Assembly (NCBI GenBank): GCA_021234155.1
Contig: JAJEKV010000040.1
Span: 4,613,229 to 4,677,228, forward strand
Reading direction: 5' to 3'
DNA from: Isoetes taiwanensis
Lineage: Eukaryota > Streptophyta > Lycopodiopsida > Isoetales > Isoetaceae
DNA: 64,000 bases
Within the stretch, counting starts at the first letter, position 1. Each line of letters begins with the position of its first letter. A program made the translations under genes and the position numbers. The notes under the pieces are model-generated. The model ran no database searches. It saw only the letters and a list, made by a program, of their open reading frames with translations, and had not been told where the DNA came from. Below, in pieces: positions 1 through 64,000 of this stretch.

Positions 1-22
1 TAATTATTTACAACAAAAGTTT

Positions 23-1255
23 CTAAGGGCGTTCTCCCTTAATGCGGGTCGCAAGACTCATGTCTTGTCGCATTAAGGTTACTCGCTTGGCGTGGATAGT
101 GCAGGCTGTTGAATCTTCAAAATGTTGCACTATCTTTGCCTCGCTGCCTCTTGCATTGCCGCCGGCCCTCGTCCGTGACTCTAAAGTCTGTTCTATAGGC
201 CTGCATAACTTCACGCACCAACCGAGCGAAGGGGGCACGGGGGATTAGGAGACCGAAGCTGCGCTGGAAGTGTCTAATCTCCCTTAACGCTCTTCTCTCC
301 ACCTCCTTCCTATCCGCTTTCTTCCTGGGTGGCGGCTTGGGAACCTTGGGCTTCGGTGGTGGCGGCCTTAGGGTTTGCTGCTTCGTTGGTCGCCCTCCCT
401 CGATGAACTTAACTCTGTTTTCTTCATAATATTTGTTATAGGCCTCCCATTTCTTCATGTAGGCCTCGTGCTCTCTCATCTTCCTCTCATAAATCTTTAC
501 CCTGTCGGTGACGTAGGCTTCGGGCAGGTGGTGGTTTCTTCTTTCTATCCCATGCGAGGTATTCAGGGGCTTCGCACTTGATCTTGGTGGGGTTGCTCAG
601 TCTTGGCTGCTCGGGTACTTCACGCTTCGTCGCTGGGTGCTTGGAAGAGCTCCCACTGCGGCGTTAGGGTTGAAGTCTTCATCGGAAGAGTCGTCGGAAG
701 GGTTTGGGGTTCGATCGGGTTGCCGCTCCTTGATAATAATGTTGGGGTTCGGCCTCTTCCTTGGCCGGGCAGTCCTTTGTTCTCCTTATGCCAGCCACGA
801 ACTTCCCTTTCGCTTTCTTCTTTTCTTACGCTACCTTTTGTTTCTCCTCCTTCCTTTTCCTCTTTTTGTCTTCCCTTCTCTTCTGCGGCTTTCATTACTT
901 CGATGAACCTTCTAAGGTCTGCTACCTCCATTTGGCTCGGACACATCACCTGCTCATCTGCTTTCGAGGATTTCCGTGGAGTGCGTCACGAGATGGTCTG
1001 CTTGTTCTGCTGCTGGATCTCCCGGCTCTATTTCTTCGGTACACCTCCCTCGTCTCTTCGTCCATGGAGTTGGTGATGTGGCCTCGTCCTCCTCCACTGC
1101 TGGTTGAAGACATCGATCAAATCGGAGGTGTCTTCCTCTTCGTCCAGTGAGCGACCCCTCTTGCGAGCCTCTCCCGAAGCATCTTAGAATGATCTACGCC
1201 CATTGGCTGGTGGTTTTGCAGGACGCTTCCTTCCGGTCTGTTTGGTTCGGGCCAT
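23..1255 (-). pseudogene. Histone H3-like (CENH3-like) gene with a very long N-terminal tail, broken
   Basis: The frame opens with MARTKQTGRKRPAKP, very close to the histone H3 N-terminus. An in-frame TAA (1186-1184) follows after 23 codons, and coding-like sequence continues in the same frame (DASGEARKRGRSLDEEED). Several frame changes occur between about 1110 and 500. From 479 down the frame is clean: a charged helix (EAYVTDRVKIYERKMREHEA) resembling helix 3 of an HMG box, a proline/lysine stretch, then the histone fold with ALREIRHFQRSFGLLIP and FARLVREVMQ. A one-base change near 160-172 shifts frame, and the fold resumes with IVQHFEDSTACTIHAKRV, TLMRQDMSLATRIKGERP and TAG at 25-23. IRHFQ, LLIP and RVTLMR resemble plant CENH3 more than canonical H3, but loop 1 is not lengthened as in CENH3. 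Canonical H3 is 136 residues; this is about 411 codons. It lies downstream of an LTR primer binding site on the same strand. It is either a captured or a degenerate histone variant. Confidence 0.8.
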
Positions 1256-1912
1256 GTTTTACTGGATCGTCAATCGGATAAAAGCGCCCGAAAGATCGCC
1301 CTAAGTTGGGGAGAGCGGATTTCTAGGGCTTGACGAAAAAAAATGAGGGGTTCTACATCTATTTATAGCTTGGGGAATTTTAGGTCAAAACTCAAGTTGC
1401 TCCGTTTAACATGCTAAGGCACCAACTTATCTAAAACTTATACTTATTTCAGACTTTTTCTACCTATTGGTCTCACAGCTTGCGCCTCGTTCCAATACTA
1501 ATGTTTAGTTTTGCGACCGGTAGCGGTGTGAGACATCATACATTTCTAGGGTTTTTAGGTAATTAAAACATGCTATTCTAACTAATTCCTACCTTAGAAT
1601 TAGCCTTACCACATTATTTATCTCAAATTCATCATGTTTTGGTGTTCTTGATTCGATGTCTCACACGCTTTGCCCGCTTCAAAACAAAAGTTAGTTTTCG
1701 CGACCAGCGAAATGCGGGAGACCACCTCACTTGGAAAATTTTGGCTCATTCTTTTTAATCTTGTTAAATTCCAATTCACTTAATTGTTACTAGCTTAGCA
1801 TAACTACAAAGGTGAGAAAAAATTTTTCCCACTTTTCGAGGCTTGAGGATCCTATCAAGTTAGTACTACTGGGAACATGGTCAGTGCTTTGCTCTTGGTC
1901 TCCAAGAACATT
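1256..1912 (-). other. Leader between the primer binding site and the H3-like frame
   Basis: This is the part of the LTR element between the primer binding site and the H3-like start codon. I found no gag-like frame on either strand. Two imperfect copies of a roughly 40-bp segment (near 1498-1537 and 1683-1725) share a TTAGTTTTGCGACC-like core and neighbouring motifs of the type GTGAGACATC. Their meaning is unknown. Confidence 0.4.
1358..1368 (-). promoter_or_regulatory. TATA box upstream of the H3-like frame
   Basis: On the minus strand the sequence reads CTATAAATAGA, a good plant TATA box. It lies about 100 bp upstream of the ATG at 1255-1253, a normal distance for a plant promoter. This suggests that the H3-like frame had its own promoter as well as the LTR promoter. 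It could be chance in A/T-rich DNA. Confidence 0.45.
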
Positions 1913-1924
1913 GCTCTGATACCA
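1913..1924 (-). other. Primer binding site for initiator tRNA-Met
   Basis: On the minus strand the twelve bases read TGGTATCAGAGC, the exact complement of the 3' end of plant initiator tRNA-Met and the usual primer binding site of plant LTR retrotransposons. One base separates it from the LTR edge at 1926. This fixes the element on the minus strand, with its internal region towards position 1. Confidence 0.9.
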
Positions 1925-2639
1925 CTGTGACGTCCCCTACTGTGATCAAATTGCACTCACCGTGATACAAACAGAGTTCTTCCCCCACACCAGCTCCATG
2001 CTGAGGGCCCTCCACATATCACTGCACCCGTAACGAGTCCCAGTGGGAAGAGTGAAGGTGTCATTCTACCCCGTCTCCCTCAGGGCCTACCTAGCTGCGG
2101 AAGCGTAAACATACATGTCAGTAGCACATACATCAACATCCTGTGACCATCTCGAAGGATGGTCCTCCTCATATCTGCATAGACAAAGATCAGCACATCA
2201 CATAGGGGATCCTACCCAAGGCTCAGACTCAAAGGATAACTGACGGCTTGGGTCTCCGTGAGTTCGTTCTGCATGTAATTCATGGCAATGGAATTGGTGG
2301 CATAAGAACATGGCATAGGGTTGTCCACTCCATCCGCCCCTCACATTGCACACTTTGCGAGTAGGCTGAAAAGTGTTGGGACGGCCGTAGCCCTCACGGG
2401 ATGCATAGCCAAAGGGGCTATTCACGGGTCTCATCCTCCCGGGCCCGATGGGGCGGTAGGGATCACTCCCTCCAGAGATCTACATGTCGACTCAAGGTGA
2501 CTAGAGGGCCCTTGCCTGTGATTCGATGAACCCACGGAAAGTGTACACCACTTCCACGGGTGTCGAGCCCATGCCTTACCCGCTTTTCGGTGGTAAGCCA
2601 TTAGACCTAGTCACAATGATCCCCGGTAGGCTTTACACA

Positions 2640-2735
2640 CCGGGGGATCGTTAGGAGTCGAACATGAACCTCCTTCTTAGCCCGGTCGGCCCCTCCACCC
2701 ACAACCGAGGTGTGGCTCTTGTACCACGAGGCCGA
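2640..2735 (-). repeat. tRNA-like Pol III promoter segment (SINE head) inside the LTR
   Basis: On the minus strand an A-box, TGGTACAAGAG (2726-2716), matches TRGYNNARNNG fully. It is followed after 51 bp by a B-box, TGTTCGACTCC (2664-2654), differing at one base from GGTTCGANNCC. Order and spacing fit a tRNA-derived SINE head or a tRNA relic that became part of the LTR. I could not fold a convincing functional tRNA from it. Confidence 0.45.
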
Positions 2736-3308
2736 ATCTGAAAGTGTGCTAGAGAGACTACTCTAGGAGCATCAACTACAAGCTTTAGGGCCTCTACCCC
2801 CTTCCCAATACAAGGAGTTCAATAAATACATCATCCAAATACATCACGTAAGAACTAAAGAACTAGATCCAATCATAGAGTTAGGTTCTTTAGTTAGTAT
2901 CCCAGATCTAAGATCTAGATAACTACTATGGGCAATTTAATAGTCTAAACCTACTGATTCTATGACTAGAAGACGGTTTAAGCTATTAAATTGACCAAAC
3001 ACCGATCCTTGAGTGGCTCCTCCCGACTGAGTTCAACCATCCTGGCTTTGCTGATCGAGTTGGGGGAAACCGATGGCGCAATTCGGCAGGCGTCTGGGAG
3101 GCGGTTTTGGCTCTGGGGCAGCCAAACTGAGCTCTAAAACCCTAAGGACCTAAAACTAGCAAGCTAGGGTTTTCCTACCCTAAATAGACATGGGGGTTTA
3201 GGCTAGGGTTTCCAATTACCCAATTTGGCATGTGGGATAATTGGAAAGGCCCCACTTGCCTTTAGTGGCTAGGTGGCAAAATATGCCAACATGGAAAGGT
3301 GTGCCCTC

Positions 3309-3334
3309 ATTAATGTGCACATGTGCACATTAAT
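3309..3334. repeat. 26-bp perfect palindrome in the LTR U3
   Basis: Thirteen bases (ATTAATGTGCACA) are followed directly by their exact reverse complement. The palindrome is centred on TGCACATGTGCA and lies next to an AT-rich TATA-like stretch. It may be a binding site for a dimeric factor or a cruciform-forming sequence. The palindrome is seen directly; the role is inferred. Confidence 0.7.
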
Positions 3335-3479
3335 AATATATGAACACTCCTAGTAAGTTGCCCCCTAGGGCTACTTACCTGGCTATCCGTTGGCGTACAC
3401 GTCAATCGGGGTGGCGTGTACGCGTGACGTGGCAGTACAATGTACGTCCTGGGAGCGTATACTGTGCTGGAACGTCACA

Positions 3480-4075
3480 ATTGCATATACTTGATTATAG
3501 ATCATAAACAAATTTCCCATTCAAGCATCGTCACTAATACTCTTTTTCATTTTTTAATGCAGCAGTCGAGAAGCTTGCCAAGAAGACTTCATTGCCTATT
3601 ATTTGATCACATGTATATATTATTGCAACGTTCTTAAGCTCAGAATTCAGATTTATATCACTTTAGGGCTGATTTATTTTTGAATTGTCAATATGGTTGC
3701 TGCTATAGCTTTCTGGGCTGTCATAACATGTTTTCGGACTCAAATGAGCCTTTAAGTAGCCTCGTTCTTGCTTATAGCAGGGCTGTAATAGACCCTAATT
3801 GGGCTGCCCCTTTGCTGCCCCCTTTATGCATTGGAATGTTTGGAATGTTTGCTGGAATGTTTGCTTATTGAGTTGGAATGTTTATTGGAATGTTTGCTTA
3901 TTGAGTTGACACTTTTTTTAATGAATTTAGGCCCCAAAATCAGAGTTCTTGTGCATGCTAGTTAGCTAGTATTTGTTAGATCTCTTATCATATTGTGTAG
4001 CTCATGTGCTTGCTTCACATGCAGATAAATAGCAGCACATAAGAATGTTCTTATTTGCCTTAGCGAGGGAGATGA
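3480..4075. other. No gene seen; short direct repeats
   Basis: This stretch separates the LTR from the transposase-like relic. It holds a cluster of direct repeats of TGGAATGTTT (about 3833-3900, five copies) with a repeated TGCTTATTGAGTTG. No supported coding sequence was found. Confidence 0.5.
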
Positions 4076-4109
4076 GAACAAACAAGAAGTTGGGTTTGTA
4101 AAGGTACAT

Positions 4110-7100
4110 GTGAATGCACATTATTCAGATTTACGGCGAGAGATTGAACTTGATGAGCTAGAAGCTTTGGAGAGCCAGGAATTTGTGTTTTTAGGGGAAA
4201 GAAAGCTTGCCTTGTCCAAGAAGCAAGAGGCAAGATTTATAGTGAACGAGGATGAGGTGTGTGTGAAGATCATAGGTGCCCAAGCTGATGATCAGCCCAT
4301 TCATCCCACTAAATGAAGGAGATTGGTGCTTGTAGAACAAGAGGAGGATGTAGAAGTGATCACTATGGAAGGGGTGCGTTTGGATATAAAGCAAGAAGAT
4401 GACATTGAACCCATTGAACCACTTCCAAGTCAAGAGTCTATGAGTAGATTAGAATCCAAAATAGCTACCAGGTCTTTAATAAAGAAGTGGATGTATGCAT
4501 TCGAAGGGCCAAAATGAAGATGAAGCTTGAAGGCAAGAAAGATCGTTTTGAGCTAATGTCTTTTGACTTAAATGGAGCTGCTGTATTTTTGTATTTGGTG
4601 TGTGGAGTGCCATGCACGATATGAAAAGGGAGGAGAGGATATGATGTACAATTACACGGCTCGTCATGTACAATCCAAAGAACACAAGATCAATCTTCAA
4701 AGAAACCTTGATGCTACCCAAGAGAATGTCTCGGGAGTGAAGAGTAATGAAGATATTATGGCTGAAATCAGGGATGCTGTGGAGGCTTGTACGGCCACTA
4801 AAGTGAGGCCTTTTGTCAAGGAGACACTGTAGACTTTGACTTGTATAACGAAACTTTGGCAGGTTATGTGAGAAAGGAGGATATTTGCATTGTTTGTAAA
4901 CTTTGCAACAAACCCCTTCGTCTCTTTCTTGATCGAGGGGATGTGGTTGAAAATATGAAGGAGCACATCAAAAGTACTCGTCATGCTAAAAAATGGGCAG
5001 CAAATGAAAGAAAAGAAAATGAGTGCCAAGCACCAAGGCAAAGTGGAAGACCAAGGAAAGAGATCGTGGTGGACGCATCACAAAAAAACATGCTTGCATT
5101 CTTTTGAAGAGGTAAGGCTTCACTCTCCCATTCATTTTAACAAGTAATTAGTTTGTAGATTTGCACTTGCTTTGTTTTTAGTTATTTGTACTTAGTTGAG
5201 GCTCTAATTATTCATTAATCTCTGTTTTGTAGCTGACCTGTTTTGCCCACAATAATTTTTGTTTATTGGATTATGAACTTGCTTAACAATCAATTGACAT
5301 GCATTTGATGTGACCATGAACTCAGGATGCTTTGCCTTTGATATTTTGCTTATATTGACCAATCTAAAGACACTAATTTGGACTGCTGCACATTTCATAG
5401 AGCCGGGAGGTCGAATGTAGTACTTCAAGTAAGTGCAAAGGCCCCTATTTATGTTCATTTACATTCCAACGTGATGTTTTCTACATTATTCTTGCATTAT
5501 CTCTTCTATATTTCTAGTTTTAGCCTCTTGAAAACATGAAATCTCTATTTGGCATCATTATGTTGGGGATATTGGCAATTAGAGTATAGATATGGCTCCA
5601 ACACCAAGGACTTAAGGCCATTTTTGGATGAATCAAAGGCTGGACAAAATTGGTACTTGCATCACTGGCACCTTTAGGCATGTCTCTTGTCGTAGAATAT
5701 GTGATAGTAGCCTGCAGTTCTCGAATCTCCAATGCTCATTTTGTGCTTCAATACCAAAAGAAAGTGATTTTCGTATGAGAGTTTATAGACAAGATGAAAG
5801 AAAAGTTAGTAGAGGTCTAAGAAGCACAAATCAATGCATAAGAGTGGATTACCTAACTAATACGGAACTAAAAGATACGACTAAAGATTCAAGGGTCGAA
5901 AATAGACAGTTAAGAAGAAAATTGATGTTTTGTAAAAAGAAAAATGTGGCTTTATTAGTGAAGGTGCGAACAATTAGAGATTCCTTGTGTGAATCCATGA
6001 AGCGTGCGGATGTGAAAAAGTTTTGTAGAGACATTGTTGAGGCCCATTCACGAGGAAAACAGCTCTATGGAACTTCCTTACAGATGTTGCCCAAAACATT
6101 GTTAGGCCAGGTTATAAGAGAAGATACAAGAAGACCACAAAAGACCTATTTGAGACAATCAAAATTTGGGGCGGACAAAGAATGCATAACTTTTTATCCA
6201 TTAACTTTTCTGGCCCTAGTTTGTCTACCACGCTGCGATCAACGAGGAAAAATTTTGTTGGCATAAGGGAAGAAACATTTGCTTTTCTAGGAGGTGTGTA
6301 TTCCAGCCATATGACACGAATTGGCTTTCCACTTGGATCAGTACCATCCATTGTGGCAGAGGATGAGACTGTTATAAAGAGAGCAGTACAATGGATTACA
6401 AGAGATGATACCTTGATTGGATTTTGTGGTTTGAAAGGTGGTCATACTTGTGATCCTAGTTTTGTAGTTCATGTTGGTAGTGGAGAGCTTGGATACACAA
6501 CTGTAATGGATGCATTTGAGTTGAACGCCATTGCACACTTTGCACGAGTTCTAATCGTTAATCCTTTGCATCCGCGCCTGCCTAGACTTGTCTTGTGTAT
6601 CCAACTTACATGCAATAAGTTCAACCATGACGAGGTAAGAATCCAATGGCAAAAGGTTCAAGCCTTTTGGGATTCACAGTATTGGGACCATTAATCGGTC
6701 CGGCTCCGATGGAGATGCACGTCGTAGGGCATGTATGCTTGAAGACTACACGTCCTTGAAGCAAGTGAATAGAAGATATGCCATACCTTGGGAGGGTTGG
6801 GTGTTTACTGCAACCATAAGAGATGATGGAAGTATTTGTGGACTTCATGATCAAGATTTCATCCATAATGGTAAGAAATTAATCAATCCGATGGACAATG
6901 CTTCGAGGATATTGTATCTAGGAAATGAGTATGTAACGTTAAATGATGTATGGCATGTCTTCAACATGTTTCAAGGGGAACATGGACTCCAATTGGGAGA
7001 TGTTGAAAGGAAAGATAGGCAAAATTGGAGGGCTGCTCCAAGGATAGCTTCACGAAAGTTTCAAGCTTGTTTGCAAAGATTAAGAGATCCAAGTACATCC

Positions 7101-8153
7101 AAACCAATGAGAACTTTAGGGACTGAAATGTACTTGCATGTTGTTTCCCTATACATTGACGTATTTCTATCACCACATTTGGACCTTCGGGCACGTGTGA
7201 AAGTGGCTTCAACGGTCTCTTTTTTCTTTAGGTATGTTTGAACTGCAATTGAACTTATGCTTAATAGTCTCTCCTTCTCATATTCTAATCGTAGGTGGAG
7301 ACTATGGATAATCAATCATGAAACACATTCTTTGACCAAGAACTTCATATCCCGTGAGACATTTCTTGATATTCAGCTCTCATGCCACTTCGTAGTATTG
7401 CTATTCAAGTACTTCAATGAAACATGCACAGGTATGGCTGTCCCATTGCATTGTACAGGATCAGATTGTTGTGAGAATTTTTTCTCCAAAGTGGGCGGCA
7501 TGGTTAGGAATAAAAGGTCCTATACAGAGGCTGATTTGCTAGAAACATGTAATGCTTTGAATAGGGTGGCTGAATTCCAAGCTCTAGGTGACTTTTTATT
7601 TCCTGCTGCACATATAAAACAAGAGAACATTTGGCAAGTGCTAGAAAGAAAGGTAGATAATGCAGGAAATGAAATGAGGGCTGATCTATATGATCTAAGT
7701 CAAGTAAGTACCAATGACAAAATTGTGGATGCATTAAAGGACGATTTCAAGTATGCTCAAGTAGGCATTACATGTGATATAGAAGGCGCAAAAACATGGT
7801 GGAAAACACCATGGAAACATGAAGATTACTTTCATCGTGACTACTTCAAGCAATTAGACACTACACAAATTGAAGATGAATCCGATGTTGTTGAGATTGA
7901 AGAAGATAATACAAGTATAAGAGACAATAGTGCAAATGAATCCCATGATATTGTTGCCGAGATGGAGCTTAGGCATACATTTGAAGCCATGCTTGATGAG
8001 ACTGAAACCTTGCATTCTGAAATAGATAGAACCGTGAAAGTAGACGGTAAATTGGTGTGCAAGGCCACTTTAGTAAGCCAGCTTAATGGCAATCCTTGGT
8101 TGTCAAAAGATAGATTGACAAAAGTTAAACATCATGCTTTTCTTGATGCATGA
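4110..8153 (+). pseudogene. Decayed zinc-finger transposase-like gene with an RNase-H-like (P-element-like) body
   Basis: Successive coding pieces lie in order on one strand. First comes an acidic N-terminal part (4110-4515, one in-frame TGA at 4314). Two C2H2-type fingers follow: CIWCVEC with a later H-x4-H near 4590-4680, and CIVCKLCNKPLRLF with HIKSTRH near 4880-4990. An AT-hook-like SGRPRKE is next. The body spans about 5628-8153. Frameshifts lie near 4832 and 6056, with two more within 6678-6705. The body carries GGQRMHNFLS, AEDETVIKRAVQW, DTLIGFCG, SDGDARRR, NFISRETFLDIQLSCHF and GSDCCENFFSK. A 63-bp intron (7232-7294, GT-AG) joins ...SFFFR to WRLWIIN. The acidic motifs and ENFFSK-like end recall P-element/THAP9-type transposases by family knowledge; exact family is uncertain. 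The stops and frameshifts argue against a working protein. Terminal inverted repeats were not found. Confidence 0.65.
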
Positions 8154-8833
8154 TTGTATAATATAATGGCTCTGCCAATGGACTCAGAACATCGACACTA
8201 CCCTGAGGACCAAGTTTCATGGGCAAAGGACCATCCTTTCTCCAAGAAGTGCCAAATTTGCTCATGTCCAACACATTCCTAGTCAATTGGCTACGGAATA
8301 CTACCGTCATCATTTCATTCTTTGGATCAATGAGTTGGAATCATTTTTAACCCTTGATCTTTCTCGCATGCAGTTTTATTTTTTCCCTCCAAGGATTTGT
8401 TCTTCCTAATCTAAGGCTAGAAGCTGCGGGGGCGCTCGGATTCCTGACTTTGCCTTCAATCCAATTGTTTAAGGAGAGTTGAATGCCATTTCAATGCATC
8501 TAGGTCATCTGGGCGACTTGACAATTTGAAATAGTTTCTTGCAGGGTATAACTAGTGTATTACTAGGCCAAAAGGACCACGAATTTTTATCTGGAGATTT
8601 GCGTCAGGCTTGGAGTTAACTGCAGAAAGGTATTGCTGCTATAATTTGGGCTAAAGATATCTTGATTTGAGCAAGAGGTTTCATCATTTAGGTGAGTTCT
8701 AGGTGTTTTATCAATGAATCTTTATGTATTTCTTGCTTCAAGCTTCATCTTTTCTAATACTTTGAAGCAGCAAGATGATGTATAGGGTAGGAATTCTTTT
8801 ATATTTTTGCTTGATTATTGTAATAATTGTGAA
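8154..8833. other. No gene seen
   Basis: Following the transposase-like relic there is no supported reading frame or recognised repeat. This may be the 3' flank or untranslated part of the relic. Confidence 0.4.
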
Positions 8834-9230
8834 CTTTAGTTGTAGAAAAATTAAGATTCTAACCTTTCAGGCTAATATACTAGGTCCAATTCAAGGCCAC
8901 GTTGCAAGAGTAGAGACCCTTTTCTGCAACATCTCGCACTAATCACGAGAAGTGATGCAAAAATACAAACTTTAGTTGTAAAAAAACTAAGATTCTGGCC
9001 TTTTAGATCAGTATACTATGTCCAATTGGAGGTAGCATGGTAAGGATAGCATACTGTTCTTTGCCACATCTCGTGCTAAGTGCGAAGGTTAATGCAAGAA
9101 ATTAAATTTTAGTTGGATGCCACATGACAAGAATATCAACCATTCTCTGTCACATCTCGCGCTAGCGTGAGGGTTAATGCAAAAATAGGAATTTATTTTG
9201 TAAGAAAACTAAGTTTTTAACCTTTTTCGT
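8834..9230. repeat. 136-bp tandem repeat, about three copies
   Basis: Copies begin at about 8835, 8971 and 9107 with TTTAGTTGTA-like sequence. Each carries AAACTAAGATTCT, TATACTA-GTCCAATT and CACATCTCGCGCTA-like blocks and ends with GTTAATGCAAAAATA. The first two copies are 136 bp apart. The third is shortened. The copies are diverged, so the array is not recent. Confidence 0.75.
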
Positions 9231-9960
9231 TTCTCCATTTACTTTTTTTCCTTTTCCACTATCCCATTTCTCCCATTCCCTTTTTCCTTTTTTTGTTACC
9301 CCTTCCCCATTTTTCCTATTCTATTTCTCCCTTCCCTTTTCTCCTATTTCTTCCCCATTTTTGTCTGCCCTTTCTTTTTCTCCCATTTCCCCTCCCTTTT
9401 CTCCTTTTTTTTTTTTCAGTTTGCCCTTTCCTATTTTTCTATTCCATGCTTTTCGATTTTCCTTTTTTTTTCCTCTTCAGATTTGTTCCCTCCTCCTCTC
9501 CTCTCCCTATTTTCCCGTTTTACCCATATTTTTTCATTTTCTCTTTTCTTGTTTGCCCTTCCCCATTGTTTCTCTTTTTTCAATTTTCCTTTTTCTTTTC
9601 CCTTTTTTTTTTCGCGTTTCTCTTTTCCCTTTTTCATTTTCCCACTCCTTGCTTTTCCCTTTTCGTTTTCTTCTGTTTTTCCCTCCCCTTTTCATCTCCC
9701 CTTCGCTCCCCTTCCTCTTCCTCTTCTCCTTTTCTCGATGGCCTTTTTCCCTTCCCTTTTCCTCCTCTCCCAATCCTTTATCTCTTCCCCCTTTTTGATG
9801 CCCTTTTTTGTCTTCCATTTCTTGCTCTCTTTTTCCGTTTTCCCCACTTTTTTTTCTCTTCATCTTTTTCCAATTTTCCCTTCTTTTCCACCCTTTCTCT
9901 CTTTCTATTTCTCCATACCTTTCTTCCTTCCTTTTCCTCCTCCTTTGTTCCTTGAAAGGG
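9231..9960. repeat. Long polypyrimidine tract 1
   Basis: About 730 bp of nearly pure C/T on the plus strand, made of TTTTCCC, CTTTTCC and TTTTTCC words with very few purines. The long frames that cross it (all F/S/P/L on plus, K/E/R/G on minus) are composition artefacts. It could form triplex DNA. Confidence 0.85.
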
Positions 9961-10195
9961 TGTCTAGAAATGTATCCCTTTTTGTACATTTAGCTACATT
10001 ACACAAATTACCCAAAGTACCCGAAAAGTACATGCATATCCAAAAAGTGTCAGAAATTTAGCTTAAATGTATATGCAAAGTACATAAAATAAAAAAGTAT
10101 ATGTTTATACAAATAAAAAAATAACCAAAATGTACGTGAAAAGTATCCATATTTGTATATCAATTCAGTACAATGTACGTACACCCTTTCATGCT
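9961..10195. other. A/T-rich spacer between pyrimidine tracts
   Basis: This spacer has repeated GTACAT/AAAGTACATG-like words and no coding signal. It interrupts the pyrimidine-rich DNA abruptly on both sides. Confidence 0.5.
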
Positions 10196-10715
10196 TTTAC
10201 CCCCCTTTTCTTTTTCCCATGCCTTCCCTTTCCTTGCCCTTTTCCTCGTCCTTTTTTTCCTCTCTCTTTTCCTCCTTCTCTCACGTCTAGTTGGATGCTG
10301 CCTAGTGGCGTGACGTTAAAATACTATCTATCTTTTCCCTTTCTTCCTCCCCCTCCCTTCCTTTTTTCTTTTCCCTTTCTCTTTTTCCCTTCCCTTCTCC
10401 CCTCCCTTTTTCTCTTTCCCCTCTTCTCGTGTCTTTCTTCGCTACTTTTTCCCCCTTTCCCCACCCTTTCTCTCTTCCCCTTTCCTATTGTCCTTTTTCA
10501 CTTCCCCCTTCCCCCTCCCCTCCCCACCTCCCTTCTTCCCTTTCCCTTCTTTTCCCTTTCCCATGCCCTTTTCCCTTCCATTCTCCTCACCCTTTTCCTC
10601 TTCCTTTTTTCTGTTACCTTTTTCTCTTGTCCTCATCCTTTCCCCCCTTTCCTTTTTTTGGTGTCTTTTTTCCCTTCCCTTTCTCCCTTCAGTCCCCTAT
10701 CAGATTTTGCTGCAG
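10196..10715. repeat. Polypyrimidine tract 2, holding a SINE 3' end
   Basis: This is again nearly pure C/T on the plus strand. It is broken at 10281-10330 by GTCTAGTTGGATGCTGCC and then GTGGCGTGACGTTAAAATAC followed by TATCTATC. That last block is the same terminal sequence, with the same TATC tail, as the tRNA-derived SINE at 55231-55445. The long frames here are not genes. Confidence 0.8.
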
Positions 10716-11400
10716 GAAACTGGATTCTTCCCGCTTCAGTGGGCAGCCCTTGATAGACACATCATCTATTTTCAGAAAGTGGTTAATATGGGTGATGCTC
10801 GGCTCCCCCACCTGGCTTACGCTATGGCAATGGGCCCGCAACGGCTCAGGGCCTGTTGGAGGGGTAAGAGAGATCAGTGGTTCGCCAGATAGAACGTGCG
10901 GGGAGCAGTGCGTCGCGGTGGACAGAAGGCCGATCATGGCGGCCCCGGGGAGTACACGGGCGCTTGCTTCCTTGGCAAGCTCACGGGACCCGGCTCTGGC
11001 AGTCAAAGCGGCCCATTACAAAGGAGCACATCAACCCGTGTTAGCGGGGCCCGGCAGCTCTACACGGGTTCCGGGTTTGCCCCGAAAAGCCTTGAGACTC
11101 ATTGCCTCCATTCGCACAAGTGCCCACCATCTTCGATCGAGGCGGGCGGTGGATTGGGAGCCCCGCCGGGACGTGCTCGTCGGTGTTGTCAAGCGGGTGC
11201 CATTGAGGATGAGTCTCACACTTTCCGAGAAGTTGCCCAAAGATTCGGTCGGATCCGGCCGATCACGCCCCTTTAGTATGGCGGACTTGCCCCTATATTT
11301 GCTGATGAACACACCGTCAGTACGTGCTCTAGGGTCGTATATTCAGGAGGTACTGGATCTGCGAGCTCACCTTTGCCCCCGCCTGGCTGCCCGCTGATCA
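10716..11400 (+). pseudogene. GC-rich, degenerate LINE 3' coding fragment
   Basis: The stretch translates in shifting frames to FPLQWAALDRHIIYFQKVV and, near its end, RCCQAGAIEDESHT. It matches the LINE relic at 41080-42150 (PLQWATLDHHHL, and at DNA level CTTCAGTGGGC and ATCTATTTTCAGAAAGTGGT) and the C-terminal zinc-finger relic at 45700-45960 (QCCHQGAIEDGCHA). It is much richer in G/C than its surroundings or the other copies, and its frame is broken repeatedly. The family's 3' end follows directly at 11404. Confidence 0.65.
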
Positions 11401-11403
11401 GGC

Positions 11404-11640
11404 ACTACGGATGTGGTGTATGAGTGTATATATTTGTGTGTTTTTGCATTTTGTATATTGGAACAGTTTGTCAGCAGACTGATTGCTGCCATGGTTTTTC
11501 CCTCGAAAATCCTTCGGGGCGGGGGTTTTTTAATCCGGGTAGTAATCCACTTGCTGCGCTTTTGTATTGGGTCCCATAGACCGATTGGTCTCCGTGGACG
11601 ATAAAAATACCTTCCTTCCTTCCTTCCTCCCTTTTCTTTT
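11404..11640 (+). repeat. LINE 3' terminal region with (CTTCC)n tail
   Basis: This copy has the diagnostic order: TTTTTCCCTCGAAAATCC, TTCGGGGCGGGGGTTTTTTA, TCCGGGTAGTAATCC, GGGTCCCATAGACCGATTGG, TCTCCGTGGACGATAAAAAT, then a CTTCC/TTCC microsatellite. It directly follows LINE coding sequence, which identifies the dispersed family (30217, 30909, 45592 and other copies) as the 3' end of this LINE. Confidence 0.75.
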
Positions 11641-11772
11641 CCTTTCCCTTTACCTTTTCCTGTGCCCAATTCCCTTCAATTTTCCCCTTTCTCTCTTTTC
11701 CTTTTCCCCATGCCTTTTTGCCCTTCACTTTCCCTCTTTCCTCCTCCCTATTTCTTTCCCTTTTTCCTCTCA
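11605..11772. repeat. Polypyrimidine tract 3
   Basis: C/T-rich DNA beginning as a regular TTCC repeat at the LINE tail and becoming irregular TTTTCCC words. Its start at the tail suggests that long pyrimidine tracts here may grow from LINE-tail microsatellites; that is inference. Confidence 0.7.
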
Positions 11773-12301
11773 AAGCATGACCGATCATGGTGATGGGAAG
11801 TCGTGCGATAAATTTTGCCCTTCGAATGCAACCAAACGATCTCAACCGTCCAGATTAGGGTTTGATTCATGGCATACTTACGCTATAGCTTTATAATATA
11901 AGATGAAGAAAAGAGGTGATTTTCTTACCTCAGTGAAAAGAAAAGAGCTGAAGAGCTTTGATTTCTTTTGCCTAGCTGCCTCACCAAGATAAATTCATCA
12001 AAAACTTGCCAAACTAGAACCCATCGAACTCATAGAAGGCAACAAAGAAACTAGGAGCTCGCGCCTTGAGGCTCCAGTTGAGGCGCCAAGAACTCGCATT
12101 AGCGCCAGGGCCAGGAGCTCGCTCGGCTCCAACATCAGGAACTCACATTGGCCGCGGGGCGCCAGGGAAAGAAAAAAGAGATAAATAATAAAATTTGCCT
12201 GGCGCCAGGAACCAGGCGCCAGATAAAGATGTTCCCATTTAAGAAGAAAAAAGAACCGACTTAACCTCGAAATTAACATTGTGTGGGAAGCCCATAACAC
12301 G
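11773..12301. other. No gene seen; GGCGCC-rich block
   Basis: No coding sequence was supported. Between 12050 and 12225 the motif GGCGCCAGG and related GCGCCA/TGGCGC words recur at least five times in mixed orientation, together with GGAGCTCGC words. It lies just upstream of the E2F/TATA segment. Confidence 0.45.
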
Positions 12302-12488
12302 GCGGGAAATCCAAATTTTAGTAGTAGGCGGGAAACTCAAAATTAACACTGGGCAGGAACCTTAAAAGCAACACTCGGAGAGAAACCGTGGGAACTTTGA
12401 AACTAACCCCCGAAACTAACATCCCGTGGGTTCAAAATCGTGGAATAATTTCAAATTAATAGAATCGTGGTTTATGTGTATATAAAAG
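12302..12488 (+). promoter_or_regulatory. Promoter-like segment: two E2F motifs and a TATA box
   Basis: Two exact E2F consensus sites, GCGGGAAA, lie at 12302-12309 and 12328-12335. A clear TATA box, TATATAAAAG (12479-12488), follows, and a (CAAT)n run at 12521-12540 would fall in an early transcript leader. This is the arrangement of a plant cell-cycle promoter. I could not identify the downstream product, and the transcript could be non-coding. Confidence 0.45.
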
Positions 12489-12540
12489 ATCCTATTTCGT
12501 ATATGATCTAACATCTTATCTATCAATCAATCAATCAATC

Positions 12541-14774
12541 TTGTTAATTTGGGATTTTCCGGTTTGGCCAAAAACTTTTTTGGAATTTTTGTTAAGCCGA
12601 TTTCCTATGATTTTTGGGTTTCTACCTGCCGGAAAAACTCACCGATTGTCCAAAAATCGTCATTATAGTTTTTTTTCTTATTTCCATCCTTATCTGGCAG
12701 AGAGTGCATGCTATACAGAGTGCTATACAAGGGAATCGACGTGTATCGCAGTGGCATCCACGAGGATATAAGTGAAATTGGCAAGCCGAGGCCAAGCATT
12801 TGTCTGTTTTTGTCTGACTTTCGTTGCAGATTGATTGGAAACGAGGGTTTTCCATGGCAGATGGTATGATTTTGGGCAGGGGTTTGGGGTTTGCATCGAA
12901 TTGCCTTGACTCCACGAATTGCAGGTGTCCGAGAAAGGGCCCGATTGGCATGCAATCTGGAACATGAGTTAATCTGCCGGTTTTATTTGTGCTCAAGGCA
13001 GGTCTGGATAGGCCTGTGATATGCCGATAACAAAGGTATCGATACTCTAGGTTGAAATCGTGTATTGCCAAGTTTCTTTTTGATTTGCTTATTGTTTCTA
13101 GGTTTAAGCAAGATCAAACTGACAAGAAGGCGTAGGCCAATCACTTCCTCTAGATATGCTGCACGTTTATGTTTGGGTTATTTTGTCTGACACAGAGGCA
13201 TTGCTATTTATCTATGATTCGGTTTTTATTCCCTTTTAAGTTTTGTTCAGAGAAACATGAGAGCTGGCTCCAGAAATATTAAATCCTACTAAGATATGAC
13301 GAAGTTTTTACAAATGAAGAAACAACAGTGGATAGATGCATATCGGGCTCTCAAAAGATGTAGTTTTTCATAGTTTCTTATTGAGTTCACAAAGCAGCTT
13401 ATTTTCCCGATTCGTATTTCAATTGGTTTTAAGGTCAGATTTCTAAGATCCTGTTGATGGTTAGATAAGGGTAGAATCAGATGCTTTATGCATGTTTTTC
13501 CTCCGTAACTTGAAAACAAGGCTACAAATTTGGTTTGCATGCATAAACAGAGGAAAAGGAATACATGGGCAAGGCATCTAATATGTGCTAATTTTGCTAT
13601 GTTGCATTATAATTCTGCTTGAGGCATGTTCTACTAGGGAAATTGGGTCATGTTTAAGGTTCTAACTAGGTTGCAAAAGGTTCTACAAGGGAAATTGCAT
13701 GCTGGAGATTGGCAAGGCTGAGCTGAGTATTAGGTTCTCTTATCTTATCTTATCTATAAGTTTGCTTCAAATTTAGGATCTTTAGATGGGGAATGTTCAT
13801 GAGCTCCTTAGCTCATTTTAGGACTTTGACTGATCAGAAATATCTTGCCTGATTTGAAATATGAAAAAAGGCTTTGTGCAAAGGGCTTAGTTTTCCATCA
13901 AATTATGTTGCATGTGGTTTATTCTCTCTGTTCCTTTCTTTATACCTAGATATAGACTTGAGATGTAACATGCTTTGAGTTCGTTGTCTTTTTAACTTTG
14001 ATTCATAAATATTTTTATGAATGACTTTGTCTCTTCATTGTGTCATGGGCAAAAGTTTCCATAGACATAGACATGTTGCTATCAATTGTCAATATATCCA
14101 TGCTAAAAGAATTATAATATAAGAAGTGTTGTACAACATGAGATAAACTATTGATATTGTATCCAGGGATGAAGATCTGCCATGGCACTTGATGTGTGAA
14201 TGATATTTGACACTTTGAGACTAGATTGGCATTTACATTTTCGTTGCAGAATGGAGCTTGCCCATTTTGGAAAGATGGGTTATGCATCTAGATATATCAT
14301 AGAAGTAATTACGTATCTATTGGACAATGAGCCTTGGTTTTCTCTAGGCCTTACAGGCTTCTTCCTCCACCGATCAACAAATTGCTTTAGCATGGATACA
14401 CTTGAGCATGGATACAAGCCGGTGATGGGTTTAAAGGCAATGGCAGCAAGGGATGCCGAATTCTAATGCCCAATTCTAACATTGTAGGTTAATCTATTGC
14501 ATCTTCAACATATTGTCTTGCCTGTCTCTTGATTGTTTACCTTGGTTACTTAGTATCTTTCTTAGTTTTTGCAAGCCCTGCTCTACACGCCATTTGCACA
14601 TTACTAACATGGACGAAATCTATAGTTACATTTTCTAAATTACGTATGTATCTCTAGCTGGAGCTTGCTTTAAACAATCATTAGCGGATGTTTGCATGCT
14701 CTTGACTCTTTTCGTAATACATGTAATTTGGCGAGAATGATCTTGGCGTTGCTTGAAACTCGTTTTATCGCCAA
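12541..14774. other. Unrecognised stretch downstream of the promoter-like segment
   Basis: Possible short coding pieces exist (for example a 76-codon frame from 12541 and an 88-codon frame at 14200-14466), but none resembles a family I know and splice joints cannot be fixed. It may be the intron-rich start of an unknown gene, a non-coding transcript or the body of a Helitron ending at 18424. Confidence 0.35.
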
Positions 14775-15240
14775 GGACATCCATCGAAAAGGTCCTTTGG
14801 AAGGTCCATTGATGCTAGGCGTCCATTTTCCAACTTCCTAGCATGAATGGGCCAAAACAAAGTGCCAAATTAGGCAATATCTTTCTTTGCCGCAGTTTTA
14901 CAGTCAGAAATATGGCCATAGCTCCTAAATGAAAGCTCCATTTTCTGCGCAAGAACATCCATCGGAAAGGTGACTAGAAGCTCCACAATTGATGCTAGGC
15001 GTCCATTTTCCAAATTCTTAGCATAAATGGGCCAAAAGAGTGCCAAATCAATCAATGTATTTGCTGCCACAGTTTTACAGTTGGGTAGAAATATGGCCAT
15101 AGCTCCTAAATGAAAGCTCTATTATCACGTGCAAGAACATGTATTGGGAAGATCATTGGACGATCCACAAATATTGCTAGGCATACATTTTCCAAATGCT
15201 TAGCATGAATGGCTCAAACCACAGTGCACGTATTTGTTGA
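14775..15240. repeat. 180-bp tandem repeat, about 2.5 copies
   Basis: Copies are marked by GATGCTAGGCGTCCATTTTC at 14811 and 14991 and by a diverged version at about 15173, a period of 180-182 bp. Each unit also contains TTAGCATGAATGGGCCAAA, CAGTTTTACAGT and ATGGCCATAGCTCCTAAATG. No coding function is apparent. Confidence 0.8.
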
Positions 15241-18200
15241 ACTTGGTTTTTTACAGCTGCAACAAATTTTGTTATGGCCAGTTGAATGCTTCGCCTTACT
15301 TAGTATTTGGCTTTCTTGCACATCTTTGAGGACCTTAGATGTAAATTCAAGCAACACTTAGGCAAGGCTTCTTCGAAGATTCCATTGACTTTACACACAA
15401 AAATGCTTTGCTTTGTGCAATGATGTGGATCATGACTGGTACAACATGCCAGTTTCTTGCACATAGTCACGTTGAAGATGAAGCAGTAGAAGTCTTGGCC
15501 ATTACTCTAAGTTTCTCAATTCAATTTATCTTGAGAAATGCATTGTCCATATTTTCATTCCTGCAGGATGTTGTTTTAAAGAGGTATTTCAAGTTCATAG
15601 CTGCAAGATTAATGAATTTGGATAAATCCAAAAGTTTGGTTAACCTAATTGCAGATCTTGATTATATTGATCTAGGTCTTCCTCCTAAACCTCTAGCCTT
15701 GGGGTACCTCAATATTAGTGACATTGGTTTGAATTTCAAGAATGGTCATCTTTGTAACTTAGCAAATTCTTCCAAAGTGATCAACTTTGTTTCTGTGTAC
15801 AGAATGAAGGGCTTCATTTGACAAGTCCTTCAAATACTTGCCACAAACAGTGGCTTGCAGCTTTGATTTTCATTCCTGCATATTTTTCATTCAATGAGGA
15901 ACAGCTATGAGTTGTTTTAGCATTGGAATATTTTAAGAGTTCTGGAGAGTCGATTCTATGGTCTTGCTTTACGCCATTTTTCCTGGAGGAAAAAGGGATT
16001 AAAGGGATGAATTTGCAAGTGAGAAGGCAATCATCATCTGCAGTGCAATAATGGAGCTGCCGCTCTTCCATTACTGCCTGCGACAACTTATTCCATTTGA
16101 GTAAAGTTTTATAGAGGTAGATAAACTGAAGCATACACAGATTGGCAGAAGAAACAAAAGCATTTGAAAAATTTTACCCTGGCCTTCACAGATATCACTC
16201 ATGTATGCAACTTTAAGAGGGGTGAAAGTGACAAAACACGTTGATGCTTAAGTTTCTTAAATGATTCTGACATCGTTTCTTTCTCCTTGGAATGACTGTT
16301 ACTTCTTTCTTGGTTGATAAGTGCTTCTTGGAGTCATTTGAGGTGCAATGAACCAAACGAGAGAAGGTATTTACATCAACTTTGTTATCTGGTAGTGTCC
16401 ATAGCACTAGAGTTCGTTGTGTTAAAACCTTCACCATATTCTAGACATTGATCTGACTCTGCAGACATTGTGCAGACACGTCTGCATTCCAAGGCATAAC
16501 AAATTCCATTTTTTTTAATGTCACCCACGTTCTTTGATTAGGCCCTTCAGCACCAGAATTTCAATGAGGTGGTTTATGAACTTTCTTACAAGTCCATAGC
16601 ACTGTAGTTCATTGCATTTCTCTTCTTTAATCTGTTGTATTGGAAAACCTTCACCATATTCCAGATATGGGTCTGATTGTAATCATGGCTACATTCCAGA
16701 TCATAACAAGTTTCACCATTTGCATTTCATTCAAGTGAGCTCAGGTAACATCTTCTTAATGTTCTTTTAAAAGTTGTTCATTCATTCAATGTAATTGTAT
16801 AAGGCTTCAAATTGTGATAGAAAAGAACCAGTGGAAGATTTTAACTTATGGACTCAGGTTTATGACATTACCTCTGACGGAAGAGCGAATTCAGGATATC
16901 TGGAAAGCAAGTGCGGCCATGATGGAGGCTGTTGATAGAGCATCTGCAAGAGAGAAAAGAGGAGAGAAAGGCACTGTTTCCATGCAAAAAGGAAAATAAC
17001 ATTTCATCGTTGTGTACATTTGTGCAGTATTATTTCCTCTCTATTTGAGTTTTAATGGTATTAATACCACATTTTAATACTAGAAATTAGTGCTTGCCGC
17101 TTATGTTCGATGATTTCAAAGTTCAAATATCACGACTGCATGTCTGCCCCAGTGTGCAGCTTGCAGTTTGCAGATACAGCTCCCATCAAAATCTGTATAA
17201 AATGTGGAATTGTTATCTCAATATAGAGAGATCATAATGTTTCAGCAGTTCAACAGTTGCTTGCTGCCTTATTGCGTAGCTATTAGTCTTTTGTGTAGAA
17301 GTTGAGATAAGTTATGAACTTGCCTTCCCATCTTTAATGCAAATGAAGAATGAGAATGCTCTTCATACAACTCAACTAAAAGGAAGTTGAGGTCTGTGTT
17401 AAGTGAAATTATTAAAGAATCCAGTTCATTGGTTTCTTGATCTATGGTTCACCACAACTATCTGTACATATTCCCGCATTATTGAGAAATAGGAAGTAAT
17501 TCCATGCAATTAAGAGACACTGAAGGCAAGCCAAATCTTGATGACACCCAACTCAATTCACCGGAAGGTGACAGATGAGAAATTTTGGCGAATATTCAAT
17601 GGGCTTTTTCTTGATGACTTGCTTGTTGCCTTTGCAGATAGACATCTATCTGTCAAGAGTGTTCTTTGCTCAGCTAAATGTGTTGCATGCAGCGAACTCA
17701 GATATGCTAACCCGATCTTTTGAGCCAACCATCGATTCATTTTTAGAAGTATATGTTTCATGAAAGACTACAAGTGAAATACCTCACTATGGAATAGTTT
17801 ATTAAATTCACCATCTTCAGGTTGGTATTTCCATAATTTTGTGAAATGACCACAGAATGAGGATAGGTTGCTCCAATAACATATATTACTTAATACACAC
17901 CATTTTGAGCATATCAACGTTCATGTGCAATTATTTACTCCTATGGTTTTGCTTGCCATAGATACATGGATGTGCATTATGGTTTTTTTTGTCTCACAAC
18001 ATAATTGTAAGACACACAAAGACTAGAAGATGTAATAGGACAACTGCATGTGTTTAGGTAGTAAAGATACCCTTTTGCAAATTGCTATTGTAATAACTGT
18101 TTTTGCATCATGCCTTAAAATCTATGTTGTGAGGATGCAAACTGTGCATACAAAATGAGAACATTCAAATTTACAACAGAATCATCATATCACACTTTAC

Positions 18201-18325
18201 AACATCCAATGATCAATGATCGTGTAATAACAACCAAAACTTAATAAATGAAGACTTAACATATATTACCTTTGCCATCTCCAAGCTACATCTCCTTTTT
18301 AGCCAATGATGAAACAACTGCCTCT
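15241..18325. other. No gene recognised
   Basis: Several frames of 60-140 codons occur (15408-15821 and 16814-16999 on plus are the best looking; the latter includes LTEERIQDIWKASAAMMEAV). None could be assigned and the rest of the sequence is A/T-rich without clear splice structure. A real but unfamiliar gene cannot be excluded. Confidence 0.35.
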
Positions 18326-18381
18326 TATCTTATCTTATCTTATCTTATCTTATCTTATCTTATCTTATCTTATCTTATCTT
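18326..18381. repeat. (TCTTA)n microsatellite
   Basis: Eleven near-perfect copies of the pentamer TTATC/TCTTA, directly in front of the Helitron terminus. A short run of the same pentamer occurs at 13738-13755. Confidence 0.9.
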
Positions 18382-18396
18382 CAAATTGTTACTAAA

Positions 18397-18424
18397 GCCC
18401 GGCAACGCCGGGCACCATAACTAG
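18397..18424 (+). mobile_element. Helitron 3' terminus
   Basis: A perfect 7-bp GC hairpin, GCCCGGC-AAC-GCCGGGC (18397-18413), is followed after seven bases by CTAG (18421-18424) and then T. This is the classic plant Helitron 3' end (short hairpin, CTRR, insertion before T). The element would extend to the left. No Rep/helicase gene was found, so it would be non-autonomous. A convincing TC 5' end was not identified. Confidence 0.7.
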
Positions 18425-19202
18425 TATTTCTAGATACAAGTATTGAGTCCTGAACCTCCATATTTAATGAGCATGCAAAACAAGTGCTTCGACATAACAC
18501 GGATGAATTGTCTCAAATCAAATGACTGATCAAATTTCATACTAAGCAGTATTGGAAAGAGCGTAGTGGATTTCTAAACTGTTTTTTGTAGGACTAAATA
18601 GATGAACATGAACTTTATGTAAAGAGCAAGTATTGTTTTTCGAGAAGTTACGTCTATAGACTAGGCAATAGAACCTAGATGCATATAGCTGATCTGAAAG
18701 TACAATACATAGATACATTTCTACAGTTATTTCATCCATTTCCACACATCTATTTGAAGGATCTTTTTTATTAAGAATATTGCAGTTTTAATAAAAAATA
18801 ATTGTAATGTACATTTCAATACAAAATGTGCAAACCCTAACCAAAACCACAAGCATTAATAAAACAAAAGCAGGGCCTGTGACACCACATCACCATTATA
18901 GTATGATAAAATGGAACATGATATAATAGAGCTCAAATGGGCTTAGAAATGCCCATTAAAATAGCTATACGGGACTAAGATCTCATATTGAGAGACTCAT
19001 TTTATTCTTAAGTACGACGTATGTGATTTTTCTTTCAAAATAGAAAATAAAAAATCACATGAGCCAATAATTACATAGGTGCCAAATTCAAACGAAAACA
19101 TTCAAGATGCAACTAACTATTGATATCCAATCCATAACTTCCAAGTAGCACAATATTATCACTAATATTATTTTTATTTTATTAGCTCTTTGCAATTTTG
19201 GG
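18425..19202. other. No gene seen; 3' flank of the minus-strand kinase gene
   Basis: A/T-rich DNA without supported features, downstream of the stop codon of the minus-strand receptor kinase gene. Part of it is probably that gene's 3' untranslated or downstream region. Confidence 0.4.
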
Positions 19203-19275
19203 CTTCCATGCGTTTGGGTCCTATAGCCAATCGATCTTCATGGACGTTAGAAGTCCTTTCCATCTATCTATCGAT
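19203..19275 (+). repeat. Diverged LINE 3' end fragment
   Basis: GGGTCCTATAGCCAATCGAT and CATGGACGTTAGAA match the GGGTCCCATAGGCC...TGGTCTCCGTGGACGTTAAAA terminus of the LINE family, and are followed by an ATCT tetramer run. It lies just outside the last exon of the kinase gene. Confidence 0.6.
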
Positions 19276-19295
19276 CTATATTATTAATGTTCACA

Positions 19296-33985
<14,690 letters not shown>

Positions 33986-34393
33986 AAGCTTCTATAATAA
34001 ACAGGCTAAATAGCAACAACTTTTCCAAAGGAAAAATTTTACATTTGGTGGTTAGATGTGGAAAACACATGGTAAAATTGTCTTCTTTAAGACTTGTCAT
34101 GTCTAAATGTGGAGAGTAAAGGCTCCAAGACAAACATCTTATTTGAATGGTGCTTATTGTGCGCCACATGGTCGTAACCATCACAATGAATACAAATCTA
34201 AAACTTTCTACCATCACACTTGGCTAAAACTGTTACATAGGGCCCATCACCATTGAATCACCATTGATGTGTACTAGGACCTACACTCCATTTGATATAC
34301 CTAATAATAAAAAGCATGCCAAACTCCATTAATAACATGATCATTTTTATTTTGAATTTTGAGCATGCCAAGCTTCGGTTAATATCCTCATTA

Positions 34394-34670
34394 TTTTTTT
34401 TTTTTTTTTGAAGGATAAAGAATTTTCCATTTATAGGTAAACTATTACACAGCCTTATAGCAGATAGACACCCTCCTGAACAAGTTTGAAGAGGGGATAG
34501 CTACAAAGCCCTTTTAGACTGCATGTAGATGCCTTCTTCTTAAGGTGGTAGTTTGATGAAGGTCTCGGCTTGAAACCATCTTCATCAAACCTTGCCGAGG
34601 CCCGACTAAGGCCGAAGGCCAGGGCCGAGGACGTACAGTAATGCGATTTTGGGACACGCCGCATTTGCGG
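34394..34670 (-). mobile_element. 5'-truncated retroelement 3' end (poly-A tailed)
   Basis: A poly-T run (34394-34409) followed by GAAGGATAAAG marks the tailed 3' end of a minus-strand retroposon. The L1-type elements at 38610 and 47300 begin the same way (poly-T then GAAGG or GAAGA). A broken frame follows (HYCTSSALAFGLSRASARF). It lies 400 bp upstream of the minus kinase gene, between the two divergent receptors. Confidence 0.5.
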
Positions 34671-34783
34671 GTTAGGGCCGAAGTTCCCGCATTGTTTGAT
34701 AATCGCCGAGGCGTTAGGGCCGCAGGATTATCAAAGGTGACATCGAGCGGCGGCGAGCAACCGCCTTATAACCGCCTTAAATA
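34671..34783. other. GC-rich segment upstream of the GATA palindromes
   Basis: The segment contains GGGCCGAAGTTCCCGC, GATAATCGCCGAGGCGTTAG and CGGCGGCGAGC. The GGCCGA words recur here and just before (34590-34630). It contrasts with the A/T-rich surroundings and may belong to the same inserted repeat as the palindrome array. Confidence 0.4.
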
Positions 34784-35030
34784 TCGATAGTCAGTTATGA
34801 TGCTTTGGAGAGTATCATAATTAGTTATCAAGATAATTACTAGAGGAGTACCGATAATTAGTTATCGTCTTCGAGGAGCATCGATAATTAGTTATTATTG
34901 GAGGAGTATCGATAACTAATTATCAAGATCGAGGAATATTGATAACTAATTATCAAGATACTCCATCTTGATAACTAATTATCGACTCTCTAGTCTTGTT
35001 CGTGATAACTACTATCGATAAGCAAAAAAC
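34784..35030. promoter_or_regulatory. Array of GATAACTAATTATC-type palindromes between the receptor genes
   Basis: At least seven near-copies of the palindrome GATAACTAATTATC or GATAATTAGTTATC occur (about 34817, 34851, 34884, 34911, 34941, 34970 and a weaker one at 35003), spaced roughly 27-34 bp. Each holds GATAA on both strands, the core of GATA-factor and I-box sites. The array lies 0.8-1.05 kb upstream of the minus kinase start and 1.3-1.5 kb upstream of the plus kinase start. A regulatory role is inferred from position; it may be a satellite-like part of a transposon. Confidence 0.5.
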
Positions 35031-35725
35031 CATTATCGCGATCGCTTCAGTAATGATAAGCAAAAAAAAAGCACTCTCCCTTTCCATACAAGAGTCCGAT
35101 AAGGTACATACACCTCTTTATAATGGGGTGCATGTCTGTTTAAACAAGGAAAAGTGCATCCGTTTCTTATTAAGTGAATTTCCCTTGCCTTATAAATGAA
35201 TATTGAAATAACTATAGAACAAGTGAAAAAAAAAATTGATTTTGGTATGCCTTGGATATAGAAGATAATTAGTTGAATGAAGTTTGTTTTGGTTTCTTTG
35301 ATCAAAGTTGGAAAAAAGTGGTAACACTCATTTGAATTGGTCCACCATATAAATTAGAACTTAAGTTCCACGGATTGCATTGAATGAATGGTTGTCATAA
35401 ATCAATTTCAAACAACCTAACGAGAGGCCAGAAATAAATGCAATTGCCCACAAAAAATTCTAGCTTTGTTTTGTTTCCTTTCATTTATTTATAGCCACCT
35501 AACGTTTTATGGCATGGGCTGGCCAATTGAGTTGTGGACATTCATTAGTTTTGGTTGCGTTCTTATAAACTATGGTCTCTTCGAGGCATTCTAGGCCTCA
35601 CATCTATTCTAGATATTCTCTATTATTAGTATATCTATCTTCTTATTATTAGACTTGCCTTTTAGGCAAATTATATGTATTACATGAAAAGCATTGATTG
35701 AAGCATCTTGTGTATGCAACCTCTC

Positions 35726-35969
35726 TTGTTGTTTACTTGTTATTTACTTATTTAATAACATTGAGGACAACTCCTATGGTGTTTGCCCAACTCATTAAAT
35801 GTACTACTGAAATAACTATACAACAACTCACAAAGAAGATTTCTTAATTGTTGTTTACTTGTTATTTACTTATTTAATAACATTGAGGACAACTCCTATG
35901 GTGTTTGCCCAACTCATTAAATGTACTACTGAAATAACTATACAACAACTCAGAAAGAAGATTTCTTAA
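35726..35969. repeat. 122-bp tandem duplication between the receptor genes
   Basis: Two adjacent copies (35726-35847 and 35848-35969), each running from TTGTTGTTTACTTGTTATTT to AGAAGATTTCTTAA, differ at only one clear position (ACTCACAAAG against ACTCAGAAAG). The identity implies a recent duplication, about 0.3-0.6 kb upstream of the plus receptor start. Confidence 0.9.
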
Positions 35970-36291
35970 TGTCCCTTGCATTTAAGATAATAATTCATGA
36001 GGTTGGGTTTGCTTAGTGTGGAAATAAATGTTATAGGCCTACTTAAGTGTGGAGGCAAACTTTTAGAGCTTATTGAAAATTTTTCTAACCCCACAAAAAA
36101 TCTCAAGTTTCCAAATCTTTACTATTTATCACGGAGTTCTCTCATTGGTTATAGTCACTTGAATTAGTCAGGCCACAAATCAATGCAATCACCTTTCTTT
36201 AAAGGCATCCAATTGTTTGTGAGGTTGGTGGAAAAAATGGACAATCAAGGTTGGTGGGTTTGCCAGACCTTCACGGGTTCTTATATTGGCT

Positions 36292-39200
36292 ATGGTGAAG
36301 GAACATTTTTCGAAGTCTCCCATGGATTGCTTGGTTCTTTTGTTGCTGTTGTGCCATGCAGGCGCCACCTTAGTTTATGCTATCACTGATCCACATGAAG
36401 GTAAGTTAGAAGATAAACGAATAACAAAGGAATATGGTTTCTTTGACAATTCATCTTTGCAGTGAAATTACTGAAGATTTTTCACGAGAAGCTCGTGGGC
36501 AACGGCCCTGCTGTCTGGGACTTCACTTCCACAACCGATCCATGCTCATCGTGGGCTCTCCCTGGAGAGTTGGGATGGTCTCCATTTGCTGGTGTAGAAT
36601 GCAAGACTTGCACCAACGGAACTTGTCAGATCACTAAGATGTAACAGTAATATAAGTTATGCATCATTTTTTCGTCCATTTCTTATATATTTGTGTTGCA
36701 GATATGTTGTCAGCATGAATGTTGGAGGTCAAATAGCACCCGAGATTGGCAATTTTACTCAGCTTGCAGATATGTAAGAGCTAGATTTAATATTGTGGTA
36801 TTTAATGTTTGTTTATTTTGTGTCCTTTCTTTCATCAGAAATTTGGCACAAAACATGCTCACGGGGCCCATACCAAAGGAAATTGCTAGATTGCCACTTC
36901 AATATCTGTGAGAAGATTGTTTCTTACACTCATTTTAAAACACAACATACTGATTACAAACAGTTTTTCTTGGATATAGTTCACTTGGAAAAAACAGGCT
37001 TTCTGGTGCTTTGCCTTCTCAAATGGGCAACCTCACTAAAATGATGACAATGTAAGTATCTACTTGTGCTAAAATTACTAATTGAACGGTTTGCTAATAT
37101 GTTCATCAGGGGTCTAAGCTTAAACAAGTTCAATGGTATACTACCCAAGGAACTTGGTAACCTCGCGAGCATGACCGGATTGTAAGAGTTCTATACCAGA
37201 TTATTTACAAGTTTAATCACATAAAGTGATCATAGTTTACTCCATCCCTTTATTTTAACACACATAGTGTTTCTAAAATTTTCACGCAAAATTCTAGTGG
37301 TGAAGGCACAAAATGCATTCTAAGAGTTAATACAATGCTATATTTGTGTTTATTCTATTTAAATGCAATAGATAGAATATTGAACTTATAGAGGTCCATA
37401 AGATAAGATAAGGCATAGCCTACTAACTTGTTTCACATATCTCATGATTTTTCCAAAGCATAGCCTAGCTATAAAATTACAAACAAGAACAAGTTGAGTT
37501 TTTTCACAAGAACGCCTTTGTGCATATGAAACATTTGAGATTCTTTGCAAGAACGCATTTGTGCATATGAATCATTTGCTTCTCCCTAGTTGCATATACT
37601 CTTTATATGCTGAGTGGAAAAACTATTATTTTGTAGTACACCTTAAAATGTTTTACAAAGGACTATAATTTGGCTTACTTCCCATGGCCTCTTCGTCTTC
37701 ATGGACATTAGAAAATCCATTCTATTCCATTCCATTCCATTCCATTCTATTCTATTCTATTCTATTCATTAGAGTATATGAGGGTATGTCCAAAGGGCTT
37801 AAAAATCTAGTGCCTTTCCCTATTGTTGTGAGCTGGAAATATAGCTCATGACATGAAAGTTTGAAATGGAATAAAACACATTCAAATCCTCCGTCACATA
37901 ACGTACTCTTAAGTATTGAATATAATAGAATGATTTCTTACATTCACAACACCAATTTAAACAAGAGAGCTAGTATAACTATTACTACTAGGATTATGAA
38001 ACTTCTACCCCAAAAGAAAAAAACCATTTCATTGATGAAACTAGAAAGGTAAAGAATCGGTTTGTGAAAGTAAACTCATTGCTCCTGCTAGCCAAACAAA
38101 TTATGAAGTTGAGCATCCAATACCTCAAGAATGTGAAGCCAAATCATACATAAGGCCCACTGATCCACTGATCTATTCCAAATTTTAATTAGGATGGGTG
38201 TGGGTGGTCAAAATAAATTTTTGAAAACCTTTGTATTTGGAGTGTTAAGGAAAACTAGAATTTTTAGCACTAATCTATTTCAAATTCCATTCAAGAGTGG
38301 TGTGGGTGGTAAAGTTATATCATATATGGGAGTGTTTTTGGCCACCTTCTACACTCATGGTCTGTTCCACTTATTAATGCAGCCCGTGATTTGCAACCAT
38401 TGTAAAACGAAGGAAAAGAAGAAAGAAATTATTTCCGTACTTGCATAGGTTACCTTCTTAATAACAACTCAACACTACTAATAAAGCAAGCAACAACTTG
38501 AGAAGTTACAATCATTCACTATTAGGTCTAGATCTTCAATTGTATGAATCTCCATGATATAATGCCCTACGACTGTCTACTTTCACTCCAAGATGCTTGT
38601 ACAGTTCGCTTTTTTTTTTTTGAAGGCACTTACGTATATTAATTTATGTATAGATGATTATAAAAAAAAAAAAAAAGGAAGCTTTTTAACAAGGAAGCAT
38701 TAACCCTCAAAAAGTATGAGAATAAAACTTCTCACAAAGTCTAGATATGTTGTAATCCAGCATTTATCTAGAGTAGGACATAAAAGAACCCCAAACATAA
38801 ACATAAGTTTAAGTTGTAGATGTGTCAACTGTATCATGAGCAAGATATAAAAAATATTAGCTGCTAATGATAGGCCATCAAATGATAATTTCTTTTTTGC
38901 CCCTTTCCTTTCACGAGGGTCTCAGTATGCAAAAAATACACATACAAGTGTTTGCTTTTGCAACGTTGAAGTGTTAAGAGATTACTCCACTCTGGAGGCC
39001 GAATTTCTGCTTGAATACCATCCATTCTGTTAACTGACCACCTTCATACCACATTGCACACGAACCAATGCCACAGCTGATCCATCTTCTCACCACTCTG
39101 ATGTCAGCTAAAAGGGCCAAAGGACCATTCTTATTGCGGTAGTTGACTGGTATCCACCATGGTGGAGTAGTACTCGCTGCACAATTACTGATATTCAATG

Positions 39201-42200
39201 CGAAGAGCTTTTTCACCACGTCCCACGCGGAAATGAGACCTCTTAAGAACGGTGAGGCCTCAGAACTTGGTTTCAAGCCATAAAATAGAGACCATGGAAG
39301 AGATACTTGTATTGATACTTTAGCATGTGTGCAGGAGAAACATATGGCCTGCGTTATGAGTTGGAGGCCTGGTGACTTCGTTTTCTCCTCTAAAATATTC
39401 CACATAAATTTGGCTACTAGTATTTTGCTTTGTAGGGCTAAGTCAATCATGTCTATTCCCCCTTCTTCCTTATCTCTTTTACATTTCCACTATGCTATTT
39501 TCACTAATGCTCCTTCCTCGTTGCCTCCCCACACAAAGTTTCTAATTGTCCCTTCCATTTCTTTTACTTTCTCTGGTGGGGCTATGAGGAGAGATGAGAC
39601 ATAGATGTGCGTGCTGCACAGCACATGCTTCGCTACTACTATCCTGCCAGCCAGTGATAGTTTTGCGACTTTCCACCAATTCAGATGCTTCTGTAATCCT
39701 AATATCATCTCATTCCATACTTTTGTTGAGGGTACTTTAATTCCCACTGGGATTCCAAGAAGGTTAGAATACTCCCCAGCTTTTATGATTTTCCACGGGA
39801 GGCGCTCTAAACACCTGGGATGTGGTCCTTCCCCAGCCCATTGCGTCGAGCATTTCTTCCAGTTGATGAGACATCCTGAGGCCAAGGAGAAAGTATCTAA
39901 CAACTGACTGGCATTCTTTAGATTGCTCTCCTCTGCTACTAGAAACAAAAAAGAGTCATCTGCGTATTGATTGCATATCTGCTGAGATCCATCCCCCATT
40001 TGAAGACCTTCTACTAGACCATCCCTTGAGGCCTGTAGAAATAGCTGTGAAAAAGCTTCTGCTGCTATGTTAAATAAAAATGGGGCTAGTGGGCATCCCT
40101 GTCTAATGCCTCTTTCGATGACGAATATAGGAGAGGACTCCCCGTTGAGAAGAACAGAGGCCCGTGCGGAGTGGAGTAATCTCTTAACACTTCCAGTAAA
40201 AAATTCCCCGCAACCCAATTTTAACAGCATTTTATATAAAAAGCTCCACCTGATACTATCGTATGCCTTAGTAAAATCCAACTTGATGTAAGCTACTTTT
40301 TGACCTGTGTTTTTAGCCCAATACATACCCTCAAAAGCTGCTGCTATATTGTGCAGAATGTTCCTTCCTGGGAGAAAACCTGACTGGACGGGGGAGATAG
40401 TTTCTGCAAGTATGGGCTTTATTTTCTCTGCCATTCCCTTTGCTATTATCTTATAGAATGCCGACAGCAATGTGATGGGTCTCCAGTCATTGATAGTACG
40501 TGGGTCTTTTCCCTTTGGAATCAAAACGATACAACCTGTATTTAGCTTGGGATCCAGGTGGTCTGCTTGTTGGAAGTCTGTATAGGCTGAGAATACATCA
40601 GTTTTAATCCATTCCCAATAAACCTGAAAAAGCTCTATTGGAATCCCATCTATCCCCAGACACTTCTCTTTGTCGAGGGCGATGACTGCCTGATGCAAAT
40701 CATCTATAGATAGTGGGCGGCTCAACATTTGGTGTTGCTCATTTGTTATGACTGGAGACACCTTGGAAACCACTAACTCTTCAAACTCGTCCTGGAATGG
40801 CATACGCTTCTCACCGAAGAAGCTTTGAAAGTGATCGTGAAGAAACGTATGAAGCCCATCACAACTTTTTAGTATCGACCCATCATGATAGTGGACTTAC
40901 CATAATTTTGAGGATATTAAATGCTTGAATAAGCAATGGTCCATCCAGGTAGAGCCTTTGCAAGAGTGCCAGATTCAACGTACCGGAATCACCATGTTTT
41001 AGGATGGAAGTATCAATCCTAATCACGACATCATTGCAGAGGCGATGCACACCCATTCGAATGGAAGCTATCAGTCTGTGCTTCTTCACGGACAGATATG
41101 TATGCATGTAGCATTGAGGACCTCATGACAACGTGGGATTGATCTGTTGCTTGTAATGTGCCGTTTTAACCTGTTCCAAGGCATTCGCATCCCAAAATTT
41201 GTTAATGAAGCAAGCATCAAAGAACTGCCGCAAATGGTGGTGACCCTCTTCAGTTTGGACCTGTATGCACCTGTGCTTCTGCACATTCCATCATGAGAAC
41301 CACTGGACTCGTTTCTCCTTCCAACAGGCTTTGAAGCATTTTGGTCCCAGTGCCACATCATAATCAAGGTTGGGAGCCCATACCGACCACTTTCTGAACG
41401 TAGATGATGGTGGTCCAATGTAGCCCATTGAAGTGGCAAGAAATATGTTTCTTGTAGAAAAATCTAATAAGGAACTGTGGACTTTACCCCAAGTATGTGA
41501 GCCAAGAAGGCTTTCTGCATTTGTCGGTCATTCCAGGTGGCAAGGGATATTATTTGGCTCCAAACCTCAACCACACTGTATTAGAAGAACAGACTCTACC
41601 AGTGCTCTAGACAAGTGTGACTGATGGGCTCAAGCATACAGCTCTACTTTATGACTGTTGTTCTGCATGCCATACAATGCTTTCTACCATACTGTGATGC
41701 GTAGTCGGATGAAAGTGTATAAAGGTGGTCGAAGGGAACTCCACTCCCAGGTACTTGTAGGTGGGAGCTGCCTCCAAATTTTGCACGTGGTACATAAGAA
41801 GGAGCGCTTGGCTGGAGCGGTGATGAGACAAGCAGGACCTTACTCTTGGCCAAGTTGATGCGCATGCCAATGAACTGGAAAAAGGTGTCCAGAGTATCCA
41901 AATAGCATGCATGTCAGCTAGAATGTAGGCTAAGAGGTCCTCATCATCCGCATATATGAGCTGCCTAATTATGTGGTGTGGGAGCTAGGCTCCTGCTCCC
42001 TGGTGTTTAGTGAGAGGCTGTCCGGACGATATCAGGCAGTCTGAGCATGCCTCATACAACCTGTATATCGCATTTTGCAAATCCATAAGAGGGCCCCAAT
42101 TGCCACAATCTTATCCCGAGGCACAATGTCAAAAGCTTTAGACCGACGCTATTTATCAATTATATCATATAAAATCTAACATGGTTGTCCAACTATGGTC

Positions 42201-45200
42201 ACATTCACAAATAAATAATCGATGTAAAATGTACTTGTCCCTTCCCCCTCTCCAACACTTTTTTTTTCTAGTCCATGTTTAATTTCATTAGCAAATGTGC
42301 CTAGATATTAACCGTTAACAATTTTTTGTAGCTACTTTGATGACAATGAATTCGAAGGAGAGATTCCTAAAGAGTTTGCTGGTCTGACAAGCCTAAACGA
42401 CTTGTGAGTAAAATCGTAATGAACGTTAGTATTTATTTATTTTGGAGTCATTCTAATTTAAATCTAATATAATTCTTTCGCGAACGACATACTTGCCTTT
42501 TTGGATGGCCAGTGCATTCTTCTCTTTGTGATTGTTTTGGTACATGAGTGGAATGTGTTCAGATAACACTTTAAAGATGGTTTGCTCATTCGCCAAAAAA
42601 GTGATAGAGTCAAACAAAGCTTATTTGGGCACCCCAAGGCAAGAATAATGATGTCAAAAGACGTGAATGATGAATTTGCACAGACATATCGTTATAAATC
42701 TGAACAATTTGTTCCTTTTGCATTTCGAGTAATTGCATACCAAAGGTAACTATATTGCAAGCTCTTGTAAACCCTTATCACTAGTCCCTCTGATTCTACT
42801 AGTGGATTGTAGCCGTTCAACCGTTGGAGATAGTCTAAGAGCATGAAGCATTTGCAATAATACCTTAATCAATATTTGGATCATGTAAAATACTTGGACA
42901 TTTTATCTAACTAGGTCTGCAACTTGTGAGACATCTATATGTAGCAGGTAGGAAATGCATACTTTCGATTTATACATATCGATTAATCTCTCTCTGAGAA
43001 TTGTTGACAAACGGCAATGCAGAAAGAAAGTCAATCATTGTACACATACCAAGCCATATATTGCTCCAGATTCTAGATCTTATGTAGGGATATGCTCAAA
43101 TATTTGTTGCAACATGCTTTTATATTATTGACCGTTCTCTTACAATGTCTTTGGCAATAGTTAATCAAATGTTACCCTTTTAGACTAATTATAAAACCAT
43201 GACATATGTTCTCCACACTTTTAACTATCCCAAGAGGGTTTTTTATCCTCTTAACAAAATATAATTTTGTAAAAGGCCATCATTTGAAGCATATGACTCT
43301 CTAAAGATGTGGTTCTAATCATGGTGGCATTTATTGCTACTTTTCGTGCTTGCTATTGTCTGGCTGCAATATGAGAGGCGAAAAATTCATGCGTATGTTA
43401 TGAGCCTTGGTTTTGGTGCCTTCTACACGCATCTACAACATAGCATGGATATCATCGGTATAAATATGAAAAATGTTACATATTGTCTTAGGCACGGACA
43501 TGCCTATGCCAGGAATACTTAGGCTAGGTTGATTTCCCATAACCCATGTAGAATACCTATTGTCTCCTAGTTATTTAGTTTGAGATGATGAATTTAATAG
43601 CACTAGTTTGAACAAGCCCAGATGAAGGGGTATTGGCAATCGCATGAAAGATGTGATATTTCACATTTTTCATTTATCACCCTGTGATAAATGAATCACG
43701 TCAAACCAATACAACGATTTTCGGCAGACTCTTATCATTATCTGGCAGACCCTGCCCATTTGAGGGCTCTCGAGCCCTTTAAAGATCATAAAGGATTATT
43801 GGTGAACTTATACCATTTCATCTTCTTGTTGATTGGTTTCTGAAGTCAATAAAAAACAAACATTAACTTAGGGAATTTAGCAAGGTTGTAGTCCTAGAAG
43901 GAGCATCTGTTTTCTTTTTTGTGGTGCAAATATATGCTTCTTAAGGGAAGACACTCATATGCAACGGGGTAGACAAATGGCAAAATAGTGGAAAGGACAC
44001 GAGTGAAAATGCAATGTGAACTGTGGTAGATTATGTAATAACAGATGAGTATGGAGCAACTGCAATCTCAAAAATATATACAAATTGTTGGTCAATACAA
44101 TTTCGGAAGGCACACAGACCAATAGAGATAATGGTCAAGACTGGAATCTCAATCATGCCAGCGGCCATAACTGGCCAAAATATTTGAACATGCTATATAA
44201 TACAGAGACAAACCCTCTGGACATATTAGACAAAGGAAGCAAAGACTTCTGCTCAACTAGAGAAGTGAGAAAAGCCCTCAGAAAAAAGACAAATAACAAG
44301 GCCCCAAGACTCTACGGCCTAACAATGAAACTCATCAAAGTAGGGGCAGAACCTCTCATAGACAAAGTGGCAGCAATATTCAATATAGCACTAAGAAGGT
44401 GCAGTGCTAATTATAGTGATACTCCTATACAAAAATGGAGGAGTAAAGGACACAATAAATTATTGAACAATAATAGTAAGCTCTATATGCACTAAATGGT
44501 TCATCAAAATTACAAGATGTACAAAAATGGCTAGATTAGGGCACAAGGAGAGGCAAGGTTTAGACCAAACTATTCCATCGCATATCACTTGGTGACTCTA
44601 AAAGTATTTATTGAAAGACCCAAAGCAAAAATAAGAAAGCTATATGTTGCTTCGTAGATTTCAAAAAAGGCCTTTGACATAGTCCCAAGAGAAAAAATTA
44701 CACAAAGACTAAAAGAATTGGCAGGCCCCCGGGGGATGCCACATGCAGTAGGATTGTATGAGAACGTGTATGTAAAAGCTGGAATTGTATCAGAAGTCAA
44801 TTAGGAGTGCTATTTGACATGTACACAGATGCTTTGCAATCATACATAACAGGAAGATTAGAGATCAGACATACTCCAATAGGGAGAGGGGGTGGAGTTC
44901 CCCTTATGCTCTATGCAGACGACCTAGGAATGTTGGTCGGTTACCATAAGCTTAGTACTTTTTCTTCTCATTAGGGATTCTATATTTATTTTATAGGCGA
45001 AAAAATCTCGCAGCCATTTTTTCCCCTAGGTTTATCTTTTCTTGTTAATTTTGCAATCTCATCTTCTAATTTGGATTTACCATGTGTTATTTTTAGTTTT
45101 GGGAACAATAATCGTTTGAATGGATCAATTCCAGACATTTTTGCAAACATGACAGGTCTATGGAAGCTGTGAGTTACTATTCCTTACGTTCTCTTATAAA

Positions 45201-48200
45201 GGATAGAACTTACTTAAAGCTAAAACATATTTAAACCATGTCAGGAGATTATTTGATAATAATTTTGGAGGTAAAATACCTTCAAGTTTGTGGAACTCGC
45301 CAAATCTTCAAATATTGTAAGCGAAGAATCTTGATCTTTTTCTATAGGACATAATGTGTTGAAATTTCTTTTATATTTTTGTTGGACTAAGATTTATGAT
45401 GGAGGGTTTGACAAATAAACAAATATGTCGCATTACAAATATAACTTATCTCTAAGACATATATAATATACAACTTCCGTTTATAAAGTATTCTTCTATT
45501 TACTAAATATATACGGCTTGAACTAGCACCATAGATTGGGCCAAATAATTTTATAAGGATTGAATATTCTAATATTAGAAAGACATAGAATTGAATAGAA
45601 TAGAATAGATTTTTTAGCAAACCCCCGCCCCGAAGGGTTTTCGAGAGGAAAAACCTTAACAGTAATAAGTATGCTGGTATGCTGTGCAATTATATAGGAC
45701 AGTTCAATACCGTCCCGGAGGACACAGCTGAGTCTGTGCATCCATAACCTCCTGGAAGTATGACCCCAACAAACCCACTGACGCCATATTCAATAACTCA
45801 TGCAACAGTTGGCCAGACACTAGTAATCGAACATACCGCTCTCTGATATGGGCAAACGCTGGGCAGATCTGGAGGGCATGACATCCATCCTCAATGGCGC
45901 CCTGGTGGCAACACTGGCAAAGCCTTTGCTCTCGTGCTTCCCGAGCCCAATGTCCTATAACAAAATAGAAAAGGACTTAACTATACTAATAAAACACCAT
46001 CGTTTTTATTAATCAGTGGTGTAACCAAGATGAACTGTTTAGACTTTACGTCCAAGGTCGAAATAGTTTATTGCAAATATCTGTTACAATTTGTTGCATG
46101 ATGAATAAATTGGCTTACAGTCGTCATTCAATAAAACAAATATTATATACAACATGCATTCATTTTTAACTTATTTATATCTATCACAAAATAAGGTTGC
46201 TTCTTGTGTTTTTAGATAGGGCAAATTGTAACCATATCCCTATTTTTAAATTTGTGAAGATGCCCTAGTTTTAGGGGTATTTTTGACCCCGTCAGATGAA
46301 TTATATATAAGGATGATAACTTTCCATCAAGGCTAAAGTCACTTATCACAAGTTATGTTATTTTGTAAATACAAAAAAAGGATAACAACAACTTAATTTT
46401 TTTTTTTTTTTTTTTTTTGAGGGTAAGGTTTATATATATAAAAAGTATAAAAGTTATGTACAACAGATACCCTCTAGAGGGTAAGTAGAACATTGAGGTT
46501 GTTGGGGGGGGGGGTGGGAGGCAATACACATGTAAAAACCCCTTTCTTCTCCCAGAAGCGGGTACTATAGAGAGAGGCAACTCCATTCCAGTATTAGATC
46601 CCCTTAGCAATTCTTAGTCATGGATTCCTGGATAGATAGAGAACCTGAACCCCTGCCAGTGGCAACTTCATCTTCAGAATTATCTTAATCCTGGATAGAT
46701 AGAGAACCTGAACCCCCCAGTGGCAACTTCATCTTCAGAATTGTCATTATCCACCCAATGGCACTTAAAGAAGGAGTAGAACCCCACCAGGGTTCCTAAT
46801 CTATCAAGCCCCTTGTTGTAATTCATGTTTCTATGGTGTGATAACGCCATCAGAGCAACTTCCAAATTGATGGAGTTTTTTTAGCTTCATGATAGAGACC
46901 TCCTGACCACCCAGAGTTACACCACACCGATGCTTCCAAATCACCCAAAATGCCACATTCACCAGGGAGCTTGTATACAGCATCTGTCTGAAACCAAAAT
47001 CCCAACCTTGGCCAAACCAATTGGTGCATCACGAGCCTGATAATAGGACAAATCCACTGCCAGAACTCCGTTGTAAGTGGGCAGAAGAAGAGATGCTCAG
47101 TAGATTCTGTGGCTAGATAACCAAGTGGGCATTTGTCATCCACTACGATATCCTTGTTGAACAAACTTTCCTTTGTACTGAGTCCCCCTTGAAGAGCTGT
47201 CCATCTAAAGAACTGAATCTTCCTGAAACAGATAGACTTCCAGGAGTTAGCTAAAACAGTTTTAGCTACTAGATTACTCACCCCTAGCCTTTCCTCAGCT
47301 TTTTTTTTTTTTGAAGAACGTGTTTTACTTCATATTATACACTCAAAATATTACAAAGTACTTCCAGAAGTAAGAAATGTCCCTGAAGCATCAATCACTT
47401 TTAGATGATCACTCCATATTGGAATTTTAAGACGATCAGGCCAATTGGAGATCTGAAAGCAATTATATAACTTCTTACGAATTTCTTGAAGCACCACCTG
47501 AGAAGAAATACGCTTATCATAAAAGACCTTTCTTCGCCTTCGCTTCCATACACTCCATATTAGCCAAGACTTTGCCATGTGAAATGCAATCCTTTTAGAA
47601 GCAGTCCACTGATTTGGATAAATACCCAAAAGAAAGTGCTGACTATCCAAAGATACTCCAAAAGGAGAATGCAGCCAGGACCTAAGACTACTCAGCTCTG
47701 CACACAAATATAAACAGTGCTCCAATGTTTCAATGCACCGCTCACACATTGGGCAAAGTGGGCTTACTCCCGGTTTAAAGCGATGAATGATCTCATTAAC
47801 TCTCAAAGAGCGATGAATCACCTGCCAAAGTAGAACATTTACCTTTGGAGGATTATATTTAGACCAAACAAGGTTCCAGATGGATTGCCATTGAGAAGGC
47901 AAAGTCTGTAAGTGTCATTTTCGAGAAGGTGATAAAGTACTTGAGGAGGTAAGCAATCTGTAGCATGAACTTACTAGCTTCTTACCTTGAACAAAGTTCC
48001 AGCATCTCTTGTTACCCACCTTCTTAATTAGAGGAAGAGCACTTGCTACATAAGCCCATATACTAATATCTTTATCCAACAACCCATATGTGTCCTGAAA
48101 CCATTGCCAAGGAGCAATGTCAATACCAAAATACCACTGTTCAATAGAAATAATACCTGCTCTCCTCCACCTCGCTTGGGAATGCGCATGCATAAATTCT

Positions 48201-51200
48201 ACAACTGGGTGTAGTTGTCCATGAGTAGCCTTTCCTCAGCTTTTAAGGGACTGTCCTGGCACAGAGCATTATAGATCCTCGCCACTTTAAAGTGTGTTTG
48301 CCTATCATGTAGCCATTTCTCACAAGGTCCCGTAGTACCAGATATATTGATAACATTCCATGAAATTTCCTTCAAAGTTTTACGGTTCCCTTCTCTAGGA
48401 GCCCGAATTTTAAGTTTGAACGTAGTCTAGCAAATCCATCTGCCATTGACCCAAAGGTGTTGCAGCATTGTTATTCCGCAACTCTTCCATTTGATGAAAA
48501 TACGAGGATGTGAAAGAGCCAAAGGAAGACCATTTCTCTCCCATACCTTAGTATTCCAAAATAAGCTAAATCCACCTACATTCTTAGAAGGATCCCATAG
48601 GGTTGAAAAGATGCAGCACACATCCCCAAGCCTGGAGGATCTTTTGTCATCACAGAGGACGTTCCAGGGGCCACCTTAAAGCTATAATATAAGGCATCCA
48701 GCTCATCCCTAGGGAGAGAAGGCTTATGTAGGAGCTTGCCTTGCTTCAACCAATAGGATACAAATTTTAACACGGGGGATGAATCAGATGACTCATCTTG
48801 TAATACTCGCCAAATAAATTTGGCTGCGAAGGCCTGCGCTTGTAAAAAAGGATCTTTGCAGCCCAATCCACCGTCTTTTTTATCACGACAGAGCTCATCC
48901 CAAGCCACCTTTGCCATTCCTCCCTAGATGAATTTCCTAATGATAACCTGCATCTGGTTATAGACCCCTTTTGGAGAGACCATAACTGACGAGTAATAAA
49001 CATGAGAGGCCATTAAAACTGTTGTCAAGCAATGAATTCCATGAGCTATTCTCATCTTCTGACAGATTTCTATGTAACCCAATTTTCTGGTCCCACAAAT
49101 CGGTCATGTTTAGATCACCTCCTAAGATCCAGTTTTCCGTGACACTAGCCTGAAGATTAATCCAACTTTCAATTTGTTTTCACATAATCGCCCTTTCAGC
49201 AGGCTTATTTGAAGCATAAACATTGATGATACCCCAATTACAATTCTTGGCTTCAAAGACGACAACCTGCCAACGGCCATCCATTGCAGCGTGATAGGAT
49301 TTCTGAGCAAGGCCTCTCCAAATGATGCAAGTACCACCCTTAGTTCCCCTAGCTGCACAGCTAAGGGAGGAATAGTTGTTGCCTACCCATTTTCCAATAG
49401 AACTTGCTTCAAAATCCGGAAGCCTATGTTCTTGAATAAGAATTACATCTGCCATCATAGAGCAAATGGCAGTCAGCGAGAATGCCCTTAATACCCCTAA
49501 GGTTCCAAGAGACAATTTTCATGTTTGTTATAGTAGGATCCAAGCACGTGCCTACAGATTTTGCCTCCAAACAGATTCTTCTTGCACGTGGCCACGTGGA
49601 GCAAGATAGATATACCTTGTAAGAACGTAGCCCCCTTATGTTGATCCCAAATAGCTAGTCTGACAAGGGGTAGGGCTATATCATTATCCTTACTTTGACT
49701 TATCATATCGAGGAAAATTCTCCCAAGGCTATGTACAGTTACCAGCAAAGGCATAGATTTTATTCTCTTTCCCTTGATTGAACATATATATCCTAGGGAG
49801 ATGCCCACTCCCTTTTGTACTATCCCAAAGTTTATAAATTCCGCCCCCTTATGGCAAAAACTCTTCCCAACTATATATATGGGCCTATTATCAAACCTTT
49901 ATGCTAGCCCAATGATGTGTATAGTGCCCATTACTTAGAGAACCACAAAAGTTAATAACTACCCCCATGATGGACCTGCAATTTCTGTTACTAGTTGTAC
50001 TAGTGCAATTCCAACTAATATCCCCATGGAATAATGAAGTAGCCCCCACCACCAACTTCCAAAACTGACCCCCTTTCCCATCATTTTGAACTTTTTGAAA
50101 CACTTTATTGTAAACCCTATTGTTATAAAAGGATGCAACCATCAACTTCCATAACTGGCCCCCTATCCCAAAACTTTGAACAATTTGAAACCCATCATTA
50201 AAAACCCTGTTTTTATGAAAGGATGCAACAGATGTGTTGATCAAATCCATACTATGGAGGTAATTCCAATTGAGCATTAAAAGTTGCCAAGCACACCCCG
50301 ATCCCCTAAAAGGAATATAACATGCAATCCCCACTGTTACAAAGCCAAAAACCATAGGTCTTAAATAGGAACGAATTGAGCCTTTTGTTTGTCTTTTGTT
50401 CTTGAAATAGATAGTGACTAGGTATATTAGATTCCCACCTTAAGACAATAGGAAGAACCTTTGTAACATTATATCTTCCATTGATCATAAGAGGTTTAAC
50501 ACAGGAAACCATTGAAGTGCTGAAATAGATAGAGCAATATCAGAGCTCGTAGTATATCTCCAACCGGCCCAAAGTGGAAAATGGGCTCGTGCATTTACTA
50601 TAGATGTAGATCCAAGTTCCAATCTACATCCATATGTCTGATACAGACCAAAACAGATGCCTTTCCAGGTTATATTTCTGATGCAATACATTTGGAAACC
50701 AAAATCTATAATGCTGCTAATAGTACCAAATATATGAGACACTAACCTGAATTTTGCAGTTATCTTAATATCCTTGCAAACTCGAATGCTTCTACCTAAA
50801 CAACCCAACCCATCATTTCTTCTTAGAAGTATCATCAATGGAGTGATCCAAGAGGACCTTGGCAACTGTTGATTCAAATTCATGTTTGTAGATTTTCTTC
50901 CCATTTACTTTTTACTTCTTTTTGAGGAAATGTTCATCAAGAGATTTGTCACATTGGTTGTCGGCAACAGCAGCAGCAGCCTCCATGCTTGGAGGTCTAC
51001 GACTATCAATGGTGACTGGGATGGCTGCCAACATCTCATTAGGGGCCATGACTGTAGCAGCGACACTCTGGAGCATGGTTGTTGCAGTTTTGGTAGACCC
51101 ATCACTCCCAAGCTCCTTCAGGTCACTGTTGTCACATAAACCTGCTGAGACCGCCTCAAATCGAGCTTGCAGAAATTGAGGCCGGCAGAGTTGTTGCTGT

Positions 51201-54200
51201 TTAGGGGAAGGAGGCACGTCACACAAGTCAGGAAGAGAAGTAGAAGTAGTTTGATAGGACCCAACAAGTCAGGAAGAGGAGTAGAAGTAGTTTGATAGGA
51301 CCCAACAGAAGCATGGAATACAGGTAATAGAAGAGTTTGAGGTGGCTACAACCATTTCTGAGCAATGAGATGGATTGAGTGGAACTGGAAGGCAGGGTAG
51401 GACCACTGAGGGCTGAGCCACTGATATAGCTACCGTAGTGACTAGAGCAGCCATTCTTGGGGGGGGGGGGAAGAAGGCCCTGACCGACAAGGGAAAAAAA
51501 GGAATTGATAGACTACTTTGTTGAAACTGTTGCTTAACAATCATAGAGATGTCAGGGCACAAAAGGGCCTGTTGCTCCTCACTTACAACAGTGGAAGTCT
51601 TGGGATCTTCACCTTGATCACCAACGTGACTAGCCTTAAGACTTAGACCATTATTCCTTAGTTTGTTACGGAATCTAACTGCAACAAAACCTTCTACAAA
51701 ATCCACATTCTTATCTTTCTCATCTTCTGCTCTGTCAATCTCAGCAACAGTAGGTAGACAGACTGCACCCGCGTGCACCAGGGCACTACATTTAGAGCAG
51801 GGCAGAGGAAGGCCAGAGATTTGAAGTTTAAATTCGATCAGCTCATTGTTGAAGCCTTTGAACAGTAAGGCTTTAGGGATAGGATTAAAGACATTGACTG
51901 AGATACAAATCTAGGAGGCTCATTGGGACAACCGCCCATGCAAATAGACTCGCCAAGAGCAGAAGTAATGATCTTGAAAGCCTTCTTGGCCCAGAACTCA
52001 GAGCTGAGATTAGAGAGAGATAACCAGACTGGGAAAAAAAGGGCATCAGGATTCTTAGCATTAAACTTGGGCCTCCATCTCTGAAATAAAATCTGCCCAT
52101 GAAGGCATGTGATAACACCCTTTTTAAAGATGAGATATGCTTCTCTTTTGCTTGGAAAGGTGACAAGGAAATAGAGGTTGCCTAGAGGTTGTAATCTGGG
52201 CAAACTTCGGCCTCGAGAGACCCACTCCAAAGCCTTCTTAACCTCTAGGTGATAAGAAAATAGAGGTTGCCTAGAGGTTGTAACCTGGGCAAACTTCGGC
52301 CTCGAGAGACCCGCTCCAAAGACTTCTTAAGCTCTTGTAGAGATGGATTGCCTCTGATGATCTTGGCTATAAGTCCGAGATTATCAAGGTGGCGAATCCT
52401 ATTCGCCACCTCAGGGATATTAAGGGAGAGAGAGATATTGTCCTCCATATCCACAGCCAAACAATGTGTCTTATCCATAGATCTCTAGCCAGTAAAGGCT
52501 AGCTTGCCAAGTACAAGTAACTAGAACAAATTGGGTGGGTTCAACACCCTGGTCTCCAAAAACAAGCTGCCTCACTTGCCTTCTGATCTGGAATGGGTCG
52601 CCAAAAACAGCAAGGCAGCCTGTGCAGTTAAATTGGTCAGGGAAGAGATACCTGCTATCAATAATAGTAGCCGATCCACAGGGCCTTGGATGAAACCCCA
52701 CCAAATAAACTCTGTATTGACAAGAAAGGCCGATCTGATAATGGTTAGAGAGCCTTGTGGAAAAGATGAGCCTTGAGGAGACGCTGAAGAGGAGGAAATA
52801 GGATGGGGAGACTATGTAATGGAAGCTTCAGATATTTGAGGGCTAGAATCAGAAGAGAGCAGCAAGTACTCCATGGAGAAACCACATTAAACCCTATAGA
52901 GCTCCAGAGTAACAAAATCAGTGAGTTGATCAGAATAGATTATGAACTTTGCCTTTGGAGGACGGTCAGAACCCAGGTGAGCAATTTTAAGCTCAATGGA
53001 GGATGCAAGGGTGTTGCTAGTAGGACAAGATTGCTCACCAATGAAGAAGATGTCTGGGAAGACTGATTCATCCACAAGAAAGGCCCAAAGATCCACAGAA
53101 GAACCCTCCAGCCAGCCACAACAAATTTAATCCAGATTATAGAAGATCACAAAGTATTTAGAGAGCTCTGCCCAACCCCATGAAGCACATACCTCATTAA
53201 GATTCCGGAATTCGATTTAGATGATTTTATCTTTGATGGGAAGATCATCTGAAGGGCACATTCTTATTCGGATTATAAAGTTATGGTCATTTTATCAAAA
53301 ATACCCCTAAAACAAGGGCACTTTCACAATTTTGCAAAAAAAAAAAAGGGGGGGAGGATGTCTTTACAATTTGCCCTTTTAAATAACTAGAATAAATAAG
53401 CAAATCAAGTTTAAAAAACTTTTTGCATGAGGAATCAAGTATTTTAGCTCTTTATTCTATATGGAATTATATCCTAGATTATTAATCCAATGAGAAAAAG
53501 CATATATGGGCACCTCTTAGTTTGATAATGCTCAATTATAATCTTTATATTTATGATATATAGAGATGCCAAGAAATCGATCCAATATGGGGACTTGACC
53601 CCAGATAAAATAATATAATGTCCGTGAAATATTTTGACCAATACAACTAACAAACAATATGAGTATTTTATTAAAAAGATGTAATTTTGATTTTTTTTAT
53701 CTTTTGTTCAATCATGATTTATGACCATGGAATGATCTCGAAAAGGCACCTCTATAACCAAATCAATTTCTCCATATGACTCCCAAAGTTGTTATGATAA
53801 AGTAACATTGTTTATAAATAGAGGAGTAGTTTGAGTTGAATGATAGTCTAAAAGGAATGTTTTCAATTGAAACAGGTATATGGATGGAAGTGGTATCTCC
53901 AACTTGTCGATGCCACCAAGCTTGGTGCATATGAAGAACTTAACAGAATTGTATGTTTCTAAATATCAAAGACAGAGTACTTATTATATATATTGTAAAT
54001 AAATCTTCTCATTGTGTGAAATGAAATAGATCATTTCGTGATTCTGGCATTAGCGGCATGATACCAACTCAAATAGGGGACTTGACAAAACTCGAATACT
54101 TGTACGGAACAATATGATAATAGATTCATTTTATTGAAATATAAATAAGACAGTAAATCATTTGCTAAGGCATTGATCGCTTCAGGGACTTGAGCTTCAA

Positions 54201-57200
54201 CAGTTTTACAGGTGGAATACCAAGCACATTCGGATCACTTACTGCCTTGAACAAATTGTAAGTATTTTTTACTTTGAAAATGAAAGACCTATTTCATGAA
54301 TCTTATATAGGATTGAATTCCATCATTTATGCATGAGCCTTGTGACTCTAACTACAATAACCAATGAAACTACAATCACAATACATTCGGAAACAGCTTT
54401 ACACATATGTATTACATTAGGGTGCATTTAAAACTATGTTATTGAGCTAATGTCTCACAAGCATAGCTGATGATCCACTTGCTCTTGAAGTTAATGTTAG
54501 TGATATTCTTTGTTTTTTGATAAACTTGTACATTGAAGTTAAGCTTGTCCGAGGAACATATGGAACTAGTCACATTGTTAGTGTAGTTTATTCAAATAAA
54601 AAATATGTTTAGTGGGTTGGACCCACTCTCCCATACTTTGTTTGTGTTGGATTACCCAATATGAGGGTGAGAGCATATCTTGTTTATTGCAATTGGCAAT
54701 TTACATATCTTGTTTCTTGCATTGGTAAGTTATTGTACATAACTGATGTAGTTCTCCTGATTCAACTTATAATAACGTCTACATGCTCTCAACAAAATAT
54801 AACAAGTAGTTTGTATATAGATCATTAGATAGTTGTTTTGTATATTAGTTGAGCCAGATTATGATTGGTCTTGTCAGGAATACATGTCTTGCATGCAAAA
54901 GACCATATGGATCTTGTATATATATGGTTGTACGTATGACCTCCTTTAAGACAAGCAACCTAGCAACTTAGTGTTTTTTCATGAATGTCTATATGATGTA
55001 TCTATTGATAGATGCAACATGGTGACCATAGTCTTGGCAAGTGGCACTCGTGCATCCCTCACAAGTGGCCATTCTGCATGTCTACCAAGTAGCACATATG
55101 CATGCATGCATGCAAAATGGTGATCATGCATTGTGTATCCTCGCCTATGTTTTTTTTTTTTTTTTTTTTTTTTGAGGGCAAGGTTGGTTTTATATTTCAT
55201 TTATAGACAATACATAAGTTCCTTTGCTTATAGATAGATAGATAGATAGATAGATAGTATTTTAACGTCACGCCACATGTGACCACACACCACACTACAT
55301 TGCTTGGTTGGGCCCTGCCCCCAACCACCTTACATTGCATCTGTTAGGATTTGACCCCCAACAGTACCGAGTGCGATTCTGGGCGGTCTCGAACTCGAGA
55401 CCACATTGCTAAGGAACTAGTGTGTTACCACTAGACCAAACTAATATACTAATATAATAAATATGGTCCTAAGGCCAATCGAAGTGATATAAAAAACCAT
55501 TCCGGTTCAAACTCTGTTAACCTTCGAGAAGAATATGCAAAAGTGGCATATATGTAAAGCACAACATATTAATGTAAAACGTGGCATACGAACTTGCGAG
55601 AAGAATGTGCAAATGTGGCATATTGAAGCAAAGTTGTAATGTTTGCCGTTGAAGCTGAGTTCGTATTCCAAACTATGTAATGTCTTATGAACACACAAAC
55701 TATTTCTGCATTATAACCTTCTTGGCCAAAAATCGAAAATGAATTACCGTTGTTTCTTTGATAGCTAGTACTTTGGATGAGAAGGTATGAAATGCTTGAG
55801 GGCTTTATACCATCCATTCAGATGTTACTTCTTTAGGCCCTAATAATGGTGCATGTTTTCTACTACAATGAATTCTCAACTAGATTTTACTCTCGCAGTG
55901 CCTCAAAATGATTTGAGTGATTGCCTAGATTTCATGCCAAAGATAGAGCACACTTCTAAGTAAAGACTAGCTTCACAATAGATCAACATCAAATATAAAA
56001 AAATGGAGCAAGGACTTAGAGAAAAATCTAAAATTGGAGGGGGCACTATCAGATCAGGATCTTGATTAAGGGAAGAAATTGAATGAGATATTTGAGAGAT
56101 TAGGATACAATGATCTCAAATTTAAACCCATAGTTGGGACTACACTGATGTCACATTTGCAGCAATAGCAGAGTTAGAACTAGGACAAGAACTAGAATAA
56201 GGACTGAAAGTGGATCAAAAACTTCTAGGACTGGAAGAGATCTTGAATTGGATCCATAATCCAATTGCACTCATCATTCCTCTTCAACTCGAGGTGGAGT
56301 TGATAGCACATCATCTTAAGCCACTTTATCCTTTACATCATATCCTCCAATACCCTCTTGCTCCTCATAAGATTCTCCATAAGATAAAATCAAACTTAGA
56401 CTAGGACCAATACTGGAACTAGGCAAGGGATTATGGCGGTTCTCTCTGAACTTAGTGTAAGAGACGAGAAAAACTATAAATATAGAATTGAAACAAGGAA
56501 GAATCTATGTAAAATATAGATATGTACAATGGAAGAAAAGACACAAGAAAATTTTGATAAGCTCATAATTGGGATAAGAACTGGAACAAAAACTAGGCCA
56601 AAAGCTAGAACTGGATCTGGGATTGGATAATGTGATGGATCATGATATGAAACCAAGAAAGGTAAAAGGAAGGAAGGAAGGAAGGAAGGAAGGAAGGAAG
56701 TTTATTTTAACGTCCACGGAGGCCAGAGCATTAGAACTAGAACCAATACCTAGATTAAAATATTCGACCTGAATCTGGAACTAGAATGGGATGTTCAGAT
56801 GTATAACTAGTATCCCTCCAGCTAGTATTGAAGTTACCTATAATATATTCAGAAAATCCAAAACCATGAAACCTAATAAAGAATGAAGAATCTGTATAGA
56901 AATGATATACACAGGACATAAGCATGCCATTGTGTGTATCACAAAAAGTATTATTTAGGGACCATAAAACTACCTTAAAAATTACACAATCTTAGCTACT
57001 GGGTACTTGTTTAATGTTTCAATAACTAATAGATGTTCATTTTGGCCTCCAGTGATATTGTCTTTATCTTAACCTTGAACAATAACATGCTTTTGACTAT
57101 TACTTTGAGCTTTTGAATTAGTTTTAATGAAAAGAACACAGAGACAGTACTCAGTCCTGAAGTACCTAGTGTAGGTACTTTGGCAGGTTCTAAAAGTGGA

Positions 57201-60200
57201 TATATGTAGTATACTTATGCCCCACAATAATGCCCATGAGGACACAAGAGCACATGAAGACTCAAACACGAAAAGCTCACAACTGGCACTAGGACTAGAA
57301 CCAAGAATAAATCAAGAATTGAATTGGACCCAAGACCACAATAAGATCAAGATTTGGATGCAATACTAATATCATACCATCTAAATTTGCTTGATGTCCA
57401 TCTACTCGTCATTCTTCTTTCGTAGTAAATCACGTTGTGGCCTATCTCTTGCATTATAATTATCTCTAAGTCCTTGCTAATAATAGAATACTCCATCATG
57501 GTAAACTATGAAAAATAAAGAGATAAAACTCTTAGAACTAGATAATTAGTTTTTCTTGTTCAAAATGTCAGTCATGGGCTCTCTTTTCTAGGTCTTGCTC
57601 TTAGTGCCTATCCAAGTCTTATACCTTCTAGCTTATGACTCTTGCATTCTTGTACAAGCTCTTGATTGTAATGCTATTTGATTGTAATGCTATTTGATTC
57701 TTGTACAAGCTCTTGATTGTAATGCAATTGGATTCAGGTTTTTAGGAAGTAACCATTTGAGTGGAAAACTCCCTGAAGAGCTTGAAAAGCTTAAAAGCTT
57801 ACAATATATGTAAGTATAGATTGTATTTTGATCAACGAAAATATATGATTTATGAGTTTATTTTATTTTCTTTAATATTTTGACAGAGACCTTTCATACA
57901 ATCAGTTGTCTGGATCGGTTCCCACATGGCCCAACATTTCTGGCTTGTTAGTATATGGGACTTCCTAAATTTATTTTCATCTTACTTAAAAAATGTGGCT
58001 AGGATAAAATTTAGTTTCTATTTCAGGAACTTAAACTGGAACCTGTTTGACACATCCAATTCCAATAGGCAAGTGTTAATCATGCATTGTATATTTGACT
58101 GGTGAATAACTATATATCTTCTCTCTTGCTCCATAAGGTTAGCTGCAACATTATTCAATTGTCTTGATTCAAAGTCCTCTTGCACCAGAGTAAAATCTGG
58201 AAAAAGTAAGTATACAATAATTAAAGATTAAATTAGAAAAAAAAAAATTCCAGTGTGATGATGTGAAATGCATACAGATGTTAAATTCAGTATCAATTGC
58301 GGTGGTCCACAACACGGTTCATATGATGATGATGATGATATAACTGACTTGGAGTACGCAAATGTTAGTATACATCGAAGTAAACATTGGGCAGTTAGCA
58401 ATACTGGCTATGTTATTACTATGGGTAGTGAAGTATTTGATCTTATTAGCAACACGGATAAAGAGATTGATGTTTCTAATATTCCAAAGGGGTCTACTAT
58501 TGAATCATCTATTTATCAAACAGCAAGAAGCTCTCCTATATCATTGAGATATTATGGCTTGGACATGGTAAATGGTAACTATTCTTTGGAGTTACATTTT
58601 GCAGAAATTGCAATAAGTGCAAATTCTTCAGAATGGCAAAGCACCGGAAAACGCCTTTTTGATATCTATATCCAGGTACATCTATATATAATAGTTTGAC
58701 ATAGACCACTAGGAATATTTGTTAGCTATGGTGCAATTCCAGAAGGATGATGATGAGCCTTTTAATAGTGATATCCATAAGACAATATAGTTTGATCTAG
58801 GGATAGTTTTAATTTACTCACCTCTCATATATTTCACGTTTGGTTAGGAACGCTTATACCACTTTTTGAAATTGCCTATGCTATATCATAATATAATATC
58901 AATATATATATATATGTAATTTATATTTATTTATTTATTTATATATGTAATTTCTAGTGGTGCTTCTGGAAGCTTCCATTATATATAAGCCGCCAGATCC
59001 TGGCCGTCCATCTGCTCCCGTGCAATCTCAACCGTCGGATTTGGTGGCTTCCGGAAGCTTCTTGGTGGCCCTCTAGTGGTCCATCTTGACCATCCATTTG
59101 TTTGGCGATCTCCCAATTTTTAGCCAAATTTTTTGTATTAGAAGGGAATTGAATCCCCAGTCCCCTCACCCCCATAAGGGAGTTTGGGAGAAACCCCGTA
59201 ACCAACTTTCCATACTTCCAATCAAGAATATATACGTGTTTATTTCTTGTTAAGGTTACCTCAAACCCTAATAGTTCTAGAATGTTCAGGATTGTTCTAA
59301 AATTTAGGGTTTGCACATATATCCCACATGCATAGATGCAAAAAAGAGCCTCATTTTCCAGTATATAAGGATGCTTAGGTCATGCAATGGAAAAGGTCAA
59401 ACCAAATTTTCCAACTTGGTAGAATTCAATTATATTGATTTTTGCAGTATACGAATAATACAAGGTCTATGAAATCCAATGTAAAAAGAGCACAATAACC
59501 CCATTCTTGTCTTTGGATATGTCCCCTACCCCCAAAAAAAAGAAAAAAAAAAGAAAAGAAAAAAAAAACCAAAAGAAAAGAAAGTTTTTCAAGGGAAAAG
59601 ACTAGACATGAATAAGCCTACTGATGAATATGTACCTGAGTGTGATATCAATGTTTTGTTGGATTAATAAAAACAATTCCTTGCAAGGATGTAAGTTCAA
59701 CACAATGATTTACTTGTACTTTCAATCTAGCAATATTAAATCATTATAACATCTTGAAGTACAAAAGCATCTAGTATCAAGAAAGCCAAGTTATGGTCAT
59801 TCATTCCTTGATATGCTCAAAATCATTTCATCACTTCTACACTAAGCAATGAGTACTTCCTAAGCTCAAAATATAGATAACCATCATCGAGAGCTCGATC
59901 ACGTCAAACTCGGCACCTCATTCCTATATATCACTTGTACGACGGTTACGGCTAGATCTCAGTGACTCAGAATAGAAACCTCATCTACAGCTTATATCCC
60001 ACATGCCAACAGAAGGAATATAGCGTTTTCACCAAGCACATAAAGCACATAAAGCACTTATATGCATAAAGCACATAAAGCACTTATATGCATAAAGCAC
60101 TCAGTTGTATACGAATCTTCAACCTGTAAAACCATTACAACCTACTGCCACTGCTTCTCATAGGCTGTTCTTGTAGTCAAAATATATTCACTGCCACTGC

Positions 60201-61853
60201 TTCTCATGAATATAAGATGCATATAATATAACCTGATACACACTAACATGTTTGTTGATCAAGAATCTACATGATATAAGCTACTAATACCACCACTCCA
60301 GGCATCTGCAAAGCACATGTAGATTAGTTGTAACTAAGTAGTACATTTTGCCTTGGTAAGTTGCATATGTTGTATAAATTTGAAAAGTATGGTGTTTATC
60401 CTCAATTGCCCCCATCTAAGTACATTGACATACACAAATCCATTTGCGTGTCTCAATTTGTTCTTATATCAATAGATGCATACATCCACTTTTAACCATC
60501 TCTAAGGCATTCCCGTCTAGGATTTACTTCAAATGAGTAAGATATGCATTGCTAATCAATGGTACACATGCCTTCATGTAAATTCCATCTGGAGAGTCAC
60601 CCTGTGAGTTTCTCCTTCCAGCTGGCCTTTAAGGTGCTTAGACCTTCAGTCATTATGTATGTAATGTTTAGAAGCCGAGTGTCTCCCATATTAACAACCT
60701 TTAATATGAGAGAATATGTCATTCTATTATAATTTTCTGTAAAGAATAGGATGAATCATGTTTGTAACATTACCATTCTTTTAATATATTGATGACACAG
60801 TTCTTAAAAAAAAAAAAAAGGACCCCAAGTTCTGGCTCAACCAACACTGTGGCATTTATTTTGCATGGCTTATAAAGCCTTCCATCCACAAAGAATTAAA
60901 AAGTTTCAAAAAGGAGCTAAGAGCCCAAATTTTAACATACAAGAAGTAGTAATTTTTCATAGTTTCTGGAAGCGTAAAGACAGAGATCTTGGACTTGGTC
61001 AAAATCGTGAATCATTTTGTTCTTTCTAGAGCACCTATGAATTATCTACCACAACATAGTTGTAAGTTTGTCATAAGCTACTTATCCCAGGCCCATCTCC
61101 ATCCAATTTTCTATTATTGTGGAGCTAAAGATGCATAAAGCATCAACTTCTATATAAAAGAGATACCCTCTTGAGCCATTTATACAAATCCTATTGTGGC
61201 GGACTATTTGGCAATGAATTTGAGCACAAATATTTTTATCCCATAATTATTCTTTAAAAAATCACTTTCCATGGTAAATGGTGGCTACAGTCATATCAAG
61301 CTGCAATATTTGTTGTACTAGTTTCCTAGAGCATACTGTTGTGTAAGTTGATATATTTTATGATATAATGGAAAATTATATATAGAATAGAATAGAATAC
61401 CTTTCCAGGAATCTACGACAAGGTATCACCATTAATAAGACAGATAGATAGGTACGTAGGTAGGTAGGTAGGTAGGTAGGTAGGTAGTACTTGTTTCCAT
61501 CGTACCACGTGGAAGCATCCCATAGAGACATATGTTATACATGTTTTTTTCAACGTTAGGGGTAATTTTATTCTCTTTTAAATAAGTTGATTAATTGCTC
61601 TAACACTATATGTGTGTGTGTGTATGTGTGTGCGTGCGCGTGCATATTTTTTTGTAGGGAGAATTGTTCTATAAGGATTTTGACATTGTGCACAATGCAA
61701 ATGGATCTTTTAAGGCTTTAATGGTGAAACACACTGTAAAAGTGACACAAGGGGTCCTAGATATCCATTTTAAATGGTCAAATAAAGGCACATGTTGCAT
61801 TCCCAAATCAAGGACATTTGGACCTCTTGTTTCGGCTATTGTTGTCACACCTG
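36292..61853 (+). CDS. LRR-VIII-2 type receptor-like kinase, ectodomain part (partial at the window edge)
   Basis: The second receptor, divergent from the first. Eighteen in-frame exons: 36292-36400 (signal peptide DCLVLLLLLCHAGATLVYA), 36463-36640 (LRR cap with VWDF, DPCSSW and GVEC), LRR exons 36702-36773, 36839-36907, 36980-37051, 37110-37181, 42332-42403, 45097-45168, 45245-45316, 53876-53950, 54030-54101, 54186-54257, 57738-57809, 57887-57946, then 58027-58068, 58138-58205, malectin 58278-58675 and 61658-61853. Together they give 614 residues. The ATG is the first that opens a hydrophobic leader in phase. Exon 15 (58068) ends at a GC donor (AATAG|GCAAGT). Malectin landmarks are FSINCGGP, LRYYGLDM, LHFAEI, TGKRLFDIYIQ and NKGTCCIP. 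Unlike its partner, the leader and LRR cap are split by an intron. The transmembrane and kinase exons are not recognisable before 64000 and are expected beyond it. No stop or frameshift was seen in this part. Confidence 0.88.
37686..37770 (+). repeat. Worn LINE 3' end with (ATTCC)n/(ATTCT)n tail
   Basis: GGCCTCTTCGTCTTCATGGA followed by CATTAGAAAA resembles the family terminus GGTCTCCGTGGACGTTAAAA. The tail changes from ATTCC to ATTCT units. In intron 6 of the plus receptor. Confidence 0.6.
38610..40855 (-). mobile_element. 5'-truncated L1-type LINE with a nearly intact reverse transcriptase
   Basis: The frame runs from about 40850 (FLHDHFQSFFGEKR, ATG at 40803) to 38974 with a single in-frame TAG (39492-39490). 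RT landmarks in order: LGIDGIPIELFQ, CIVLIPKGKDP, INDWRPITLL, QSGFLPGRNI, YIKLDFTKAYDSI, IRQGCPLAPFLF, NQYADDSFLF, KLSLAGRIVVAKHVL, NFVWGG, then WKCKRDKEEGGIDMIDLAL. The endonuclease and ORF1 are absent (5' truncation) and no C-terminal zinc-binding domain was seen. The 3' end is the poly-T at 38610-38621, followed by GAAGGCAC. It lies in intron 6 of the plus receptor, antisense to it. The good reading frame implies a fairly recent insertion. Confidence 0.9.
40883..42150 (-). pseudogene. Degenerate LINE relic (YADD region to 3' coding end)
   Basis: Shifting frames on the minus strand give KAFDIVPRDKI (about 42140), QLIYADDEDLLAYIL (about 41950), FFQFIGMRINLAKSKVLLV (about 41850), PLQWATLDHHHL (about 41430) and HRLIASIRMGVHRLCNDVVI (about 41070). 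It belongs to the same family as 10716-11400 and probably 43960-44950. No frame is open over its length. Confidence 0.75.
42404..43955. other. Intron 7, first part: no feature supported
   Basis: A/T-rich intronic DNA of the plus receptor. No coding frame or known repeat was recognised. Near 43660-43700 a short inverted repeat occurs (TTTATCAC / GTGATAAA). Confidence 0.4.
43960..44950 (+). pseudogene. Degenerate LINE fragment (pre-RT region to YADD)
   Basis: An open piece at 44085-44495 includes TREVRKALRKKTNNKAP, YGLTMKLIKVGAEPLIDKV and AAIFNIAL, the segment preceding the RT in this LINE type. Broken frames then give FKKAFDIVPREKI (about 44660), GMPHAVGLYENVYV (about 44740) and LMLYADDLGMLVG (about 44910), after which similarity stops. 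KAFDIVPR links it to the copy at 40883-42150. It lies in intron 7 of the plus receptor. Confidence 0.75.
45592..45960 (-). pseudogene. LINE 3' fragment: C-terminal zinc finger, 3' UTR and (AATAG)n tail
   Basis: On the minus strand, coding from about 45960 gives RLCQCCHQGAIEDGCHALQ, IRERYVRLLVSGQLLHELL and GSYFQEVMDAQTQLCPPGRY before a stop near 45708. The family 3' UTR follows (GGTTTTTCCTCTCGAAAACC, TTCGGGGCGGGGGTTTGCTA) and an AATAG/CTATT tail at 45592-45610. This joint of coding end and tail shows, with 10716-11640, which LINE the dispersed 3' ends belong to. In intron 9 of the plus receptor. Confidence 0.8.
47304..48225 (-). mobile_element. Second L1-type LINE, 5' truncated, nested with an exact 19-bp target duplication
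   Basis: The host LINE sequence TAGCCTTTCCTCAGCTTTT is present at 47285-47303 and again at 48226-48244, so the insert is precisely bounded. Inside are the poly-A tail (poly-T at 47304-47312 on plus), a 3' UTR and coding sequence for the C-terminal zinc-binding region: WSKYNPPKVNVLLWQVIHRS, SPLCPMCERCIETLEHCLYLC and KSWLIWSVWKRRRRKVFYDK (47902-47351), preceded by a broken upstream part (48193-47915: CWNFVQGKKLVSSCYRLLTS). Removing it restores the host frame (SPLKAEERLGVSNLVAKTVL). A clean target-primed insertion, antisense in intron 9. Confidence 0.92.
50050..50235. repeat. ~93-bp tandem repeat inside the host LINE
   Basis: Two adjacent diverged copies: each runs CCAACTTCC-A-AACTG-CCCCCT, then CATTTTGAACTTTTTGAAAC or the equivalent, and ends ATAAAAGGATGCAACCATC. 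On the minus strand the two give similar peptide pieces (VASFYNNRVYNKVFQKVQ and VASFHKNRVFNDGFQIVQ). It lies between ORF1 and the endonuclease. Confidence 0.7.
51225..51306. repeat. 41-bp tandem duplication in LINE ORF1
   Basis: AAGTCAGGAAGAGAAGTAGA and the following 21 bases are repeated with one difference. The period of 41 is not a multiple of three, so the duplication shifts the ORF1 frame. Confidence 0.85.
52161..52338. repeat. 89-bp tandem duplication in the DUF4283-like part of ORF1
   Basis: Copies start at 52161 (TGACAAGGAAATAGAGGTTG) and 52250 (TGATAAGAAAATAGAGGTTG). Both encode VSRGRSLPRLQPLGNLYFL on the minus strand. The 89-bp period shifts the frame, another mark of decay. Confidence 0.88.
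54258..55149. other. Intron 12, first part: no feature supported
   Basis: A/T-rich intronic DNA of the plus receptor without recognised repeats, apart from a (GCAT)n run at 55092-55112. Confidence 0.4.
55150..55230 (-). mobile_element. Very short L1-type 3' end
   Basis: A 24-base poly-T (55150-55173) followed by GAGGGCAAGGTTGGTTTTAT resembles the 3' end of the LINE at 46397 (poly-T, GAGGGTAAGGTTTATATA). A strongly 5'-truncated insertion of the same family, abutting the SINE tail. Confidence 0.55.
55231..55445 (-). mobile_element. tRNA-derived SINE with (TATC)n tail
   Basis: On the minus strand a perfect A-box TGGTCTAGTGG (55438-55428) is followed after 32 bp by a B-box AGTTCGAGACC (55395-55385), in the context GTGGTCTCGAGTTCGAGACC. 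The body continues to CATGTGGCGTGACGTTAAAA and ends in TATC repeats (55257-55231). The same terminal block with TATC repeats occurs at 10305-10330. A typical Pol III-transcribed SINE, about 215 bp. Its last bases resemble the 3' terminus of the microsatellite-tailed LINE (CCGTGGACGTTAAAAAA). Confidence 0.8.
56030..57370. repeat. Degenerate minisatellite-like repeats of an AACTAGRAC motif
   Basis: Words such as GAACTAGGAC, GAACTAGAAT, GAACTGGAAC, GGACTAGAACC and AACTAGAATGG recur in clusters (56170-56240, 56400-56425, 56575-56640, 56725-56800, 57280-57350). The spacing is irregular and copies are worn. It lies in intron 12. No coding sequence. Confidence 0.5.
56670..56735 (-). repeat. LINE 3' end fragment with (AAGG)n tail
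   Basis: An AAGG run (56672-56700) followed by TTATTTTAACGTCCACGGAG and GCCAGAGCAT: the reverse of the family terminus CTCCGTGGACGTTAAAA, with a different microsatellite (CCTT) from the CTATT copies. Confidence 0.65.
58676..58960. other. Intron 17 of the plus receptor, A/T-rich start
   Basis: Intronic DNA ending in TATATA and (TTTA)n runs (58900-58945). No gene or recognised repeat. Confidence 0.5.
58964..59061. promoter_or_regulatory. Two perfect heat-shock elements around a TATA-like stretch
   Basis: TTCTGGAAGCTTC (58964-58976) and TTCCGGAAGCTTC (59049-59061) each contain three perfect alternating units, TTCnnGAAnnTTC. A TATA-like ATTATATATAAG (58978-58989) lies next to the first. The spacing suggests a heat-responsive promoter, perhaps of a transposon remnant, inside intron 17. 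Motifs are seen; activity is inferred. Confidence 0.55.
59062..61657. other. Rest of intron 17: low-complexity DNA, no gene
   Basis: Contents: an A-rich run (59530-59580), a 26-bp tandem repeat CACATAAAGCACTTATATGC... (60046-60097, two exact copies), a GGTA tetramer run (61451-61488) and a TG/CG dinucleotide run (61612-61645) that lies only 13 bp from the acceptor of exon 18. No supported coding sequence. Confidence 0.55.
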
Positions 61854-63875
61854 GTATGTTATTACTCGTGATACTTTGGTATGTTATTACTCGTGAAATT
61901 TCACTCCATCTCTTAAAGTTTCTAGTAAACTATTAACACATTCATATTTGGATACATCAAAGGTTATGTACTACAAAGGCTAGTGTACTAATGATGTGAT
62001 GGTGAATAGATTGATGCAAAAAAAACATGAGGGGAATGAAAGAGGGAGGGAGGGAGGAAGGAGGGAGGGAGGGATGGAATGTAATAAATGTTCTGATTAA
62101 TATATCTATAATACCCTCAAATTCCATAATCATTAGCATTAGCATTTGATGTGCTCTCACTAGTGGCTTCGGTTTCATTTTGTTTATCCAACAAGAGACT
62201 TGAGATTTATAAGAATCTTTCTCTTAGCTTAAACCTTCCATAAATGAATTTCCCTATCATCTTAACTTAGTAATTAAATAAATGCCGCAAAAAGGATGCA
62301 TTAAACCCAAAGCTAGAATTAGGGTTTTTAAGTTGGACAGTGCAAGATCATATTTCATTTTAGCATCACACAATTTTGAATCTCTTAGTCATGTGAAATA
62401 TCAGCTTTTACTCTAAAATAATGAAAGCTAGGCTTCATTCTGCAACCTTCATCATATCACATCCTGATTGAGTGATGGCTACTAGGTCCCATCGTCATGT
62501 GTAAATGCTGTAGCAAGTGGGAATGCCGCGATAACCCTAGTGAAAGAATGTCACCTATCAAATGGGCACTAGAAAGAAAAGAATGGAAGAGCATGTGAAA
62601 TGCTTTATTGCATTCAAAAACAATCATAGCCTTCAATAGAATGGAAAAGCATCTGGAATGGTTGGAGGAAAAATTGGTTTAACTAGTTCATTGCAAAATT
62701 GATGCAATTTGTATGAGACTACCTGAAAAAATGTAAATCAAGAGAGTCCTCATAAATATTTTAAAGTCTCTAGATAAACTTGGAAATGAGTCACCCATCC
62801 AAATGGGAATGGATATGTTTGGGCGAACCAACTTTAGCATCTTCCTCTACATTAATCCAAAGGTTTGGGAGTATCCGACTCACGATGTTCAAAATCCGAC
62901 TCATGTACCAGTTTGATCAGCGAAAAACAAAATCCTTGGAACCTTCTTCAACCCCAGAATGTGATGAGTCAACATTGAGATGCCAAATGACTTCATCATA
63001 AGAGCTCTTGGCAATCATTCCCTAGCATACCTTTGAGCCATTGAGCGATAACCCTTCCATGTACTCCTATATCATGATGTGTAGATCCATATGGACCTTC
63101 ATCAACATGCATCTAGAAGGCCTTTCTTACTCGTGCTTGGAGTCGTCCATAGTCTCTATCCAATCTTCTGCAAGAGATATGATTCCTTCCTCTTCAACGT
63201 GTAGGCCTGGAATGACACATACCCTACTTCTAGAAGGTGGTTTATATGTGGAGACACTCAATTTTCAAGCCATACCTATAAAATGGCCATGGATTCATAC
63301 CTTAAAGCCTATTAGAAGGAGAAACACACAGGTTTAATTCTCCAGATGGAATAATAAAGGAACAAAAATATGTGCAAGTACAAAACAATGAAGATTACAC
63401 TCAGTTGAAGCAATACTGATGCATGCTTCCTCAATAAGCTTTGGGATGCTACTGCTTTGGAGATGGTCAAGACATCACATTACAAAATCTAGATCAGTCC
63501 GACACTTGTCGTGGCCAACAACAATATTTGTTAACACATCTACCCAGGAAGAGACGTGGGAAAATTGCGTCGACTTGCACTGGTGCACACCCTCCATATT
63601 GAGACAAGTAGATGGGCCCATGAGGAGCATGAACATAGGATATAACAAGCGTGCCAAATGGGAGAGATTGAAGTTGAATGCCATACTCTTCAGATTCCCC
63701 CAGCATTAAGACTATCCTAGCACAATATGCATGTCTAATTATACCTAATCAGTCGATATATATCTTTGTGCAGATGCCTACAGTAACAATACTAGCATCT
63801 TATATGCTGAAGCTTTTTGGCCAATGAGCCCAACAAGATAGTTCATACGCGAGCTCATTACTTTAAAATTTTTTC
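61854..63875. other. Downstream intron of the plus receptor; no recognised gene
   Basis: No transmembrane or kinase exon was found. Plus-strand frames at 62780-63001, 63041-63337 and 63419-63709 match nothing I know. A possible exon after the acceptor TTTGTGCAG (63773) would join in phase but hits TAG within 23 codons. A GGGA-rich run lies at 62042-62075. Confidence 0.4.
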
Positions 63876-64000
63876 CCTAAAAAACCCTTTGGGATGGGGT
63901 TAATCCTGTTCATGTTCTATTCTATTCTATTCTATTCTATTCCATTCTATTCTATTCTATTCTATTCTATTGCATTGAGTCCCATAGACCTCTTGGTCCT
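63876..64000 (+). repeat. LINE 3' end copy with an internal (TTCTA)n run, cut by the window edge
   Basis: TTTTTTCCCTAAAAAACCC and GGATGGGGTTAATCC match the family 3' UTR, then about 57 bp of TTCTA repeats (63915-63972), then GAGTCCCATAGACCTCTTGG. Here the microsatellite interrupts the unit in place of the TAGTAAT segment instead of following it. Confidence 0.65.

What the first reader, a model, noticed from the sequence alone, without database searches (positions are those of the whole stretch)
23..1925. A CENH3-like histone H3 frame downstream of an LTR primer binding site, on the same strand
Seen: LTR (3479-1926), exact tRNA-iMet primer binding site (1924-1913), then a frame starting MARTKQT and ending in a histone fold with IRHFQ, LLIP and RVTLMR. 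Known: IRHFQ- and RVTLMR-type residues are typical of plant CENH3; LTR elements sometimes carry host gene pieces. Inference: the element transduced, or evolved around, a histone H3 variant. A retroelement carrying a centromere-type histone could link its spread to centromeric chromatin. I know of no such described element.
Basis: partly seen in the sequence, partly recalled or inferred. Interest (0 to 1): 0.9.

Follow-up and report, generated by a model that had tools for sequence, protein, structure and literature searches.

The report
Retrotransposon that encodes its own histone
A multicopy family of retrotransposons in a plant-like genome carries, as its first gene, an H3-family histone that leans towards the centromere type, and related elements in the same genome carry a near-normal histone H3, so these genomic parasites appear to have kept a chromatin protein of their own.

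Summary
The window catches the 5' end of a 13.1-kb Ty3/gypsy chromovirus: LTR, tRNA-Met primer site, leader, then ORF1, which starts MARTKQT and ends in an H3 fold (Pfam 6.5e-10, 3.8e-8). ORF1 is broken in this copy. In the window's own genome follow ORF2, gag, protease, RT, integrase, chromodomain, PPT, a second LTR and a target duplication.

It is a family (A): 40 of 40 scored candidates match the PBS-to-H3 stretch, and 19 of 19 fetched copies keep the order LTR-leader-ORF1-H3-ORF2-gag-PR-RT. The ORF1 tail is constrained (pN/pS 0.25; leader 0.57-0.74); the fold's 0.32 is not separable from the leader. In a tree with recalled references the fold groups with plant CENH3 (96/92), yet lacks two CENH3 hallmarks.

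A second group (B; 135 of 150 scored H3 matches) has the same layout in the one element read, and gag or ORF2 downstream in 7 of 7 others tested; its fold is strongly constrained (pN/pS 0.076).

Best reading: chromoviruses that captured H3-family histones long ago and kept them. Function is inferred. Whether copies without the histone exist stayed untested.

The parts
1926..3479 (-). 5' LTR (1554 bp) of the element, TGTGACGT...ACGTCACA
   Evidence: 8-bp perfect inverted ends; second LTR 10.0 kb away at G000:C1046:4603572-4605126, 92.0% identical by blastn, K2P 0.0545
3480..3484 (.). target site duplication ATTGC (partner directly beyond the 3' LTR, outside the window)
1913..1924 (-). primer binding site TGGTATCAGAGC (tRNA-iMet type; the tRNA match is recalled)
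1256..1912 (-). leader, stops in all three frames
   Evidence: two related hairpin-prone segments
23..1255 (-). ORF1, H3-like protein with a long inserted tail; broken in this copy
   Evidence: an unbroken ORF1 of 403 aa exists in 1 of 19 fetched copies
1235..1255 (-). MARTKQT, the N-terminus of histone H3
   Evidence: MARTKQT in 14 of 19 copies, MARTK in 17 of 19
26..290 (-). H3-type histone fold (alphaN to alpha3), two frame slips inside alpha2 in this copy
   Evidence: PF00125 6.5e-10 and 3.8e-8

Best explanation
The window shows the 5' end of a decayed copy of a multicopy Ty3/gypsy chromovirus family (A) whose first gene encodes an H3-family histone with an enlarged tail. Shown: complete anatomy of this element; ORF1 region in every one of 19 fetched copies; purifying selection on the A tail and on the B fold; a second group (B) with the same ORF1-ORF2-gag order in the one element read and a near-canonical H3 fold. 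Inferred, about 0.4 likely: the ORF1 protein is made from the LTR transcript, pairs with host H4, enters nucleosomes, and by its altered tail changes how chromatin is read or silenced, favouring the element's expression or guiding integration. The capture is old. Whether A and B descend from one capture or two is open; the tree leans to two sources, CENH3-like for A and H3-like for B.
For: Element: second LTR, TSD ATTGC, PPT GGTGGGGGAGAA; Retrotrans_gag 5.6e-18, RVP_2 2.4e-9, RVT_1 7.2e-11, SH3_Tf2-1 5.7e-23, Chromo 6.2e-11. Family A: all 40 candidates scored, of 3860 first-look candidates, match practically the whole PBS-to-H3 query at 87-100% identity, the 100% being the window copy; order kept in 19 of 19 fetched. 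Selection, A: pN/pS ORF1 tail 0.25 (0.19-0.32) against leader frames 0.57, 0.74, 0.69. The window fold keeps the H3 residue at 24 of 30 columns invariant in seven recalled references but at 23 of 57 variable ones (Fisher p 0.0006). Selection, B: 190 pairs among 20 folds, pN/pS 0.076; 0.034 for the 27 closest pairs; host versus B 0.111; 18 of 20 folds without a stop. B in elements: one read across 16 kb as ORF1-ORF2-gag-PR-RT-RH and onward; 7 of 7 others have gag (6) or ORF2 (1) at the predicted place. A and B gag-pol are collinear by tblastx.
Against: ORF1 is open from MARTK through the fold in only 1 of 19 A copies, so most fetched copies cannot make the protein; 8 of 19 have an in-register stop in the tail. 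The A fold's pN/pS, 0.32 (0.19-0.52), overlaps gag-PR, 0.42 (0.34-0.53), and all three leader frames, 0.57 (0.39-0.85), 0.74 (0.51-1.20), 0.69 (0.48-1.06), so over 89 codons constraint on the A fold is suggested, not proven, by this test; the leader itself lies under 1, so the method is biased downwards. Starting from H3, neutral drift to 54% identity leaves no stop with probability 0.096, not a rejection. No LTR or primer site was found for the B element read. 127 of the 135 B matches were not placed in an element. Histone references are recalled. No expression data.
Confidence: 0.82

Rival explanations
1. The histone acts inside the virus-like particle: a basic, H3-derived nucleocapsid-like protein that compacts the element's RNA or cDNA rather than host chromatin.
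For: ORF1 lies first, before gag; the A tail is rich in K/R, E and P by eye (sequence printed).
Against: The B fold stays 84-88% identical to H3 over 88 aa, more than simple nucleic-acid binding would seem to need; gag of the B element read has a zinc-knuckle stretch of its own (PF00098 0.018 and PF13696 0.0047, both below the family cut-off).
Confidence: 0.2
2. Passive passenger: a captured host histone piece copied along with the element and without function.
For: Captured gene pieces are common in plant LTR elements (PMC7264820, section 0 part 1 of 3; PMC13317346, passages); 18 of 19 A copies have no whole open ORF1; the A fold's pN/pS cannot be told from the leader's.
Against: pN/pS of the A tail lies under all three leader intervals and that of the B fold is 0.076; present in 19 of 19 fetched A copies and in two diverged groups.
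Confidence: 0.08
3. A host H3/CENH3 gene or retrocopy that lies beside an LTR by chance.
For: The window alone shows only one LTR and a broken histone.
Against: Second LTR, TSD and gag-pol on the far side; same order in 19 of 19 fetched copies, on 17 contigs.
Confidence: 0.01
4. The A fold is not of CENH3 descent: it is a fast-diverged canonical H3 that drifted towards CENH3-like residues.
For: Loop 1 has canonical H3 length and there is no CENH3 tryptophan; an A fold in one frame matches host H3 at 52/89 and rice CENH3 at 56/89, a small difference; at 22 columns where recalled H3 and plant CENH3 share no residue the window copy has the H3 residue at 4, the CENH3 residue at 7 and another at 11; the second half of the window fold alone falls on the H3 side; MARTKQTARK is H3-like.
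Against: Tree of 22 rows: A with plant CENH3 96/92; A held together with B p-AU 0.030. With the window copy alone the tree was weaker (91/93; A held with H3 p-AU 0.062 and 0.056).
Confidence: 0.4

Closest known systems
H3L in a hAT DNA transposon of Pyrenophora tritici-repentis (PMC3538342; passages and section 20 part 1 of 2 read)
   Same: A mobile element amplifies an H3-like histone gene; insertions in the N-terminal tail; fold said to match neither H3 nor CenH3 completely.
   Different: DNA transposon in a fungus with 26 very similar genes; here LTR chromoviruses in a plant-like genome, two diverged groups, synonymous sites saturated in B, and a CENH3-leaning version.
Plant Ty3/gypsy chromoviruses (REXdb survey PMC6317226; passages only)
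   Same: gag-PR-RT-integrase with chromodomain; tRNA-Met primer site, as in most chromoviruses.
   Different: Two extra ORFs before gag, the first a histone. The survey's main text holds 'histone' once, about chromodomains; it sorts Ty3/gypsy extra ORFs into 314 groups, 21.4% of all extra-ORF proteins with a known domain, but the supplement that lists those domains was not seen, so a histone among them is not excluded.
Host-gene capture in plant LTR elements such as maize Bs1 (PMC7264820 part 1 of 3 and passages; PMC13317346 passages)
   Same: Host coding sequence carried between LTRs in the sense direction.
   Different: Here the captured gene is in 19 of 19 fetched copies and recurs in two groups, one under strong constraint; 'histone' occurs 0 times in the main text of either review.
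CENH3-chromatin-targeted retrotransposons (Tsukahara et al. 2025, seen only as a reference entry; the paper itself was not held)
   Same: Links LTR elements to CENH3 chromatin.
   Different: Those elements use host CENH3 chromatin (title and recall); here the element encodes a CENH3-leaning histone itself.

Membership tests
Ty3/gypsy chromovirus | two LTRs, primer site, PPT, target duplication | tested here: met
   (A, window element); in the B element read no LTR or primer site was found
Ty3/gypsy chromovirus | gag, protease, RT, integrase in that order with a C-terminal chromodomain | tested here: met
   pieces read apart; integrase by H2C2 (0.0023, under cut-off), SH3_Tf2-1 and p58_C; RNase H tested only in the B element
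Ty3/gypsy chromovirus | placement of RT in a named clade (Tekay, Reina, Galadriel, CRM, Tcn1) | not tested
   no reference RT set at hand
Histone H3 superfamily | H3 histone fold | tested here: met
Histone H3 superfamily | ARTKQT N-terminus | tested here: met
   A: MARTKQT in 14 of 19 copies; the B element read does not show it
Plant CENH3 | groups with plant CENH3 in a tree | tested here: met
   96/92 with in-frame A folds; references recalled, host CENH3 not identified
Plant CENH3 | loop 1 longer than in canonical H3 | tested here: not met
   same length as H3; hallmark recalled
Plant CENH3 | tryptophan (or tyrosine) at the start of alpha2 | tested here: not met
   valine in A; hallmark recalled
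Plant CENH3 | found at centromeres | not testable with these tools
   needs ChIP or imaging
Captured host gene as passenger | in one or few copies, no constraint | tested here: not met
   19 of 19 fetched A copies; constraint on the A tail and the B fold, not resolved for the A fold

The most novel reading that the evidence does not exclude
A chromovirus lineage builds its own nucleosomes: one group with a CENH3-type and one with an H3-type histone, whose altered tails make chromatin that resists silencing or marks sites for integration, so that a parasite writes the host's chromatin state directly.
Probability: 0.3. Interest if true: 0.96.

Novelty: new variant of a known kind. Interest (0 to 1): 0.88.

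Why it matters
Mobile elements are usually seen as targets of histone marks. An LTR lineage that encodes and maintains a histone of its own, with centromere-leaning and canonical versions side by side, would make it testable whether selfish elements change nucleosomes to escape silencing, to choose integration sites or to drive at centromeres. It also warns that counts of H3 or CENH3 genes in large plant genomes may be inflated by element copies: 135 of the 150 scored H3 matches here are not of the 97-98% type, and 8 of 8 of these that were tested lie in elements.

Tried and rejected
Close relatives in viral contigs and genome contigs and two patterns in viral contigs: none confirmed. Rfam on window 1-3600: none at E 0.1. 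NCBIfam on three pieces: none. Chance LTR beside a host gene: rejected. Neutral decay from H3 tested by stop counts alone: not rejected (P 0.096). First trees with the window copy alone gave 91/93 with plant CENH3; its two halves disagreed (first half 89/98 on the CENH3 side, second half on the H3 side). A second LTR for the B element: no repeat between the first 4 kb of the stretch and the next 6 kb, and no primer site within two mismatches in the first 2.6 kb. ORF2: no Pfam hit for the B version, a DUF72 match under cut-off for the A version, no PDB hit for B and one chance-level row (E 1.4) for A. Host CENH3: among 150 scored of 7073 candidates none stood out as one; the rows were not checked one by one. 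ORF1 tails of A and B: no similarity outside the fold. ORF2 of A and B: no significant BLASTP match for the piece tried, weak collinear tblastx pieces. A first pN/pS count used a wrong fold boundary and was replaced.

Not in print, as far as searched: ten full-text searches listed no paper that I recognised, from titles and abstract starts of the rows shown, as describing an LTR element with a histone gene; the fungal hAT case came up. Subscription papers and supplements were not searched.

Full report
Observation. On the minus strand the window holds an LTR (3479-1926), a tRNA-iMet-type primer site (1924-1913), a 657-base leader with stops in all frames, an ATG at 1255 that opens MARTKQTGRKR, and an H3 histone fold that ends in a stop at 25-23. 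Two pieces of the fold, read apart, hit Pfam Histone at 6.5e-10 and 3.8e-8 and H3 chains of the PDB. The best segment in each of 20 shuffled windows scored at most 10.0 bits against 48.5 and 38.9. ORF1 is broken in this copy: two slips in helix alpha2, and in a lowest-cost reading three more slips and one stop in the tail.

The rest of the element. To the left the second LTR lies at C1046:4603572-4605126 (92.0% identity by blastn with gaps; K2P 0.0545 over 1524 sites). The ends carry the duplication ATTGC, and GGTGGGGGAGAA precedes the 3' LTR. In between are Retrotrans_gag/Ty3_capsid, RVP_2, RVT_1, integrase pieces and Chromo. This is a Ty3/gypsy chromovirus of about 13.1 kb with two genes before gag. 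By eye the chromodomain keeps the middle tryptophan but lacks the first and last cage residues, which fits the type II described in PMC6317226 (passages). Its partner is not known, so I draw nothing from it.

A family, not one accident. All 40 candidates scored, of 3860 first-look candidates, match practically the whole PBS-to-H3 stretch at 87-100% identity (the 100% is the window copy); 45 further matches are short. The count is a lower bound. I fetched 10 kb around 19 of the 40: the window's own and 18 others. In 19 of 19 the pieces LTR, leader, ORF1 tail, H3 fold, ORF2 zone, gag, PR and RT occur in that order. ORF1 starts MARTKQT in 14 of 19 and MARTK in 17 of 19. These copies were found by their H3 region, so they cannot show how many copies lack it.

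State and selection of ORF1 in this family (A). One of 19 copies has a single open frame from MARTK through the fold, 403 aa beginning MARTKQTARK; in 8 of 19 the two halves of the fold share a frame. Among those eight, four folds are identical and the others differ in one short alpha2 segment or at the last two residues. pN/pS over the 19 copies is 0.25 (bootstrap 0.19-0.32) for the tail, 0.32 (0.19-0.52) for the fold and 0.42 (0.34-0.53) for gag-PR; the non-coding leader read in three frames gives 0.57 (0.39-0.85), 0.74 (0.51-1.20) and 0.69 (0.48-1.06). Copies with an in-register stop: tail 8, fold 1, gag-PR 16 of 19. The tail is clearly constrained. The fold interval, over 89 codons, overlaps gag and all three leader frames, so this test alone does not prove constraint on the A fold. 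In support, the window fold keeps H3 residues at 24 of 30 invariant columns but 23 of 57 variable ones (Fisher p 0.0006, recalled references).

A second group (B). A search of the genome with a recalled plant H3 fold scored 150 of 8784 candidates: 15 are 97-98% identical and 135 are 84-88% identical, with open frames up to 567 aa. Eight of the 15 were fetched and carry the fold; four show the MARTKQTARKS frame among five printed on one strand. I take the 15 to be host H3 genes. Of the 135 I read one (10 kb and the next 6 kb): ORF1 in an open frame of 476 aa ending in an H3 fold (PF00125 5e-42), ORF2, gag, protease, RT, RNase H, and a frame with integrase sequence that runs into a chromodomain-like stretch (the last two by eye). 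No LTR was found for it. For 7 others I fetched only 801 bases about 3 kb downstream of the fold: 6 hold gag and 1 holds ORF2. So 8 of 8 tested lie in elements; 127 are untested. Of 20 B folds fetched, 18 have no stop. Over 190 pairs pN/pS is 0.076 with synonymous sites saturated, 0.034 for the 27 closest pairs; host H3 versus B gives 0.111. This is the strongest evidence of function here. The saturated synonymous distance to host H3 argues against recent recapture.

A and B compared. Their gag-pol regions are collinear by tblastx, the longest pieces at 50-64%. ORF1 is alike only over the fold, 50/89. ORF2 shows weak collinear pieces, but the ORF2 piece tried in BLASTP gave nothing significant.

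What kind of H3. The window copy's fold is 48/89 identical to plant H3 and 51/89 to rice CENH3; at 22 discriminating columns it has 4 H3, 7 CENH3 and 11 other residues; its tree is moderate (91/93). With frames from other copies (6 of the 8 A folds, 7 of 20 B folds, 2 host H3, 7 recalled references), A groups with plant CENH3 at 96/92 and B with H3 at 87/89; A and B held together gives p-AU 0.030. Against CENH3: loop 1 has H3 length, valine stands where CENH3 has tryptophan or tyrosine, and the second half of the window fold alone falls on the H3 side. I call it CENH3-leaning, not CENH3. Host CENH3 was not identified.

Mechanism. Shown: anatomy, multiplicity, constraint on the A tail and the B fold. 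By recalled structure numbering, C110, H113, D123, L126 and R129 of H3, which hold the H3-H3 interface, are kept in A, so pairing is possible; not tested. Inferred: ORF1 is translated from the LTR transcript, pairs with H4 and enters chromatin. The tail is where A and B differ from H3: A keeps the K4 and K9 positions but, in the copy with an open ORF1, R follows K9 instead of S, and the B ORF1 read has no H3 N-terminus. A nucleosome with such a tail could be a poor substrate for silencing marks. A role in integration choice or in the particle is the alternative.

Known before. The nearest precedent is H3L in a hAT transposon of a fungus (PMC3538342, passages and section 20 part 1). Extra ORFs in plant LTR elements are common and mostly heterogeneous (PMC6317226 passages; its domain supplement not seen). 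Ten literature searches listed no histone-coding LTR element that I recognised.

I left the confidence unchanged, since it rests mainly on anatomy, on 19 of 19 copies and on the B fold.

Noticed in passing
window 1470-1537 and 1650-1727, minus strand: Two related leader segments of about 70 nt (42 invariant alignment columns); the first folds well (z -3.1), the second not clearly (z -0.9). The same unit recurs past the H3 stop, for example about 340 bases beyond it in the window's own element..
   Followed up: partly
L012:4233-4811 and L037:4573-6033(-): ORF2 between the histone and gag: no known family; the A version ends in a strongly acidic stretch, as histone chaperones often do (recalled).
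   Followed up: partly
L058 (G000:C1007:5616766-5622765): A second, related RT-integrase set lies downstream of the B element read, so elements of this kind sit close together there.
   Followed up: no
L010:1234-2323: A further LTR fragment of the A family, 81% identical and on the other strand, lies a few kb beyond the window element's 3' LTR.
   Followed up: no
window 1-1925 versus 3480-64000: CpG is far less depleted in the element's interior (observed/expected 0.79-0.87) than in its LTR (0.58) or the rest of the window (0.42).
   Followed up: no
window 25649-26062 and 27376-27876: Very long TC/GA microsatellite tracts that read as SLSLSL or RERERE in the frames.
   Followed up: no
window 39490-40896(-), 26482-27405(-), 46850-47329(-), 25052-25483(-), 58262-58699(+): Reverse transcriptase frames (LINE-like by eye), a zf-RVT frame and two malectin-domain frames, the latter as in plant receptor kinases.
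   Followed up: no
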